Source of the DNA: Phreatobacter stygius
GTDB lineage: Bacteria; Pseudomonadota; Alphaproteobacteria; Rhizobiales; Phreatobacteraceae
Reading direction: 5' to 3'
DNA length: 64,000 bases
NCBI RefSeq assembly: GCF_005144885.1
Contig: NZ_CP039690.1
Coordinates: 2,431,001 to 2,495,000, forward strand
A model generated the notes under the pieces. That model worked only from the letters and a program-made list of their open reading frames with translations. It did not search any database and was not told where the DNA came from. The position numbers and the translations under genes are program-made. Below, piece after piece: positions 1 to 64,000 of this stretch (position 1 is the stretch's first letter; each line of letters starts with the position of its first letter).

Positions 1-116
1 AGGCAGCCGAGATTGTCGAGCACACGGCGAGCCTGGAAGGCGATCGTGCGGGCCGGCACAGCCGATGCCCGGACGCCGGCTGCATGGTCGATCAGCCCTT
101 CGATCGGATCGGTCAC
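1..116 (-). CDS. MmgE/PrpD family protein, N-terminal part (runs off window)
   Basis: Only the first ~38 residues are in the window. The start is a GTG at 116-114 that overlaps the TGA stop of the upstream TctC gene (GTGA), implying translational coupling. The translation (TDPIEGLIDHAAGV..., then ARTIAFQARRVLDNLGC) matches the usual MmgE/PrpD opening, in which an N-terminal helix is followed by a 'P..v...a...lLDtlGC' pattern. The family includes 2-methylcitrate dehydratase and many uncharacterised dehydratases or isomerases of carboxylic acids. The pairing with a tricarboxylate-type receptor fits an organic-acid substrate, but the exact reaction cannot be inferred from this fragment. Confidence 0.65.
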   Translation of the reverse strand, partial: MTDPIEGLIDHAAGVRASAVPARTIAFQARRVLDNLGC

Positions 117-1087
117 TGCTGCTCGATCCCGAGATCGCGGAACACCGCTTTGATCGTGACGATCTCGCGCTCCAGGCTGACCGCGAATTCGTCGGGCGAC
201 GAGGCGATCGGCTCGAAGCCGAGCTTGCCCATGCGCTCGGCGACTTCGGGCGCGCGCACCACCGCACGCATTTCATTGGCCAGCTTGTCGACGATCGGCC
301 GCGGCGTCCGGCCGGGCGCGAAGGCGCCGAGCCAGATGCCGATCTTGAACACCGGATCGGCCAGGCCGAGCTCGGTCAATGTCGGCAGGTCGGGCAAAGC
401 CGGAGACCGTTTGAGACCGGACACGGCGAGCGCCCTGAGCGCACCCTGCTCGATATGCTGGCGGGTATTGGCGATCGAGGCGAAGGACACCGCGATCTGG
501 TTGGCGATCAGGTCGTTCACGATCGGCGCTTCGCCACGATAGGGCACGTGGGTCAGGTTGAGCTTGAAATGGCGGTTCCACAACGCCTCACCCGCCAGAT
601 GCGCCGAGCCGCCGATACCCCAGGACCCGAAGGATAGAGGCTGACCCGAAGCCTTGGCCTGTTCGGCGAATTCCTGCGGCGTCCTGGCGGTGAACTTGGC
701 GCTGGTGACCAGGATCATCGGCGCCAGGAAAGCCTGGGTGATCGGCGCGAAATCCTTGATCGGGTCATAGGCGATGGTCTTGAACAGGGCGACATTGTTG
801 ACCTGCGTGTCGATCACCGTGAACAGGATGGTGTGGCCATCCGGCTCGGCGCGCGCCACCGCATTCGCCCCCAGCATGCCGCTGGCGCCGGTGCGGTTCT
901 CGATCACCACACCCTGGCCGAGCCGCCTGGCCAGGCCTTCGCCGACCAGGCGCGCGGTCGCGTCCAGCGGCCCCCCGGCTGAATAGGGCACGATGAAGAT
1001 GATCGGGCGGCTCGGAAAGGCCTGCGCCCGGGCCTGGCCGGCGACCGCGACGCCCGCCGCGCCGATGATGAATTGACGGCGATCCAT
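113..1087 (-). CDS. Bug-family tripartite tricarboxylate transporter receptor (TctC-like)
   Basis: A 324-residue periplasmic solute receptor. It opens with a twin-arginine-like signal (MDRRQFIIGAAGVAVAG, then an AxA-type QARAQ cleavage site) and continues with the Bug-family signature FPSRPIIFIVPYSAGGPLD and later GxSGMLGANAVARAEPDGHT. Length is typical. The start has a strong ribosome site (GGAGGGG). No TctA/TctB membrane subunits are visible nearby, as is common for the many orphan Bug receptors. It lies downstream of the AraC gene and is coupled to an MmgE/PrpD gene, so a carboxylic or aromatic acid ligand is likely. The ligand itself is not predictable. Confidence 0.93.
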   Translation of the reverse strand: MDRRQFIIGAAGVAVAGQARAQAFPSRPIIFIVPYSAGGPLDATARLVGEGLARRLGQGVVIENRTGASGMLGANAVARAEPDGHTILFTVIDTQVNNVALFKTIAYDPIKDFAPITQAFLAPMILVTSAKFTARTPQEFAEQAKASGQPLSFGSWGIGGSAHLAGEALWNRHFKLNLTHVPYRGEAPIVNDLIANQIAVSFASIANTRQHIEQGALRALAVSGLKRSPALPDLPTLTELGLADPVFKIGIWLGAFAPGRTPRPIVDKLANEMRAVVRAPEVAERMGKLGFEPIASSPDEFAVSLEREIVTIKAVFRDLGIEQQ

Positions 1088-1170
1088 CGGGACCCCTCCA
1101 TGACGACTGGAAGGAGTTTAGCGGCGGCGAAACCGCCGGTGAGGCCGAATGTTGCGTCAAGCCGGGCTTT

Positions 1171-2169
1171 TTATCGCGCGCTTGCGCCGTGCCGCGCGGC
1201 GCTCGGCGAAAATCCGAAACGGCCGCGAAAGGCGCGCGCGAATTTCGACGGACAGGCCCAGCCGGCATCGAGCGCAACCGCCAGCACCGTTCGATCGGTC
1301 GATTGCAAATCCACTAGCGCCTTGTCGAGGCGCTGCAGCCGCATGATCCGCGCCGGTGCGTCGCCGTGCCGCGCCTTGCTGGCGCGCCACAAGGTCGAGC
1401 GGGCATAACCGGTGGCGGCCTCGATCGCCTTGAGCCGGGTCGGCGCCGGCCGGCCGGCATTGAACTCGAGCAGGTTCTGCAACGCGCCGGCCGCTCCGTT
1501 GCGGCCGGCCAGGCCGGCGCCGCTTTGCGCCGAACGTCTGAGGAAAGCGCAGACGAGTTCGGCACCACGCCCGGACAGTGCGCTCAGCATCATGCGCTCG
1601 CTGGTCTCCCAGGGCTGGAAGCCGTCGAGAATGGCGCGTTCGCGGCTGGACCAGGGCCTATTCGCCAGGACGCGCCCGTCATCGGAGCCGAGCAGCACCG
1701 TGGTCTGGCCGTCGAGATCGATCGCGAGATCATGCACCAGGCGCGCCAGCGCCGACGGCGTCAGCCGGATCTGCAGGAAGGAGGCGGGCCCGGCCGGCAG
1801 GTGAACGATGAAACCGCCGCCGGCATTGGGGGCCCGCAAATGGGCGTGGCCGTTGCGGAAGCCGAGCGAACCCGGGCGCTGCCCGATGATCTCGCCCGAG
1901 ATGTCACCGGTCATGAAGAAGGTCAGCAGCAGTTGCGGACCGGGATGCAGATGAACCCGCACCGGACGGCCGAGCCTGAACCGGCCGAACACCGCCGACA
2001 CGCCGTTGTCGATCGCGCTGCGCAGAAAGATGTCCTGCCGGTCGGCGGAGCGATGGACGAATTCACTCATTTGCGGCAGCGGCGGCAGAACCGCATCGGG
2101 GGTGGCGCGCGGATCCGACAGACGGCGAATGAAGGCACCCTCGCCGATGGCCCGCGTTGCTATCTGCAT
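1171..2169 (-). CDS. AraC-family transcriptional regulator
   Basis: A 332-residue regulator. The first ~200 residues form a ligand-sensing region of the AraC-binding-like type (PVRVHLHPGPQLLLTFFMTG). The last ~100 residues hold the double helix-turn-helix domain, including GYARSTLWRA and the family-typical tail DAGWACPSKFARAFRGRFG followed by SP. It starts 12 bases after the CoA-ligase stop with a good ribosome site (GGGAGAAGG), so it is probably cotranscribed with the salicylate-CoA genes. Its place between the ligase and the Bug receptor suggests it controls one or both. The inducer is unknown; an aromatic acid or its CoA ester is the natural guess. Confidence 0.9.
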   Translation of the reverse strand: MQIATRAIGEGAFIRRLSDPRATPDAVLPPLPQMSEFVHRSADRQDIFLRSAIDNGVSAVFGRFRLGRPVRVHLHPGPQLLLTFFMTGDISGEIIGQRPGSLGFRNGHAHLRAPNAGGGFIVHLPAGPASFLQIRLTPSALARLVHDLAIDLDGQTTVLLGSDDGRVLANRPWSSRERAILDGFQPWETSERMMLSALSGRGAELVCAFLRRSAQSGAGLAGRNGAAGALQNLLEFNAGRPAPTRLKAIEAATGYARSTLWRASKARHGDAPARIMRLQRLDKALVDLQSTDRTVLAVALDAGWACPSKFARAFRGRFGFSPSAARHGASAR

Positions 2170-2181
2170 CGCCTTCTCCCG

Positions 2182-3813
2182 TCAGGACGCCTTTCCGAGC
2201 GGCCGCGACAGCAGCGCCTGGCGGTCGATCTTGCCGGAGCCCGTCTTCGGCAATTCGTCGAGATAGTCGACGCGCCGCGGATATTTATAGGGCAACAGCC
2301 TTTGCTTCACATAGGCCTGAAGTTCGGCGGTGCGGCTGCCGTCGGTCGCGCCGTCCGATGAAACGACGAAAGCGTGCAGCGTCATGCGCCGGTCCGGCAG
2401 TTCGACCGCCATGACCGCGCATTCGCGGACCGCCGGGTGATCGGCGAGCGCCAGTTCGATCTCCAGCGGATAGACCCATTGTCCGGACACCTTGATCAGG
2501 TCGTCGGCGCGGCCCTTGAAGGTGAAGAATCCGTCGGCGTCGCAGGTAAACCGGTCGCCGGTCCAGATCCAGCCGTCGCGGAACGTCTCGGCGGTCTTGT
2601 CCGGGCGGTTCCAATAGAGTGGCGCGCTCGAGCCGCCCCGGACCCACAGGATGCCTTCCTCGCCCGCGCCGGCGTCACGGCCGTCGCGATCGGTCAGCCT
2701 GACCTCGTAGCCGGGCACGCGCAGGCCGGCGGCGCCGGGTTTTCGCCGGCCAGGCAGGTTGGACAGGTAGATGTGCAGCGCCTCGGTCGAGCCGAGGCCT
2801 TCGACGATGTCGCGGCCGGCAATCGCCGTCCAGGCAGCGGCGGTCTCGTTCGCCAGCACCTCGGCCGCGGAGACGCAGAGCCGGAGCGAGGAGAAGTCGG
2901 TCCGCTCAACCTCGGCGGCATTGACCAGCGCGGTATAGAGTGTCGGCAGGCCGAAAAAGACGCTCGGGCGATAGCGCGTGATGCAATCGAGCACGGCGCG
3001 TGGCTCCGGCCGGCCCGGCAGGAGCACGCAGGCCGCACCGACCGAAAAGGGGAAGGTCAGCGAGTTGCCGAGACCATAGGCGAAGAAGATCTTCGGGACC
3101 GAGAAGCAGATGTCGTCTTCGCGCAAAGCCAGCACGTGCCGGCCATAGCTCGCCGCCGTATAGGCCATGTCGTGCTGGAGATGGACGATGCCCTTCGGCC
3201 GGCCGGTCGATCCGGACGAATACATCCAGAAGGCCATATCGTCGCGATGCGTGGCGGCGGCGGCGAGGCTGCCGTCGAAACCGGCAAGCCAGCGCGATGC
3301 GATGGTGACCTGCGCGGCGCCGGCAGGCTCGGCATCGGCTTGATCGCCAACCACGATGATGCGGTCGAGCCTTGCCCCGTCCGCCGCGAGGCCCGCCATG
3401 AGGCCGGCAAATCCCGGCTCGACGATCGCCACGCGCGCCGCGGAATCGTCGAGGTAATAACGCAGGAGCTCCGGCGGCGTCAGGGTATTGACCATCACCG
3501 GCACGAGGCCGGCCCGGATCGCGCCAAAAAAGGCGGCGGGATAGGCCGGCGTATCGTCGAGCAGCATCAGCACCCGCTCGCCGCGCTTGAGACCGAGCGC
3601 CAGCAGGCCCTGGCCGAAAAGCGCGGCGTCTTTTGCCAATCCCTCATAGGTCACATCGCCGAGCGGGCAATGGATCGCGATCCGGCCGCCGCGCCCGGCG
3701 GCGAGATTGTCGAACAGGATGGCGCTGGCATTGTAGCGCTCGGGCACGGCAAAGCCGATTTCGCGCGCCGCCGGGCCGTCATGCGGCACGGCATCAATGA
3801 TCCCGGCGCTCAT
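2182..3813 (-). CDS. Benzoate-CoA-ligase-family enzyme, predicted salicylate-CoA ligase
   Basis: A 543-residue acyl-adenylate-forming enzyme. The AMP-binding P-loop YSSGSTGRPKG lies near residues 198-208. The C-terminal hinge and catalytic-lysine region reads LPKTGSGKIDR. The N-terminus (RYNASAILFDNLAAGRGGR) and the MVNTLTPPELLRYYL segment are typical of benzoate/aminobenzoate-CoA ligases. The reaction would be aromatic acid + ATP + CoA -> aroyl-CoA + AMP + PPi in the cytoplasm. Its ATG overlaps the stop of the salicylyl-CoA 5-hydroxylase-like gene (ATGA), giving a two-gene unit. Substrate assignment to salicylate rests on this neighbour and on the gentisate genes nearby; benzoate or anthranilate cannot be excluded from sequence alone. 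Confidence 0.88.
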   Translation of the reverse strand: MSAGIIDAVPHDGPAAREIGFAVPERYNASAILFDNLAAGRGGRIAIHCPLGDVTYEGLAKDAALFGQGLLALGLKRGERVLMLLDDTPAYPAAFFGAIRAGLVPVMVNTLTPPELLRYYLDDSAARVAIVEPGFAGLMAGLAADGARLDRIIVVGDQADAEPAGAAQVTIASRWLAGFDGSLAAAATHRDDMAFWMYSSGSTGRPKGIVHLQHDMAYTAASYGRHVLALREDDICFSVPKIFFAYGLGNSLTFPFSVGAACVLLPGRPEPRAVLDCITRYRPSVFFGLPTLYTALVNAAEVERTDFSSLRLCVSAAEVLANETAAAWTAIAGRDIVEGLGSTEALHIYLSNLPGRRKPGAAGLRVPGYEVRLTDRDGRDAGAGEEGILWVRGGSSAPLYWNRPDKTAETFRDGWIWTGDRFTCDADGFFTFKGRADDLIKVSGQWVYPLEIELALADHPAVRECAVMAVELPDRRMTLHAFVVSSDGATDGSRTAELQAYVKQRLLPYKYPRRVDYLDELPKTGSGKIDRQALLSRPLGKAS

Positions 3814-4940
3814 GCCGCGACCGCCGCGTCATAGGCCGCGACGAAACGCGGCGCGACGGCCGCCAGGCGATCCTTGTCGACCCGGCCCGAGCGCGTCACA
3901 TAGCTCATGGCGAAGTCGAAAGGCGGCAACCGCATGTGATCGCGGAACCGTTCGTACCAGGCGGCCGACGCATCGGCGGCACGCAAGATCTTCTCGACGA
4001 TCGGCCGGCGCGCCGCCTCATAGGCCTGAAGCCCGGCCCGGACATCGCCCGGTTGGGCCTCCAGCGCCTTGACCAGGGCAATCACGTCCTCGATCGCCAG
4101 CCGCGTGCCCGAGCCGATCGAGAAATGCGCGGTATGCAGCGCGTCGCCGACCAGCGCCACATTGCCGGCATGCCAGCGCTGGGTGCGCAGCTTCGGGAAC
4201 TGCCGCCAGACCGACCGGTTGGAGATCAGCGGCTTTCCGGCGAGCGCTTCGGCGAAGACCCGTTCGCACAGGCCGCGCGACGCGTCCTCGTCCATCGCCG
4301 CGAACCCGGCCCGGGCAAAGGTCTCAGGATCACACTCGATGATGAATGTGCTCATGTCCGGCTGATAGCGATAGTGATGGGCATTGAAGACGCCGAGTTC
4401 GGTTTCGACGAAGCTCTGGGTCAGCGTCTCGAAGCGTTTCGCCACGCCATACCAGGCGAAGCGGTTGTCGAGATGGCTCATGGTCGGGCCGAATTCCGCC
4501 GCGCGGCTGCGCCGGGCGAGCGAATTGACGCCGTCGGCGCCGACGATCAGGTCGACCGGACCGAATTCGTCGAGCGAGCGCACCACCCGCCCATAGGCCG
4601 GCGCGACGCCGACATCGCCGGCACGCTGCTGCAGCAGGCGCAAGAGCTCCAGCCTGCCGATCGCGGAAAAGCCGATGCCGTCAATGGCAATGGACCGGCC
4701 GCGATGCACCAGCGTGATGTCCGACCAGGTCTGCATCCGGGGCGCGATCAGCGCATGGGTTTCGGCGTCATCCTCGCGCAGGAAGTCCAGAGCGCGATCG
4801 GAAAACACCACGCCGAAGCCGAATGTGGCATCGGCGGCGTTTTGTTCGACGACGATCAGCTCGTCGCCGGGATGGCGGCGCTTCCACAAGGTGGCGAAGA
4901 CCAGGCCGGCAGGCCCGGCGCCCAGAACAGCGATGCGCAT
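3810..4940 (-). CDS. FAD-dependent monooxygenase, predicted salicylyl-CoA 5-hydroxylase
   Basis: A 376-residue class A flavin monooxygenase. It has the N-terminal dinucleotide motif GAGPAG at residues 7-12, a mid DG-type segment (LIVGADGVNSLARR) and the FAD ribityl motif GDALHTAHFSIGSG. The sequence resembles salicylyl-CoA 5-hydroxylase (SdgC type) and the N-terminal half of 2-aminobenzoyl-CoA monooxygenase/reductase. It lacks the old-yellow-enzyme reductase half of the latter, which favours simple hydroxylation. The chosen ATG at 4940 has a GGAGGA ribosome site; the open frame extends further upstream without support. With the ligase and thioesterase it would convert salicylyl-CoA to gentisyl-CoA using NAD(P)H and O2. 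Confidence 0.86.
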   Translation of the reverse strand: MRIAVLGAGPAGLVFATLWKRRHPGDELIVVEQNAADATFGFGVVFSDRALDFLREDDAETHALIAPRMQTWSDITLVHRGRSIAIDGIGFSAIGRLELLRLLQQRAGDVGVAPAYGRVVRSLDEFGPVDLIVGADGVNSLARRSRAAEFGPTMSHLDNRFAWYGVAKRFETLTQSFVETELGVFNAHHYRYQPDMSTFIIECDPETFARAGFAAMDEDASRGLCERVFAEALAGKPLISNRSVWRQFPKLRTQRWHAGNVALVGDALHTAHFSIGSGTRLAIEDVIALVKALEAQPGDVRAGLQAYEAARRPIVEKILRAADASAAWYERFRDHMRLPPFDFAMSYVTRSGRVDKDRLAAVAPRFVAAYDAAVAA

Positions 4941-5063
4941 GTGATGTCCTCCGACGACGGCCCGGTCGCGACCGGGCTCTTGTGCATTTGACAATATGAA
5001 AAGCATTATCCAAAAGAGAACGCAAGGCCGCCGCATGGACCAGGCGAAATCCGGAGAGCGCTC
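4941..5063. promoter_or_regulatory. Divergent promoter region of the salicylate-CoA genes
   Basis: A 123-base gap between the minus-strand hydroxylase and the plus-strand thioesterase, with an AT-rich core at about 4983-5018. It contains TTGACAATATG at 4988-4998 and AAGCATTAT at 5001-5009. Closely similar words (TTGACAGTATG and AGTATGCTT) recur in the other divergent gap of the cluster at 7526-7554. I infer a shared operator or promoter element. No convincing -10 hexamer is evident at 17 bases from the TTGACA, so the exact promoter is unassigned. Confidence 0.5.
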
Positions 5064-5477
5064 ATGTCGGAACCGGGCTTCCAGTGCCGTTTCACCATCG
5101 AATGGGGCGATTGCGACGAAGCCGGCATCGTCTATTACCCGCGCTATCTCGATCTCTTCGACCGGACCTTCCAGGGCTTCCTGCGCAGTCGCGGCCTGAG
5201 CCAGCGGGTGCTGCGCGCCCGTTTCGGCATCGTCGGCACGGCGATCGTCGAGGCCCACGCCGAATTCCGCGGACCCGCCACCTATGACGACGAACTCGTC
5301 GCCATGGCTTCGATCACGGCCTGGCACGACAGGCGCTTCCGGATCGACTACCGCCTCGTGCGGGCGGACAAACCGATCGTGACCGGTTACGAAGACCGGG
5401 CCTGGGTCGGCCGCGACCCGGCCGGCAGGCTCGCGGGACAGCCGATCCCCGAGGCGTTCAGAACGGCGATGGAGTGA
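5064..5477 (+). CDS. 4-hydroxybenzoyl-CoA-type hotdog thioesterase, predicted gentisyl-CoA thioesterase
   Basis: A 137-residue single hotdog-fold acyl-CoA thioesterase. Residues 14-24 (WGDCDEAGIVY) match the active-site loop of Pseudomonas 4-hydroxybenzoyl-CoA thioesterase. Asp18 corresponds to its catalytic Asp17, and the following PRYLDLFD matches the conserved helix start. The ATG has a GGAGAG ribosome site. It is the first gene of the plus-strand arm, divergent from the hydroxylase, and lies 6 bases before the iclR-type gene. It probably releases gentisate from gentisyl-CoA, the step needed between the CoA-dependent hydroxylation and the ring-cleaving dioxygenase. Confidence 0.88.
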   Translation: MSEPGFQCRFTIEWGDCDEAGIVYYPRYLDLFDRTFQGFLRSRGLSQRVLRARFGIVGTAIVEAHAEFRGPATYDDELVAMASITAWHDRRFRIDYRLVRADKPIVTGYEDRAWVGRDPAGRLAGQPIPEAFRTAME

Positions 5478-5483
5478 GGCAGA

Positions 5484-6284
5484 ATGGCGATCAAGCCGGT
5501 GGCGGCCGACGACAACGCCGATGCGGATGCGCCGCGCCGGGGCATCGGTTCAGCCGACAAGGCGGTCGACATGCTGGTGGCCCTGATCGAGGCCGGTCGG
5601 GCCGCGCCCTTGCGTGACCTGGCCCGGGCGACCGACATGCCGGCGAGCCTGGCGCACCGCTATCTCTCGAGCCTTGTCGCCCGCCGGCTCGCCCGCCAGG
5701 ACGGCGCGACCGGCTTCTACGATCTCGGCCCGCTGGCCATCCGCCTGGGCGCCGAGGCGCTCGGCCGCGTCGATCCGCTGGCTCTGGCCATGGAAGCCAT
5801 GCCGGCACTGTGCGACGAAACCGGCCTGACGGTCCTGCTCAACGTCCTCGGCGATAGCGGTCCGGTCATCGTGCGCTGGCAACGCAGCCGGGTGCCCTTC
5901 ATGACGACGCTCGCCGTCGGCGCGACCTTGCCGCTGACCCAGTCGGCAACCGGGCGCGTGCTGCTGGCCTTCCTGCCGGCCAGGCCCGTCGCCAGGCTGA
6001 TCGAGCGCGACACGGCTGCTCCCGGCCTCGCGGCGCGCCTCGCCCAGATCAGGACGCGGGGTTACGACACCGCCGATTCGACCGTCATTCCCGGCCTCGC
6101 GGCGATCAGCGCGCCGGTGCTCGACGCCCAGGACGAGGCGGTCGCGGCCCTCACCCTGGTCGGCGCCGGGCCGGACGTGCGTCCGCTGCAGCAAAAGGCG
6201 ATCGACGCGCTGATGGCGACCTGCCGCCATGTTTCGGGTCAATGCGGCAGCGACTTCCTGGCAAGGCTCGAAGGACCGGCCTAG
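5484..6284 (+). CDS. IclR-family transcriptional regulator
   Basis: A 266-residue regulator with an N-terminal winged helix (about residues 20-85: ADKAVDMLVALIEAG, then LRDLARATDMP and LAHRYLSSLVARRL). The C-terminal IclR effector domain includes LAMEAMPALCDETGLTVLLN. IclR proteins commonly control aromatic catabolic operons by binding small acids. It follows the thioesterase closely and its stop overlaps that of the convergent marR gene by 4 bases. Likely target promoters are the two divergent gaps of the cluster; this is inference from position. Confidence 0.92.
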   Translation: MAIKPVAADDNADADAPRRGIGSADKAVDMLVALIEAGRAAPLRDLARATDMPASLAHRYLSSLVARRLARQDGATGFYDLGPLAIRLGAEALGRVDPLALAMEAMPALCDETGLTVLLNVLGDSGPVIVRWQRSRVPFMTTLAVGATLPLTQSATGRVLLAFLPARPVARLIERDTAAPGLAARLAQIRTRGYDTADSTVIPGLAAISAPVLDAQDEAVAALTLVGAGPDVRPLQQKAIDALMATCRHVSGQCGSDFLARLEGPA

Positions 6285-6745
6285 GTCTCGAAGCCCCGGC
6301 GCGGCGCGCGCGACGCTTCGTTGTTGAGGGTGACGAGATCGATCAGCAAGGCCACCAGCTTGTCCTGATCGGCGCGCTTGAGCGGACCGAGGATCCGTTC
6401 CTGCGCCCTCTGGACCCCGGGCTCGGCCTGTTCGAGCAATGCGGCCCCTTCCGGCGTCAGGGCCAAAAGCTTGATGCGCTTGTCGGAGGGGCTGCCGCTG
6501 CGGAGGATCCAGCCTTTGCCCTCGAGCCGTTCCAGCACCCCGCCGACGGTTGGCCGATCGAAGGCGATCAGGCCGGCGAGCCGCGTCGCGTCGATGCCGG
6601 GATGCTCGCGAATGGCATAAAGCGCGGCATATTGAACCGGCGTCAGGTCGAGATCGGCGGTTTCCTCCAGGAAGATGGCGACCGCGATTTGCTGCGCGCG
6701 GCGGATCAGATAGCCGGGCTTGGCGTAGAGCAGCGGCAACGACAT
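6281..6745 (-). CDS. MarR-family transcriptional regulator
   Basis: A 154-residue winged-helix regulator. The family pattern is clear: DLTPVQYAALYAIREHPGIDA, the recognition region TRLAGLIAFDRPTVGGVLERLE, then a wing (KGWILRSGSPSDKRIKLLALT). It has a good ribosome site (GGAGAT). Upstream, at 6766-6809, is a long perfect inverted repeat that could be its own operator. It lies behind the isomerase gene on the same strand, a common arrangement for regulators of aromatic-acid ring-cleavage genes, often released by an aromatic acid or its CoA ester. Confidence 0.92.
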   Translation of the reverse strand: MSLPLLYAKPGYLIRRAQQIAVAIFLEETADLDLTPVQYAALYAIREHPGIDATRLAGLIAFDRPTVGGVLERLEGKGWILRSGSPSDKRIKLLALTPEGAALLEQAEPGVQRAQERILGPLKRADQDKLVALLIDLVTLNNEASRAPRRGFET

Positions 6746-6765
6746 GAAGCGGGATCTCCGTCCTC

Positions 6766-6809
6766 GCCCGAATGTCTCGCGTGGTTATGGCCGCGTGAGA
6801 CATTCGGGC
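6766..6809. promoter_or_regulatory. 13-bp perfect inverted repeat upstream of marR
   Basis: Left arm GCCCGAATGTCTC (6766-6778) and right arm GAGACATTCGGGC (6797-6809) are perfect complements separated by 18 bases. It sits 21 bases upstream of the marR start, between that gene and the isomerase gene on the same strand. There is no T-run downstream on the minus strand, so a classical terminator is unlikely. A regulator operator, with arm centres about three helical turns apart, or a stable mRNA hairpin are the alternatives. Confidence 0.6.
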
Positions 6810-6864
6810 TGGCCTCCCGGGATAGCCGATCCCCGGCCGGCTGGTCGAGGGGCTGGCTGATCGG

Positions 6865-7497
6865 TCACTCGGCGTCCGGCTGCCGATCGGGTGCTGCGTC
6901 GCGGAAGGCGGCGAGGCCGGCGCAAGCCTGTTCGATGGCGATCAGCCGCGGGAAAGCCTCGACCGCCACGCCGAACCGCCGGGCATTGGCGAGCTGCGGA
7001 ACGAGACAGATATCGGCGAGTGTCGGCCGTTCACCGAAGCAGAACGGGCCCGGCTCGCCGTCGAGCAGCGCCGCGCAGGCGGTGAGCCCGTCTCGATTGA
7101 CGCTGGCCGCCCAGGCCTGGACCTCGGCTTCGGCGATGCCGAGCCGGCGCAGCCGCGCCAGCACCTTCAGGTTCTGCACCGGATGGATGTCGCAGGCGAT
7201 CGCAAGCGCGAACGCTTTCGCCCGTACCCGCCGCCAGGGATCCGAGGGCAGAAGCGGCGGCGACGGCCTCAACTCCTCCAGCCAGTCGATGATCGCCAGC
7301 GACTGGGTCAGGAGCCCGCCGTCATCGGTTTCGAGCGTCGGCACCAGCCCTTGCGGGTTCAGCGCGAGATAAGCCTCGGCATTCTGTTCGCCCTTGCGCA
7401 GGTGATGCGCCACCTGGGCGGCCTGGAGCCCCTTGAGATTGAGCGCGATGCGCACCCGGTAGCTCGCCGAACTGCGGAAATAGCCGTGCAGCACCAT
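6865..7497 (-). CDS. maiA: Zeta-class GST, maleylpyruvate/maleylacetoacetate isomerase
   Basis: A 210-residue glutathione-S-transferase-fold isomerase. The glutathione-site segment near residues 8-24 (SSASYRVRIALNLKGL) is the zeta-class signature, and PQGLVPTLETDDGGLLTQSLAIIDWLEE is the usual cis-Pro/ESxAI region. In the gentisate pathway this enzyme isomerises maleylpyruvate to fumarylpyruvate. It is divergent from the gentisate dioxygenase gene across a 129-base control region. Sequence alone does not separate maleylpyruvate from maleylacetoacetate specificity; the gentisate dioxygenase next door favours maleylpyruvate. Confidence 0.92.
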   Translation of the reverse strand: MVLHGYFRSSASYRVRIALNLKGLQAAQVAHHLRKGEQNAEAYLALNPQGLVPTLETDDGGLLTQSLAIIDWLEELRPSPPLLPSDPWRRVRAKAFALAIACDIHPVQNLKVLARLRRLGIAEAEVQAWAASVNRDGLTACAALLDGEPGPFCFGERPTLADICLVPQLANARRFGVAVEAFPRLIAIEQACAGLAAFRDAAPDRQPDAE

Positions 7498-7626
7498 GCC
7501 GGTATCGCTCCATGCCTGAACAAGATTGACAGTATGCTTTCAATAAGTATGCTTATGAATAGGAGCTGTCAAATCAAGGCGGCCACGGGAAAGCGGTCGT
7601 CCGCGACCACATAAGGAGCGCCGAAC
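7498..7626. promoter_or_regulatory. Divergent promoter region, gentisate dioxygenase / isomerase
   Basis: This gap contains a perfect -35 hexamer TTGACA (7526-7531), a 16-base spacer and a plausible -10 TATGCT (7548-7553) for the gentisate operon. Overlapping them is a direct repeat AGTATGCTT at 7531-7539 and 7546-7554, 15 bases apart. The second copy lies inside a near-palindrome ATAAG-TATG-CTTAT (7543-7556). A regulator bound to these repeats would cover the promoter, so repression by the cluster's IclR or MarR protein is plausible. The dioxygenase start has an AAGGAG ribosome site. Confidence 0.6.
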
Positions 7627-8670
7627 ATGTCCATCGCACCTCTCGAAACCCCGGCGCGGCGCGCCTTCTACGACAAGATCGACAAGTCGAGCATGACCGC
7701 GCTGTGGACCGTGCTCGGCGCGCTGATCACGCCGGAGCCGAAATCGGCTTGCGTGCCGCATCTCTGGCGTTTCGCCGATATTCGCGCGGCCATGATCGAA
7801 GCCGGCAGCCTGATCACCGCGAAAGAGGCGGAGCGGCGCGTGCTGATCCTGGAAAACCCCGGGCTGCGCGGCAGATCGAGCATCACCACCTCGCTTTATG
7901 CCGGCGTGCAGCTGATCCTGCCGGGCGAAGTCGCGCCAGCCCACAAACACGCCCAGTCGGCGCTGCGTTTCGTGCTCGAAGGCTCGGGCGCCCATACCGC
8001 CGTCAATGGCGAGCGGACCCGCATGGAGGTCGGCGATTTCGTCATCACGCCCTCCGACGCCTGGCACGACCACGGCAACGAGACCGACGCACCGATGTTC
8101 TGGCTCGACGGGCTCGACATCCCGCTGATCCAGTTTCTCGATGTCTCCTTCATCGAGCACCACGGCGACGATGCACAGGCGCTGACCCGGCCCGAGGGCG
8201 ATTCTTTGGCTCGCTTCGGCGCCAACATGCTGCCGGTCGACCAGACGTCGGGCAGCCTGACCTCGCCGATCTTCAATTACCCCTATGCCCGCTCGCGCGA
8301 AGCGCTGGACCAGATGCGGCGCGCCCGCCAATGGGACCCCTGCCACGGCCTGAAGATGCGCTACGTCAATCCTCAGACCGGCGACCATGCCATGCCGACC
8401 ATTGGCGCCTTCCTGCAATTGCTGCCGAAAGGTTTCGTCTCCAGCCGCTATCGCTCGACCGACGCCACCGTCTTCACCCCGGTCGAGGGCCGCGGCCGCT
8501 CGACCATTGGCGACACCGTGGTCGAATGGGGGCCGAAGGACATCTTCGTGGTGCCGAGCTGGAAACCCGTGGTGCACGAGGCGAGCGAAGACGCGGTGCT
8601 GTTCAGCTTCTCCGACCGGCCGGTGCAGGAAAAGCTCGGCGTCTTGCGTGAAGACCGCGGCAACGCCTGA
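7627..8670 (+). CDS. Gentisate 1,2-dioxygenase
   Basis: A 347-residue bicupin ring-cleaving dioxygenase that converts gentisate + O2 to maleylpyruvate using Fe(II). The first cupin holds the metal ligands in PGEVAPAHKHAQSALRF (His106 and His108) and in SDAWHDHGN (His147). The sequence also has the family segments GSGAHTAVNGERTRMEVGDF and FWLDGLDIPL. Length is typical for the family. It heads an operon with the fumarylpyruvate hydrolase gene 17 bases downstream and then the ABC transporter genes. This gene anchors the assignment of the whole cluster to the gentisate route. Confidence 0.95.
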   Translation: MSIAPLETPARRAFYDKIDKSSMTALWTVLGALITPEPKSACVPHLWRFADIRAAMIEAGSLITAKEAERRVLILENPGLRGRSSITTSLYAGVQLILPGEVAPAHKHAQSALRFVLEGSGAHTAVNGERTRMEVGDFVITPSDAWHDHGNETDAPMFWLDGLDIPLIQFLDVSFIEHHGDDAQALTRPEGDSLARFGANMLPVDQTSGSLTSPIFNYPYARSREALDQMRRARQWDPCHGLKMRYVNPQTGDHAMPTIGAFLQLLPKGFVSSRYRSTDATVFTPVEGRGRSTIGDTVVEWGPKDIFVVPSWKPVVHEASEDAVLFSFSDRPVQEKLGVLREDRGNA

Positions 8671-8687
8671 GCGGAACGGACAGAGCC

Positions 8688-9386
8688 ATGCCCGACTTCG
8701 TCCTTGCGCCGCCGCCCGTCCCCTCCGTCGCGGTCGCCGGCGGCAAACGCTTCGCGGTGCGCCGGATTTTCTGCGTCGGGCGCAACTATGCCGCCCATGC
8801 CCGTGAAATGGGCAAGGACCCGGCGCGCGAACCGCCGTTTTTCTTCCTCAAACCCGCCGACACGGTGGTCGATGACGGCGCGGCCATCGCCTATCCGCCG
8901 GAGACCCGCAATTTCCACTACGAGATCGAGCTGGTCGTCGCCATTGGCCGGGACGGCGCCGATATCCCCGAGGCCGAGGCCCTGGCCCATGTCTGGGGTT
9001 ATGGCGTCGGCATCGACCTGACCCGGCGCGACCTGCAGCTTGCCGCCCGCGACGCCGGCCGCCCCTGGGACTGGGGCAAGGGTTTCGACCGCTCGGCACC
9101 GATCGCGCCGCTGCGTGCCGCCTCGGCCATTGGCCACCCGGCCCGTGGCCGCATCTGGCTCAAGGTCAACGGCCAGGTGAAACAGGACCAGGACATCGCC
9201 GATCTCATCTGGTCGGTGCCCGAGATCATCGCCATCGCCTCGCGCTCGATGGCGCTGAAGGCCGGCGACCTGATCATGACCGGGACACCGGCCGGCGTCG
9301 GCCCGGTGGTCGCCGGCGACCGCATCACCGGCGGCATCGACGGCCTCGGCGAAATTGCCGTCACGATCGCGGCCGGCGGGCCGTGA
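8688..9386 (+). CDS. Fumarylacetoacetate-hydrolase-family enzyme, fumarylpyruvate hydrolase
   Basis: A 232-residue FAH-fold hydrolase. It has the typical opening RRIFCVGRNYAAHAREMG and the metal-binding stretch FHYEIELVVAIG. Further family segments are DLTRRDLQ and LIMTGTPAGVGPV. The size matches NagK-type fumarylpyruvate hydrolases, which cleave fumarylpyruvate to fumarate and pyruvate, the last step of the gentisate pathway. Position directly behind gentisate dioxygenase and divergent from the isomerase supports that role over other FAH activities. Confidence 0.92.
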   Translation: MPDFVLAPPPVPSVAVAGGKRFAVRRIFCVGRNYAAHAREMGKDPAREPPFFFLKPADTVVDDGAAIAYPPETRNFHYEIELVVAIGRDGADIPEAEALAHVWGYGVGIDLTRRDLQLAARDAGRPWDWGKGFDRSAPIAPLRAASAIGHPARGRIWLKVNGQVKQDQDIADLIWSVPEIIAIASRSMALKAGDLIMTGTPAGVGPVVAGDRITGGIDGLGEIAVTIAAGGP

Positions 9387-9403
9387 CCACCTGACTACAC
9401 CCT

Positions 9404-9437
9404 CAAGCCAAGAGCCCGACCAAGCCAAGAGCCCGAC
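9404..9437. repeat. 17-bp perfect tandem duplication
   Basis: The 17-mer CAAGCCAAGAGCCCGAC occurs twice in direct succession (9404-9420 and 9421-9437) between the hydrolase and the substrate-binding-protein gene. It looks like a recent replication-slippage duplication. The core CCAAGAGCCCGAC recurs at about 50807-50819 beside the palindromic intergenic repeat. No regulatory role is evident. Confidence 0.9.
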
Positions 9438-9472
9438 GAAAACGGGCCGGACGCCATCCAGGAGAGGAAACC

Positions 9473-10675
9473 ATGAAATCCACCATCGCCGCGCTGGCGC
9501 TCGCCAGCCTCATGCCTCATCTCACACCCCTTGCCGCCCAAGCACAGGAACCGCCCCGGACCCCGATCAAGATCGGTTTCGTCTCGACCTTTTCCGGTCC
9601 TTCCGGCCAGCTCGGCCAGGAGCTCCTGCTCGGCTTTCGCCTCGGTATCGCCAGCGTCGGCGGTCAGCTCGGCGGCCGGCCGGTGGAGATCATCGAGGGC
9701 GACGATCAGGCCAAACCCGATGTCGGCCGCCAGCTCGTCGACAAGATGATCGAGAGCAATCGTGTCCAGATCATCACCGGCATCAATTTCTCCAACGTCC
9801 TTCTGGCGGTGGCCAAACCGGCGCTGGATGCCGGCGCCTTCGTCATCAGCGTCAATGCCGGCCCCTCGCAGCTCGCCGGCCGAGGTTGCCACCCGCGCTT
9901 CTTCGCCGCGGCGTTCCAGAACGACACCTCGGCCGAAGCCATGGGCTTGCATCTCACCGCCAAGGGCGTCCGCCGCGTCTACCTGATGGCGCCGAACTAT
10001 CCGGCCGGCCGGGATTATCTCAACGGCTTCAAGCGCACCTTCAAGGGCGAGATCGTCGGCGAGGTCTATACCGCCTTCGGCCAGCTCGATTACGCCGCCG
10101 AGATCGCCCAGTTGCGGGCGGCCGGCCCGGAAGCCGTGTTCTTTTTCTATCCTGGCGGCATGGGCATCAATTTCGTCAAGCAATATGCCCAGGCCGGCCT
10201 GCGCGCCGCCGTCCCGCTTTATGGCCCGTCCTTCTCGCTGGACCAGACCGTGCTGCCGGCGATCGGCGACGCCGCACTCGGCGCCTTCGCCTCGAGCTTC
10301 TGGAGCGAAAGCCTGGACAATGCCGCGAGCCGCAAGTTCGTCGCCGATTTCGAGGCGGCGCATGGCCGGATCCCGGCGCCCTACGCTGCCCAAGGATACG
10401 ACGCCGCCCGGCTGATCGATGCCGCGCTGAAGTCGATCGGCGGCCGGATCGAGGACAAGGCCGCGTTCCAGCGCGCGCTGGAAACCGTGACGTTCGACAC
10501 GGTCAGGGGTCGCTTCCGGTTCAACACCAACCACTTCCCGATCCAGGATTTCTACCTGAACGAGATCGTCAAGGACGACCGCGGCCGCCTGGTCATGGGC
10601 CTGCGCGAGCGCATCGTGGCGGATTATCCGGATGCCTATGCCGGTGAGTGCCGCATGCGGCCGGCGACCAACTGA
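9473..10675 (+). CDS. ABC transporter substrate-binding protein (branched-chain amino acid type)
   Basis: A 400-residue periplasmic binding protein of the LivJ/HAAT type. It opens with a Sec signal peptide (LALASLMPHLTPLAAQAQ), followed by PIKIGFVSTFSGPSGQLGQ and the bilobed fold's IEGDDQAKPDVGRQLVDKMI. A strong ribosome site (AGGAGAGGAAA) precedes the ATG. It is the first gene of a full transporter cassette behind the gentisate genes. Receptors of this type serve aromatic acids in many proteobacteria, so salicylate, gentisate or a related aromatic acid is the likely ligand. Binding specificity is inferred only from context. Confidence 0.93.
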   Translation: MKSTIAALALASLMPHLTPLAAQAQEPPRTPIKIGFVSTFSGPSGQLGQELLLGFRLGIASVGGQLGGRPVEIIEGDDQAKPDVGRQLVDKMIESNRVQIITGINFSNVLLAVAKPALDAGAFVISVNAGPSQLAGRGCHPRFFAAAFQNDTSAEAMGLHLTAKGVRRVYLMAPNYPAGRDYLNGFKRTFKGEIVGEVYTAFGQLDYAAEIAQLRAAGPEAVFFFYPGGMGINFVKQYAQAGLRAAVPLYGPSFSLDQTVLPAIGDAALGAFASSFWSESLDNAASRKFVADFEAAHGRIPAPYAAQGYDAARLIDAALKSIGGRIEDKAAFQRALETVTFDTVRGRFRFNTNHFPIQDFYLNEIVKDDRGRLVMGLRERIVADYPDAYAGECRMRPATN

Positions 10676-10694
10676 CACCAGCAGCCAGTGCATG

Positions 10695-10717
10695 GGAACC
10701 GGCGGCCTGCCGGTTCC
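10695..10717 (+). other. Perfect hairpin between binding-protein and permease genes
   Basis: GGAACCGGC and GCCGGTTCC form a 9-bp stem with a 5-base loop, 20 bases after the binding-protein stop. No T-run follows. Such hairpins after solute-binding-protein genes commonly stabilise the upstream mRNA and give more binding protein than membrane subunits. Confidence 0.6.
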
Positions 10718-10763
10718 GATCGCCAATGGCCGCTCCGGCCGGCACTGACCTCGGGATCCGTCG

Positions 10764-11636
10764 ATGACCTTTGCCCTCTTCGCCGAGCAATTGCTCAACG
10801 GCGTCCAGCTCGGCGTGATGCTGTTCCTGATGTCGGCCGGACTGACCCTGGTCTTCGGCATCATGAACCTGATCAACCTCGCCCATGGCGCGCTCTACAT
10901 GCTCGGCGCCTTCATCGCGGCGGCGGTCGCCAATGCCAGCGGCTCTTTCCTGCTGGGCGTGCTTGTCGCGGTCCCCGCGACCGGCCTCATCGGCGCGGTC
11001 CTGGAAATGACCTTGCTCCGGCATTTTTATGCCCGCTCGCATCTCGACCAGGTGCTGGTCACCTTCGGCCTGATCCTGGTGTCGAACGAAGTGGTCAAGC
11101 TGATCTGGGGCGCGGTGCCGCTGCGCTTCGCCCTGCCGCCCATGCTGGACGGCGCGGTCGAGATCTTTCCGGGCGTTGCCTACCCGATGTTCCGCCTGGC
11201 CATCCTGGCGCTCGGCCTCGTCGTCGCCGTCGCGCTCTACCTGGTGATCATGAAGACCCGGATCGGCATGTGGGTGCGCGCCGGCGCCAGCGACCGCGCC
11301 ATGGCGGCGGCGCTCGGCGTCGACGTCAACAGGGTCTTCGTCCTGGTCTTCGCGGCGGGTTCGGCGCTCGCCGGCCTCGCCGGCATCATGGCCGGGCCGA
11401 TCCTGGCGGTGCAGGTCGGCATGGGCGAGCCGATCCTGATCCTGGCCCTGGTGGTCACCGTCATCGGCGGCATCGGTTCGATCAAGGGCGCTTTCATCGC
11501 GGCTCTGGCCATTGGCCTGATCGACACGTTCGGCCGCGTTCTCCTGTCCCCCGCGCTCGGCAGCATGGCGATCTTCATGGCCATGGCCGTCATCCTCGCC
11601 TGGCGCCCCAAAGGATTGTTCCCGGTTCATGGCTGA
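10764..11636 (+). CDS. Branched-chain-type ABC permease (LivH-like)
   Basis: A 290-residue, strongly hydrophobic inner-membrane permease. LivH-family features are QLLNGVQLGVMLFLMSAGLTLVFGIMNL near the start, LAHGALYMLGAF, and the late cytoplasmic coupling segment followed by VVTVIGGIGSIKGAFIAALAIGL. About eight membrane segments are apparent. It overlaps the next permease gene by 8 bases. Together with its LivM-like partner it forms the translocation pore for the substrate delivered by the upstream binding protein. Confidence 0.94.
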   Translation: MTFALFAEQLLNGVQLGVMLFLMSAGLTLVFGIMNLINLAHGALYMLGAFIAAAVANASGSFLLGVLVAVPATGLIGAVLEMTLLRHFYARSHLDQVLVTFGLILVSNEVVKLIWGAVPLRFALPPMLDGAVEIFPGVAYPMFRLAILALGLVVAVALYLVIMKTRIGMWVRAGASDRAMAAALGVDVNRVFVLVFAAGSALAGLAGIMAGPILAVQVGMGEPILILALVVTVIGGIGSIKGAFIAALAIGLIDTFGRVLLSPALGSMAIFMAMAVILAWRPKGLFPVHG

Positions 11637-12690
11637 CACGGCTCTTCCTGCGATCGACCGCCCGGGCCCCCGGCAAGTTCTTCGAGCCGGGCCCTGGCTG
11701 AAGCTCTGGCCGGTCCTGCTGGTCCTGCTGGCGCTGGCCACCGTGCCCGTGGTGGCAACCGCCGCCGGCGAACCTTTCCTGATCCGGGTGTTCACCCGCA
11801 TCGTCATCTTCGCGCTCGCCGCCGCCGGGCTGAACCTGGTGCTCGGCTTCGGCGGCCTGGTCAGCCTGGCCCATGCGAGCCTGTTCGGCATTGGCGGTTA
11901 TGTCGTCGCGATCCTGGCCCAGCACGAGGCGGAAGCGGAACCTTTCGGCTTCGCTCCGCTGCTCCTGTCAGGCACCAGCGATCTGATGATCTCGGTGCCG
12001 CTGGCGGTGCTCGCCTCCGGTCTCGTCGCGGCCGCGATGGGCATCGTCGCGATCCGGACCGGCGGCGCCTATTTCATCATGATCACCCTCGCCTTCAATC
12101 AGATGCTCTATTATTTCTTCGTGGCGCTGCAGCGTTACGGCGGCGAGGACGGCCTGCAGATCCTCGGCAGCCTGCATCTGGCCGGCCTCGACGTCGCCAA
12201 CCGGGTGCATTTTTATTACGCCTGCCTGGTCCTGCTCGGCCTCGTGCTGGTCGCCACGCAGCGTCTGGTCGACAGCCGCTTCGGCATGGTGTTGCGCGCC
12301 ACCGCCCAGAACGAGCGGCGGGTCGTCGCGGTCGGCCTTGCGCCGCTCAGCTACAAGCTCGTGGCTTTCGCGCTGTCCGGCGCGATCGCAGGCCTTGCCG
12401 GCGCGCTGATGGCGGTCGGCCAGCAATTCATCAGCCCGGTCGACATGGCCTGGATCCGCTCGGGCGACCTGGTGGTCATCTGCGTCATGGGCGGGCTCAC
12501 CGTGGTGGTCGGGCCGGTGATCGGCGCCGCGGTGTTCCTGATGCTCGAACTCGTCCTGTCGAGCTATACGAGCCATTGGCACCTGCCCTTCGGCATCATC
12601 GTCATCGGGCTCGCGGTGGTCCTGCGCGGCGGCCTGGCCGACCTGCCCAGACGCATCGCCGGCAAGTTCGGCCGGGGAGAGCGGCCATGA
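11629..12690 (+). CDS. Branched-chain-type ABC permease (LivM-like)
   Basis: A 353-residue inner-membrane permease of the LivM family. It carries the diagnostic NLVLGFGGLVSLAHASLFGIGGY and, later, GMVLRATAQNERRVVAVGL with the coupling helix. The first ~20 residues are a short cytoplasmic extension. The start lies inside the end of the LivH-like gene and its own stop overlaps the start of the ATPase gene (ATGA), so the four transporter genes after the binding protein form one translational chain. Confidence 0.94.
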   Translation: MADTALPAIDRPGPRQVLRAGPWLKLWPVLLVLLALATVPVVATAAGEPFLIRVFTRIVIFALAAAGLNLVLGFGGLVSLAHASLFGIGGYVVAILAQHEAEAEPFGFAPLLLSGTSDLMISVPLAVLASGLVAAAMGIVAIRTGGAYFIMITLAFNQMLYYFFVALQRYGGEDGLQILGSLHLAGLDVANRVHFYYACLVLLGLVLVATQRLVDSRFGMVLRATAQNERRVVAVGLAPLSYKLVAFALSGAIAGLAGALMAVGQQFISPVDMAWIRSGDLVVICVMGGLTVVVGPVIGAAVFLMLELVLSSYTSHWHLPFGIIVIGLAVVLRGGLADLPRRIAGKFGRGERP

Positions 12691-13439
12691 CCGGCCGGCC
12701 CCTGCTCGAGATCCGCCATCTCAGCAAAAATTTCGGCGGCCTGGTCGCCACCAGCGACGTCAGCCTGGAGGTCCGGCCCGGCGAAACGCTCGCCCTGATC
12801 GGCCCGAACGGCGCCGGCAAGACCACCTTGATCGCGCAATTGCAGGGCGAGTTGCGGCCATCCTCCGGTGCCATTCTGTTCCGTGGCCGCGACATCACCC
12901 ACATGCCGCCGCAGCGGCGCGCATCGCTCGGCCTTGCCCGGTCGTTCCAGATCACCGCCGTGCTGCCGGACTTCACCGCGCTCGAAAATGTCCGGCTGGC
13001 GGTACAGGCCCGCAGCGGGCATTCCTTCCGGTTCTGGCGCTCCGCCGCGGGCGACGCGTCCCTCGACGGCCCTGCCGGCGAGGCCCTGGACCAGGTCGGG
13101 CTCGGCGCCCGCAGGGCGACACGCGCCGATGCCTTGTCGCATGGCGAGCAGCGGCAGCTGGAACTGGCCATTGCGCTCGCCATGAAGCCAGCGCTGCTGC
13201 TGCTCGACGAGCCGATGGCCGGCATCGGCCGGCAGGATGCCGCCGCGATGACGGCCCTGCTGCGCAATCTGAAGCGATCCTACAGCATCGTGCTGGTCGA
13301 ACACGACATGAACGCCGTCTTCGCCCTGGCCGACCGCGTCGCGGTACTGGTCGCCGGCGCGGTCATTGCCGTTGGCGCGCCCGATGCGGTGCGGGCCGAT
13401 CCGGCGGTGCGCGCCGCCTATCTCGGCCACACGTCGTGA
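12687..13439 (+). CDS. ABC transporter ATP-binding protein (LivG-like)
   Basis: A 250-residue nucleotide-binding subunit. Walker A is GPNGAGKTT near residue 37, the signature region is SHGEQRQLELAIAL (an S-H-G-E-Q variant of LSGGQ, usual in LivG), and Walker B is ALLLLDEPMAGI. The chosen ATG at 12687 overlaps the LivM-like stop; the open frame reaches further back but inside the permease gene. It pairs with the LivF-like ATPase immediately downstream to power uptake. Confidence 0.94.
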   Translation: MTGRPLLEIRHLSKNFGGLVATSDVSLEVRPGETLALIGPNGAGKTTLIAQLQGELRPSSGAILFRGRDITHMPPQRRASLGLARSFQITAVLPDFTALENVRLAVQARSGHSFRFWRSAAGDASLDGPAGEALDQVGLGARRATRADALSHGEQRQLELAIALAMKPALLLLDEPMAGIGRQDAAAMTALLRNLKRSYSIVLVEHDMNAVFALADRVAVLVAGAVIAVGAPDAVRADPAVRAAYLGHTS

Positions 13440-13449
13440 GGAGGCGCTG

Positions 13450-14154
<705 letters not shown>

Positions 14155-14162
14155 CGCCGGCC

Positions 14163-15998
14163 CTAATGGCCGGCGGCGAGCGTGCCGCGCTGGCGGCTGT
14201 CGGAGGCGCCGGTCCAGCCCTGGGGGGTCGCCAGGATGGCATTGACATTGCCGAAGGCCGGCCGCGGCGCGATGCGGTGGCCGCGCCCGACCAGCAGCCG
14301 CAGCGTGTCGACCGAGACGCCCTGTTCGACATCGATGGCGTCGGGCTGCCACTGATGGTGGACGCGCGGCGCGGCAATCGCTTCGGCAATGTTCATGCGA
14401 TGGTCGGCCACATTGAGAATGGTCTGCAGGGTGATGGTGATGATCCGGCTGCCGCCCGGTGATCCCGTGACCATGGCGACCTTGCCGTCGCGAAACAGGA
14501 TGGTCGGGGTCATCGACGACAGGGGACGCTTGCCCGGTCCCGGCAGGTTGGCCGCGCCCTGGACCAGGCCGTAGGCATTGACCGCGCCGGCCTTGGCGGC
14601 GAAATCGTCCATCTCGTTGTTCATCAGGATGCCGGTGCCCTCGGCGACCAGCCCCAGCCCGTAGGAGAAGTTCAGCGTATAGGTATTGGCGACCGCATTG
14701 CCTGATCGGTCGACCACCGAGAAATGCGTCGTCTGCTCGCCTTCATGTGGCGCCGGATCGCCAGGCCGAACCTCGGCCGCCGGCCGCGCCCGGCCACGGT
14801 CGATCAAGGGACGAAGGATGTCGGCATAAGCCCTCGAGGTCAGGCCGCGCACCGGCACGCTGGTGCCGTCGGGATCGCCGAGATGTTGCGCACGATCGGC
14901 ATAAGCGAGCTTCATCGCCTCGACCATGACATGGATCGCCTCGGCGCTGTTATGGCCCATGGCACCGAGATCGAACGGCTCCAGCAGGTTGAGCAGTTGG
15001 ATGAGATGGACGCCGCCCGATGACGGCGGCGGCATGGAGGCGAGCGTGTAGCCGCGATAGCGGCCACGCACGACGTCGCGGATGACAGGGCGATAGGCGG
15101 CGAGATCGGCGACCGTCATGATGCCGCCATGGGCGCCGAGCGCCGCGACGATCCGTTCGGCGATGGTGCCCTCGTAGAAACCCGCAGGGCCGCGCTGGGC
15201 AATGGCTTCGAGCGAGCGGGCGAGATCGGCCTGGACCAGGGTCTCGCCGCGCCGCGGCGCCGATCCGTCCGGTTTCAGGAAGATCCGCATCGAGGCCGGG
15301 AAACGGGCGAGCCGGCGGGCCGCCTGCGGCAGCGAATCGGCAAGATCCTCGTCGACCGGAATGCCGTCGCGGGCGAGCCGGATGGCCGGCTGGATCAGCT
15401 CGGCCAGCGTGAACCGGCCGGATCCGTAGCGCCGATGCGCCTCGGCGAGCCCGGCAACCGTTCCCGGCACGCCGGCGGCCAGCCCCGAATCACGCGACAG
15501 GCGCGGGTCCGGCTCGCCATTGGGGCCGAGGAACATGGTCGGCGTCGCCGCTTGCGGGGCCATTTCACGATAGTCGATGGCGATCGTCTCGTTGCGTTCG
15601 GCGAGATGCACCAGCATGAAACCGCCGCCGCCGAGGTTGCCGGCCCGCGGCAAGGTGACGGCGAGCGCGAAACCGACCGCCACCGCAGCGTCCACGGCAT
15701 TGCCGCCGCGCGCCAGAACCGAGACCCCGACACGGGTCGCCTGGGCTTCCTGGCTGGTCACCAAGCCGTTCGCGGCGATCGCCGGGTGGACCCGGGCGAC
15801 GTCCGAAATGATCGGCCAAGTCGGCAAGGAGGTCGGCAAGGAGGTCGGCAAGGAGGTCGGCGACAGCGTCGGCAGGGGCGCTGGCGAAGGCACCGGCAAA
15901 ACCGTCGGTGCAGGCGCCGGAGCCGGCTGCGCCACCGGCTGGGCCAGGGCCACGCAGGACAACAGGCCCGCAACGAGGACAGCATGAACACACCGCAT
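14163..15998 (-). CDS. ggt: Gamma-glutamyltransferase
   Basis: A 611-residue N-terminal-nucleophile hydrolase. Residues 1-20 form a signal peptide, then comes a Pro-rich linker (about 24-62) and the GGT core. Autocatalytic cleavage is expected before the Thr of EQTTHFSVVD (Thr423), and the GSPGGSRIITI motif near the end shapes the glutamyl site. It hydrolyses glutathione or gamma-glutamyl amides in the periplasm. The start at 15998 was chosen for its signal peptide; the open frame runs on upstream without one. The linker contains a repeated S-L-P-T unit encoded by a DNA tandem repeat. The gene is convergent with the LivF-like gene. Confidence 0.92.
   Translation of the reverse strand: MRCVHAVLVAGLLSCVALAQPVAQPAPAPAPTVLPVPSPAPLPTLSPTSLPTSLPTSLPTWPIISDVARVHPAIAANGLVTSQEAQATRVGVSVLARGGNAVDAAVAVGFALAVTLPRAGNLGGGGFMLVHLAERNETIAIDYREMAPQAATPTMFLGPNGEPDPRLSRDSGLAAGVPGTVAGLAEAHRRYGSGRFTLAELIQPAIRLARDGIPVDEDLADSLPQAARRLARFPASMRIFLKPDGSAPRRGETLVQADLARSLEAIAQRGPAGFYEGTIAERIVAALGAHGGIMTVADLAAYRPVIRDVVRGRYRGYTLASMPPPSSGGVHLIQLLNLLEPFDLGAMGHNSAEAIHVMVEAMKLAYADRAQHLGDPDGTSVPVRGLTSRAYADILRPLIDRGRARPAAEVRPGDPAPHEGEQTTHFSVVDRSGNAVANTYTLNFSYGLGLVAEGTGILMNNEMDDFAAKAGAVNAYGLVQGAANLPGPGKRPLSSMTPTILFRDGKVAMVTGSPGGSRIITITLQTILNVADHRMNIAEAIAAPRVHHQWQPDAIDVEQGVSVDTLRLLVGRGHRIAPRPAFGNVNAILATPQGWTGASDSRQRGTLAAGH
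15820..15860. repeat. 12-bp in-frame tandem repeat in the ggt linker
   Basis: The plus-strand unit GTCGGCAAGGAG is repeated three times exactly (15820-15855), followed by the start of a fourth. On the coding strand it gives repeated L-P-T-S residues in the Pro-rich linker between signal peptide and catalytic core. Because 12 is a multiple of 3, slippage would alter linker length without breaking the frame. Confidence 0.9.
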
Positions 15999-16112
15999 GG
16001 ACGGCCTCCGACATCTGCCGCAGTCTAGCCCTGCGCAGGGCCCCCTTGGCAATTGACTGCGCCGCGCCATGATACCAGAACCATCACGTGCTTTTGATTT
16101 GCGAGACCCGCC

Positions 16113-16676
16113 ATGGCTGCTCCCGACCGCCTGCCCGCGATCCCGCCTTCGGCCTATACCCCGGCCCAGGCGGAAGCCGCAGCCGAGTTCCGCGCGCGCC
16201 GCGGCGCCGAGCCGTTCGGGCCCTATGCACCGCTGCTGCGCTCGCCCAAGGTCATGCAGGATGTCGAGGCGCTCGGCCGGCGCATGCGCCACGGTTCCTG
16301 CCTGACCGAAGATCTGAAGGAAATGGCCATTTGCCAGGTGGCGCGGGCCTATTGCCAGCAGTTCGAATGGTCGGTGCATGTCCTCGAGGCGGAAAAGGCC
16401 GGCGTCTCCAGGGCGCTGCTGGAGGCGATCGCCGAGGGCCGCAGGCCCGATGTCATGACCTCGGACGAAGCCTTGATCCATGACGCCGTGGCCGAGCTCA
16501 TCGCCACCAAGCGCTGGTCCGACACGACCTATGCCCGCATCGTCGCCCGCCACGGCGAGCAGGGTGCGGTCGAGATCCCCGCCCTGATCGGCATCTATGC
16601 CTTGCTGGCGCTGGTGCTCAACGTCGCCCGCACCCCGGCCGACGGTGCCGAGGGCCTGGCGCGTTGGCCCGAATAA
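16113..16676 (+). CDS. Carboxymuconolactone decarboxylase (CMD) family protein
   Basis: A 187-residue all-helical CMD/AhpD-fold protein. The family core is visible around residues 67-92 (LKEMAICQVARAYCQQFEWSV, then H). The CxxC peroxidatic pair of true AhpD is absent: Cys74 and Cys81 are too far apart, while Glu85, Trp86 and His89 are kept. It is therefore more likely in the decarboxylase/lactonase-like branch, function unknown. It is divergent from ggt and followed after 56 bases by an MFS gene. Confidence 0.85.
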   Translation: MAAPDRLPAIPPSAYTPAQAEAAAEFRARRGAEPFGPYAPLLRSPKVMQDVEALGRRMRHGSCLTEDLKEMAICQVARAYCQQFEWSVHVLEAEKAGVSRALLEAIAEGRRPDVMTSDEALIHDAVAELIATKRWSDTTYARIVARHGEQGAVEIPALIGIYALLALVLNVARTPADGAEGLARWPE

Positions 16677-16732
16677 TAACGATTGCAGGTGCATGATATC
16701 CGCTGCGCCAGAACCCGGTTAAGTTCGAGATC

Positions 16733-18130
16733 ATGCAAACTCAATCCCTCGCCGTCGCCGAACCCCCTGCCGAGCCGGCCCGCAGTGCGGCGATCACCGG
16801 CTGGGTGCTGTTCGATTGGGCGGCTCAGCCCTATTTCACCCTGATCAACACCTTCGTCTATGCGCCGTTCTTCGCCAGCGCGGTCGCCGCCAATCCGGTC
16901 GAAGGCCAGGCCATGTGGGGTTTCGCCACCAGCGCCGCCGGGCTCGCCATCGCCTTCCTGTCGCCGATACTGGGCGCCATCGCCGATGCGTCGGGCCGCC
17001 GCAAGCCGTGGATCGCCGCCTTCGGGGTCCTGCTGGTGGTCGGATCGGGGCTCCTGTGGTTCGGCCGGCCCGGCGCGCCGGAAACAGTGGCGCTCGTCCT
17101 GTTCGCCTTCGTGCTCGCCACCATCGGCGCGGAATTCGCCACCGTCTTCAACAATTCCATGATGCCGACCCTGGTACCGCCCGACCGCATGGGCCGGCTC
17201 TCCGGTCTCGGCTGGGCGATCGGTTATGTCGGCGGCATGACGTCGCTGATCCTGATGCTGGGTTTCCTGGTGGCAAACCCGGAGACCGGCAAGACGATCA
17301 TTGGCCTGAAACCGCTGTTCGGGCTCGATGCGGCGGCGCGCGAGGGCGACCGGGCCGCCGGCCCGCTGACTGCCCTGTGGTTCATCGTCTTCGTCATTCC
17401 GCTCTTCCTGTTCACCCCGGACGTGCCGGCCAGGATGGGCATGGCGGACGCCGCGAGATCCGGCCTCAGAAGCATCCGCGGCACCATCGCCGAGCTGCGC
17501 AAGCACCGCAACATCATGGTCTTCCTGATCGCCAACATGATCTACATGGACGGCCTGATCGCGCTGTTTGCCCTCGGCGGCATCTATGCGGCCGGCGTGT
17601 TCGGCTGGACGACGATCGAAATCGGCCTGTTCGGCATGCTCCTGACCATCACCGGCACGTTCGGCGCGCTGATCGGCGGCAAGCTCGACGATGCGATCGG
17701 CTCGAAGCCGGTGATCCTCGGCGCCATCCTGTTCCTGACCCTGTCGACTTTTGCCATCCTGCTGATCGGGCCGGGCCACGTCTTCTTCGTCTTCGAGACG
17801 GCGAAACCGATGCCCGGCGACGGCCTGTTCGCGACCCTGCCGGAACGGATCTACCTGATCCTCGGCGGGATCATGGGCGCCGCCGCGGGCCCGCTCCAGG
17901 CGGCCTCGCGCTCGCTCCTGGTCCGGCTCGCGCCGCGCGACAAGATCGGCCAGTTCTTCGGCTTGTTCGCCCTGTCGGGCAAGGTCACCGCCTTTGTCGG
18001 CCCGTTCCTGTCGAGCGTCGTGACGCTGGCGCTCAACGACCAGCGCGCCGGCCTCGGCGTGCTGCTGGTCATGTTCGTCATCGGAGCGATCACCCTGACG
18101 CAGGTGCGCACCCGGCCCGCGCCGGCCTGA
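16733..18130 (+). CDS. MFS transporter, UMF1/Atg22-like family
   Basis: A 465-residue membrane carrier with about 12 hydrophobic segments. The opening GWVLFDWAAQPYFTLINTFVYAP is typical of the UMF1 (Atg22-like) branch, as is the loop GAIADASGRRKPWI after TM2. Late segments GQFFGLFALSGKVTAF and GPFLSS also fit. Substrates of bacterial members are unknown; the yeast homologue exports amino acids from the vacuole. No neighbour suggests a ligand. Confidence 0.88.
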   Translation: MQTQSLAVAEPPAEPARSAAITGWVLFDWAAQPYFTLINTFVYAPFFASAVAANPVEGQAMWGFATSAAGLAIAFLSPILGAIADASGRRKPWIAAFGVLLVVGSGLLWFGRPGAPETVALVLFAFVLATIGAEFATVFNNSMMPTLVPPDRMGRLSGLGWAIGYVGGMTSLILMLGFLVANPETGKTIIGLKPLFGLDAAAREGDRAAGPLTALWFIVFVIPLFLFTPDVPARMGMADAARSGLRSIRGTIAELRKHRNIMVFLIANMIYMDGLIALFALGGIYAAGVFGWTTIEIGLFGMLLTITGTFGALIGGKLDDAIGSKPVILGAILFLTLSTFAILLIGPGHVFFVFETAKPMPGDGLFATLPERIYLILGGIMGAAAGPLQAASRSLLVRLAPRDKIGQFFGLFALSGKVTAFVGPFLSSVVTLALNDQRAGLGVLLVMFVIGAITLTQVRTRPAPA

Positions 18131-18178
18131 GCCGGCTCGGATGGCCCCAACGATCCTGGCCTCTCTCCGAAGCCGGCC

Positions 18179-18565
18179 CTAGCTGCGGCCGCCCCAGGGC
18201 GCCGATGAGGGATAACCGCCTTGCTGCGGCGCGGCCTGAGCCTGGAAAGCCATCTCGACCGAAACGGCGGTGCCGCTGACGCTGACCATCAGCATGGACT
18301 TGCCGAGCGTCTCGTAATCGACATCGATGCCGACAATGGCATTGGCGCCGAGCCGCTGGGCTTCCTGCATCATTTCGCCGAAAGCGGTGTTGCGGCCGTC
18401 GCGCAGCACCGCCTCGTAGGAGCCGGCGCGGCCGCCGACGATGTCGCGGATCGACGCGAAGAAATCACGGAAGATGTTGGCGCCGAGAATGACCTCGCCG
18501 GTCACCACGCCGTGGTAGCGAATGATGCGGCCGCCTTCGAGGGTCGGCGTCGTGGTCAGCAGCAT
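18179..18565 (-). CDS. YbjQ/UPF0145 heavy-metal-binding-domain protein
   Basis: A 128-residue cytoplasmic protein of the YbjQ family. Diagnostic segments are [23 protein letters not shown], then [11 protein letters not shown] and [17 protein letters not shown]. The C-terminal ~20 residues are Gln/Gly/Pro-rich and not part of the fold. The ATG at 18565 has a GGAG ribosome site; the longer frame upstream lacks support. Family members form ring oligomers of unknown role; the heavy-metal label comes from structural similarity only. Confidence 0.88.
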
Positions 18566-18671
18566 GGGAGGATCTCCGGTTCGCGACCGCGCCAATCTAG
18601 AACATCTGCCGGCGCCGTCGATACCGTTGCGTCAAGGGCATCGGGTCATGGCCCGGCGGCGCGCCCGGACC

Positions 18672-20276
18672 TCAATGGCGGAAGTGGCGGGTGCCGGTGA
18701 ACACCATGGCAAGGCCGGCCTGGTCGGCGGCCTCGATGACCTCCTTGTCGCGCATCGAGCCGCCGGGCTGGATCACCGCGGTTGCACCCGCCTCGACCGC
18801 TGCCAGCAGACCGTCGGCAAACGGGAAGAAGGCGTCGGAAGCGACCACCGAACCCTTGGTGAGCGGCACGGCATGGCCGGCGGCGACCGCCGCGTCCTCG
18901 GCCTTGCGCGCGGCGATGCGCGCCGAATCGACCCGGCTCATCTGGCCGGCGCCGACGCCCACCGTCGCACCGTCCTTGGCATAGACGATGGTGTTCGACT
19001 TGACGTGTTTGGCAACCCGGAAGGCGAAGCGCAGGTCGTTGAGCTCCTGCGCCGTCGGCGCGCGCCTGGTCACCACCCTCAGGTCCATGGCGTCGACCAC
19101 GGCATTGTCGCGCGACTGCACCAGAAGCCCACCGGCCACCGTCTTGACCGTCAGGCCGGCCGCCCGCGGGTCGGGAATGCCGCCGGCGACCAGCAGGCGC
19201 AGGTTCTTTTTGGCTGCGACGATGGCCCTGGCCTCGTCGGTCGCATCGGGGGCGATGATCACCTCGGTAAAGATCTCGACGATCCGGCGCGCCGCTTCGG
19301 CGTCGAGCGTACGGTTCAGCGCGACAATGCCGCCAAAGGCCGAGACCGGGTCGCAGGCCAGCGCCCGCTCATAGGCTTCGATCAGGCTTGCCGCCTCGGC
19401 GACGCCACAGGGATTGGCGTGCTTGATGATGGCCACCGCCGCGGTGCGCGCCGGATCGAACTCGCCGACCAGTTCATAGGCCGCATCGGTATCGTTGAGG
19501 TTGTTGTAGGAGAGCTCCTTGCCCTGCAGCTGACGGGCGGTCGCGACGCCCGGACGCGCATCCGGGCCTTGCGGGGTCTTGTAGAAGGCCGCCCATTGAT
19601 GCGGATTTTCGCCATAGCGCAACGCCTGGGCCAGCGAGCCGCCAAAGGCCCGGTAAGGCGTCGCGGTCTCCTTCAGCGCGTCGAACAGCCAGTTCGAGAT
19701 CGCCGCGTCATAGCTTGCCGTGCGGGCATAGGCCTTGGCCGCGAGCCTGCGCCGCAGATCGAGCGTGGTGGCGCCGCCATTCGCCTTCATCGCCTCGATG
19801 ACCGACGGATAATCGGCGGCATCCACCACCACCGTCACCGCATCATGGTTCTTCGAGGCCGCGCGGATCATGGCCGGGCCGCCGATATCGATGTTCTCGA
19901 TCGTGTCGTCCCAGGTCGCGCCGCGGGCAATCGTCGCCTCGAACGGATAGAGGTTCACCACCAGGAGATCGATCGGCAGGATGCCATGGGCCTTCGCGGC
20001 GGCCTCATGATCGGCATTGCCGCGAATGGCCAGAAGCCCGCCATGCACCTTCGGATGCAGCGTCTTGACCCGGCCGTCCATCATTTCCGGAAAACCGGTG
20101 AGATCGGCCACTTCGGTCACCGCCAGGCCGGCATCCTTGAGCGTCTTGTAGGTGCCGCCGGTCGAGACCAGGGCGACGCCAAGCCCGGCGAGTTCGCGGG
20201 CAAAATCGACGATGCCGGTCTTGTCGGAGACCGAAATGAGCGCACGAGCGACGGGAGCATTGGCGGAAGCGGTCAC
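18672..20276 (-). CDS. purH: Bifunctional AICAR formyltransferase / IMP cyclohydrolase
   Basis: A 534-residue enzyme of the last two steps of de novo purine synthesis. The N-terminal ~200 residues are the MGS-like IMP cyclohydrolase domain ([34 protein letters not shown]). The remainder is the AICAR transformylase domain with [14 protein letters not shown] and [15 protein letters not shown]. The start is best placed at GTG 20276, preceded by GGAGA; the frame is open further upstream. It lies next to the heparinase-like gene in the same direction, an arrangement seen in other alphaproteobacteria. Confidence 0.96.
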
Positions 20277-20387
20277 GGTGGCGGTCTCCGGGAAGGTTTG
20301 GCCGCGCCTTAGCATGGCCGGCGCGGCGCCGGAACCGCATCTTTGACGGAAAATCACCGCAGGCGCCGGATCCGCCACCTTTTGCCG

Positions 20388-22151
20388 TTACAGCGGCAGT
20401 TGCGGTTCGGGCTCGCTGTCGGGCACATGGGTCGCCGGCCGCTCCAGCCGGCGCAGCGTCCAGCGCACGCTCGGCGTCGTGCCCGACCGGCCCTCGACCA
20501 CCAGTTGCGAGGTGCGCCGCGGGCCCTCCGGCATGGCGAGCGCAATGCTCTCCTCGATGGTCACCCCGGCATCGGCGGCAAAGACCCAGGCCTCGCCGGT
20601 CGGCAACAGCAGCAGAACCGAACGGCCCTGCTCGGTCGGCACCGGCTGGACGGTCGGGTGCAGGTGGAAGCGCAACGCATAGGGCTGGTCGGCACCCTCG
20701 ATCGCATCCTCGCCGTCGAGCCTTTCGCCATCTTCGGCGAGCGTCATCACCCGGGCGACCTGCACGCCGAGGCGCCGGCGGTAGCCGTCATGGGTTGCGG
20801 TGACGGTCAGGTCGCGCCGGTCGACCTCGACCACATGTGGCCCCGACAGCATGGCTCCCTCGGCCGGGCCACGGCGCACGAAGCGGGCCGACGAGCGATC
20901 GGCGACGGTTGCCGTCGAATGGGCGGCGGTCTTGCGCGCCTCCTTGCGCCAGCTGGCGCGATGGACGGTCGGCACGCCGCAATTCATCACCACCAGCTGC
21001 CGCCCGGTCGACAGTTCGAACGACAAGGTCCCGGCATGGGCACCGGTGCTATAGCTCGCCGGCGGCGGCGCGCCGACATCGGTGATGACAACCGTGGTCC
21101 CCGCTTCCAGCCGCTCGAAACCGCTATGCGGCGCCGAGCCCGGCACCGTGCCGCGCGATTCGTCATAGACCAGCGCCGTCGTCACCAGATCGATGCCGGT
21201 CGGCCCCATGCCGTTGAACCGCGCGATCGTGCCGTCGCCGAGCCGGAAGAACCGGATCATCGGCATCATCCGATCGACCGCGGTGAGGATCGCCGCGGGC
21301 GGCGTGACATTGCGTGCCGGAAACAGCTGGCGCAACGGCAGGAGGTCGAGCACGAGGCCGACCAGCACGCCCGGATCGCGACTGACATGGCCGCCATCGG
21401 GCAGAATCTGACGATCGAGCTCCTCGCCCAGGCGCTGCGAGGCCCATTTCAGCAGCCGCTCCTCGCCTTCCAGGCAGAGCCCGGCCATGACCAGCGCAAC
21501 CAGCACCGCCAGCCGGTCGGCACCAGGGGCAAGGGAGGCGAACTGGGCGTCGAGCACGCGCACCTGCCACCAGAGCGAGCGGGCGAAGCGGCGATAGAAC
21601 ATCTCGTCCGCGCCGGCGAGCAACAGGCCGGAGGCGGCGAGCCAGGCCCTCAGCCGTTCGGCGGTGATCTGCGGCTGCCAGCCGACGGAATGGTCGCGGC
21701 CCTGCGCGGCGAGCCAGGCTTCGACCAGTTGGCGGGCCGCGGCGCCCGCCTCGGGCGTAGCGGCCGCCCTCAGATGCCGCAGCCAGCCGAAACCGGACAG
21801 CGCCTCCTGCCATTCTTCCGACGGCGGCGTGGCGGCGAACGGGTCGACCGCCTGAACCGTGCGACCGGCAAAGACATGCAGGCCTGCGATGATCTCGTCG
21901 GCCCGGACCGGATCGGCAGTGCGCAATTCCTGCGGCACCAGCAGCAGGCGCGGTGTCTGGCTGCGCCCGCGCCAGATCCGCATCATGCCGGCGCCGACCG
22001 GCCAGCCACGCGCACGGCGGTAATATCCGACGGCGGCAAGCCGGCCGGCGATTACCCACTCGCTCATCCACGCAAGGGTCTTTGCTACCAAAACCCGTCC
22101 GCCCCCAACCCACTTGGCCAACCAGACCCGCCGAATCGCTCGGCCAGTCAT
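20388..22151 (-). CDS. Heparinase II/III family protein
   Basis: About 587 residues. The N-terminal ~320 residues are alpha-helical, like the toroid of heparinase II/III lyases. The C-terminal half contains the typical beta-rich domain (VTTALVYDESRGTVPGSAPH, VMNCGVP, and HPTVQPVPTEQGRSVLLLLP). Rhizobial members next to purH are uncharacterised; a role in cell-wall or exopolysaccharide turnover is only a guess. Three candidate starts exist (GTG 22190, ATG 22181, ATG 22151), none with a strong ribosome site; I use the last because the preceding residues look non-conserved. No clear signal peptide is seen. Confidence 0.82.
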   Translation of the reverse strand: MTGRAIRRVWLAKWVGGGRVLVAKTLAWMSEWVIAGRLAAVGYYRRARGWPVGAGMMRIWRGRSQTPRLLLVPQELRTADPVRADEIIAGLHVFAGRTVQAVDPFAATPPSEEWQEALSGFGWLRHLRAAATPEAGAAARQLVEAWLAAQGRDHSVGWQPQITAERLRAWLAASGLLLAGADEMFYRRFARSLWWQVRVLDAQFASLAPGADRLAVLVALVMAGLCLEGEERLLKWASQRLGEELDRQILPDGGHVSRDPGVLVGLVLDLLPLRQLFPARNVTPPAAILTAVDRMMPMIRFFRLGDGTIARFNGMGPTGIDLVTTALVYDESRGTVPGSAPHSGFERLEAGTTVVITDVGAPPPASYSTGAHAGTLSFELSTGRQLVVMNCGVPTVHRASWRKEARKTAAHSTATVADRSSARFVRRGPAEGAMLSGPHVVEVDRRDLTVTATHDGYRRRLGVQVARVMTLAEDGERLDGEDAIEGADQPYALRFHLHPTVQPVPTEQGRSVLLLLPTGEAWVFAADAGVTIEESIALAMPEGPRRTSQLVVEGRSGTTPSVRWTLRRLERPATHVPDSEPEPQLPL

Positions 22152-22289
22152 AGCCGGTCCGTCGTGCCGCCGGCCCCTCATAGAAGACACGGCTGCATTT
22201 CCAAGGCGTTAACCATTTTCGCGCTTTGATGCCTGCATACGGCGCGGGGGGTCGACGACCCGGCGCTGGCTGGTGATGGAGTCTGTGCC

Positions 22290-23102
22290 GTGTCTCGATC
22301 GAGCCTCCTGGCGGGTATCGCCGCCTTTGCCGCGATTGCCTCTCCTGCCGCGGCGATCGAAGCCGTTTCCGGACGCTACGAGATCATGATCGGCGGCCTG
22401 CAGGTCGGCGTCGCCGGCTTCGAAGGGCGCATTTCCAACGACAGCTATGAAACCTCCGTCTCGGTGCGCCTCTCCGGCGTGTCGCGGCTGATCGCGTCCG
22501 GCCGCGGCTCGGCGACCGCCTCGGGCCGGATCGCCGGCGGGCGCGCCGTGCCGGCCAATTATGCTCTGACCCTCAACACGACCCAGCAGAATGAAGCGAT
22601 CCGCATGGCCATGTCCGGCGGCGCGGTGCGCACGTTCAGCGCCGAGCCGGCAAAACCCGAGGCGCCCGACCAGGTGCCGCTGACGGCGAGCCATCGCCAG
22701 GGTGTGCTGGATCCGCTGGCCGCGGCGCTGTTCGTGGTGGCCGGTTCCGGCCCGACGGTTTCGGCCGAAGCCTGCGCCCGGACCTTCCCGGTCTTCGACG
22801 GGCGTCAGCGCTACGACCTCGCCTTTTCCTATTCCCGGACCGAGGAACTCAAGGTTCCCGGTTATTCCGGCCCGGCGGTCGTCTGCAATGCCCGCTATCG
22901 GCCGATCGCCGGCCATCGCCCGGCGCAGACCCAGGGCATGGAGCAGAACCGCGACATGCAAATCTGGCTCGCCCCGGTCGCCGGAACGCGCGCCCTGGTG
23001 CCGGCACGCATCATGATCCGCACGCCGGTCGGCATGGCTCAGATCGAACCGACCAAGCTCGAGCTCGGCAGCCCCACCTCGACCGCCTCGATCAACCGCT
23101 GA
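22290..23102 (+). CDS. DUF3108 domain-containing secreted protein
   Basis: A 270-residue exported protein starting at GTG. Residues 1-22 form a signal peptide (LLAGIAAFAAIASPAAA). The mature part matches DUF3108: GRYEIMIGGLQVGVAGFEG near the start and a late CNARYRPIAGHRP. The fold is a beta-rich lipocalin-like one of unknown function, often encoded near peptidoglycan or ribosomal genes in alphaproteobacteria. It is divergent from the heparinase-like gene across ~138 bases and is followed by a short GC hairpin. Confidence 0.85.
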   Translation: MSRSSLLAGIAAFAAIASPAAAIEAVSGRYEIMIGGLQVGVAGFEGRISNDSYETSVSVRLSGVSRLIASGRGSATASGRIAGGRAVPANYALTLNTTQQNEAIRMAMSGGAVRTFSAEPAKPEAPDQVPLTASHRQGVLDPLAAALFVVAGSGPTVSAEACARTFPVFDGRQRYDLAFSYSRTEELKVPGYSGPAVVCNARYRPIAGHRPAQTQGMEQNRDMQIWLAPVAGTRALVPARIMIRTPVGMAQIEPTKLELGSPTSTASINR

Positions 23103-23115
23103 CGCCGGCTAAGGG

Positions 23116-23132
23116 CCGCTCCCGGAGCGGCG
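23116..23132 (+). terminator. Weak terminator-like hairpin after the DUF3108 gene
   Basis: GCCGCT and AGCGGC pair around a CCCGG loop, 13 bases after the stop. No T-run follows, so intrinsic termination is uncertain. Confidence 0.3.
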
Positions 23133-23375
23133 CAGCAGGTCGCTTCACAGGGCTTGGCGCACGCAAAGGCAGCGATCCCGGGCTCGATTTCCGGGCGGCC
23201 TGCCCGAGATTTGAGCAAACGCTGATTTTGCTTCGAAAAACGGGTTGCCGTCGGCCCCGGCATGGTCTTTGCTGCCATCTGTAATTCTACGAGACGGGTC
23301 CCGATCCGGGCCGGTCCGGACTGGGTCGCCGCAGCGGCCCGGCCGCTCAACAATAATATGCCGAAGGGCCCTGCC

Positions 23376-24428
23376 ATGACCGATCTCCCGCGCTCCCGCC
23401 CGACCCGCCGCGACACCCTGAAACTCGCCGGCGCTGCCGCGATCGCGGGCCTCGCTGCTCCCGCCGTCCATGCCCAGGCGACCACCAATGTGCGCTTCAC
23501 GCTGGACTGGCGGTTCGAAGGGCCGGCCGGCCTGTTTCTCAGCGCGCTGGAAAAGGGGCATTTCCGGGCCGAGGGCCTGAACGTCTCGATCGACGCCGCC
23601 TCCGGCTCGCGCGAGGGCGTCACCCGGGTTGCTTCCGGCACCTATGACATGGGCTTCGGCGACGTCAATTCGATGATCCGGTTCCGCGACGAAAACCCGA
23701 CCGTCGATCTGAAGGCGGTCATGATGGTCTATGACCGTCCGCCCTTCTCGATCGTCGGCCGCCGCTCGCGCGGCATCACCGCCGACGTCAAGAGCCTGGA
23801 AGGCAAGAAGTTCGGGGCGCCCGCGCCGGATGCCGCCTATGCCCAGTGGCCGATCTTCCGCGCCGTGAACAATCTCAACGAGTCGACCATGCGGTTCGAG
23901 AATGTCGGCTTTCCCGTGCGCGAACCGATGCTGGCCTCCGGCGAAGTCGACGCGATCTTCGGTTTCGCCCATTCCTCCTACATCAACCTGAAGTCGCGTG
24001 GCGTGCCCGACAGCGACATCATCGTGCTGCACATGTACGACTATGGTGTCGATCTCTACGGCAACGTCCTGATGCCGAGCCCGGGCTTCCTGCAGGCGAA
24101 CCGCGCCGCGGTCGCCGGCTTCAACCGCGCCGTGGTCAAGGGCATCCGCGATTGCATTGCCGACCAGGCCGCTTCGGTGAAGCTGGTGCTCGCGCGCAAC
24201 GACGTGGCGCGCCAGGAGACCGAGGCTGAACGTCTCAAGATGACCATCGACAATTACGTGCTCACACCCTGGGTCAAGGCCAATGGCGTCGGCGGCATCG
24301 ATCCGGCGCGCATGGCGAAGGCCATCGACCAGATCGGCCTGACCTTCACCTACAAGAACAAGCCGAAGGTCGAGGACGTCTTCCTGGCCGATCTGCTGCC
24401 GCCCGCCGGCGACCGCCGGCTGGCCTGA
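23376..24428 (+). CDS. NitT/TauT-type ABC substrate-binding protein with Tat signal
   Basis: A 350-residue periplasmic receptor. The twin-arginine signal is clear: RPTRRDTLKLAGAAAIAGLAA, then AVHAQ. The mature part belongs to the SsuA/ThiY-like group (VRFTLDWRFEGPAGLFLSALE, GHFRAEGLNVSIDAASG). Ligands in this group include sulfonates, nitrate and thiamine pyrimidine precursors; none can be singled out here. ATG 23376 is chosen because it places the RR motif near the start; an in-frame ATG at 23358 is also possible. It heads a three-gene transporter. Confidence 0.9.
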   Translation: MTDLPRSRPTRRDTLKLAGAAAIAGLAAPAVHAQATTNVRFTLDWRFEGPAGLFLSALEKGHFRAEGLNVSIDAASGSREGVTRVASGTYDMGFGDVNSMIRFRDENPTVDLKAVMMVYDRPPFSIVGRRSRGITADVKSLEGKKFGAPAPDAAYAQWPIFRAVNNLNESTMRFENVGFPVREPMLASGEVDAIFGFAHSSYINLKSRGVPDSDIIVLHMYDYGVDLYGNVLMPSPGFLQANRAAVAGFNRAVVKGIRDCIADQAASVKLVLARNDVARQETEAERLKMTIDNYVLTPWVKANGVGGIDPARMAKAIDQIGLTFTYKNKPKVEDVFLADLLPPAGDRRLA

Positions 24429-24447
24429 GTCCGGCCCGCGACGATCG

Positions 24448-24470
24448 ACCGGGGCACGAACCGCCCCGGT
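24448..24470 (+). other. Perfect hairpin between binding-protein and ATPase genes
   Basis: ACCGGGGC and GCCCCGGT pair as an 8-bp stem with a 7-base loop, 20 bases after the binding-protein stop, followed by a weak pyrimidine stretch (CCCTGTTCTC). It may attenuate downstream transcription or protect the upstream mRNA. Confidence 0.55.
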
Positions 24471-24497
24471 CCCTGTTCTCCCGCCGAAAGCTCGTCC

Positions 24498-25283
24498 TTG
24501 CGCCCCTTCGTCGAACTGACCGACGTCAGCCATACCTATGCGACCGGCGCGACGCTTGCCGTCGACGGCCTCAACCTGAAGGTCAACGAAGGCGAGTTCG
24601 CGGCCGTCGTCGGCCCTTCGGGCTGTGGCAAGTCGACTTTGATGAAGCTCGCCACCGGCCTGCAATTCCCGCAGAAGGGTGCGGTTGTCGTCGACGGCCG
24701 CGAGGTGACCGCGCCGGTCAAGATCGCCGGCATGGCGTTCCAGGCGCCGACCCTGCTGCCCTGGCGCACCACACTCGAAAACCTCATGCTGCCGCTCGAG
24801 ATCGTCGAGCCGCACCGCTCCCGCCTGCGCCGGCACAAGGCCGAATATGTCGAGAAGGCCGAGGCGCTGCTGGAATCGGTCGGGCTGAAGGACGCCGGTT
24901 CGAAATTTCCCTGGCAATTGTCCGGCGGCATGCAGCAGCGCTCCTCGCTCTGCCGGGCACTGATCCACGAACCCAAGCTCCTGATGCTCGACGAGCCCTT
25001 CGGCGCGCTCGACGCCTTCACCCGCGAGGAGCTCTGGTGCGTCATCCGCGACCTGCACGCGCGCGGCAATTTCACCGTGATCCTGGTCACCCACGACCTG
25101 CGCGAGGCGACTTTCCTGGCCGACCGGATCTTCTGCATGTCGTCCAGGCCGGGCCGGATCATCGCCGAGCGAGAGGTCGGCTTTGCCCGCCCGCGCGACC
25201 TCGAGCTTACCTACACCCAGGAATTCTCCGCCATCGTCCACGATCTGCGCGCCCGCATCGCGGAAGCGCGCACGACCGCCTGA
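24498..25283 (+). CDS. NitT/TauT-type ABC transporter ATP-binding protein
   Basis: A 261-residue ATPase with Walker A GPSGCGKSTLMKLATGL, signature LSGGMQQRSSLCRAL, Walker B KLLMLDEPFGALDA and switch His in ILVTHDLREATFLADRI. The start is a TTG; no ATG gives the full N-terminus (RPFVELTDVSHTYATG). It couples to the permease beginning 10 bases downstream. The Q-loop region AFQAPTLLPWRTTLENLMLP is typical of the nitrate/taurine subfamily. Confidence 0.93.
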   Translation: MRPFVELTDVSHTYATGATLAVDGLNLKVNEGEFAAVVGPSGCGKSTLMKLATGLQFPQKGAVVVDGREVTAPVKIAGMAFQAPTLLPWRTTLENLMLPLEIVEPHRSRLRRHKAEYVEKAEALLESVGLKDAGSKFPWQLSGGMQQRSSLCRALIHEPKLLMLDEPFGALDAFTREELWCVIRDLHARGNFTVILVTHDLREATFLADRIFCMSSRPGRIIAEREVGFARPRDLELTYTQEFSAIVHDLRARIAEARTTA

Positions 25284-25293
25284 AAGGCGCATC

Positions 25294-26175
25294 ATGCAGG
25301 TCCTTTTCGACTTCCTGCTCGCCTGGTGGCCGGTCGGTCTGGTGCTGGGCGTCCTGGCCTATGTGCTGTTCCTGCTGTCCCAGGTGGTGACCGCGACCAC
25401 GCTGGACCGCACCAAATTGTCGCTTCAGCTCGCGCCGCTGCTCTGCACCGCCGCCTCGTTCCTGGCCTGGGAATTGTTCTGCCGGGCGTTTGGCGTGTCG
25501 ACCTTCGTGCTGCCGGCGCCGAGCGACATCGCGCTGTCCTTGTGGGAATTCCGCCGCCAGATCGGCCTGCATTCGTTCCACACCGCCTGGATGACGCTCG
25601 CCGGTTTCGGCCTGGCGGTGGCCTTCGGCATCCTTCTCGGCCTGCTGCTCGGCGCCAGCCGCTTCTTTTATGCCGGCTTCTATCCGCTCCTGGTCGGCTT
25701 CAATTCGGTGCCGAAAGTGGCGGTCGTACCGATCCTGGTGATCTGGTTCGGGGTCGGCTGGCTGCCCGCCGTGCTCACCGCCTTCATGATCTCGTTCTTC
25801 CCGATCGTGGTGAATGTCGCGACCGGGCTTGCCACCATCGAACCGGAAGTCGAGGACGTGCTGAAGGCGCTCGGCGCCTCCAAATTGCAGATCATGACCA
25901 AGGTCGGCATTCCGCGCTCGCTGCCCTATTTCTTCGGCTCGCTGAAGGTCGCCATCACGCTCGCCTATGTCGGCTCGGTGATCGCCGAATACAACGCCTC
26001 GCGCTTCGGCATCGGCAATCTGATGGCGCGGGCTTCCGCCGACTTCAACGTGCCGCTGCTGTTCGCCTCCCTCATCGCGCTCGCGATCCTCGGGGTGGTC
26101 ATGTACATGGCAACCGTCTGGCTGGAGAACCGCATGACCGGCTGGGCGCAGCGCTCGTCCTTCGCGGCCGGATGA
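25294..26175 (+). CDS. NitT/TauT-type ABC transporter permease
   Basis: A 293-residue inner-membrane permease. The N-terminal ~50 residues add one extra membrane segment. The BPD-transport domain follows, with LPAPSDIALSLWEFRRQIG and the EAA-loop-type segment EVEDVLKALGASKLQIMTKVGIP. Start ATG 25294 lies 10 bases past the ATPase stop; the longer frame overlaps that gene and is not favoured. It completes the transporter with the two upstream genes. Confidence 0.93.
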   Translation: MQVLFDFLLAWWPVGLVLGVLAYVLFLLSQVVTATTLDRTKLSLQLAPLLCTAASFLAWELFCRAFGVSTFVLPAPSDIALSLWEFRRQIGLHSFHTAWMTLAGFGLAVAFGILLGLLLGASRFFYAGFYPLLVGFNSVPKVAVVPILVIWFGVGWLPAVLTAFMISFFPIVVNVATGLATIEPEVEDVLKALGASKLQIMTKVGIPRSLPYFFGSLKVAITLAYVGSVIAEYNASRFGIGNLMARASADFNVPLLFASLIALAILGVVMYMATVWLENRMTGWAQRSSFAAG

Positions 26176-26279
26176 CGCATCGACACGCCGCGGTTGCCGC
26201 TTGCCCCGCCGGCCGCCCGGCCCCATAAATCGGGGCCTTGCGACCCATCCATCCGATCCCTCCTCGATAACGGGCCCCC

Positions 26280-26570
26280 ATGAAAGCGCTCATCGATGTC
26301 ATCGACATCGCCCTCAACATCTACAAGTGGGTGATCATCGTCTCGGCGGTTCTGTCCTGGCTCATTGCGTTCAACGTGGTGAATTACCGCAACCAGATCG
26401 TCGCGCAGATCGACCAGACGTTGCGGGCGCTGACCGAGCCGGTTCTGGCGCCGATCAGGGCGCGCATGCCCAATACCGGTGCGGTCGACCTGTCGCCGGT
26501 CGTGCTGCTGCTGGGCATCATCCTTATCCAGCTGGTGCTGGCCTACTACGTCCGACCCTATGTGTTCTGA
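26280..26570 (+). CDS. YggT family membrane protein
   Basis: A 96-residue protein with two hydrophobic segments separated by a short loop carrying the family pattern LTEPVLAPIRARMPNTGAVDLSP. YggT proteins are linked to cell-division or osmotic functions in different bacteria, without an established mechanism. Adjacent DUF167 (YggU) genes are a conserved neighbour in proteobacteria, seen here 9 bases downstream. Confidence 0.92.
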   Translation: MKALIDVIDIALNIYKWVIIVSAVLSWLIAFNVVNYRNQIVAQIDQTLRALTEPVLAPIRARMPNTGAVDLSPVVLLLGIILIQLVLAYYVRPYVF

Positions 26571-26579
26571 GCGCCGGAC

Positions 26580-27200
26580 ATGACGGCCGCGCCCTATCGC
26601 CTCGCCAATGACACGCTGCTGCTCGACGTCAGGCTGACGCCGCGCGGCGGCCGCGATGCCCTCGAAGGGACCGACCGGCTCGCCGATGGCCGTGCGGTGG
26701 TCAAGGCCAGGGTCAGGGCGGTGCCGGAGGACGGCAAGGCCAATGCCGCGCTCGAGCAGCTGGTCGCCGATAGGCTCGGTGTCGCCCGGTCGCAGGTGTC
26801 GGTGGTCCAGGGCAAGACCGCCCGGCTGAAGACGGTTGCCGTCCACGGCGATCCGGTGAGCCTGTCGGCGGCGGCGGCCCGCCTGTTCGCCGCGGCCGCC
26901 TTGGCCGTTGCGGCCCTTGGCATCAGCACCCCGGCCGCGGCCCAGTTCGTCACCCGTGGCGATATCTGCGCCAGCCCGACCGAATTCGTGCGCACCCGCG
27001 TCATGGTCGAACGCGCCGGCCTGTCGGGACCGGACAAGAGCCGGCTCGTCCGGACGCTGCGGTCGGCTCAGTCGCTCGCCGAGGAAGGCTGCCCGAACCG
27101 CGATGGCTGGCTGATCCGCCGCGCGGTCGGCATGCTCAATGCGGTCAACCGCGAAGTGCGCAACCCGCCGGTCGATCTGCCGCTGTTTCTGAGGGATTGA
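26580..27200 (+). CDS. DUF167 (YggU-like) protein with secreted-protein-like C-terminal extension
   Basis: A 206-residue ORF. Residues ~1-92 are a complete DUF167 domain (LDVRLTPRGGRDALEG, AVVKARVRAVPEDGKANAALEQL, then a late QGKTARLK). Residues ~93-118 look like a signal peptide (LFAAAALAVAALGISTPAAAQ), followed by ~85 residues with two Cys (ICASP, EEGCPNRD). An in-frame GTG at 26856 could start a separate secreted protein, though no ribosome site precedes it. Either a stop codon was lost, fusing two genes, or two nested products are made. The DUF167 part is confident; the tail is unrecognised. Confidence 0.85.
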   Translation: MTAAPYRLANDTLLLDVRLTPRGGRDALEGTDRLADGRAVVKARVRAVPEDGKANAALEQLVADRLGVARSQVSVVQGKTARLKTVAVHGDPVSLSAAAARLFAAAALAVAALGISTPAAAQFVTRGDICASPTEFVRTRVMVERAGLSGPDKSRLVRTLRSAQSLAEEGCPNRDGWLIRRAVGMLNAVNREVRNPPVDLPLFLRD

Positions 27201-27210
27201 ACCGCGCCGG

Positions 27211-27591
27211 TCAGCCCTTGCGGTCGTTCGATGCCGGTGCGCCGAAGCTGACCGCACCGTCGACGACCGCTACCGGGCCCTTGTGCAGCTTTTCGGCAAT
27301 GCCGTAGAGCTGCTCGCGCCGTTGCATCTCGGTCCAGACATCATCGGGGACAATGCCCATATCGACCCACAGCACGGTCAGATTGTAGAGCAGGTCGGCG
27401 CTTTCGCGCACCACAGCGTCACGATCGCCACACACGGCGTCGATGGTCACCTCGGCCGCTTCCTCGACCAGCTTCTTGGCCATTTTGGCCCGGCCGCCCT
27501 GCATCAGCCGCGCCGTGCGCGACTGGCCGGGATCGGTCTCCCGTGCCTTCAAGACGGCCTTGTGTAACCGCTGCATCGTGTCGGCCATCAA
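27211..27591 (-). CDS. hisE: Phosphoribosyl-ATP pyrophosphatase
   Basis: A 126-residue all-alpha NTP-pyrophosphohydrolase of histidine synthesis. The metal-binding pattern is LVEEAAEVTIDAV, followed by RDAVVRESADLLYNLTVLWVD, as in HisE/MazG-like folds. The C-terminal ~25 residues exceed the usual HisE length and are not conserved-looking. It is not next to other his genes, so it may instead be a HisE-like paralogue. The gene is convergent with the DUF167 ORF 10 bases away. Confidence 0.85.
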   Translation of the reverse strand: MMADTMQRLHKAVLKARETDPGQSRTARLMQGGRAKMAKKLVEEAAEVTIDAVCGDRDAVVRESADLLYNLTVLWVDMGIVPDDVWTEMQRREQLYGIAEKLHKGPVAVVDGAVSFGAPASNDRKG

Positions 27592-27842
27592 TGATGTCTT
27601 CCTTGGAGAACTCCGCGAATCAGGACCGAAAATCGCTGCAATGATGAAACGGTGTCACAGAACCGAGGCAAGTCAATGACGCGAATCGACCGGTCCGCGA
27701 CCTGCGCCGGCAAGAACTTCCGGTGCTGACAACTCATTGCATACAAGGAACGGGTGCCACGCAGAGAACGGGTGGCAGGCCGAACCGCAAAGACCGATAG
27801 GATGGGATCTCGCGACACGGATCGATTCGGGAAGGCGTCGTC

Positions 27843-28745
27843 ATGTCTCCACGCGACTGGGCTCTCTTGTTGACGCTCTCGGTGCTGTGGGGCGGATCGT
27901 TCTTCTTCGTCAAATTGGCGCTTGCCGACCTGCCGCCGCTGACCGTCGTGCTGGCGCGCGTGACGATCGCCGCGGCGACCTTGTACGTCGTTGTCAGGAC
28001 CACCGGCCAAGCCTTGCCGCGCGGCCGCAAAGCCTGGTGGACGCTGCTGGTCATGGCCATCGTCAACAATCTGATCCCGTTCTCGCTGATCTTTTCCGGC
28101 CAGACGGTCATTCCCTCCGGGCTCGCCGCCATCCTCAACGCCACCACGCCCTTGTTCACCGTGGTGGTGATGCACCTGTTCACCTCGGACGAAAAAGCCA
28201 CGCCGCCCAAGGTCGCGGGCCTGCTCTTGGGTTTTGCCGGCGTCGTGGTGCTGATCGGGCCGGCCGTCACCGGCGCGCTCGACACACCGGTCTGGGCGCT
28301 GCTCGCCTGCCTGGCCGCCGCCATTTCTTATGCCTTTTCCGGTCTCTGGGGCCGCCGCATCAAGACGCTCGGCATCGAACCGGCGGTGACCGCCTGGGGT
28401 CAGGTGACCTTGACCATGCTGATGATGCTGCCGATCGTCGCTCTGCTCGACCGGCCCTGGACGCTGGCAAGCCCGAGCGGCACGACCATCCTGGCCCTGC
28501 TCGGGCTCGGCATCCTGTCGACCGCGCTGGCCTATGTGATCTTCTTCAAGATCCTGGCGAGCGCCGGCCCGACCAATCTGATGCTGGTGACCTTCCTCAT
28601 TCCGGTCTCGGCAATCCTGCTCGGCAGCCTGGTGCTGGGCGAGCGGCTCGCCTGGACCCATGCCGTCGGCATGACGCTGATCGGACTTGGCCTGGCGGCG
28701 ATCGACGGCCGGTTGTGGAAGCGCCTGATCGCCCGCACGGCTTGA
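27843..28745 (+). CDS. EamA/DMT-family transporter
   Basis: A 300-residue membrane protein with ten hydrophobic segments arranged as two EamA repeats. The first starts LSVLWGGSFFFVKLALADLPP; the second shows WGQVTLTMLMMLPIV and ends with a GAxLVLGE-like GSLVLGERLAW. Members export amino acids, metabolites or drugs; no specificity can be inferred. The 251-base upstream gap has no other feature I can support. Confidence 0.92.
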   Translation: MSPRDWALLLTLSVLWGGSFFFVKLALADLPPLTVVLARVTIAAATLYVVVRTTGQALPRGRKAWWTLLVMAIVNNLIPFSLIFSGQTVIPSGLAAILNATTPLFTVVVMHLFTSDEKATPPKVAGLLLGFAGVVVLIGPAVTGALDTPVWALLACLAAAISYAFSGLWGRRIKTLGIEPAVTAWGQVTLTMLMMLPIVALLDRPWTLASPSGTTILALLGLGILSTALAYVIFFKILASAGPTNLMLVTFLIPVSAILLGSLVLGERLAWTHAVGMTLIGLGLAAIDGRLWKRLIARTA

Positions 28746-28769
28746 GATCCCGGACTGCATCGCAATGGG

Positions 28770-28988
28770 TTATAGCCCGGCCGCCTCGGCCGGTCGCGCC
28801 GCCGAACAGCAGCAGCCGGAGGCCGGTGGCTCCCGATCATCGCTGACCCGGCTGACCCGTTCGGCCGAACGGCGCGCCTCGCGGGCGAGCGCCGACACGC
28901 GTGCGGCGTCGAGCTTGCCGTTGCGCAGCATGACATCGATGGCGACCAGGGCCTGATTGAGCTCGTCGAGCGCGTCGTGATCAGTCAT
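28770..28988 (-). CDS. Small hypothetical protein with Cys-cluster tail
   Basis: A 72-residue ORF of unknown function. Residues 1-50 are predicted helical and charged (ALDELNQALVAIDVMLRNGK, then ARVSALAREARRSAERV). The C-terminus is flexible and contains a triple Cys (SGCCCSAARP). An AGGGGA ribosome site lies 6 bases before the ATG. That site is inside the 3' arm of a strong hairpin at 28996-29030, which suggests the gene is real and its translation controlled. No family recognised. Confidence 0.55.
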   Translation of the reverse strand: MTDHDALDELNQALVAIDVMLRNGKLDAARVSALAREARRSAERVSRVSDDREPPASGCCCSAARPAEAAGL

Positions 28989-28995
28989 GCCATTC

Positions 28996-29030
28996 CCCTA
29001 GCATCTGCGAACCTGGCGCAGAGGCTAGGG
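28996..29030 (-). promoter_or_regulatory. Leader hairpin covering the ribosome site of the small ORF
   Basis: CCCTAGC-A-TCTGCG (28996-29009) pairs with CGCAGA-G-GCTAGGG (29017-29030): 13 of 14 positions match, with a 7-base loop. Read on the minus strand, the 3' arm contains the AGGGG that serves as ribosome site for the ORF starting at 28988. A translational switch or a rho-independent-like stem are possible; there is no T-run. Confidence 0.6.
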
Positions 29031-29161
29031 AGACGAGGTTTCAGACGCGCGCCATGCATCGAGACTAATGTTGCATGTCCCGAAATATGGCGCGCTGGCG
29101 CATCGTCGAACGACGCGGCTGCCGGCCCGCCCGAGTCCGGGAATAGGCCGGCGGACCGAGG

Positions 29162-31507
29162 TCAGCCCGGTTCGCAACGGGTTTCCGAGCGGATGGCGGC
29201 ATCGACGGCGGCACGCGAATAAGGCAGCGCCGCATAGTCTCCGCTCACCCAACGCTCGAACAGGTCGCGGTAATGCGGCGAAGCCGGATTGCCCGACTGT
29301 CCCGGCGTGTTGATCGCAACCGACCGATCGAGATCGGCGAGGTCGACCACCAGCCGGAACGACGAGCCCATCATGGTGCGGAAATCGGTTGCCCGATATC
29401 CGGTATGCATCGGCGTCGCGCTCGATCCGCTATGCGGCAGCGGACCGACGGATGCCGCCTTGGCCTGTTCCGGCGTCATCAGCGCACTCAACGGATGGTC
29501 GAACTGGCCGTGATGCAGCTTGCCCCAGGCCCAGGCCTTCGGATCATCGCCGATCAGCGCCTTGACGTCGCGCACCGCCGCTGCAAGCGAACCCAGCAGG
29601 ATCGCGTCGCGACCGGCCTTCGGATCGGCGCCGAACCGCTCGTCCGGATCTTCGAGGACGGCCAGCGTGCCCTCGACATCGCCCGGAACCATCAGGCCAT
29701 GCAGATCCTGCGGCACGATCGCCGCCCACAGGGCCTTTTTCAGATGACGGCTCCACCAGACCTCGAACAGGGCCGCCGGCCCGGAGGTCGAGGTCAGCGC
29801 ATGATCCCAGCCGGTGAACAGGCCGAGACCGAGCGCGGCGTCGGCGTCGCGGCTGGTCAGGCCGGCGAGAAGCCTGGTCGCCCGCCGCGCCGGCACCGAT
29901 ACGACATCGGTCTGCAAGGCGCGCGAGGTCGCCAGCCTGTGCGGTTTGACGGAGGCCAGCACCTCCTCGATGCGGGTGGCGCGCGCCCGTTCGACCCATT
30001 CGAAACCGATCGGATGGGCCTCGTGGTCCCAGTCCTCGGGCAGGTTCATTTCGTTGGCCGAGAAGACGAAGCCATGGGCCGGGTTTTCGGTCAGCGGCAT
30101 TGTCGAACTGTCGCGGAAGCCCGCCCATTCATAGCGGCCGTCGCCGGGCACCGGCAGCAGCCCGTCCCAGTTCGGCCTGACCGGATTGATGCCCGCCGGC
30201 ATCCAGGCCACCGTGCCGGCCTTGTCGGCATAGACGAAATTGACCGAGGGCGTACCCCAGCTCTCCGTCCCGGCGCGGAATTCGGCGAGCGTCCTGGCGC
30301 GCATCAGCTTGTGGGTGCCGAGATAGGGCGCGGTGCCCGGCTCGAACCAGACCGAGCGGATCGCATAGGCGCGGCGTTTGTCCCGGTCCTCGTGCACGAC
30401 CGGGCCGTGGCGGGTGAATTTCAGCCGGAGCACCTGGTCGGGATGACCTTTGACCGACACGGTCTCCTCGACCACGCGCATCCGCTCCCAGGCGCCGTCG
30501 TAGCGGTAGAGATCCGCATCGTCCGGATCGGTCTCGTAGACATAGAGGTCTTCCTGGTCGATGTAGAAGATGGTGAGCGCCCAGGCCATGGTGCCGTTAT
30601 GGCCGATATGAACGCCGGGAACGCAAGGCTCACCGGCACCGACCACGTCGAGGCCGGGCGCGCTCAGGTGCACCAGCGACCGCAGCGACGGCATGCCGTG
30701 CAGGCGGTGCGGGTCGGAGGCCAGGATCGGCTTGCCGGTATCGGTCAGGCTGCCATGCACCGCCCAGTTGTTCGAGCCGCTATGCTGGGCGTCGAGCACC
30801 ACCTCGAGCAGATCGGTGACGCCGCGCCATTTCGGCGCGTCTTCCAGGCTGGCCGCGAGCCTCTCCTCGGAAAAGCTGGCGCTGGCGCCGGCGAGCTTGA
30901 GCAGGTCGAGCACGGCGAGCGGGATGCTCGCCGGATCGAGCCCCTCGGGCACCACAGGCACGACCGCCGGTTCGAGCGACCGGCGCAACAGGTCGGTGCG
31001 GTGATCCGCCTTGGCCAGGACCTGGCAGCGCAGCACCTCCGACAGCACATTGCGGCTGAGCGAGTGGGTGCGGATGCGCGAGACGTCGCCGGGCGCCCAG
31101 CGCGCCGGCCTGGTGCCGGTGAGGCCGAACTCGAAGGGCAGCAGCGACGGATCGGCTTCGGTCATCGCAATGAAGGCATTGATGCCCCTGGTGAAGGCGG
31201 TGAAGGTTGCCTTGGCCTCCGGCCCATAGGCGGCGAACTCCGCCTCCTGGTCGCCGCGATAGAGGAACAGCCGCGACGCGCGGTCCTGCTCGAGAAAGCC
31301 CGGCCCGAAATCGGCCGCCAGCAGGCCGAGGCCGCGCTTGCGCCACAGGTCGATCTGGAACAGTCGCTCGCGCGCCGCGTGGAAGCCCTGGAGGAAGAAC
31401 AGGTCGGCTTCGTTCTCGGCGCGGATATGCGGGATGCCGTTGCCGTCGACCCCGATGGAGCCGGGAGCCGAAAGACCGGAAAGCGTGAGCGTCTGTGTGC
31501 GTGTCAT
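29162..31507 (-). CDS. Penicillin-acylase-family Ntn hydrolase
   Basis: A 781-residue precursor. The alpha chain opens with GVDGNGIPHIRAENEADLFF and GFHAARERLFQIDLWRKRGL. The linker ends at residue 244, and the nucleophile Ser245 lies in QHSGSNNWAV, where self-cleavage would expose the beta chain. Further conserved parts are GVHIGHNGTMAWALT and LTENPAHGFVFSANEMN. Family members cleave penicillins, acyl-homoserine lactones or other N-acyl compounds. I see no signal peptide at the chosen start (ATG 31507) or in the upstream frame, so a cytoplasmic location is likely, unlike classical penicillin G acylase. Substrate unknown. Confidence 0.9.
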   Translation of the reverse strand: MTRTQTLTLSGLSAPGSIGVDGNGIPHIRAENEADLFFLQGFHAARERLFQIDLWRKRGLGLLAADFGPGFLEQDRASRLFLYRGDQEAEFAAYGPEAKATFTAFTRGINAFIAMTEADPSLLPFEFGLTGTRPARWAPGDVSRIRTHSLSRNVLSEVLRCQVLAKADHRTDLLRRSLEPAVVPVVPEGLDPASIPLAVLDLLKLAGASASFSEERLAASLEDAPKWRGVTDLLEVVLDAQHSGSNNWAVHGSLTDTGKPILASDPHRLHGMPSLRSLVHLSAPGLDVVGAGEPCVPGVHIGHNGTMAWALTIFYIDQEDLYVYETDPDDADLYRYDGAWERMRVVEETVSVKGHPDQVLRLKFTRHGPVVHEDRDKRRAYAIRSVWFEPGTAPYLGTHKLMRARTLAEFRAGTESWGTPSVNFVYADKAGTVAWMPAGINPVRPNWDGLLPVPGDGRYEWAGFRDSSTMPLTENPAHGFVFSANEMNLPEDWDHEAHPIGFEWVERARATRIEEVLASVKPHRLATSRALQTDVVSVPARRATRLLAGLTSRDADAALGLGLFTGWDHALTSTSGPAALFEVWWSRHLKKALWAAIVPQDLHGLMVPGDVEGTLAVLEDPDERFGADPKAGRDAILLGSLAAAVRDVKALIGDDPKAWAWGKLHHGQFDHPLSALMTPEQAKAASVGPLPHSGSSATPMHTGYRATDFRTMMGSSFRLVVDLADLDRSVAINTPGQSGNPASPHYRDLFERWVSGDYAALPYSRAAVDAAIRSETRCEPG

Positions 31508-31700
31508 GATCGATCGTCTTGGCCAAAAGGGCCGCGACTGTGCCATTGCGATCGCCGTCAGGCCAGCCGCGATCGAGCGCCCGGCACCTGCGCCGACGCA
31601 TGCCTGTGAAACCTCGCATCTGGACAGACCCGCACGGCGTGCCAGAGTGGCGCATGATGGCCTAAGCTGAAAAAACCGGCAGCCGTTCCAGGGGACAGTC

Positions 31701-32768
31701 ATGACATGTTTTTCTGCGCGCCGTTATTCGACCGGACGCTTTCCGGCCCGACGCCTGCTGCTTGTCCTGGCCGGCCTGGCCAGCCTGGCGGCGGCCAGCC
31801 TCGCCGCCCCGGCCCACGCCCAGGCTCCGGCCCCGGCCTTCGCACCGGCGATCGTCTATGATCTCGGCGGCCGCTTCGACAAATCCTTCAACGAGGCCGG
31901 TTATGCCGGGGCCGAGCGGTTCAAGCGCGAGACCGGCATCGACTATCGCGACTTCGAGATCCGCAACGATACCCAGCGCGAACAGGCGCTGCGCAATTTC
32001 GCGCAGCGCGGCCAGAATCCCATCGTCGCCGTCGGCTTCTCGTTCCGCGCCGCGATGGAAAAGGTTGCCGCCGAATTCCCCAACACCCGTTTTGCCATCA
32101 TCGACAGCGCGGTGAACCTGCCCAATGTGCAGAGCGTGCTGTTCAAGGAGCATGAAGGCTCCTATCTGGTCGGCGTGCTCGCGGCGCTCCGCTCGCAGAC
32201 CAATACCATCGGCTTCGTCGGCGGCATGGATATTCCGCTGATCCGCAAGTTCGCCTGCGGCTATGTCCAGGGCGCGCGCGCCGCCCGGCCGGGTATCACC
32301 ATCATCCAGAACATGACCGGCACGACGGGTGCCGCCTTCAGCGATCCGGTGCGCGGCGGCGAACTGGCGCGCGGCCAGATCGCCCAGGGCGCAGACATCG
32401 TCTATCATGCCGCCGGCTCCACCGGCATCGGCGTACTGCAGGCGGTGGCGGATGCGGGCAAGCTCGGCATCGGTGTCGATTCCAACCAGAATGCGCTTCA
32501 CCCCGGCCGCATTCTCACCTCCATGCTGAAACGGGTCGACGTGGCGGTGCACGCAGCCTTCGCCAGCGCGCGTGCCGGCACCTGGCGCTCCGGCATCACG
32601 GTCCTCGGTCTTGCCGACGGCGCGGTCGACTGGGCCGACGACGCCCACAATGCCGCGTTGATCACCGCCGAAATGCGCGCGGCCGTCGTCAAGGCTGCCG
32701 AGGACATCAAGGCCGGCCGGCTGCAGGTTCACGACTTCATGGCCACCAACAGCTGCCCGGTTCCATGA
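31701..32768 (+). CDS. BMP-family (PnrA-like) nucleoside-binding lipoprotein-type receptor
   Basis: A 355-residue periplasmic binding protein with a signal peptide ending about residue 40 (LLLVLAGLASLAAASLAAPAHAQ region). The family motif VYDLGGRFDKSFNEAGYAGA follows, then GFVGGMDIPLIRKFACGYVQGA and VDSNQNALHPGRILTSMLK. PnrA/BmpA proteins bind purine or other nucleosides. It is the first gene of a ten-gene operon that imports and degrades nucleosides; its stop overlaps the next start. No lipobox Cys is obvious at the cleavage site. Confidence 0.92.
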   Translation: MTCFSARRYSTGRFPARRLLLVLAGLASLAAASLAAPAHAQAPAPAFAPAIVYDLGGRFDKSFNEAGYAGAERFKRETGIDYRDFEIRNDTQREQALRNFAQRGQNPIVAVGFSFRAAMEKVAAEFPNTRFAIIDSAVNLPNVQSVLFKEHEGSYLVGVLAALRSQTNTIGFVGGMDIPLIRKFACGYVQGARAARPGITIIQNMTGTTGAAFSDPVRGGELARGQIAQGADIVYHAAGSTGIGVLQAVADAGKLGIGVDSNQNALHPGRILTSMLKRVDVAVHAAFASARAGTWRSGITVLGLADGAVDWADDAHNAALITAEMRAAVVKAAEDIKAGRLQVHDFMATNSCPVP

Positions 32769-33505
32769 ACATCACGGTTCTCGGCTCAGGCGACGCCTTT
32801 GGTTCGGGCGGACGGTTCTCGACCTGCCTGTACCTGACCGCCGATGACGGCACGACCATGCTGGTCGACTGCGCCGCCACCTCGATGCCGGCGCTCAACC
32901 GGGCCGGCATCGATCGCAACGCCATCTCGGCGATCCTGTTCACCCATTTCCATGGCGACCATTTCGGCGGCCTGCCGTTCTTCGTGCTCGACGCCCAATT
33001 CGTCACGCGCCGGCGCGCGCCGCTCACCATTGCCGGGCCGAAAGGAGTCGAGGAGCGGGCACACATTGCGCTCGAAGCCGCCTTCCCGGGCTCGTCTGGG
33101 GCAAAACGTGCCTTCGACATGCAGTTCATCGAGATCGCGCCCGGCGCGCCGGCCGAGGTTGCCGGCGCCGGCGTCAGCGCCTTCGCCATGATCCATGACG
33201 ACAGGGCCGGGCCTTGCCTCGGCTACCGCATCGCGCGCGACAACAGGGTCTTTGCCTATTCCGGCGACACCTCCTGGACCGACCAGCTGATCCCGCTGAG
33301 CCGCGAGGCCGACGTCCTGCTGGTCGAATGCTACACCGTCGACCGCAAGCTGCCGAACCACCTGGACTATCGGACGCTCTCGGCCCATCTGTCCGAGCTC
33401 GCCGCCAAACGGATCATCCTGACCCATATGGGCTCGTCCATGCTCGAATGGGCCGAGGACCTGCCGGTGGAACGGGCCTTCGATGGCCTCGTGATCGCGC
33501 TATGA
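32765..33505 (+). CDS. MBL-fold metallo-hydrolase (RNase Z-like)
   Basis: A 246-residue metallo-beta-lactamase-fold hydrolase. The metal motif is FTHFHGDHFGGLPFF; further ligands lie in YSGDTSWTD and the late ILTHMGSSM. It resembles the RNase Z/phosphodiesterase branch rather than beta-lactamases. It is embedded between the nucleoside receptor and the ABC ATPase, overlapping both by 4 bases, so it is clearly part of the operon. A phosphodiesterase acting on nucleotides or nucleoside esters would fit, but this is inference. Confidence 0.9.
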   Translation: MNITVLGSGDAFGSGGRFSTCLYLTADDGTTMLVDCAATSMPALNRAGIDRNAISAILFTHFHGDHFGGLPFFVLDAQFVTRRRAPLTIAGPKGVEERAHIALEAAFPGSSGAKRAFDMQFIEIAPGAPAEVAGAGVSAFAMIHDDRAGPCLGYRIARDNRVFAYSGDTSWTDQLIPLSREADVLLVECYTVDRKLPNHLDYRTLSAHLSELAAKRIILTHMGSSMLEWAEDLPVERAFDGLVIAL

Positions 33506-35031
33506 CGGCCCCTGCCATTGCCATGACCGGCATCGACAAGCGCTTCGGCGCTGTTCATGCCAATAAGACAGTCGATTTCACGGTCGAGCGCGGCACGGTG
33601 CGGGGCTTGATCGGCGAGAACGGCGCCGGCAAGTCGACACTGATGTCGATCCTCTACGGTTTCTACGCGCCGGATCAGGGGCACATTGCCGTCAACGGCA
33701 AGGCGATCGACATTCGCGCGCCGGCCGATGCGATCGCCGCCGGCATCGGCATGGTGCACCAGCACTTCATGCTGGTCGAAACCTTCACGGTGGTGGAAAA
33801 CCTCATGCTCGGCGCCGAGGGCGGCGCGCTGACCGCCCGCGGCGCGAGCGCGATGCGTGCCAGGCTCGCCGCGCTCAGCCGCGACTATGGCCTCGATGTC
33901 GATCCGGACGCGGTCATCGCCGATCTCGCGGTCGGTCAGCTGCAGCGCGTCGAAATCCTCAAAGCCCTGGTGCGCGGCGCCGACATCCTGATCCTCGACG
34001 AGCCGACGGCCGTCCTGACGCCTGACGAAGCCGACAAACTGTTCGTCCTGGTGCGTCGCCTGGCCGACGAAGGCAAGGCGGTGATCATCGTCACGCACAA
34101 GCTCAAGGAGATCATGGCGGTGACCGACCAGGTCTCGGTCATGCGGCGCGGCGAAATGGTGGCAACCGTCGAGACCGGCGAGACCAGCCAGGAGCAGCTG
34201 GCCGAACTGATGGTCGGTCGGCATGTCGCGCTCACCGTCGACAAGACTATCGCCGAAGCCGGCAAGACCGTATTGGAGGTGCGCGATCTCAGCCTGCGCG
34301 ACAGCCGCGGCACGCTGCGCCTCGACCAGGTCGGTTTCGACGTCAAGGCCGGCGAGATCGTCGGCATTGCCGGCGTCTCCGGCAACGGCCAGTCGGAACT
34401 GCTCGAAATCATCGCCGGCATGCGGCGGCCGAGCTCCGGAACGATCGCGCTCGGCGGCGCGCTGCTGGATTGCGGCGGACGCGACGACCCGCAGAGCCTG
34501 CGCGCCCAGGGCCTGCGCCACGTGCCCGAGGACCGGCAGCGCCGGGGCCTGGTCAAGCCGTTCGATGCCGCCGAGAGCGCCATTCTGGGCTGCACCGACG
34601 AACAGCGCTTCGGTTTCGGACCGTTTCTCAACCATCGCGCCGTGGTCGCCGACTGCGCCAGCAAGATGGCAACCTTCGATGTGCGCCCGGCCGATCCGGG
34701 CCTGACCACGGCGCTGTTTTCCGGCGGCAACCAGCAGAAGATCGTGCTGGCGCGCGAAATCGAACGAGACCCGGTCCTGCTCCTGGTCGGCCAGCCGACC
34801 CGCGGCGTCGATATCGGCGCCATCGAACTGATCCATCGCCGGCTGATCGCGCTGCGCGACGAGGGCAAGGCGATCCTGGTCGTCTCCACCGAACTCGACG
34901 AGGTTCTGGCGCTGGCCGACCGCGTGCTTGTGATGAGCGGCGGCCGCATCACCGGCGAACGCCAAGCGGCGTCGACAGACGAGCGCGACATTGGCCTCTT
35001 GATGGCCGGCATCGGCGAGGCGCGCGAATGA
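33502..35031 (+). CDS. Nucleoside ABC transporter ATP-binding protein (two ABC domains)
   Basis: A 509-residue fused double ATPase of the RbsA/BmpE type. Domain 1 has Walker A GENGAGKSTLMS and Walker B ILILDEPTAVLTP. Domain 2 has the degenerate Walker A GVSGNGQSELLE usual for the second half, and the signature LFSGGNQQKIVLAREI. The AMxxGIDKRFGAVHANKTVDF opening is typical of nucleoside transporters. Start ATG 33502 overlaps the upstream stop; its own end overlaps the first permease by 4 bases. Confidence 0.94.
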   Translation: MTAPAIAMTGIDKRFGAVHANKTVDFTVERGTVRGLIGENGAGKSTLMSILYGFYAPDQGHIAVNGKAIDIRAPADAIAAGIGMVHQHFMLVETFTVVENLMLGAEGGALTARGASAMRARLAALSRDYGLDVDPDAVIADLAVGQLQRVEILKALVRGADILILDEPTAVLTPDEADKLFVLVRRLADEGKAVIIVTHKLKEIMAVTDQVSVMRRGEMVATVETGETSQEQLAELMVGRHVALTVDKTIAEAGKTVLEVRDLSLRDSRGTLRLDQVGFDVKAGEIVGIAGVSGNGQSELLEIIAGMRRPSSGTIALGGALLDCGGRDDPQSLRAQGLRHVPEDRQRRGLVKPFDAAESAILGCTDEQRFGFGPFLNHRAVVADCASKMATFDVRPADPGLTTALFSGGNQQKIVLAREIERDPVLLLVGQPTRGVDIGAIELIHRRLIALRDEGKAILVVSTELDEVLALADRVLVMSGGRITGERQAASTDERDIGLLMAGIGEARE

Positions 35032-36128
35032 ACGATCGCGACCTGCCACTCTGGCTGACGGCGGTCGCCATTCCCCTGGTCAATGTCGCCGTCGCCTTCC
35101 TGGCTGCCGGCCTGGTGGTCACGCTGATCGGCGAGAGCCCGTTCGAGGCGCTGGCGATCATGCTGCGCGGCGCACTCGGCTCGGACTACGGCCTCGGCTA
35201 CACGCTGTTTTATACCACCAGCTACATCTTCACCGGGCTCGCCGTGGCGGTCGCCTTCCATGCCGGCCATTTTAACATTGGCGGCGAGGGCCAGGCCCTG
35301 ATGGGCGGCCTCGGCGCAGCCCTGGTGGCGCTGTCGCTGCCACAGCTGCCGGCACTCGTCCTGTTGCCGCTCTGCGTGATCGGCGCAGCCCTCGGCGGCA
35401 CGGCCTGGGCTTTCATACCGGCCTGGCTGCAGGCCCGGCGCGGCAGCCACATCGTCATCACCACCATCATGTTCAATTTCATCGCGGGGGCTCTGCTCGT
35501 CTATCTGCTGGTCGGACCGCTGAAGATGGCCGGCTCCATGGCGCCGGAGACAGCGAAGTTCACCGATGCCGCGATCCTGCCTTCGATCGCCACCATGACC
35601 GGCTGGTTCGGCTGGACGGTCGCCCGTTCGCCGCTCAACCTGTCGCTGCTGATCGCGCTGGCCGCAGCCGCCGCCGTCTGGGTGCTGATCTGGCACACCC
35701 GGCTCGGCTACCGCATCCGCACCGTCGGCGCCAATCCGGATGCCGCCGTCTATGCCGGCATCTCGCCGGCGCGCGTCACCATGATCGCCCTGATGCTGTC
35801 GGGTGGCCTCGCCGGATTGATGGCGACCAACGAGATCCTCGGTGCCCAGGGGCGGCTGATCAACGAATTCGTCGCCGGCGCGGGTTTTGTCGGCATCGCC
35901 GCCGCCCTGATGGGGCGCGCCCATCCCTTCGGCATCGTGCTGGCAAGCCTGCTGTTTGGGGTGCTGACCCAGGGCGGCGCCGAGCTTGCCTTCGAAAAGC
36001 CGAGGATCACCCGCGAAATGATCGTGGTCATCCAGGGCTTCGTCATCCTGTTCGCCGGCGCGCTGGAGAGCCTGTTCGCCGAACGGCTGGCCGCGCTCTA
36101 TCAGCGGTTCACCGTTCAGGAGGCTTGA
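35028..36128 (+). CDS. Nucleoside ABC transporter permease (first)
   Basis: A 366-residue inner-membrane permease. BPD-transport-2 features include AFHAGHFNIGGEGQALMGGLGAA and LGYRIRTVGANPDAAVYAGI, and a late GAGFVGIAAALMGRAHPFGIV. About eight to ten membrane segments. Start ATG 35028 overlaps the ATPase stop (ATGA), and the next permease starts immediately after its stop. It is the YufP/NupB-like member of the pair. Confidence 0.94.
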   Translation: MNDRDLPLWLTAVAIPLVNVAVAFLAAGLVVTLIGESPFEALAIMLRGALGSDYGLGYTLFYTTSYIFTGLAVAVAFHAGHFNIGGEGQALMGGLGAALVALSLPQLPALVLLPLCVIGAALGGTAWAFIPAWLQARRGSHIVITTIMFNFIAGALLVYLLVGPLKMAGSMAPETAKFTDAAILPSIATMTGWFGWTVARSPLNLSLLIALAAAAAVWVLIWHTRLGYRIRTVGANPDAAVYAGISPARVTMIALMLSGGLAGLMATNEILGAQGRLINEFVAGAGFVGIAAALMGRAHPFGIVLASLLFGVLTQGGAELAFEKPRITREMIVVIQGFVILFAGALESLFAERLAALYQRFTVQEA

Positions 36129-37106
36129 ATGATCGAAGCCTGGACCATCCTGCTGGTGGCCTGCGACAGCGCCATCAGGCTGTCGGTACCGCTGATCTTC
36201 GCTTGCCTCGCCGGCCTCTATTCGGAACGTGCCGGCGTGGTCGATATTGGCCTCGAGGGCAAGCTGCTGGTCGGCGCCTTCGCGGCCGGCGCCACCGCGG
36301 CGGTCATCCCCAATCCCTGGATTGGACTTGCCGCGGCGATCGGTACCTCGGTCGTCTTCGCGCTGATCCACGGTTTTGCCTCGATCAGCCAGCGCGGCAA
36401 CCAGATCGTCTCCGGCGTCGCGCTGAACGTGCTGGCCTCCGGCCTCACCGCCGTGCTCGGCAATGCCTGGTTCGACCAGGGCGGGCGGACCCCGCAACTG
36501 CCCGCAAGCGCGCGTTTCAACGAGATCACCTTGCCTCTTGCCGAGACGGCCGCTGGCGTCCCGGTCATCGGCACCTTCTATGCCGACATCATTTCCGGCC
36601 ATTCCGTGCCGGTCTATCTCGCCTTCATCCTGGTGCCGATCACCGCCTTCGCGCTCTATCAGACCCGCTGGGGCCTGCGCCTGCGCGCGGTGGGAGAAAA
36701 CCCGGCGGCGGTCGATACCGCCGGCGTCTCGGTCGCGCGGCTGCGCTATCAGGCGGTGATCGTCGCCGGCATCCTGTGCGGCATGGGCGGCGCCTATCTC
36801 GCCATTGCCCAATCGGCCGGCTTCATCAACGACATGACCGCCGGCAAGGGCTTCATTGCCCTCGCCGCATTGATCTTCGCCAAATGGCGGCCTTGGGCCG
36901 CGCTCGGCGCCTGCCTGCTGTTCGGCCTGATGGATGCGACCGCGCTGCGCATTCAGGGCGCGTCTTTTCCGGGCATTGGCCAGGTGCCTGTTCAGGCCAT
37001 CCAGGCTTTGCCTTATATCTTCACCGTGGTGCTGCTGGCCGGCTTCATCGGCCGGGCGACGCCACCCAAGGCCTCCGGCATTCCCTATGTGAAGGATCGT
37101 ACGTGA
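36129..37106 (+). CDS. Nucleoside ABC transporter permease (second)
   Basis: A 325-residue permease of the YufQ/NupC type. It shows GLYSERAGVVDIGLEGKLLVGAF near the start, ISQRGNQIVSGVALNVLASG, and RLRAVGENPAAVDTAGVSV as the coupling segment. It directly abuts the first permease (stop TGA then ATG) and ends in a GTGA overlap with the cytidine deaminase gene, showing that import and degradation are one transcription unit. Confidence 0.94.
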   Translation: MIEAWTILLVACDSAIRLSVPLIFACLAGLYSERAGVVDIGLEGKLLVGAFAAGATAAVIPNPWIGLAAAIGTSVVFALIHGFASISQRGNQIVSGVALNVLASGLTAVLGNAWFDQGGRTPQLPASARFNEITLPLAETAAGVPVIGTFYADIISGHSVPVYLAFILVPITAFALYQTRWGLRLRAVGENPAAVDTAGVSVARLRYQAVIVAGILCGMGGAYLAIAQSAGFINDMTAGKGFIALAALIFAKWRPWAALGACLLFGLMDATALRIQGASFPGIGQVPVQAIQALPYIFTVVLLAGFIGRATPPKASGIPYVKDRT

Positions 37107-37504
37107 CACCGGAGCTGAAAGCCCTGTTCGACGCAGCCAGGCGCGCCCAGGCGCAAGCCTACGCGCCCTATTCGCGGTTCCGGGTCGGCGCCGCCATCAG
37201 GTCGGCCTCCGGCGCCATCCATGCCGGCTGCAATGTCGAGAATGCGGCCTATCCGGTCGGCGCCTGCGCCGAGGCCGGCGCGCTATCGGCCATGGTGCTG
37301 GCCGGCGACCGGCAGATCGCCGAGATCCTGGTGATCGGCGACGGGCCGGAGCTGTGCACGCCTTGCGGCGCCTGCCGCCAGCGCCTGCGTGAATTCTCGG
37401 CCGATGCCGTGCTCGTGCATGTCGCCGGGCCGGAAGGGCTGAGGCGCAGCTTCACGCTCGGCAGCCTGCTGCCCTTTTCCTTCGGGCCGGACAACCTGAC
37501 ATGA
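37103..37504 (+). CDS. cdd: Cytidine deaminase
   Basis: A 133-residue zinc enzyme that converts cytidine and deoxycytidine to uridine and deoxyuridine. Zinc and catalytic residues are C55-A-E57 (GACAEAGAL) and C88, C91 in CTPCGACRQ. The N-terminus has the usual AYAPYSRFRVGAAI. It starts at GTG 37103, overlapping the permease stop, and its end overlaps the phosphorylase start by 4 bases. Length is that of the homotetrameric class. Confidence 0.95.
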   Translation: MTPELKALFDAARRAQAQAYAPYSRFRVGAAIRSASGAIHAGCNVENAAYPVGACAEAGALSAMVLAGDRQIAEILVIGDGPELCTPCGACRQRLREFSADAVLVHVAGPEGLRRSFTLGSLLPFSFGPDNLT

Positions 37505-38298
37505 CCGCCGCCGCGATCATCCGGCAGCGCACCGGAGCAGAGCCGTTCGACTGCGCCATCGTGCTCGGCACCGGGCTTGGGCCCCTGGCCGAGACGATCG
37601 CGGACGCGACCGTCATCCCCTATGCCGAACTGCCCGGCTTCCCCGGCGCCGGCGTCTCCGGCCATGCCGGCCGGCTCGTTGTCGGCCGCCTCGAGGGGCG
37701 GCGCGTCGCGGTCATGCAAGGCCGCGCCCATGTCTATGAACAGGGCGACGCGCGGGTCATGAAGCCGGCGATCGACACATTCGCCACGCTCGGCGCGCGC
37801 GCCCTGCTGCTGACCAATGCCGCGGGGTCGCTGAAGGCCGACATGCCGCCCGGCGCGGTCATGGCGATATCGGACCACATCGCCCTGTTCGGACCCAATC
37901 CGCTGATCGGTTTGCCCGGCGACGCGCGTTTCGTGCCGATGAACGACGCCTATCACCCCGGACTGACGGCGGCGCTCGCCCGCGGCGCGCAACGCGGCGG
38001 CGTCCGGCTGCACCAGGGCGTCTATGCCTGGGTCACCGGCCCGAGCTTCGAAACGCCTGCCGAAATCCGCGCACTGCAGCGCCTGGGCGCCGACGCCGTC
38101 GGCATGTCCACCGTGCCGGAGGTCATCCTCGCCCGCCATGCCGGACTTTCCGTCGTCGCGCTGTCCATGATCACCAACTATGGTGCGGGACTGGCGCCGC
38201 AAGCCCCGTCCCATGGCGAGACCAAGACGGTCGCGGCCGAGGGCGCTGGCGCCGTCGCAGCCGTGATCCGAGGTTTTCTCTCGGAGATGTCAGCATGA
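37501..38298 (+). CDS. Purine-nucleoside phosphorylase (trimeric family)
   Basis: A 265-residue phosphorolytic enzyme of the PNP/MTAP family 2. Signatures are CAIVLGTGLGPLAETI (phosphate loop), GHAGRLVVGRLEG, VMQGRAHVYEQGD and the purine-site segment TGPSFETPAEIRALQRLGADAV with MSTVPEV. It splits purine (deoxy)nucleosides to base and (deoxy)ribose-1-phosphate, feeding DeoB. It overlaps both neighbours by 4 bases. Confidence 0.95.
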   Translation: MTAAAIIRQRTGAEPFDCAIVLGTGLGPLAETIADATVIPYAELPGFPGAGVSGHAGRLVVGRLEGRRVAVMQGRAHVYEQGDARVMKPAIDTFATLGARALLLTNAAGSLKADMPPGAVMAISDHIALFGPNPLIGLPGDARFVPMNDAYHPGLTAALARGAQRGGVRLHQGVYAWVTGPSFETPAEIRALQRLGADAVGMSTVPEVILARHAGLSVVALSMITNYGAGLAPQAPSHGETKTVAAEGAGAVAAVIRGFLSEMSA

Positions 38299-39062
38299 CC
38301 AGGTCTATCTCGGCTCCTTTTGCCGCCCGCGCCGTGGCGCTGCTCGACCTCACCGACCTGTCGAACGGCCTTGACGAGGCCGGCGTCGAGACGCTCTGCA
38401 GCCGCGCCGTCACGCGGCTCGGCCCGGTTGCGGCGGTCTGCACCTGGGCCGGCTTCGTCCCCCAGGCCAAACGCCTGTTGAAGGACACGGGAGTGAAGGT
38501 CGCGACCGTGGTGAATTTCCCGGCCGGCGGCACCGACGTGACCCAGGTCGCCGACGAGACCCGTTATGCGCTGCTCGACGGCGCCGACGAGATCGACCTG
38601 GTTCTGCCCTGGCGCGCCCTGGTCAAAGGCGACCGCGAGACGGTCGGCGCGCTGATCGGCGCGGTGCGCAGCGCGGTTCCCTCGACCAGACTGTTGAAGG
38701 TCATCCTGGAGACCGGCGAACTGACGTCGCCGCACCTGATCCGCGAGGCCGCCCGCATCGCCATTACGACCGGCGCCGATTTCATCAAGACCTCGACCGG
38801 CAAGACCACGGTGTCGGCCACGCCCGAAGCGGTCCAGATCATGCTCGAAGAGATCCGTGCCGCGCCGCGGTCGGTCGGGCTGAAGCCCTCCGGCGGCATT
38901 CGCACGGTGGCCGATGCGGCCGCCTATCTGGCGCTCGCCGATGGCATCATGGGGCCCGCCTGGGCAAGCCCCAGAACCTTCCGTTTCGGCGCCTCCGGGC
39001 TGCTCGACGCGCTTCTGGCGGATCAGGCCGCTGCGCCGACGGCAACCGGCACCCCATATTAA
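38295..39062 (+). CDS. deoC: Deoxyribose-phosphate aldolase
   Basis: A 255-residue class I aldolase that cleaves 2-deoxyribose-5-phosphate to glyceraldehyde-3-phosphate and acetaldehyde. The Schiff-base lysine lies in [12 protein letters not shown] and the second catalytic lysine in [10 protein letters not shown]. Other typical parts are [10 protein letters not shown] and [13 protein letters not shown]. It overlaps the phosphorylase gene by 4 bases; the next gene starts 31 bases later. Confidence 0.96.
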
Positions 39063-39093
39063 AGATGGCCCTGACCGGTCGAGGACCACACGC

Positions 39094-40419
39094 ATGACGC
39101 TGCTTCCGCAAGAGATCATCCGCGACAAGCGCGACGGCCGGGCTCTGGCCCCGGAGGCCATCGACGCCTTCGTCGCCGGCATCGGCGCGGGCAAGGTCAC
39201 CGAGGCGCAGGTCGCAGCCCTTGCCATGGCGATCTTTTTCCAGGGCATGTCGATGGCCGAACGCATCGCGCTGACCCGCGCCATGACCCATTCCGGCGAT
39301 GTCCTGTCGTGGCGTGACCTCGATCTGTCCGGCCCGGTGCTCGACAAGCATTCGACCGGCGGGGTCGGCGACACCGTCTCGCTCATGCTGGCGCCGATGG
39401 TCGCGGCAGCCGGCGGCTTCGTACCGATGATTTCCGGTCGCGGCCTCGGCCATACCGGCGGCACCCTCGACAAGCTCGAATCGATCCCCGGCTATGACGC
39501 GACACCTTCGCTCGACCGCCTGCGCCGGACCGTCAGGGAGGTTGGCTGCGCCATCATCGGGCAGACTGCCAATCTGGCGCCGGCCGACAAGGTGATCTAT
39601 GGCGTCCGCGACGTCACGGCGACGGTCGAATCGATCCCGCTGCTGACCTCCTCGATCCTGTCGAAAAAACTCGCCGCCGGCCTCGACGGGCTGGTGATGG
39701 ACGTCAAGACCGGCTCGGGCGCCTTCATGCCGGAATTCCCACGCTCGAAGGAGCTGGCCGAATCCATTGCCACCGTTGCCGCCGGCGCCGGCCTGCCGAC
39801 GGTCGCGCTGGTCACCGCCATGGACCAGCCGCTCGCCAACGCCGCCGGCAATGCCGTCGAGGTTCGCTGGGCGATCGACTATCTCTCGGGCCGGCATCGC
39901 CAGTCCCGCCTGCATGGCGTCACCATGGCGCTCGCCGCCGAACTCCTGGTGCTGGGCAAGCTCGCTCCGAACCTCGACCAGGCCCAGGGCAAGCTCGAAC
40001 GGGTGCTCGACAACGGCCGTGCCGCCGAAACCTTCGAGCGCATGGTCGTGGCGCTGGGTGGTCCCGGCGACCTGATGGAGAGCCCCGACAAACACTTGCC
40101 GCGGGCGCCACTGATCCGGCCGGTACTGGCGGCCGCCGCCGGAACCGTGACCACCATCGATACCCGCGCCATCGGCATGAGCGTGGTGGCGCTGGGCGGC
40201 GGACGCACCCGCTCGGCCGATCCGGTCGATCACGCCGTCGGCCTGACCGATCTGGTCATGCTCGGCGAGGCCATTGAACGGGGCCAGCCGCTGGCCATGG
40301 TCCATTCGCGCGACGAGGCCGGCTTCGACGCCGCCGCGGCGATGATCCACGCCGCGATCACGCTCGATCATGGCGGTGCCCTGGTCGGCGCGCTCGTCCA
40401 GGCCCGGATCGCGGGGTGA
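39094..40419 (+). CDS. deoA: Thymidine phosphorylase
   Basis: A 441-residue pyrimidine-nucleoside phosphorylase. The N-terminus [19 protein letters not shown] and the catalytic stretch [20 protein letters not shown], with [19 protein letters not shown], are diagnostic; [10 protein letters not shown] is also conserved. It releases thymine or uracil and deoxyribose-1-phosphate. Start ATG 39094 is chosen because it gives the full conserved N-terminus; the longer frame runs inside deoC. Confidence 0.96.
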
Positions 40420-40423
40420 AACC

Positions 40424-41617
40424 ATGGCCCGCGCGCTGATCCTGGTGCTCGATTCCGTCGGCATCGGCGCCGCCGAGGATGCCGAACGTTATGGCGATGT
40501 CGGATCCGATACGCTCGGCCATGTTGCCGCATGGTTCGCCCAGCGTGGGCCCGGCCTGCATTTGCCGAACCTTGCAACGCTTGGCCTCGCCAAGGCGGCC
40601 GAGGCCTCCACCGGCCGCATGCCGCCGGGGCTCGCCGCCACCGGCCGGATCACCGCCCGCTACGGTTACGGCGTCGAGACCTCCCGGGGCAAGGACACGC
40701 CGTCCGGCCATTGGGAGATCGCCGGCGTGCCGGTCGCGACCGACTGGGGTTATTTCCCGGATACCCAACCGTGCTTTCCGCCCGAACTGATCGCGGCTCT
40801 GGTCGGGCGCTGCGGCCTCGACGGAATTCTCGGCGATCGTCATGCCTCCGGCACCGCCATCATCGCCGAACTCGGTGACGAGCATATCGCGACAGGCAGG
40901 CCGATCGTCTACACCTCGGCCGATTCGGTCATGCAAATCGCCGCCCACGAACAGGCCTTCGGGCTCGAGCGGCTCTATGCCGTCTGCGCCGTCGCGCGCG
41001 AGCTCTGCGATCCCCTTGATATCGGCCGGGTCATCGCCCGGCCTTTCCTCGGATCGTCGGCCGCCGATTTCGTCCGCACCGGCAATCGCCGCGACTATGC
41101 CGTGCCGCCGCCGGCGCCGACCATCCTGGAACTTGCCGAGAAGGCTGGCCGGACCGTCATCACGATTGGCAAGATCGGCGACATCTTCGCCCATGTCGGC
41201 ACCGGCGAGGTGCTCAAGGCCGCCGGCAACATGGCACTGTTCGACCGCATGCTCGAAGGCCTGGACCGGCTGCCCGAGCAAGGGCTGCTGATGGCCAATT
41301 TCATCGATTTCGATTCGCTCTACGGCCACCGCCGCGACCCGAAGGGTTATGGCCAGGCCTTGAAGGAATTCGACGCCCGACTGCCGGAGCTGGCGGCGCG
41401 CCTGAAGCCTGGCGATCTCGTGGTGATTTCGGCCGATCACGGCTGCGATCCGACCTATCCCGGCTCCGAACACACGCGCGAGCACGTGCCGATCCTCGCC
41501 TATGGCCCGGGCCAGCCGACCGGCCCGATCGGCCGGCGCGACAGCCTGGCCGACATCGCCGCGACGGTTGCCCGCCATCTCGATCTCACCGCGCCCGGCG
41601 CCGGCACGCCGTTCTAG
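40424..41617 (+). CDS. deoB: Phosphopentomutase
   Basis: A 397-residue alkaline-phosphatase-superfamily mutase that interconverts (deoxy)ribose-1- and -5-phosphate. The opening [20 protein letters not shown] holds metal ligands, GSDTLGH follows, and the second metal site is in [37 protein letters not shown] carries the phosphorylated Thr. It is the last gene of the salvage operon, 4 bases after deoA, and supplies substrate to DeoC. Confidence 0.96.
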
Positions 41618-41708
41618 AACTGCCGCCGGATTCGGAACCACCTCACCTTGCGGCGCGTTCCGCGTCGTGTTTCACAGGGACGTAAGCGGTTTCGACAGAG
41701 GGCGGCGC

Positions 41709-43499
41709 ATGTCACTTCTCCAGGTCTATTGGCGGGTTCTGATGCAACTCGGGCCGGAGAAGCGGCTCGGCCTGACCCTGCTCACCTGCAATATCGTGCT
41801 GGCCTGCATCATGTTCGCCGAACCGATCCTGTTCGGCCGGATCATCGACACGCTGTCGAACGCGCAGGCGCGCGGCCGCACCATCACCTGGGGTGAATTG
41901 CTGCCCTTGGTCATCGCCTGGGTATCGTTCGGCCTGTTCACCATCGGTGCCGGCGTGCTGGTCGCCTTGCATGCCGACCGCATGTCGCATCGCCGTCGGC
42001 TGGCGTTCATGCAGCATTTCTTCGAGCACGTGCTCAACCTGCCGCTCAGCTACCATTCCGGCACCCATTCCGGCCGGCTCCTGAAGCAGATGTTGGAAGG
42101 CTCCAACGCCATGGCCTGGCTGTTGCTGTCCTTCCTGCGCGAGCACTGCGCCTCGATGATCGCGCTGGTCATCCTGGTGCCGGTTTCGCTTTGGGTGAAC
42201 TGGCGGCTGGGCAGCCTGCTGGTGGTCATGGTGTTCTTCTTCTTTTTCCTGACCAGCTATGTGCTGCGCAAGACCGAGACGCTGCAGGGCAAGGTCCAGG
42301 AGTTTCACAATGCGCTCGCCGAACGCGCCACCGATGCGCTCGGCAACGTGCCGGTCATCCAGTCGTTCACCCGGATCGACGCCGAAGTGCGCGCCATGCG
42401 CTCGACCGTCGACGCCCTGCTGGCGGCCCAGATCCCGGTCTTGTCCTGGTGGGCGATCGCCGCCGTCGCCTCGCGGGCCTCGGCGACGCTGACGGTCCTG
42501 TCGATTTTCCTGACCGGCACCTGGCTGCATATCAACGGGCTCGCCAGCATTGGCGAGATCGTCACCTTCATGGGTTTCGCCACCATGCTGATCGCCAGGC
42601 TCGAGGCGCTGGTCGGCTTCATCAACGCGGTGTTCCTGGAAGGCCCGAAGATCAAGGACTTCTTCGACGTCATCGACACCAGCCCGCAGGTGCGCGACCG
42701 GCCCAATGCCATCGACGTCGGCAAGGTCGTCGGCAAGGTCGCCTTCGAGAATGTTTCGTTCTCTTATGACGGCAAGCGCGCGGCGGTGGCCGACCTGTCC
42801 TTTGTCGCGGCCCCCGGCGATACCATCGCGTTGGTCGGCTCGACCGGTTCCGGCAAGTCCACCACGCTGTCGCTGCTGCACCGGGTGTTCGACCCGCAGT
42901 CCGGCCGCATCACCATTGACGGCCATGACATCCGCGACGTGACCATGGTGTCGCTCCGCCGCAATATCGGCGTGGTGTTCCAGGAACCCATGCTGTTTGC
43001 CCGCACCATCAAGGAAAACCTGCAGGTTGGCCGCGCCGACGCCACCGACGCCGAGATCTGGGCGGCCTGCCAGCGGGCCCAGGCCGCCGACTTCCTGGGG
43101 CGTCAGCCGGATGGGCTGGATACCGAAATCGCCGAACGCGGCCGGTCGCTCTCAGGCGGCGAGCGCCAGCGCCTGTCGATCGCGCGCGCCCTGTTGAAAG
43201 ACCCGCCGGTGCTGATTCTCGACGAGGCGACCTCGGCACTCGACGCGACCACCGAACAGAAGCTGCAGGCGGCGCTGGTCGAGGTGATGAAGGGGCGTAC
43301 CACCTTCGTCATCGCCCACCGGCTCGCCACCATCCGGCACGCCACCCGCATCCTGGTCTTCGAACAGGGCCGCGTGGTCGAAAGCGGCACGTTCGAGGAA
43401 CTGGTGGCCCAGGGCGGCGTGTTCGCCGGCCTGGCGCGGGCGCAGTTCATGACCGGCGAGCACGAGAAGAAGCCGGAGCCGTCGATCGTCGAGACCTGA
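41709..43499 (+). CDS. ndvA: Beta-(1->2)-glucan export ATP-binding/permease protein
   Basis: A 596-residue exporter with an N-terminal six-helix membrane domain and a C-terminal ABC domain. The N-terminus ([11 protein letters not shown], then [20 protein letters not shown]) closely follows NdvA/ChvA of rhizobia. The ATPase has Walker [11 protein letters not shown], signature [15 protein letters not shown] and Walker [13 protein letters not shown]. It moves cyclic beta-1,2-glucan to the periplasm, important for low-osmolarity growth and host interaction. The synthase gene ndvB is not in the window. Confidence 0.93.
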
Positions 43500-43506
43500 G
43501 GCGGTC

Positions 43507-44325
43507 TCAGACGAAGCGCAGCGACATCGGCTGGACGGCGAGCCCCTCGACCACCGTCGTCCAGAGTTCTCCCGGCGCGACCGGCAAGGCGCGTGTCACC
43601 GTGCCGGTGGTGATGATTTCGCCCGCACCGATCGGCATGGCCTGCGCATCCTCGGCGAGCACGCCGGCAAGATGCCTGATCGCCGACAAGGGCCCGCCCA
43701 GCACATTGGCCGCCACACCGCGATCGGCAACCACGCCGTCCTTCGACAGGGTGATCGAAAAGCCGGTGAGCGCGTCGAGCCACGGCTCGGGATCGCCGCC
43801 GACCGGCAGTTGCGGCCCGCAATAGAGCGCGCCGTGCAGGCCGAAGGCGGCAATGCAATCGGCCGCCTGGAAGCGCCAGCCGGGATAAAGCGACTGGACG
43901 ATCTCGAAGCCATGGGCGACCCAGCCGATCGCGCCGAGAATCGCCCGTTCATCCATGTCGGACGTCACGCCGGCCTTGAAGCCGAACACGATTTCCGGCT
44001 CGATCCGCGGTTCGACCAGCCGGCTGAGCGGCGCCTCGGCCGGCCCGGTCACCGCGGTATAGGTCTTGTCGTAGACCGGTCCCCAGATCGGCGAATAGAC
44101 CCCGTATTCGTCCCAGATCGTCCGGTTGGTGAAGCCGATCTTGCGGCCGATCACCGTTTCGCCGCGCGCGGTCCGCCGCCGCGTGATCTCGTGCGAGACC
44201 TTCTGTGCGTCCTCGGCTGAAAAGGTCGGCTCCAGGCCGGTCAACGGGCCGATCTGCCGCCGGCCGTCATAGGCCGCGAGAATCTCGTCCGCGAACTGGC
44301 GGGTCTGCGAAGAGCACAACGACAT
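43507..44325 (-). CDS. 2-keto-4-pentenoate hydratase family protein
   Basis: A 272-residue FAH-related hydratase/decarboxylase. Conserved parts include VIGRKIGFTNRTIW, RIEPEIVFGFKAG with metal-binding Glu residues, and GAIGWVAHGFEIVQS. The family covers 2-hydroxypenta-2,4-dienoate hydratase, 2-oxohept-3-ene-1,7-dioate hydratase and 4-oxalocrotonate decarboxylase. No meta-cleavage genes are next to it, so its substrate is open. It is convergent with ndvA; a 6-bp hairpin (GAGACC/GGTCTC, 43491-43508) spans the two stops. Confidence 0.85.
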   Translation of the reverse strand: MSLCSSQTRQFADEILAAYDGRRQIGPLTGLEPTFSAEDAQKVSHEITRRRTARGETVIGRKIGFTNRTIWDEYGVYSPIWGPVYDKTYTAVTGPAEAPLSRLVEPRIEPEIVFGFKAGVTSDMDERAILGAIGWVAHGFEIVQSLYPGWRFQAADCIAAFGLHGALYCGPQLPVGGDPEPWLDALTGFSITLSKDGVVADRGVAANVLGGPLSAIRHLAGVLAEDAQAMPIGAGEIITTGTVTRALPVAPGELWTTVVEGLAVQPMSLRFV

Positions 44326-44401
44326 GGGACACGAGCCCGCCGGACGAGAACGACACGCCCCCGGCCTCAAGCCGGAGGCGATGGATCGAACCTGGCGTCG
44401 C

Positions 44402-45856
44402 TTACTGCGGCGCCGCCGGGGCCGGAGCCGGAGGCACGACCGGCGCCGGCGTCACCGTTTCGGCCGGAGCCGGAGCCGGAGCCGCGGGCAGTGCTGGCGT
44501 CGCCGGAGCGGCGGCGCTGCGGGTGCCGGGCGGGAATTTCGCATCCGTCCTGACCCCACGCAGCAGATCGAAGGCATGGTTCAGCTGGAGGTCGTCCTTC
44601 TGCTCACGCGGCACATAGCCGGATGAGGCCGAACGCTCCTCGTTGGCGTCCTGGTTCGGGTTGCGCAAATGGCCACGCAGGCCCGCCTCGCCACGGTTCT
44701 GCGCCTGCGCTTCGGCGGCGCGGGCCCTCAGCTCTTCCGGCAGCGGCTGCTCGGTGAGGATATCGGGATCGATGCCGCGGGCCTGGATCGAGCGGCCCGA
44801 CGGCGTGTAATAGCGCGCCGTGGTCAGCCGGAGCGCACCCTGGCTGCCGAGCGGAATGATCGTCTGCACCGACCCCTTGCCGAACGACCGGGTGCCGAGC
44901 ACGGTCGCCCGCTTATGGTCCTGCAGCGCACCGGCGACGATCTCCGAGGCCGAGGCGGAACCGCCATTGATCAGCACGATGATCGGCTTGCCGCCGGTCA
45001 GATCGCCCGAGCGGGCGTTCCAGCGTTGCGTCTCCTCGGCGTTCCGGCCGCGGGTCGAGACGATCTCGCCGCGCTCCAGGAAGGCATCGGACACCGAAAT
45101 CGACTGATCGAGCAGGCCGCCCGGATTGTTTCTGAGGTCGACGACATAACCGCGCAGCTTGTCGGCCGGCACCTTGTTGCGGATCTCCTCCAGCGCGCGG
45201 CGCAGGCTGTCGGTCGTCTGCTCGTTGAACTGCGAGATACGGACATAACCGATATCGTCGCCGATGATCTGATGCCGCACGGCGCGGATGACGATGCGAT
45301 CGCGGGTGATCGGAATATCGCGGGGCGCCGCGGTGCCGGGACGGGTGACGCGGATGGTGATCGCGGAGCCCACCGGCCCGCGCATCTTTTCCACCGCCTG
45401 CTGCAGCGTGAGGCCCTGGATCGGCTCGTTGTCGATATGGGTGATGATGTCATTGGCCAGGATGCCGGCCTTGGAGGCGGGCGTGTCGTCGATCGGCGCG
45501 ACCACCTTGATCGCGCCGTCTTCCTGGGTGACCTCGATGCCCAGTCCGCCGAACTCGCCGCGGGTCTGCACCTGCATGTCGCGGAAATTGCGCGCGTCCA
45601 TGAAGCTCGAATGCGGGTCGAGCGAGGTCAGCATGCCGTTGATGGCGGCCTCGATCAGCTTGGCGTCATCCGGCTTCTCGACATAGTCCGAACGCACCCG
45701 TTCGAAGATGTCGCCGAACAGATTGATCTGCCGATAGGTGTCGGATCCTGCGGCATTGGCGCTCATCCCCAGGATCGCGCGCGGCTGGGACACCGCGACA
45801 GTCGCGAGCGCGCCCATGGCGGCGCCGGCAAGGAGGAGCGAAGCTTTGCGCATCAT
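44402..45856 (-). CDS. ctpA: S41 carboxyl-terminal processing protease
   Basis: A 484-residue periplasmic Ser-Lys protease. It has a signal peptide (LLLAGAAMGALATVAVSQ), a PDZ domain about residues 98-175 (FGGLGIEVTQEDG) and the catalytic domain. The nucleophile Ser is in NGGSASASEIVAG (300-304) and the general-base Lys327 in SFGKGSVQ. The last ~45 residues are a Pro/Ala-rich low-complexity tail. Its start overlaps the EnvC-like gene stop, the usual alphaproteobacterial pair. It likely controls peptidoglycan hydrolases or other envelope substrates. Confidence 0.95.
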   Translation of the reverse strand: MMRKASLLLAGAAMGALATVAVSQPRAILGMSANAAGSDTYRQINLFGDIFERVRSDYVEKPDDAKLIEAAINGMLTSLDPHSSFMDARNFRDMQVQTRGEFGGLGIEVTQEDGAIKVVAPIDDTPASKAGILANDIITHIDNEPIQGLTLQQAVEKMRGPVGSAITIRVTRPGTAAPRDIPITRDRIVIRAVRHQIIGDDIGYVRISQFNEQTTDSLRRALEEIRNKVPADKLRGYVVDLRNNPGGLLDQSISVSDAFLERGEIVSTRGRNAEETQRWNARSGDLTGGKPIIVLINGGSASASEIVAGALQDHKRATVLGTRSFGKGSVQTIIPLGSQGALRLTTARYYTPSGRSIQARGIDPDILTEQPLPEELRARAAEAQAQNRGEAGLRGHLRNPNQDANEERSASSGYVPREQKDDLQLNHAFDLLRGVRTDAKFPPGTRSAAAPATPALPAAPAPAPAETVTPAPVVPPAPAPAAPQ

Positions 45857-47169
45857 CCGCGAACCCTTTCATTGGTCTGAACGCCCGGAGCCCGGGGGGC
45901 CCACCAAGGCGCGGGGTCGATATTCGACCCATCCTTGCGGAACTCGACATAGAGGACGGGCTGAGAAGAGCCCGTTGTCACCGCCGCGGCCGGAGGGGGT
46001 GCGTCACCCATGACGCCCACCGGCTCGCCGGCCAAGACGAACTGACCAAGATCAACGGTGATCCTGTCCATTCCGGCGAGGACGACATGATACCCGCCCC
46101 CGGCATTCAGGATCAAGAGTTGTCCGTAGGTCCTGAACGGGCCCGAATAGACCACCCACCCGTCGGCCGGCGCGGTCACGGAAGCGCCGGCGCGGGTCGC
46201 GATCGACTGGCCACGCTCGATTCCGCCCAATCCGTCCTGGGCGCCGAATTCACGCAAACGCACACCCAGGACCGGCAAAGGCAGGCTCCCGCGGGTCTGT
46301 GCGAAGGGAATTGCCGGGTTCATGCGCCCGGCATTCTGCAAAGCCGCCATCTGCGACCGCCGGTCGGTCAGGCCTGGTCCACGCGCCACCACCGAGGTGC
46401 GGGCGGCCTCCGCGGCCCGTTGCGCCGCGGCGATTTCGGTTTCCATCCGGCCGATCAAAAGTTCGAGATTACCGGCCTGGCGTGACAATCCGGCCGCCCT
46501 CAGCTTCTCGGCGTCGAGCGATTGCTCGTTTGCCGCCACCTGCTTCTGACGCGCCTCGGCCAGCGCCTCCAGGCGAATGCGCTCGGTGTCCAGCGCGATC
46601 ATGTCCTGTTTCAGCGTGTCCCGTTCGGTGGCGATCGACCGGCGCACCGCGGCGAGATCTTCCAGATCGCGCGCCAGGACACGCACGGCATCACGCATTT
46701 CCGGCACCAGCGTGCCGAGCAGCATGGCGGTCCGCACCGTCTTCAAAACGTCGTCGGCGCCGACAAGCATCGCCGGCGGTGGTCGCCGGCCCATGCGTTG
46801 CAGCGAGGCCAGCACCTGGGCGATCAGGTCGCGCCGCGTATCGAGCGACGCCCGGATCTCGGCCTGGCGGCCGTCGAGGCCGGCGAGCCTCGCCTCGCTC
46901 TCGATCACCTTGCCTTCGAAGGCCCGGACCTTGGCGGCGGCCTCGATGCCGGAACGCACCAGGGCGGCCCGATCGGCCCGCATGGTGCTGATTTCCTGCT
47001 CGATCCGCGCCCGTTCGGCGCCGGTCCGCTGCATGTCGCTCTTGATGGCGTCGAGTTCGCGCTGGCGCTCCTGACGCTCAGCCTCCGCCCGCTCGGCCGG
47101 CGACGGCGTCTGGGCGGCCGCCGGCATGGCGACGACAATGGGAGCGAGGATGGCGAGGCTGAGACGCAT
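45853..47169 (-). CDS. EnvC-like murein hydrolase activator (degenerate M23)
   Basis: About 438 residues. A signal peptide (LSLAILAPIVVAMPAAAQ) precedes a long coiled coil (~25-260, rich in Glu/Arg/Ala) and a C-terminal LytM/M23 fold. The zinc ligands of active M23 enzymes are missing: the H-x-G-x-D position reads ERGQSIATR and the final H-L-H position reads VLYVEFR. It should therefore activate amidases rather than cut peptidoglycan, as E. coli EnvC does. The start at ATG 47169 is chosen for the signal peptide; GTG 47211 is an alternative. It is coupled to ctpA by ATGA. Confidence 0.9.
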   Translation of the reverse strand: MRLSLAILAPIVVAMPAAAQTPSPAERAEAERQERQRELDAIKSDMQRTGAERARIEQEISTMRADRAALVRSGIEAAAKVRAFEGKVIESEARLAGLDGRQAEIRASLDTRRDLIAQVLASLQRMGRRPPPAMLVGADDVLKTVRTAMLLGTLVPEMRDAVRVLARDLEDLAAVRRSIATERDTLKQDMIALDTERIRLEALAEARQKQVAANEQSLDAEKLRAAGLSRQAGNLELLIGRMETEIAAAQRAAEAARTSVVARGPGLTDRRSQMAALQNAGRMNPAIPFAQTRGSLPLPVLGVRLREFGAQDGLGGIERGQSIATRAGASVTAPADGWVVYSGPFRTYGQLLILNAGGGYHVVLAGMDRITVDLGQFVLAGEPVGVMGDAPPPAAAVTTGSSQPVLYVEFRKDGSNIDPAPWWAPRAPGVQTNERVRG

Positions 47170-47290
47170 CGGGCCCGAATCAGGAGGGCGGAACAGAACC
47201 GAACGATACACTCAGGTTGGGCCGGGGCGGAATCAGGGCAAGCGGTTGTTGCTTTGAAGGCGCAGTCACCGCCGCACCCGGCGACGCCGT

Positions 47291-48016
47291 TCAGTTGAAC
47301 AGCGCGTCGATGTCGTCCTGGCTGGCATGGCCGCTGTCGCCGTCGATCTTCGGCCCGTTGACCAGGGCCGCGTCGCCGGTCGCCTCGGCGATGGCGTCGA
47401 TATCGACATCCTTGAAGCTGTCGAGCCCGCCCCAGATGTCCATCATCTTGACGATGCGCTCTTCGATGAACTTCAGCGTATTGACCACCTTGGTGATGCG
47501 CTGGCCGGTGAGATCCTGGAAATTGCAGTGCTCGAAGATCGTGATGATCTTCTGCTGGACGTCGTCGATGGCGCCGCGATCCTGCTGGCTCTTGAGTTTC
47601 GCCGAAAGATGGCTGGCGATCTGATCGATCGCTTCGGCCGCGGTCAGAATGCCTTCGGTCGCCAGTTCCGTGCCGGACACGATCGCGTCGAGCTCGTGGG
47701 TGACGCGGGTCATCTGCTTGCCCTGGAAGCCGGAGACATGCAGCGTCGCGATCTCGTGTTTGGTCTGGTTGATCGCCTGGTAGATGCTGTCGAGCTCGGC
47801 CTTCAGCTTCATCGCCTCCTGCATCTCGCTGCGATAGGCGTCGATCATCTGCCGCGAGACCTCTTCCGGCGGCCGGATCAGCGCGCGCAGCGATTTCAGC
47901 TCGGACATGATCTCCTGATGGCCGGAACCGGCCGGGGAGCCGTCATTCGCCGTGACGGCAAGCTCCGCCGGCTGCGAAAAGGATTCGATGCGGAAGGCTT
48001 TTTTATTCGCGCGCAT
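47291..48016 (-). CDS. cheZ: CheZ-type chemotaxis protein phosphatase
   Basis: A 241-residue helical protein. The catalytic Gln lies in HCNFQDLTGQRITKVV, the CheZ signature, and the C-terminus ends in DDIDALFN, matching the CheY-binding tail peptide. A long helical hairpin lies between (MQEAMKLKAELDSIYQAINQ). It dephosphorylates CheY-P. No other chemotaxis or flagellar genes are in the window, so the gene is an orphan. Start ATG 48016 is chosen; the frame is open further upstream without a ribosome site. Confidence 0.9.
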   Translation of the reverse strand: MRANKKAFRIESFSQPAELAVTANDGSPAGSGHQEIMSELKSLRALIRPPEEVSRQMIDAYRSEMQEAMKLKAELDSIYQAINQTKHEIATLHVSGFQGKQMTRVTHELDAIVSGTELATEGILTAAEAIDQIASHLSAKLKSQQDRGAIDDVQQKIITIFEHCNFQDLTGQRITKVVNTLKFIEERIVKMMDIWGGLDSFKDVDIDAIAEATGDAALVNGPKIDGDSGHASQDDIDALFN

Positions 48017-48355
48017 GAACAACCTGAATGTCGATCGACCGGCCGGACCATCGATGGCCCGCGATCGGAACCCTTGGTCGCGCGTGGTTAAGAACGGGTT
48101 CCGGCCGTGCCGCAAATTCCACTGGCAGCATGTGAAAAGGCGTTAACCTTTCCAAACGCCTAATTCATCACCCGTTAACCCTGATCAGCGTGATTTTACT
48201 GGGAGTTAAGCCTAAAGGAAACTTGCGGAGCAGGGGCGATGTCGCGGCGGCATCAGGCCTGCCTTGTTTACCGTTTTCTCGCCGTTTCAACGCTTCAGTG
48301 GGCCAGGAAAACCGGGGCCGCCTGCTCCGCCGATGCGTTTGAACCGGGTTCGCCG
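48017..48355. promoter_or_regulatory. 339-base divergent gap between cheZ and the L,D-transpeptidase
   Basis: The AT-richer centre (48125-48225) carries several TTAA-containing words: AAGGCGTTAACC at 48129-48140, CCGTTAACCC near 48173 and GGAGTTAAGCC near 48201. TTAA-N7-TTCC at 48088-48102 weakly resembles a CtrA box. The plus frame is open from ATG 48239, with a GGAG 9-13 bases upstream, and could extend the transpeptidase N-terminus by 39 residues. No separate gene is seen. Confidence 0.4.
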
Positions 48356-49207
48356 ATGACCAAGCTCGCCCTCACCGCCGCCCTGTTCGGCCTGCTGGCG
48401 CCAAATCTCGCCCTGGCCCAGGACGGCTCCGCGCCGCGCGGCGTGATCTATGCCGAGCGCGGCATGATGCCGGCCGCCTCCACCGCCATCCGCTCGCGCC
48501 CGATGACAGCCTATGCCGAGCCCGCCGGATCAGCCGGCCGGCGCGGCGCGATGGGCGGCGGCTTCATCGAATATCTGTTCAACGGCGGCGAGGCGCCGCC
48601 GGCCCCACGCGGCGCGCGTGCTGTGCCGGTGTCGCCGGTCACCCCAGCTCCGGTCGGCGCTGTGCCGTCGATCGAGGAGCGGGTCATTCCGCTGCAGCGC
48701 CGGGCCGCCCGCGACCCGGCCGCGCTCGCCATGCCGGACCAGCCGGGCGTGCCGCGCGGCATGCATCCGCGCTTCCTGCCGCAGACGGTTGCCTATCAGA
48801 CGAGCCAGCGGCCCGGCACCATCATCATCGATACCCGCGAGCGTTTCCTCTATCTGGTCGAGGCCAATGGCATGGCCAGGCGCTACGGCGTCGGCGTCGG
48901 CCGCCCGGGCTTCGGCTGGACCGGCAACAAGACGATCACCCGCAAGGCCGAGTGGCCGGACTGGCGCCCGCCCGCCGACATGCTGCGCCGCCGCCCGGAC
49001 CTGCCGCGCTTCATGGCGGGCGGCCCGGCCAATCCGCTCGGCGCACGCGCCATGTATCTCGGTTCGTCGCTCTACCGCATCCATGGCTCGAACGAGCCGC
49101 ACACCATCGGCACCTATGTCTCCTCGGGCTGCTTCCGCATGCGCAACGAGGACGTCACCGATCTCTACGAGCGCGTCCGGGTCGGCACCAAGGTGGTCGT
49201 GATGTGA
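48356..49207 (+). CDS. L,D-transpeptidase (YkuD domain)
   Basis: About 283 residues. It has a signal peptide (LTAALFGLLAPNLALAQ), a Pro/Ala/Arg-rich linker (~30-130) and a C-terminal YkuD domain beginning TIIIDTRERFLYLVEANGMA. The catalytic motif reads RIHGSNEPHTIGTYVSSGCFRM, with the nucleophilic Cys and upstream His; the SSGCFRM variant of SHGCxR is common in rhizobial homologues. It forms 3-3 cross-links or attaches proteins to peptidoglycan. The ATG at 48356 starts at the signal peptide but lacks a ribosome site; ATG 48239 is an alternative. Confidence 0.92.
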   Translation: MTKLALTAALFGLLAPNLALAQDGSAPRGVIYAERGMMPAASTAIRSRPMTAYAEPAGSAGRRGAMGGGFIEYLFNGGEAPPAPRGARAVPVSPVTPAPVGAVPSIEERVIPLQRRAARDPAALAMPDQPGVPRGMHPRFLPQTVAYQTSQRPGTIIIDTRERFLYLVEANGMARRYGVGVGRPGFGWTGNKTITRKAEWPDWRPPADMLRRRPDLPRFMAGGPANPLGARAMYLGSSLYRIHGSNEPHTIGTYVSSGCFRMRNEDVTDLYERVRVGTKVVVM

Positions 49208-49284
49208 CCGGCGGCCGGCACGGCCGGCCGGCGCCAGGCGAATAGAAATCTCCGCTCCGCAGATCACCCGCGCGTCGGTGTCGG

Positions 49285-49312
49285 TTGCACGACCCGGTCG
49301 CGCTGATATCGT
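49285..49312 (+). promoter_or_regulatory. Possible sigma70-type promoter for the aminotransferase gene
   Basis: TTGCAC (49285-49290), a 16-base spacer and TATCGT (49307-49312) lie 46 bases upstream of the aminotransferase ATG, which has a GGAGA ribosome site. Fit is moderate. Confidence 0.35.
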
Positions 49313-49357
49313 CTTTATTGAATTTTTATAGCCTTCCCCGCTCTCCCGGAGACCATC

Positions 49358-50725
49358 ATGTCCAAAGCGTCCGCGCTGCGTCTTGTCGATGCCGATTCGG
49401 TCGGCACCGCCTCGGTTCCGAACGATCTCGAAGCCTTCTGGATGCCGTTCACCTCGAACCGCGCCTTCAAGGCCCGGCCGCGCATGGTCGCCCGCGCCAA
49501 GGACATGTATTATTACACCCCCGAAGGCCGCCCGGTGATGGACGGCACGGCGGGCCTGTGGTGCTCGAACGCCGGTCACGGCCGTGATCCGATCGTCCAG
49601 GCGATCCAGAAACAGGCGGCCGAGCTCGATTTCGCACCGTCGTTCCAATATGGCCACCCCAAGGCCTTCGAGCTGGCCAGCCGCATCGCGGCGCTGGCGC
49701 CGGCCGATCTCGACCACGTGTTCTTCTGCAATTCCGGCTCGGAAGCCGCCGACACCGCGCTGAAGATCGCGCTCGCTTATTGGAACGTCCGCGGCAAGGG
49801 TTCCAAGACCCGCCTGATCGGCCGCGAGCGTGGCTATCACGGTGTCGGCTTCGGCGGCATCACGGTTGGCGGCATCGTGCCGAACCGCAAGTTCTTCGGC
49901 TCGCTGCTCGCCGGCGCCGATCACCTGCCGCACACCTATAACCGCGAGGAGCAGCGCTTCTCGGTCGGCGAACCCGAGTGGGGCGCCCATCTCGCCGACG
50001 AACTGGAGCGGATCGTCGCGCTGCATGACGCCTCCACCATCGCCGCCGTCATGGTCGAGCCGATGGCCGGCTCGACCGGCGTTCTGCCGGCGCCGAAGGG
50101 TTATCTCAAGCGCCTGCGCGAGCTCTGCACCAAGCACGACATCCTCTTGATCTTCGACGAGGTCATCACCGGCTTCGGCCGCCTCGGCCACGCCTTCGCC
50201 TCCGAGCGCTACGGCGTGACCCCGGACCTCCTGACCTTCGCCAAGGGCGTCACCAATGCCACCGCCCCGATGGGCGGCGTCATTGCCCGCAAGGAGATCC
50301 ACGACACCTTCATGACCGGCCCGGCCCATGTGGTCGAGCTGTTCCACGGCTATACCTATTCGGCCCATCCGCTGGCCTGCGCCGCCGGCCTCGCCACCCT
50401 CGACCTCTATCGCGACGAGGGCCTGTTCGAGCGCGCCAAGACGCTCGAGCCGCTCTGGGCCGAGGCGGTCATGAGCCTCAAGACCAAGCCGGGCGTGCTC
50501 GATATCCGCCAGGTCGGCCTGACCGCGGCGGTCGACTTCGAAGGCCGCAAGGATGCCGTCGGCAAGCGCGGTTACGATGCGCTCGAGCATGCCTTCCACG
50601 AAGAGGGCCTGATGATCCGCACCGCCGGCGACGCCATCGTGCTGACCCCGCCGCTGATCGTCACCGAGAGCCAGATCGCCGAGATGGTCGAGAAGGCCGG
50701 CCGGGTGATCGAGGCGACCGCCTGA
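49358..50725 (+). CDS. Omega-amino acid:pyruvate aminotransferase (class III)
   Basis: A 455-residue PLP enzyme. The PLP Lys is Lys296 (TFAKGVTNAT), and Asp267 in IFDEVITGFGRLG holds the pyridine nitrogen. The N-terminal FWMPFTSNRAFKARPRM and GTAGLWCSNAGHGR segments match beta-alanine:pyruvate transaminases. It probably transfers the amino group of beta-alanine or other omega-amino acids to pyruvate. It is a single-gene unit ending in a strong terminator. Confidence 0.93.
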   Translation: MSKASALRLVDADSVGTASVPNDLEAFWMPFTSNRAFKARPRMVARAKDMYYYTPEGRPVMDGTAGLWCSNAGHGRDPIVQAIQKQAAELDFAPSFQYGHPKAFELASRIAALAPADLDHVFFCNSGSEAADTALKIALAYWNVRGKGSKTRLIGRERGYHGVGFGGITVGGIVPNRKFFGSLLAGADHLPHTYNREEQRFSVGEPEWGAHLADELERIVALHDASTIAAVMVEPMAGSTGVLPAPKGYLKRLRELCTKHDILLIFDEVITGFGRLGHAFASERYGVTPDLLTFAKGVTNATAPMGGVIARKEIHDTFMTGPAHVVELFHGYTYSAHPLACAAGLATLDLYRDEGLFERAKTLEPLWAEAVMSLKTKPGVLDIRQVGLTAAVDFEGRKDAVGKRGYDALEHAFHEEGLMIRTAGDAIVLTPPLIVTESQIAEMVEKAGRVIEATA

Positions 50726-50754
50726 TCAAGGCCAATTGCTGCCTGCAAGTATCG

Positions 50755-50789
50755 AACCCCCGGTCGCCCAGCGCCCGGGGGTTTTGTTG
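50755..50789 (+). terminator. Rho-independent terminator of the aminotransferase gene
   Basis: AACCCCCGG (50755-50763) pairs with CCGGGGGTT (50775-50783) around an 11-base loop, followed by TTTTGTTG starting in the arm. It is 30 bases after the stop and is the clearest intrinsic terminator in the window. Confidence 0.85.
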
Positions 50790-50829
50790 TGCGGGGGTTG
50801 GTCCGCCAAGAGCCCGACAGAATGTTCAC

Positions 50830-50916
50830 TTCGTCTTGCCCGGGCTTGTCCCGGGCATCCACGTCTCAACCCCGTGTCAATGCGTGGATGGCCGGGACGA
50901 GCCCGGCCAAGACGAA
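50830..50916. repeat. Palindromic intergenic repeat element
   Basis: A 34-base left arm (50830-50863) and right arm (50883-50916) are inverted copies matching at 31 of 34 positions, separated by 19 bases. The three differences are single-base changes. Key parts are GCCCGGGCTTGTCCCGGGC and GCCGGGACGAGCCCGGC. Elements of this look are dispersed in many alphaproteobacterial genomes as REP/MITE-like units. It lies between the terminator and the convergent lactonase gene. Confidence 0.75.
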
Positions 50917-50957
50917 CCGGGTCGTCTGCGGCCGGCAGGCCAATGACGAGCGATGCC

Positions 50958-51869
50958 TCACGTCCAGGCCAGGCCCGACGTGTTCAGGAACAGCGCGTAG
51001 AGCGAGGTCTGGCCGCAGATATAGAGCCGGTTGCGCTTGCGGCCGCCGAAACAGACATTGCCGACGATCTCACCGATCGGGATCGTGCCGAGATGGGTCC
51101 CGTCCGGGGCATAACAGAACACGCCGTGGCCGGCCGAGGTCCAGATATTGCCGTGGATATCGACGCGGAAACCGTCGAAAAAGCCGGCCGGACAGGTGGC
51201 GAAGACGCGCGGCCGTGCCACCGACCGGCCATCGGCGGCAACCTCATAAGCCGTGATGGTGACGGCCAGGTCAGGCACGTGCGAGCGGCCGGTATCGGCG
51301 ACGTAAAGGGTCCTCTCGTCGGGCGAGAAGGCGAGCCCGTTGGGCTTCACCCGGTCGGTGATCATGGCGTCGACCGCGCCGGTCGCCCGGTCGATCCGGA
51401 ACACGTAGGACGCGCCGATCTCGCTCGGAGCGGCATCGCCCTCATAGTCGCCGTCGATGCCGTAGGTCGGGTCGGTGAACCAGATCGACCCGTCCGATTT
51501 CACCACCACGTCGTTTGGCGAATTCAGCCGCTTGTCGTTCCAGCGGTCGGCGAGGATCACCCGGCTGCCGTCATGTTCGATGCGCGACACGCAGCGGCCG
51601 CGATGCTCGCAACAGACGAGCCGCCCCTGGCGGTCGACGGTATGGCCGTTGTGATGATTGCACGGGCTCATGAACACCGACACCGAGCCGTCGGTCTCGT
51701 CGAAGCGCATCAGCCGATCATTGGGGATGTCCGACCAGATCAGGTATTTGCCGGCCGGAAAATAGGCTGGCCCCTCGGCCCAGCGGCAGCCGGTATGAAG
51801 CTTTTCGAGCTTGGCATGGCCAATGATGAGCCGGGCGAAACGCGGATCGTGAATGACGACATCGCTCAA
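50958..51869 (-). CDS. SMP-30/gluconolactonase/LRE family protein
   Basis: A 303-residue six-bladed beta-propeller lactonase. Metal ligands are suggested by CRWAEGPAYFPAG (Glu), LNSPNDVVVKSDGSIWFTDP (Asn) and FSPDERTLYVADTG (Asp). Members hydrolyse sugar lactones such as gluconolactone. The nearby idonate-type and gluconate-type dehydrogenases make a sugar-acid lactone substrate likely. It reads in the same direction as the dehydrogenase gene upstream at 51919-52953, with a 49-base gap. Confidence 0.92.
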   Translation of the reverse strand: MSDVVIHDPRFARLIIGHAKLEKLHTGCRWAEGPAYFPAGKYLIWSDIPNDRLMRFDETDGSVSVFMSPCNHHNGHTVDRQGRLVCCEHRGRCVSRIEHDGSRVILADRWNDKRLNSPNDVVVKSDGSIWFTDPTYGIDGDYEGDAAPSEIGASYVFRIDRATGAVDAMITDRVKPNGLAFSPDERTLYVADTGRSHVPDLAVTITAYEVAADGRSVARPRVFATCPAGFFDGFRVDIHGNIWTSAGHGVFCYAPDGTHLGTIPIGEIVGNVCFGGRKRNRLYICGQTSLYALFLNTSGLAWT

Positions 51870-51918
51870 CGGGCAATCCTCGGGTGACGGCGCAAAGGGC
51901 GGATCGAACAGGCAGCGC

Positions 51919-52953
51919 TCAGGCGAAGGCGAGCTGCACCTTCATGGCCCGCGAGCGGTCGGAGGCAAGGTCGAAGGCTTCGACCGCCCGGTCGACCGGG
52001 AAGGTCGCGGTCAGCAGCGGCCCGACATCGATCCGGCCTGCGCCCAGCATGGCGACGGCCAGCGCGAACTCCTCATGAAACCGGAAGCTGCCGCGCAGCT
52101 CCAGTTCCTTGGCGACCAGAACGCTGATCGGAATGGCGAATTCGCCGCCGGTGCCGACCTGGACGACAATCCCGCCCGGCCTGAGCGCGGCCAAGGCGCC
52201 GGTCAGCGCGCCGCCATTGCCCGAGGCTTCGAACAGCACGTCGAAAGAACCCTTGTCGGCCTCGTAGTCAGCCAGCGCTTGCGGCTCGGTCGCCGTGTTG
52301 ACGGCCCGGTCGACGCCGAGCCGGCGCGCCATGGCGATCGGCGCTTCCGCGATGTCGGTGGCGACGATCTCGGCCGCCCCGGCGGCGCGGGCAGCCAGTG
52401 CGCAAAGCGCGCCGATCGGGCCGCAGCCGGTGACCAGCACGCGCTTGCCGAGCACTGCGCCGGCCCGGCGCACCGCATGCAGGCAGACCGCCAGGGGTTC
52501 GGCGAAGGCGGCTTCCGACAGGCTGACATGGTCGGCCACCCGGTGCGCCTGGACCGCGTCGCAGACCAGCACCTCGCGGAAGGCGCCCTGAATATGCGGA
52601 AACGGCATGGCCGAGCCATAAAAGCGCATGTTGAGACAGTGGTTGTGCCGGCCTTCCCGGCAATAACGGCACTGGCCGCAGGGCCGGCTCGGGCTGACCG
52701 CCACCCGGTCACCCGGCTTCAAGGCCACGACCGCCGGTCCGACCGCATCGACCACGCCGGCAATCTCGTGACCGAGGATCATCGGCTCCTTGATCCGGAC
52801 CGTCCCGAAGCCGCCCTGGTGGTAATAATGCAGGTCCGAGCCGCAAATGCCGCCGGCGGCGATCTTGACGGCGATGTCGTGCGGCCCGAGCGCCTCGACG
52901 GCGCGCTCCTCGACGCGCAGATCGTGCGGGGCATGGATCACCAGCGCCTTCAT
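51919..52953 (-). CDS. Zinc-dependent L-idonate 5-dehydrogenase-like enzyme
   Basis: A 344-residue medium-chain dehydrogenase. The catalytic zinc region is ICGSDLHYYHQGG and ILGHEIAGVV. The structural zinc Cys cluster is PCGQCRYCREGRHNHC, and the NAD(P) fold is TGCGPIGALCALAARAAG. The N-terminus and the GSDLHYYHQGGFG segment match L-idonate 5-dehydrogenases, which oxidise L-idonate to 5-ketogluconate. Pairing with the divergent SDR (gluconate 5-dehydrogenase-like) reproduces the idnD-idnO logic. Other polyols remain possible substrates. Confidence 0.88.
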   Translation of the reverse strand: MKALVIHAPHDLRVEERAVEALGPHDIAVKIAAGGICGSDLHYYHQGGFGTVRIKEPMILGHEIAGVVDAVGPAVVALKPGDRVAVSPSRPCGQCRYCREGRHNHCLNMRFYGSAMPFPHIQGAFREVLVCDAVQAHRVADHVSLSEAAFAEPLAVCLHAVRRAGAVLGKRVLVTGCGPIGALCALAARAAGAAEIVATDIAEAPIAMARRLGVDRAVNTATEPQALADYEADKGSFDVLFEASGNGGALTGALAALRPGGIVVQVGTGGEFAIPISVLVAKELELRGSFRFHEEFALAVAMLGAGRIDVGPLLTATFPVDRAVEAFDLASDRSRAMKVQLAFA

Positions 52954-53121
52954 GGCATGTCCTCGAAACTGACCATCCTGCGGCGGGCGTCGATGCGGTC
53001 GACCCGGTCGCATCTCATGCTATCGCTATTGCCCGGAGCCTGTCCCGCCCCGCTTGGAGCATTCCGCTCGAAGCGAGCCAAGCCGGCCGGAACGGCCCCG
53101 GGACAATGGGAGAGCCAAGAC

Positions 53122-53886
53122 ATGACGTCCTATTTCGACGTATCCGGACGCCTGGCGCTGGTCACTGGTTCCAGCGCCGGCATTGGCCTGGCGCTGGCCC
53201 GCGGCCTGGCGCGCGCCGGCGCCCGGGTGGTGCTCAATGGCCGCGACGTCGACCGGCTGAAACAGGCCGCCGACGGCCTGGCGGCCGAAGGGCTCCAGGT
53301 TCACAGCCTCGCCTTCGACGTCACCGACCCCGCGGCGGTGGCCGAGGCGGTCGATCGGATCGAGCGCGACATCGGTCCGCTCGACATCCTGATCAACAAT
53401 GCCGGCATCCAGCGGCGCATGCCGCTGGACGAATTTCCCGAGGCAACCTGGCGCGAGCTGATGGCAACCAATCTCGACAGCGTGTTTTTTGTTGCCAAGG
53501 CGGTGGCCAAGGCGATGATCCCGCGCAAGTCGGGCGCCATCGTCAACATCTGCTCGGTGCAGAGCGAGCTGGGGCGCCCGGCCATTGCCCCCTATGCCGC
53601 CTCGAAAGGCGCCGTGAAGATGCTGACCAAGGGCATGGCGATCGACTGGGGCAAACACGGCATCCGGGTCAACGGCCTTGGTCCCGGCTATTTCAAGACC
53701 GAACTGAACAAGGCGCTGGTCGAGAACGAAGCTTTTTCGGCCTGGCTCACCGCCCGCACGCCGCTCGGCCGCTGGGGCGATGTCGATGAACTGGTCGGCG
53801 CCTGCCTGTTCCTGGTCTCGCCGGCGGCAAGCTTCGTCACCGGCCATGTGCTTTATGTCGACGGCGGCGTCACCGCGCAGCTTTGA
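53122..53886 (+). CDS. SDR oxidoreductase, gluconate 5-dehydrogenase-like
   Basis: A 254-residue short-chain dehydrogenase. The cofactor motif is TGSSAGIGLALARGL, followed by NNAGIQ, and the catalytic Tyr-Lys is in YAASKGAVK, with Ser in ICSVQS. The opening FDVSGRLALVTG and the GPGYFKTELNKAL region are typical of gluconate 5-dehydrogenases (IdnO type), which reduce 5-ketogluconate to gluconate. It is divergent from the idonate-type dehydrogenase gene. Start ATG 53122 is chosen; the long frame upstream is antisense to that gene. Confidence 0.9.
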   Translation: MTSYFDVSGRLALVTGSSAGIGLALARGLARAGARVVLNGRDVDRLKQAADGLAAEGLQVHSLAFDVTDPAAVAEAVDRIERDIGPLDILINNAGIQRRMPLDEFPEATWRELMATNLDSVFFVAKAVAKAMIPRKSGAIVNICSVQSELGRPAIAPYAASKGAVKMLTKGMAIDWGKHGIRVNGLGPGYFKTELNKALVENEAFSAWLTARTPLGRWGDVDELVGACLFLVSPAASFVTGHVLYVDGGVTAQL

Positions 53887-53915
53887 CAAGGCCGCGCAGC
53901 GCAGCGGCTGCGCAG

Positions 53916-55589
53916 TCAGAGCAGGGCGCGCATCCACACCGTCGCCGCCGCCGCTCCGGCATCCGGCGTACCGATGGCCCGGTCGCCGAGATAGGCGGCC
54001 CGGCCGAGCCGCGGGCGCATGCCGGCGGTGGCCTGAAAGCCCTTGTCCGCCGCTTCGACCGCCGCCCGCCAGGCCTCGGTCAGCGGCCTGCCATCCCTGG
54101 CCGCAGCCTCGAAAGCCTCGGCGCCCGGCACCAGGGCGTCCAGCATGGTGCGGTCGCCGGGCTTTGCGCCGCCAAGTTCGGTGATTGCGTCGACGCCGGC
54201 GCGAAAGGCCGCCGCATAGGCCTCGGCCTCCGCTCCCGCCCCGCTGTCGAGAACCCGCGCCGCGCGCATCAAGGCGACTGCGTAGAACGGCCCGGAACTG
54301 CCGGCGATTGCCCGGCGCAGCGCCCCGGCAAGCGCTGTCAGCGCGGTGGCCGGATCGCTGAACGCGCCATCGGGCAAGGCCCGAAGCGCTTCGGCGCCAC
54401 GCAGCATGCTGATGCCGAGATCGCCGTCACCGGCCGCGCTGTCGAGGGTCGTGAGCCGTTCTTCGGCCGCCTCGAGCGCGGCCGCGACCTTGAACAGCCG
54501 GCCACGAACCTGCAGGTCGGCGATCCCGGCGGCGGCCGGGTCGGCCACCGCCGCCGGTCCGGGCAGGACTTTCGGGACCGCGATCCGGCCACCTCCGGGC
54601 CAGGCCGGCGCCGCGGCCGGCGCGTCGAGCAGGCTCAGGCTGTCGTCGTCGACCTCGAGCAGCGACAGCGAGCAGCCGGGCATTTCGATGGCGGTGAGGA
54701 AATTGCCGCTCCAGGCCCGTTCGACGCGGATGCCGCGCCCGCGCAGCACGGTGAGCGCCCGGCGGGCGACGATCGCCAGCTCCATGGGCGGCGTGCCGCC
54801 GAGGCCGTTGACCAGCAGCGCCACCCGGTCGCCATCGCCGAGCCCCTGATCTTTCAGGATGATCTCCAGCATGGTGTCGACCAGCGCGTCGGCCGCTTCC
54901 AGCGCGCCGCGCCGCACGCCTTGCTCGCCATGGATGCCGAGCCCGAGCTCGACCTCGTTGTCGCCAAGCAGAAAGCCGGGGCGACCGGCCGCCGGCACGG
55001 TGCAGGCGCCCAGCGCCACCCCCATCGTGCCGAGCCCGCCGGCTGCCTGGCGCGCCGTCTCGGCTACCCGCGCCAGCGGCCAGCCGGCTTCCGCCGCAGC
55101 ACCGGCAATCTTGTGCACCAGCACCGTTCCGGCAATGCCGCGGCGGCGTTCGGCCGGCACCGTGTCGTGCAGAGCGACATCGTCGGCGACCATCACGATC
55201 TCGGTCGGAATGCCCTCGGCCTTGGCGAGTTCGGCGGCCAGGCCGAAATTCAGCCGGTCGCCGGTATAGTTCTTGACGACGAGCACCGCGCCGGCCGGCC
55301 CGGCGGCGGCGCGGATCGCGGTCAGCACCGCGTCGGCGCTTGGCGAGGTGAACACGTCGCCCGATATCGCGGCGGTCAGCAGGCCTTGCCCGACATAACC
55401 CGCATGGGCCGGCTCGTGGCCGGCGCCGCCGCCCGAGAGAACCGCGACCTTGCGCGCGCCGGGCTCGGGCAGCACGGCCCGGACGATCACGTCCTCATCG
55501 GCCAGCAAGGCCTGATCCGGGCAAAGGGCAACCAGCCCCTCGAGCATTTCCCGCACGACATGGCGCGGATCATTGACCAGCTTCTTCAT
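53916..55589 (-). CDS. Fused DhaK-DhaL dihydroxyacetone kinase
   Basis: A 557-residue ATP-dependent kinase with both domains in one chain. The DhaK part (1-~330) has LSGGGAGHEPAHAGYVGQGLLTAA and VKNYTGDRLNFGLAAE; the substrate His is expected near residue 220. The DhaL part (~355-557) has DSAAGDGDLGISMLRGAEA and the late GDRTMLDALVPG. It phosphorylates dihydroxyacetone or related trioses and tetroses such as erythrulose. The neighbouring sugar-acid dehydrogenases suggest a polyol or sugar-acid route. It is convergent with the SDR gene. Confidence 0.93.
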   Translation of the reverse strand: MKKLVNDPRHVVREMLEGLVALCPDQALLADEDVIVRAVLPEPGARKVAVLSGGGAGHEPAHAGYVGQGLLTAAISGDVFTSPSADAVLTAIRAAAGPAGAVLVVKNYTGDRLNFGLAAELAKAEGIPTEIVMVADDVALHDTVPAERRRGIAGTVLVHKIAGAAAEAGWPLARVAETARQAAGGLGTMGVALGACTVPAAGRPGFLLGDNEVELGLGIHGEQGVRRGALEAADALVDTMLEIILKDQGLGDGDRVALLVNGLGGTPPMELAIVARRALTVLRGRGIRVERAWSGNFLTAIEMPGCSLSLLEVDDDSLSLLDAPAAAPAWPGGGRIAVPKVLPGPAAVADPAAAGIADLQVRGRLFKVAAALEAAEERLTTLDSAAGDGDLGISMLRGAEALRALPDGAFSDPATALTALAGALRRAIAGSSGPFYAVALMRAARVLDSGAGAEAEAYAAAFRAGVDAITELGGAKPGDRTMLDALVPGAEAFEAAARDGRPLTEAWRAAVEAADKGFQATAGMRPRLGRAAYLGDRAIGTPDAGAAAATVWMRALL

Positions 55590-55680
55590 GGGCGGTGCTT
55601 TCGTGATCGCGGCTGTCATGGCCGCGTGTCAGGCCCGGAGCGGATGGCGAGGCACCGCCCCGCCATCCCACGCCCGGCGC

Positions 55681-56853
55681 TCAGGCGCCGAGCCGGTTGG
55701 TCGCCAGCCGGAGTTCGACCAGCCTCGCATACATGCTGGCCGCATAGGGCAGCACCGCGTCATTGAAGTCGTAGCTCGGATTGTGGACATTGGCGCTGTC
55801 GCCATTGCCGATATTGATATAGGCGCCGGGCACCTTCTCCAGCATGAAGGAGAAGTCCTCCGAGCCCATGATCAGATCGCGCTCGCGGTTGACATTGGCC
55901 TCGCCGGCGATCTCGGCGGCAACGTCGGCGGCAAAAGCCGTCTCGTCGGCGCCGTTGACCAGGGGCGCGAAGATCAGCCGGAAGTCGACCTCGGCCGTGG
56001 CACCGAAACCGGCTGCCACGCCGGTCGCGATGCGCCGCATATTGGTCTCGATGATGTCAAGCACCTCGGGCTTGAACCAGCGGGCGGTGCCGCGCACCGC
56101 CGCCTGGTTCGGCACCACGTTATAGGCGTCACCGCCTTCGATCCGGGTGACGCTGATGACCGCCGCGTCGACCGCGCCGACATTGCGGGCCGGGATCGAC
56201 TGCAGCGCCGTGACGATGTGGCAGGCGGTCAGCACCGGATCGACGCTGTGCTCGGGATGGGCGCCGTGCGAACCCTTGCCCTTGACGACGATGTCGAAAA
56301 ACGCGCCGCCGGCCATCATCGGGCCCGGCCGGATCGCAAATTTGCCGACCGGCAATTGCGGCGCGTTGTGGAAGCCGAACAGTACGTCGCAGGGAAAGCG
56401 CTCGAACAGGCCGTCGGCCAGCATGGCGTTGGCGCCGCCGAGCCCTTCCTCGGCCGGCTGGAAGATCAGGTTGACCACGCCGTCGAAGCGGCGGGTCTCG
56501 GACAGGTAGCGCGCCGCGCCGAGCAGGCTCGCGACATGGCCATCATGGCCGCAGGCATGCATCCGGCCGTCGATCGTCGAGCGGTGGGCGAAGCTGTTGG
56601 CCTCCTGCATGGGCAGCGCGTCCATGTCGGCGCGCAGGCCGATCGAGCGCGAACTGTCGCCGACCTTCAGCCGGCCGACAACGCCGGTCTTGCCGACGCC
56701 GCGATGCACCTCGAAACCGAAACCGTCGAGCGTGCGGGCGATGAAGTCGGAGGTGCGTTTTTCCTCGAAGCCGACCTCGGGATGCCGGTGCAGGTCCTGG
56801 CGCCAGGCCGTCATCGTGTCTTCGAATGCCTTGATCTTGTCGAGAACGGTCAT
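55681..56853 (-). CDS. M20-family amidohydrolase (hippurate hydrolase-like)
   Basis: A 390-residue metallopeptidase-fold hydrolase. The N-terminus WRQDLHRHPEVGFEE, the metal motif MHACGHDGHVASLLGAA and the dimerisation segment GSHGAHPEHSVDP identify the M20D group (hippurate hydrolase, IAA-amino-acid hydrolase, N-acyl-amino-acid deacylase). It removes an acyl group from an N-acyl amino acid in the cytoplasm. If hippurate-like acyl-glycines are the substrate, the products would be aromatic acids and glycine, but no direct link to the distant salicylate cluster is shown. Confidence 0.93.
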   Translation of the reverse strand: MTVLDKIKAFEDTMTAWRQDLHRHPEVGFEEKRTSDFIARTLDGFGFEVHRGVGKTGVVGRLKVGDSSRSIGLRADMDALPMQEANSFAHRSTIDGRMHACGHDGHVASLLGAARYLSETRRFDGVVNLIFQPAEEGLGGANAMLADGLFERFPCDVLFGFHNAPQLPVGKFAIRPGPMMAGGAFFDIVVKGKGSHGAHPEHSVDPVLTACHIVTALQSIPARNVGAVDAAVISVTRIEGGDAYNVVPNQAAVRGTARWFKPEVLDIIETNMRRIATGVAAGFGATAEVDFRLIFAPLVNGADETAFAADVAAEIAGEANVNRERDLIMGSEDFSFMLEKVPGAYINIGNGDSANVHNPSYDFNDAVLPYAASMYARLVELRLATNRLGA

Positions 56854-57178
56854 GCCGGGCTTTCCGCTGTGGAGAAAATTCGACCGCAAGCTAACACGGC
56901 CGGTCGCTCATGCCAGCGCGCTCGGCCGGCCAGCACCGCATTGGAGCCATCCCGCCTGCGCCTAGCCCGATCAGCAGCGTCGCGCTGCCTGCCTGCCGCC
57001 GGTCTCCGGCTGCCCAAGTTTATACTCATTCTAATCTTTGTTCAGTTTTGAGGCCTTTTAATGTACGACCAATCTAGAACAAGTATATAGTTTCAATGAA
57101 TACGTAATGATTGTTGACGAGACAGAACTGCATCTGCATTTTGCGGCGCTTCAATGGCATTTTGGCTGGAAGATGAAG
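56854..57178. promoter_or_regulatory. 325-base gap with AT-rich leader before the TonB receptor gene
   Basis: Bases 57010-57112 are markedly AT-rich compared with the surroundings, as expected for a regulated promoter of an iron-uptake gene. I could not identify a confident Fur, Irr or RirA box. Possible promoter hexamers TTGAGG (57046-57051) and AATCTA (57069-57074) are 17 bases apart but weak. No gene is seen. Confidence 0.4.
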
Positions 57179-59404
57179 ATGCAGCATGCGCCGCGGTTAC
57201 GCAGAACTGGCAAGAGTCTGATCGTTGCGAGCCTTGGCGGGCTTGTCAGCGCCGGCATGGCCTTGCCGGCCCAAGCGCAACAGACCCAGGTCCTTGACGA
57301 GATCACCGTCACGGCAACCCGCGCAGCGCGCCCGATCGAGCAGGTTCCGACCACCGTCCAGGTGATCGAACGCGCCGAGATCGAGCAGCAGCTGCAGTTC
57401 TCGGCCAATCCGGCCGTCGCTCTCTCCAAGCTGGTGCCCGGCTATTCCGCCTCGACCGAGACGATCTCCAATGCCTCGGAAAGCTATCGGGGACGCAGCC
57501 TCCTGGTGATGATCGACGGCGTGCCGCTGAACACGCCGCTGCGCGACGTGTCGCGGATCGCCTCGCTGATCGACCTCAATTCGGTCGAGCGGATCGAAGT
57601 CGCGTCCGGCGCCTCCAGCCTCTATGGCGCCGGCGCCACCGGCGGCACGGTCAATTTCATCACCCGCCGGCCGGTCGACGGCAAGCCGCAGGTGACCGTC
57701 AGTTCGACACTCCGGGCGTTCACCGCCAATCCCGGCAATTCGCTGGCACCGGAGGTCTCGGTCAGCGTCCTCGGCGGCCAGAACGGCTTCGACTATTCGG
57801 TCATCGCCACCGGCCGCGCCGCCGGCCGCAGCTATGACGGCGCCGGCCGTGAACTGCCCTCCGACGCCATGCTCGGCCAGGGCGGCGGCGACCGCTATTG
57901 GAACGGCAACCTGTTCGCCCGCCTCGGTTACAATTTCGACGCCAGCCGGCGCTTCGAAGTCTCGGCGACCATGATCCGGCTGGAGCAGAACCCGCAATAC
58001 AACACGCTCTATTCCGGCACCTATGCCCGGCCCGACACCTCGAGCCTCTATTCGGGCTCGAGCGTCATGGAGCGGACCAGCTCGTTCCAGGCGCGTTATA
58101 CCGACACGTCGTTCCTGCTCGGCAATCTGTCGGTGCAGGGCTTCTACAACGACACCAACAAGCGGTTCAATTACTCGACCTATTCTTACCCCTATAACAG
58201 CCAGGTCTATTATTCCGGCAACCCGGCCTCGCCGACCAGCCCGGCGAACCAGACGGTCCTGCACTCGACCCGTTATGGCGTGAACGCGACCGTCGATACC
58301 CCGCTCGATTTCCTGTGGCGCGGCGCCCGGCTGACCTGGGGCGCCGACGCCATGCGCGATCACACCTCGCAGGAACTGGTCGACGGCCGCCAGGTGTTCA
58401 CGCCCCTGGCCCAGACGACGCTGGCCGGCTTCACCCAGCTGCAGGTGCCGGTGGCCGACCGGCTGACCGTGCGCGGCGGCATCCGCTACGAGAGCTTCGC
58501 CCTGACCGTGTCGGACTATACCCGCCCCGACATCTATGCCGGCCTGAGCCCGGCCATGGTGTTCCTGCTGCCGGCGCTGAAGGTCACCGGCGGTTCGTTC
58601 AACTATTCCGCGCCGACCTATAATCTGGGCGCCACGTTCAAGCTGACCGATACGATCGATCTTTATGGCGGCTTCTCCCAGGGCTATGCCCTGCCTGATA
58701 TCGGCGCCTTCACCCGCCGCGCCGGTTCGACGCTGGCCTATGCCTGTCCGGTCATGATGCCGGCCTGCCTTCCGGCCGGCACCACGGTCAGCTATTCCAG
58801 CATCGCGCCCCGGGCCCAGCTGGTGAACAATTACGAGATCGGCATCCGCGGCCGCATCGGCGCTTTCCGCGGCGGCCTCGCCGGCTTCGTCAGCACTTCG
58901 AACAACGGCGTCACCTTCGATCCCCTCAGCAACACCCTGTCCCAGCAGAAGGAGATGATCTACGGCATCGAGTTCCAGGGCGAGGTCGCGGTCTCCAGCG
59001 CGCTGACGCTTGGCACCAACATGACCTATCGCGAGGGTCGCTACGATTCCAACAAGGACGGCCGCCTCGACAGCTGGCTGCCCAACAACCGCATCGCCAA
59101 TCCGTTCCGCGGCACGCTCTACGGCATCTACCGTTTCGACAACGATGTGGCGCTGCGCGTCGAGGGCGTCGGTTTCACCGCCCGCGAACAGCCGATCAAC
59201 CTCGCCGGCACCATCTACAAGATCCGTCCCGGCTTCACCGTCAATGCCTCGGTGACCGCGCCGGTCTATGGCGGCCAGGCCTTCCTGGCGGTCAACAACC
59301 TGTTCGACACGCTCTATGAAAACCCGTCGGCGACCTCCGTGCGCAATCTCACCAGCTATGCCTGGGGCCGCACCGTCACCGCCGGCTATCGCCGCACCTT
59401 TTGA
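57179..59404 (+). CDS. TonB-dependent outer-membrane receptor, probable siderophore receptor
   Basis: About 741 residues. It has a signal peptide (SLIVASLGGLVSAGMALPAQAQ), a TonB-box region (LDEITVTATR), a plug domain (~45-160: VMIDGVPLNTPL, SLYGAGATGGTVNFI) and a 22-strand barrel ending with the terminal Phe (AGYRRTF). ATG 57179 has a GGAAG ribosome site at ideal spacing; an upstream in-frame ATG at 57107 lacks one. The downstream RhtX/FptX-type carrier suggests a siderophore ligand made by another organism, as no siderophore synthesis genes are seen. Confidence 0.92.
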   Translation: MQHAPRLRRTGKSLIVASLGGLVSAGMALPAQAQQTQVLDEITVTATRAARPIEQVPTTVQVIERAEIEQQLQFSANPAVALSKLVPGYSASTETISNASESYRGRSLLVMIDGVPLNTPLRDVSRIASLIDLNSVERIEVASGASSLYGAGATGGTVNFITRRPVDGKPQVTVSSTLRAFTANPGNSLAPEVSVSVLGGQNGFDYSVIATGRAAGRSYDGAGRELPSDAMLGQGGGDRYWNGNLFARLGYNFDASRRFEVSATMIRLEQNPQYNTLYSGTYARPDTSSLYSGSSVMERTSSFQARYTDTSFLLGNLSVQGFYNDTNKRFNYSTYSYPYNSQVYYSGNPASPTSPANQTVLHSTRYGVNATVDTPLDFLWRGARLTWGADAMRDHTSQELVDGRQVFTPLAQTTLAGFTQLQVPVADRLTVRGGIRYESFALTVSDYTRPDIYAGLSPAMVFLLPALKVTGGSFNYSAPTYNLGATFKLTDTIDLYGGFSQGYALPDIGAFTRRAGSTLAYACPVMMPACLPAGTTVSYSSIAPRAQLVNNYEIGIRGRIGAFRGGLAGFVSTSNNGVTFDPLSNTLSQQKEMIYGIEFQGEVAVSSALTLGTNMTYREGRYDSNKDGRLDSWLPNNRIANPFRGTLYGIYRFDNDVALRVEGVGFTAREQPINLAGTIYKIRPGFTVNASVTAPVYGGQAFLAVNNLFDTLYENPSATSVRNLTSYAWGRTVTAGYRRTF

Positions 59405-59415
59405 GCCCTGAGATC

Positions 59416-59790
59416 ATGGTGGAACTCGACCAAGGCGCCGACGGCGTCGTGACCTTGCGGTTCCTGCCGCCCTATGGCGACAACGACGAGCGCGCCTATC
59501 TCGACGCGCTTGGGCTCGTCGGGCGGCTGGACAGGCGCTATGCGCTGCTGACCGTGTTCGGCGGCGGCGGCAAGCTGTCGGCGGCCGGTGAGCGCGAACA
59601 GGCGTTGTGGTTCAAGGCCACCCGCGACCAGATGAACCGGTGCTGCGCCGGCATCGCCATGATCCGCCCCGGCGCGACGGAAGCGACCGCCGCGGTGTTC
59701 CAGCGGCTCTGGCCCTTCCCGGTCTCGCTCGTGTCCGACGAGGCCGCCGGCCGCGCCGTCCTGCGCGCCCATCTCGGAGCCATCTCATGA
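59416..59790 (+). CDS. Small STAS/SpoIIAA-like protein of the siderophore operon
   Basis: About 124 residues. The pattern of alternating beta strands and helices (ALLTVFGGGGKLSAAGEREQ, CCAGIAMIRPG, then PFPVSLVSDEAAGRAVLRAHL) resembles SpoIIAA-like/STAS domain proteins of unknown role. Its stop overlaps the MFS start (ATGA) and its beginning touches the TonB-receptor stop: a TTG at 59401 overlaps that stop, and ATG 59416 is the more conventional start. Its conserved position between receptor and carrier is the main clue to function. Assignment to the STAS fold is tentative. Confidence 0.75.
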   Translation: MVELDQGADGVVTLRFLPPYGDNDERAYLDALGLVGRLDRRYALLTVFGGGGKLSAAGEREQALWFKATRDQMNRCCAGIAMIRPGATEATAAVFQRLWPFPVSLVSDEAAGRAVLRAHLGAIS

Positions 59791-61028
59791 CGCTTGCGAT
59801 CGACGACGCCCGACCGCCGGGCCGGATGCGCCTGTTCGTGGTTCTGGCCGGGCTCTATGTCGCCCAGGCGATCCCGTCCTATCTGTTCGCCGCCGCCATT
59901 CCGCCGATCATGCGCGAACAGGGCGTCTCGCGCACGGCCATCGGGTCGATCTCGCTCCTGTTCCTGCCACTGGTGCTGAAATTCCTCTGGGCGCCGCTGG
60001 TCGACCGCATCCGACCGCTGGCCCGCGCCCACCGGGCGAGCTGGGTGTTCCTCACCCAGGCCGGCATCGTCATCTGCATCCTCGGCCTCGTCGCCGTCGA
60101 GGTCACCGACGTGAAAGCGGTCCTGGCGATCGGCTTCGTCGCCTCTCTCCTGCTCGCCACCCAGGACATCGCCACCGACGGCTATGCCGCCAAACACCTG
60201 CCGGAACAGGACCGGGCGATCGGCAATGCCATTCAGGGCGGCGCGGTCGCCTTCGGCGTGGTGGTCGGCGGCACGCTCGGCCTGGTGCTCTACCACTATG
60301 CCGGCTGGGCCTGGATGCTGATGATCATCGCGGCGATTTCGGTGCTGCCGCTGGTCGCCGCCGTGATGATGCGCGAGGACGACCCGGCAGCCGCGGCGAC
60401 GACACCGAGACCCTCGCTGATGGCCTTCCTGAAACGTCCGGAGGCGCGCCAGATCTTGTGGATCGCGCTGATCTACCGGGCGAGCGAAGGTTTCGTGAAG
60501 GCGATGGAAGGCCCCTATCTCGTCGATGTCGGCGTGCCGCTCAACCAGATCGGTTATCTCTCGGGAACCGCGGCGGCCACCGCCGGGCTTGCCGGCTCGG
60601 CCATTGCCGCCTGGCTGATCAAACGGCGGGGCCTGAGTTTCGTGCTCAGCCTGCTCGGCGGCATGCGCACCGTCTGCTTCCTGCTGTTCGCGCTGCACGC
60701 CTACGGGCTGATCACCGGCAAGGAGGCGCTGTTCGGCGCTGCGGGCTTCCAGACCTTGATCCGCTACATGGAGATCGTCGCGCTCTACAGCCTGTTCATG
60801 GCGGTGAGTTCATCCGAACAGCCGGGCACCGATTTCACCATTCTCGCCTGCGCCCAGCTGGTGGTTTATCTCGCCGGCTCGATGCTGTCAGGCCGCATCG
60901 CCGACTGGCTCGGTTATGGCGCGCTGTTCGCCCTGTCGACCGGTTTGTCCGCCATCGCCGTGCTGGCGACGCTGCGCATGTTGCGGCACGTCAGGCTCGG
61001 CCACAACGGCAGGCCGGCGCCGGCATGA
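59787..61028 (+). CDS. MFS siderophore carrier, RhtX/FptX/AmpG-like
   Basis: A 413-residue inner-membrane protein with about 12 membrane segments. The opening LYVAQAIPSYLFAAAIPPIM and the segment LKFLWAPLVDRI, followed by SLLLATQDIATDGYAAKHL, are typical of the AmpG/RhtX/FptX group. RhtX and FptX carry intact ferric siderophores across the inner membrane as single proteins. Its gene context (TonB receptor) favours this over muropeptide transport. Start ATG 59787 overlaps the upstream stop. Confidence 0.9.
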   Translation: MTLAIDDARPPGRMRLFVVLAGLYVAQAIPSYLFAAAIPPIMREQGVSRTAIGSISLLFLPLVLKFLWAPLVDRIRPLARAHRASWVFLTQAGIVICILGLVAVEVTDVKAVLAIGFVASLLLATQDIATDGYAAKHLPEQDRAIGNAIQGGAVAFGVVVGGTLGLVLYHYAGWAWMLMIIAAISVLPLVAAVMMREDDPAAAATTPRPSLMAFLKRPEARQILWIALIYRASEGFVKAMEGPYLVDVGVPLNQIGYLSGTAAATAGLAGSAIAAWLIKRRGLSFVLSLLGGMRTVCFLLFALHAYGLITGKEALFGAAGFQTLIRYMEIVALYSLFMAVSSSEQPGTDFTILACAQLVVYLAGSMLSGRIADWLGYGALFALSTGLSAIAVLATLRMLRHVRLGHNGRPAPA

Positions 61029-61045
61029 GGTGATCGTCGAACCCT

Positions 61046-61372
61046 TCAGTCGGTCAGCCAGGTCAGCTCGACGATGAACTGGGCGCCCGGCACCTCGTCG
61101 GCCGTCCCCTCGCACATGATCCGGTCGCCGTCCGGCGTGCCGATCAGCCGGACGTGAACCTCGTCCTGGCCGAAGATCGTCTGCAGGCCCCGGCCCTGGC
61201 TGTGCCGATAGGTCCTGACCTCGAGCGTCACCCGGTTGCCCTCGTGGCCCTGCGTGCCGGTATAATAGAAGCCGCCGTCGCCGCCCCAGACCCGGCCGCC
61301 CTGGATGTGCAGCACGCCCGTGCCCCAGCCGAGCGGGCTCTGGAAGCGCAGCCTGTAAATCCCGTCACGCAT
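61046..61372 (-). CDS. GrlR-like regulatory protein
   Basis: A 108-residue single-domain beta-rich protein. The opening MRDGIYRLRFQSPLGWGTGVLH and GGDGGFYYTGTQ match the GrlR family, whose E. coli founder represses the LEE secretion genes by binding GrlA. No type III secretion genes are present here, and rhizobial homologues are uncharacterised. It stands alone, convergent with the MFS gene 18 bases away. Confidence 0.75.
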   Translation of the reverse strand: MRDGIYRLRFQSPLGWGTGVLHIQGGRVWGGDGGFYYTGTQGHEGNRVTLEVRTYRHSQGRGLQTIFGQDEVHVRLIGTPDGDRIMCEGTADEVPGAQFIVELTWLTD

Positions 61373-61462
61373 ATCGCGGGAGCCCTTTCCTGCCGCAAAC
61401 CAGCAGGCTGACTAACCGTTCGGCGTGCCGCCGTCCATGCGCGGCGTGGCAGGGCCCGCGTG

Positions 61463-62254
<792 letters not shown>

Positions 62255-62271
62255 TCGGAACTCCGCTTAGA

Positions 62272-62312
62272 TCCCGCTCCCCGGACCGCCGAAGCGATCG
62301 CGGGAAGCGGGA
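62272..62312 (-). other. Hairpin between binding-protein and ATPase genes
   Basis: TCCCGCT (62272-62278) and AGCGGGA (62306-62312) are inverted copies flanking a GC-rich interior, just after the binding-protein gene. There is no T-run. It parallels the hairpins at 10695-10717 and 24448-24470. Confidence 0.4.
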
Positions 62313-62343
62313 CATATCCATGCATTCGGGCGCGCTCAGGCCG

Positions 62344-63609
62344 TCACTTGCCCGACCTGCGGAACTCTTCCGAATATTTGCGGATCTCGGCCCAGACGAT
62401 GTCCTGGTTGGCGGTGAACCAGTCGGTCGCCGGCACGAATTTCGCGCCGTCCCAACGGGAGATCCGGCCGAGGCCGCCGCCCTGATGGTCTTCCTTGCTC
62501 ACCGTCGTCGGCGGCAGCAATCCCTCGGCGGTGAAGTTGCTGATCGACCGCAGACCCTCGTTCAACCAGGGTCCGGTGACAGGGCCGTTCGGGGCTTTTT
62601 CGAAGGCCTTGCGGACGCCCTCGACCATCAACGAACCCATCTGGACGCCGTAATTGTAATAGCTGGTGCCGACCTTGGCCTCCGGACCCGCACCTTTGCC
62701 CTTGGCCACCACCTCGGCCAGGATGTCGCGGATCGGCTTCGGCTCGCGGCCGCTGACGCAGGGCTCGACCTTCAGGACGCCTTTGGCCGCCTCGCGGCCG
62801 ACCACGTCCATGTCCGATTCCGAGATCCAGACGCTGGATGAGACACGGTCCATGCGCATGCCGTTGCGGATGGCTTCGGTCAGCGCCACGGTCTGGCCGA
62901 CGCCGGCGCCCCAGAAGATGACGAAATCCGGCCTTGCCCGGCGCACCTGCGGCCAGATCGCGGCCTGGTCGTTGCCCGGCGGCGTGTAGGGGAAGGGCAG
63001 GAGCTCGAAACCGAGGCGCTGGGCCAGGACCTGCAGGATCGGCAGGGGCTCCTTGCCGAAGGGCGTGTCGATATGGACGAACACCACCTTCTTGCCGCGC
63101 AGGTTGCCGTTCTCGATCTGGCGGAAATAGTCGATGATCAGGCCGGCCTGGGTCCAGTAATTGATCGACAGCGGCAGCACGTAGGGAAAGCTCGTGCCGT
63201 CGGCCGCGTCGCTGCGTCCGGAATAGGCGGTCACCAGATTGACCTTGTCTTCCAGCGCGCGCGGCACCAGCGCTCGCGCCACCGGCGTCGACAGCGGGTC
63301 GATCAGCACCGAGCCCTCGCGCTTGCCGCGCTCGTAGGCCTCGATCGCCCGTGGCAGGTCGTTGGCATGATCCGACACGTCGGCGACGATGCGGTAGCCG
63401 TTGATGCCGCCGCGCTCGTTGACCAGGGTGAAATAGTCGCGCTGGCCCTGGTTATATTCCGAGGTCACGAAGGTGTAGATGCGCGTGAAGTCCTGGGACA
63501 GCGTGAACCGGACGACCTTTTCCTGGGCGAAGGCGCCCGTGGTGGAAACGGCCGGCGCGGCGAGCGCTGCCGCGGTCCCGGACAAGAAGATGCGACGGTT
63601 GACTGACAT
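62344..63609 (-). CDS. ABC substrate-binding protein (branched-chain type), second system
   Basis: A 421-residue periplasmic receptor. The signal peptide is twin-arginine-like (VNRRIFLSGTAAALAAPAVS). The mature part has the HAAT-type fold: NERGGINGYRIVADVSDHAND and VVFVHIDTPFGKEPLPILQ. A GGAGGAAA ribosome site precedes the ATG at 63609. The ligand is unknown; the group covers amino acids, urea, amides and aromatic acids. It lies between the LivM-like and LivF-like genes of the same operon. Confidence 0.93.
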   Translation of the reverse strand: MSVNRRIFLSGTAAALAAPAVSTTGAFAQEKVVRFTLSQDFTRIYTFVTSEYNQGQRDYFTLVNERGGINGYRIVADVSDHANDLPRAIEAYERGKREGSVLIDPLSTPVARALVPRALEDKVNLVTAYSGRSDAADGTSFPYVLPLSINYWTQAGLIIDYFRQIENGNLRGKKVVFVHIDTPFGKEPLPILQVLAQRLGFELLPFPYTPPGNDQAAIWPQVRRARPDFVIFWGAGVGQTVALTEAIRNGMRMDRVSSSVWISESDMDVVGREAAKGVLKVEPCVSGREPKPIRDILAEVVAKGKGAGPEAKVGTSYYNYGVQMGSLMVEGVRKAFEKAPNGPVTGPWLNEGLRSISNFTAEGLLPPTTVSKEDHQGGGLGRISRWDGAKFVPATDWFTANQDIVWAEIRKYSEEFRRSGK

Positions 63610-63642
63610 GACGTGTTTCCTCCGCCCTTTGTTTTGGTGCCG

Positions 63643-64000
63643 TTACCGTTGGGCGTGGCGGAACGGCCAGACGAGCAGATAATTCCGGAGATTGTCGTAG
63701 ATCTTGGCGAGACCGAGCGGCTCGTAGAGCAGGAAGCCGATGACCAGCGCGCCATAGGCCATCAGGGGCACGTGGGCCCTGAGATCGATCGACATGCTGA
63801 CCCCGAGCGTGGTCGAGATCAGGCCCATCAGGTTGTTCAGGACGATCGGCGCGAACAGGATGAGTGCTGCGCCGAAGAACGGCCCGAGCACGCTGCCGAG
63901 ACCGCCGACGATCACCATGGCGAGCAGCTGGATCGACAATTCGATGTGGAACTGGTCCGGCGACACGGCGCGCAAATAACAGACCGCCAGAACCGAGCCG
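63643..64000 (-). CDS. Branched-chain-type ABC permease (LivM-like), C-terminal part
   Basis: About 118 C-terminal residues are present; the gene continues past the right edge. The stretch SIQLLAMVIVGGLGSVLGPFFGAALI is the conserved LivM coupling and membrane region, ending with GFLLYEPLGLAKIYDN. The frame stays open through base 64000 (GSVLAVCYLRAVSPDQ upstream of the first Met in view), so the visible start is not the real one. It is followed by its binding-protein gene after 33 bases. Confidence 0.9.
   Translation of the reverse strand, partial: GSVLAVCYLRAVSPDQFHIELSIQLLAMVIVGGLGSVLGPFFGAALILFAPIVLNNLMGLISTTLGVSMSIDLRAHVPLMAYGALVIGFLLYEPLGLAKIYDNLRNYLLVWPFRHAQR

Follow-up and report, generated by a model that had tools for sequence, protein, structure and literature searches.

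A DUF167 domain fused in frame to an internal signal-type segment and a small, predicted helical domain, conserved in Phreatobacter

The closest described systems, besides the DUF167/YggU family itself, are of two kinds. The FbcH cytochrome b/c1 precursor of Bradyrhizobium japonicum is encoded by one gene and made as one chain, from which an internal signal-peptidase cut yields two proteins; the first of these spans the membrane several times (polytopic), and the two work in a single complex. Proteins of the ToxR, TonB and FtsQ class cross the membrane once in type II orientation, with the N-terminal domain in the cytoplasm. Members of the DUF167/YggU family are generally taken to be cytoplasmic, and DUF167 is listed as uncharacterised in Pfam. 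Among the titles and abstract beginnings covered by a limited literature search, no function was given for the protein (search terms DUF167, YggU and UPF0235) and a fusion of the kind reported here was not described (the same terms and Phreatobacter); a search on bacterial internal signal peptides returned nothing direct.

Here, we analysed a window of 64,000 nucleotides from Phreatobacter stygius (contig NZ_CP039690.1, positions 2,431,001 to 2,495,000), in which a DUF167 gene continues past its domain into a second half. The features of the locus, in window coordinates, are the following.

26280..26570, + strand: YggT-family membrane protein, directly upstream (Pfam YGGT, E 2.4e-19)
26580..27200, + strand: whole fused ORF, 206 amino acids plus stop, in frame in 12/12 genus genomes
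26616..26843, + strand: DUF167 domain, residues 13-88 (Pfam PF02594, E 2.8e-20)
26856..26858, + strand: GTG (codon 93), earlier proposed as a nested start; not conserved (GTG in 2/12)
26880..26942, + strand: putative internal signal segment, with basic residue 101, a hydrophobic core and AxA at 119-121
26934..26945, + strand: predicted signal peptidase I site A-A-A/Q, cut after residue 121 (base 26942)
26943..27197, + strand: tail (residues 122-206), a three-helix bundle by AlphaFold2, with invariant Cys 130 and 171, predicted periplasmic
27211-27591, - strand: downstream gene resembling phosphoribosyl-ATP pyrophosphohydrolase, stand-alone, TTG apparently its start codon

The fused ORF begins with ATG and runs for 206 codons without an internal stop. 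Its first half is ordinary: PF02594 matches with 72.7 bits (cut-off 30.9) over profile positions 2-75 of 76, the NCBIfam model PRK01310.1 matches residues 4-104, and residues 4-104 count as a normal member of the DUF167/YggU family (PF02594, COG1872). The standard domain occupies the first ~90 residues and closes with GD at 90-91, after which a short variable stretch follows. In place of the stand-alone DUF167 layout (~100 aa), the genus proteins measure 203-208 aa from the match start. The architecture described by the sequence-only reading was borne out, namely an intact DUF167 domain leading in frame into an uncharged stretch (residues 102-121) that ends in AxA, and then into an 85-residue tail with exactly two Cys.

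The same fusion, in frame and without a stop codon, is present in 12 of 12 Phreatobacter genomes (window included), whose homologues are 64-88% identical to the window protein. Two pairs, L004/L006 and L011/L012, are very alike, which brings the number of independent lineages nearer to ten. The split into two separate ORFs that had been suggested as a check on orthologues did not occur in the genus, since none of the 12 sequences has an intervening stop. A search of 101 genomes gave matches in 74: the 12 genus genomes were matched over the full length, free of stops, and the other 62 in the DUF167 part, with several alignments extending to residues 113-126, mostly across stop codons. In one genome (G046), the sole match is weak, and perhaps something other than DUF167. 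The in-frame fusion is, to near certainty, real and conserved in the genus, and these data support its being ancestral and fixed there.

Selection was assessed through pN/pS, computed as Nei-Gojobori proportions over the 66 pairs among the 12 genus sequences. DUF167 (alignment columns 1-90) has a ratio of 0.345 and the tail (columns 123-208) one of 0.323; the link (columns 91-122), at 0.714, is the fast-evolving part. The tail is thus about as constrained as the DUF167 domain, and the low values on both sides of the link argue that both ends are functional proteins. Invariant columns amount to 48/87 over residues 5-91 and 41/83 over residues 124-206.

Outside the genus, this layout was not encountered. 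The order comparison comprised 40 of the 62 matching non-genus genomes, and none of these 40 DUF167 genes carries such an extension, all frames ending 94-120 aa from the match start. At the level of the class, a DUF167 family search gave matches in 215 of 385 genomes; a hand count of the matches listed gave 150, of which 26 sit in open frames of at least 190 aa, the minimum needed for a tail of this size, and all 26 end 14-24 residues past the domain without such an extension. A profile of the tail found 12/12 genus genomes and gave weak matches in 5/385 other order genomes and, in a class search, in 2/384 other genomes (a few of these 384 also covered by the order search); in both searches, scoring was confined to the 13 or 14 top first-look candidates of each genome, so that a remote relative could escape. 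We attribute the five weak order matches to chance: the alignments of L051, L052, L053 and L055 to the tail do not pair both Cys and fall in long frames (231-559 aa) or in one of 32 residues, and L054 was judged by its score. A match in G024 that reaches residue 182 through two TGA codons was likewise set aside as chance, for what lies behind the DUF167 stop there is a FolD-like frame. When the profile was applied to 58 loci around non-genus DUF167 genes (40 genomes, 18 present twice), nothing better than E 0.013 was obtained. On sequence comparison, the tail appears to have no convincing relative outside the genus. Its absence from relatives, put forward earlier as grounds for doubting the fusion, therefore holds outside Phreatobacter and fails inside it, where the tail is found 12 times out of 12; absence elsewhere would be as expected of a lineage-specific extension.

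Two loci outside the genus hold ORFs with signal-peptide-like starts near the DUF167 gene. In L071 (genome G026), such an ORF, starting MASPFLIPPLFLAISLAVAAPALAE, lies in a different reading frame and overlaps the DUF167 end, which suggests a way in which a fusion of this type could arise. In L085 (genome G060), a separate ORF of this kind begins about 180 bases past the DUF167 stop. Neither ORF was found to have similarity to the tail.

The surroundings of the gene also differ between the genus and the rest of the order. The yggT stop codon sits 9 bases before the ATG of the fusion, and yggT precedes the fusion in the window as well as at each of the 11 other genus loci compared. No match to the downstream phosphoribosyl-ATP pyrophosphohydrolase-like gene was found in L011 and L038, which diverge most among these loci; there, the transporter gene begins less than 100 bases past the fusion. 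Of the 40 order genes, at least 17 are followed, within about 125 bases of DUF167, by a frame that we take to be FolD-like from a sequence motif. In the window genome, folD lies about 1 Mb from the fusion (G000:C1:3453453 vs 2457580), and in the other 11 genus genomes it is either on a different contig or at a distance of more than 0.5 Mb. As folD is distant in the genus and often adjoins DUF167 in the order, the fusion accompanies a changed neighbourhood.

The joint between the two halves was assessed by eye and with a hydropathy scale. The features of a signal peptide, i.e. a basic residue, a hydrophobic core and AxA at -3/-1, are found in 12/12 sequences, at residues 101-121 instead of at the N-terminus. 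Residue 101, directly before the core, is basic (R or K) in all 12, and from this basic residue to the predicted cut site there are 19-22 residues, uncharged in 11/12 (L010 has Asp at -2). None of the 26 ungapped alignment columns over residues 92-118 is invariant; over residues 119-123, four of five are, namely Ala -3, Ala -1, Gln +1 and Phe +2 (12/12). With a hydrophobic core that changes fast, a constant positive charge on one side of it and a constant AxA on the other, the joint looks like a used signal peptide. The core is moderately hydrophobic, with Kyte-Doolittle means for the best 12 residues ranging from 2.46 to 3.18 across the 12 genus members; in the C-termini of DUF167 frames elsewhere, the 12-residue mean does not exceed 2.09 (the 40 order relatives outside the genus) or 2.12 (26 further class members). 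The core is also short and Ala-rich, and a stretch containing Pro and Gly follows. In the full-length AlphaFold2 model, residues 106-125 fall below pLDDT 50, in keeping with two domains joined flexibly.

The tail itself is basic (pI about 10.4). Every genus tail has exactly two Cys, and the N-terminal part is free of Cys in 11/12 proteins (L011 has one). Modelled from 9 sequences, residues 121-206 gave a compact three-helix tail (pLDDT 89.0, pTM 0.80) with helices at 14-25, 30-53 and 56-72 in model numbering. The full chain was modelled less confidently (pLDDT 74.3, pTM 0.44), with a first half of strands and helices, a helix at 92-112 and the same three tail helices. In the tail model, Cys 10 immediately precedes helix 1 and Cys 51 is close to where helix 2 ends, a placement that makes a disulfide between the two plausible in terms of topology. 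Similarity searches were largely silent: Pfam gave a single sub-threshold match (E 0.27) in one of the 12 tails, the best NCBIfam match of the window tail was far below the cut-off (E 0.099), PDB sequences returned no match at E up to 10, and Foldseek returned none at E 0.001 or better (best E 1.2). The best VIA match of the tail model, a designed bundle (Z 7.8, rmsd 2.3, 64 aligned), is within the range expected for helical bundles, and the resemblance to staphylococcal complement inhibitors and DnaK lids goes no further than their being three-helix bundles. Within the genus, no second copy of the tail came up at a threshold of E 0.01, the best other match having E 0.017. Our guess is that the tail is a small basic periplasmic binding or adaptor domain.

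We propose, with a probability of roughly 0.6, that the protein is a translational fusion in which an internal Sec signal exports the tail while DUF167 stays in the cytoplasm, the chain probably being cut by signal peptidase I. According to this proposal, a DUF167 gene would have been extended in frame at its 3' end, in an ancestor of the 12 Phreatobacter genomes, into a Sec signal and an 85-residue helical domain. A single polypeptide would be translated from the DUF167 start and its DUF167 domain would fold in the cytoplasm; the hydrophobic segment, with R/K just before it, would act as an N-in signal-anchor and thread the tail into the periplasm, where the two Cys could form their disulfide. 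Signal peptidase I would most likely cut at AxA/QF (after Ala121) and free the tail, and DUF167 would then keep a short membrane tether, beside the yggT product. The sequences show a conserved fusion, selection on each half and conserved features of a signal; Sec export, topology, cleavage, the disulfide and any link with YggT are what we infer from them. Export of the tail is quite probable, and cleavage by signal peptidase I somewhat less so, although still likely. The strongest general objection to export is that signals placed far from the N-terminus sometimes fail: in the eukaryote Trypanosoma cruzi, the GP82 signal peptide was no longer recognised once it had been moved inside the protein (PMC6513831). 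The moderate hydrophobicity of the core and the Asp at -2 in L010 are also points against the model. A further step, to which we give a little less than even odds, is a two-compartment polyprotein, in which the gene would always yield, by internal cleavage, two products in equal numbers: a DUF167 protein in the cytoplasm and a helical protein, specific to the genus, in the periplasm.

Three other explanations have to be weighed. The least credible, to which we attach almost no weight, is that the open frame stems from a sequencing error, a local mutation or a functionless lost stop read through by chance; the early stops of all 40 DUF167 frames compared outside the genus would suit it, but 12 of 12 assemblies agree on the open frame, which refutes the error or local mutation suspected in the sequence-only reading, and the tail is under purifying selection similar to that on DUF167. 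The other possibility raised by that reading, a lost stop giving a membrane-anchored product, stands as regards a fixed, ancestral in-frame fusion (12/12), while anchoring or cleavage is a matter of interpretation. An uncleaved bitopic (type II) protein, permanently anchored, with DUF167 and the tail cooperating across the membrane like one-pass sensors, would draw on the same conserved fusion and the same evidence of selection, and the 19-22 residues, uncharged in all but one protein, would be enough for a short anchor. We nevertheless consider it unlikely, as the core is short and Ala-rich with a Pro/Gly-containing stretch after it, and as an uncut anchor needs no site such as AxA/QF, which is invariant within a fast-evolving region.

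Even less likely is a nested gene, i.e. an internal in-frame start from which an exported precursor of its own is made, in addition to the full-length chain or in its place. The GTG at 26856 that had been proposed for this role is indeed codon 93, yet it is GTG in two of the 12 genomes and GCG, GCC, TCA or GTC in the other ten, and so does not hold as a start for the genus. Its upstream pairing with the anti-Shine-Dalgarno sequence (-2.1) is ordinary relative to the in-ORF median (-2.4); weak pairing alone does not exclude initiation, because the true start of the window gene pairs no better (-1.9). In all 12 sequences, codons 73-88 do include one or more in-frame GTG or TTG, at differing positions, and in L011 and L012 a GTG pair at codons 75-76 follows GGAGG or GAGG (-10.2 and -6.6); these two stand out among internal candidates whose pairing is mostly ordinary. 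Against a nested gene, no start position before the cut site is common to the 12 sequences, ATG, GTG and TTG are absent between codon 89 and the cut site in 7/12, and GTG is not enriched among Val codons in columns 73-99 (25/57, vs 75/184 elsewhere; Fisher P 0.76). As a genus-wide mechanism, an internal start is supported neither by codon conservation nor by Shine-Dalgarno pairing. What is conserved is the continuous frame, not an internal start, although a nested start remains conceivable in a single species.

The fused chain offers a clean test of whether a signal placed behind a 100-residue domain still serves Sec and signal peptidase in bacteria. A fixed fusion to a domain with an export signal, beside YggT, also hints that the inner membrane is a place where DUF167 can act, and the tail provides a simple handle on DUF167, through finding what the tail touches. 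Were the polyprotein to be true, the dose of a widespread cytoplasmic protein would be tied to that of a new envelope protein.

Compared with known systems, the locus departs first from its own family: DUF167/YggU members checked elsewhere end soon after the domain, and the Phreatobacter protein adds a predicted export signal and an 85-aa domain. The type II layout was seen in none of the DUF167 genes of the order (40) and class (26, among the matches listed) sets checked. With the ToxR, TonB and FtsQ class the protein shares a predicted N-in topology and a C-terminal part predicted to be periplasmic; to our knowledge, the anchors of that class are not followed by a conserved AxA/Q site. FbcH differs from the Phreatobacter protein in its first half, which here belongs to a small soluble family, and the cleavage is in our case predicted only, from the conserved site. 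Whether of the one-pass or of the cleavable kind, the fusion joins a known family to a lineage-specific, probably exported domain.
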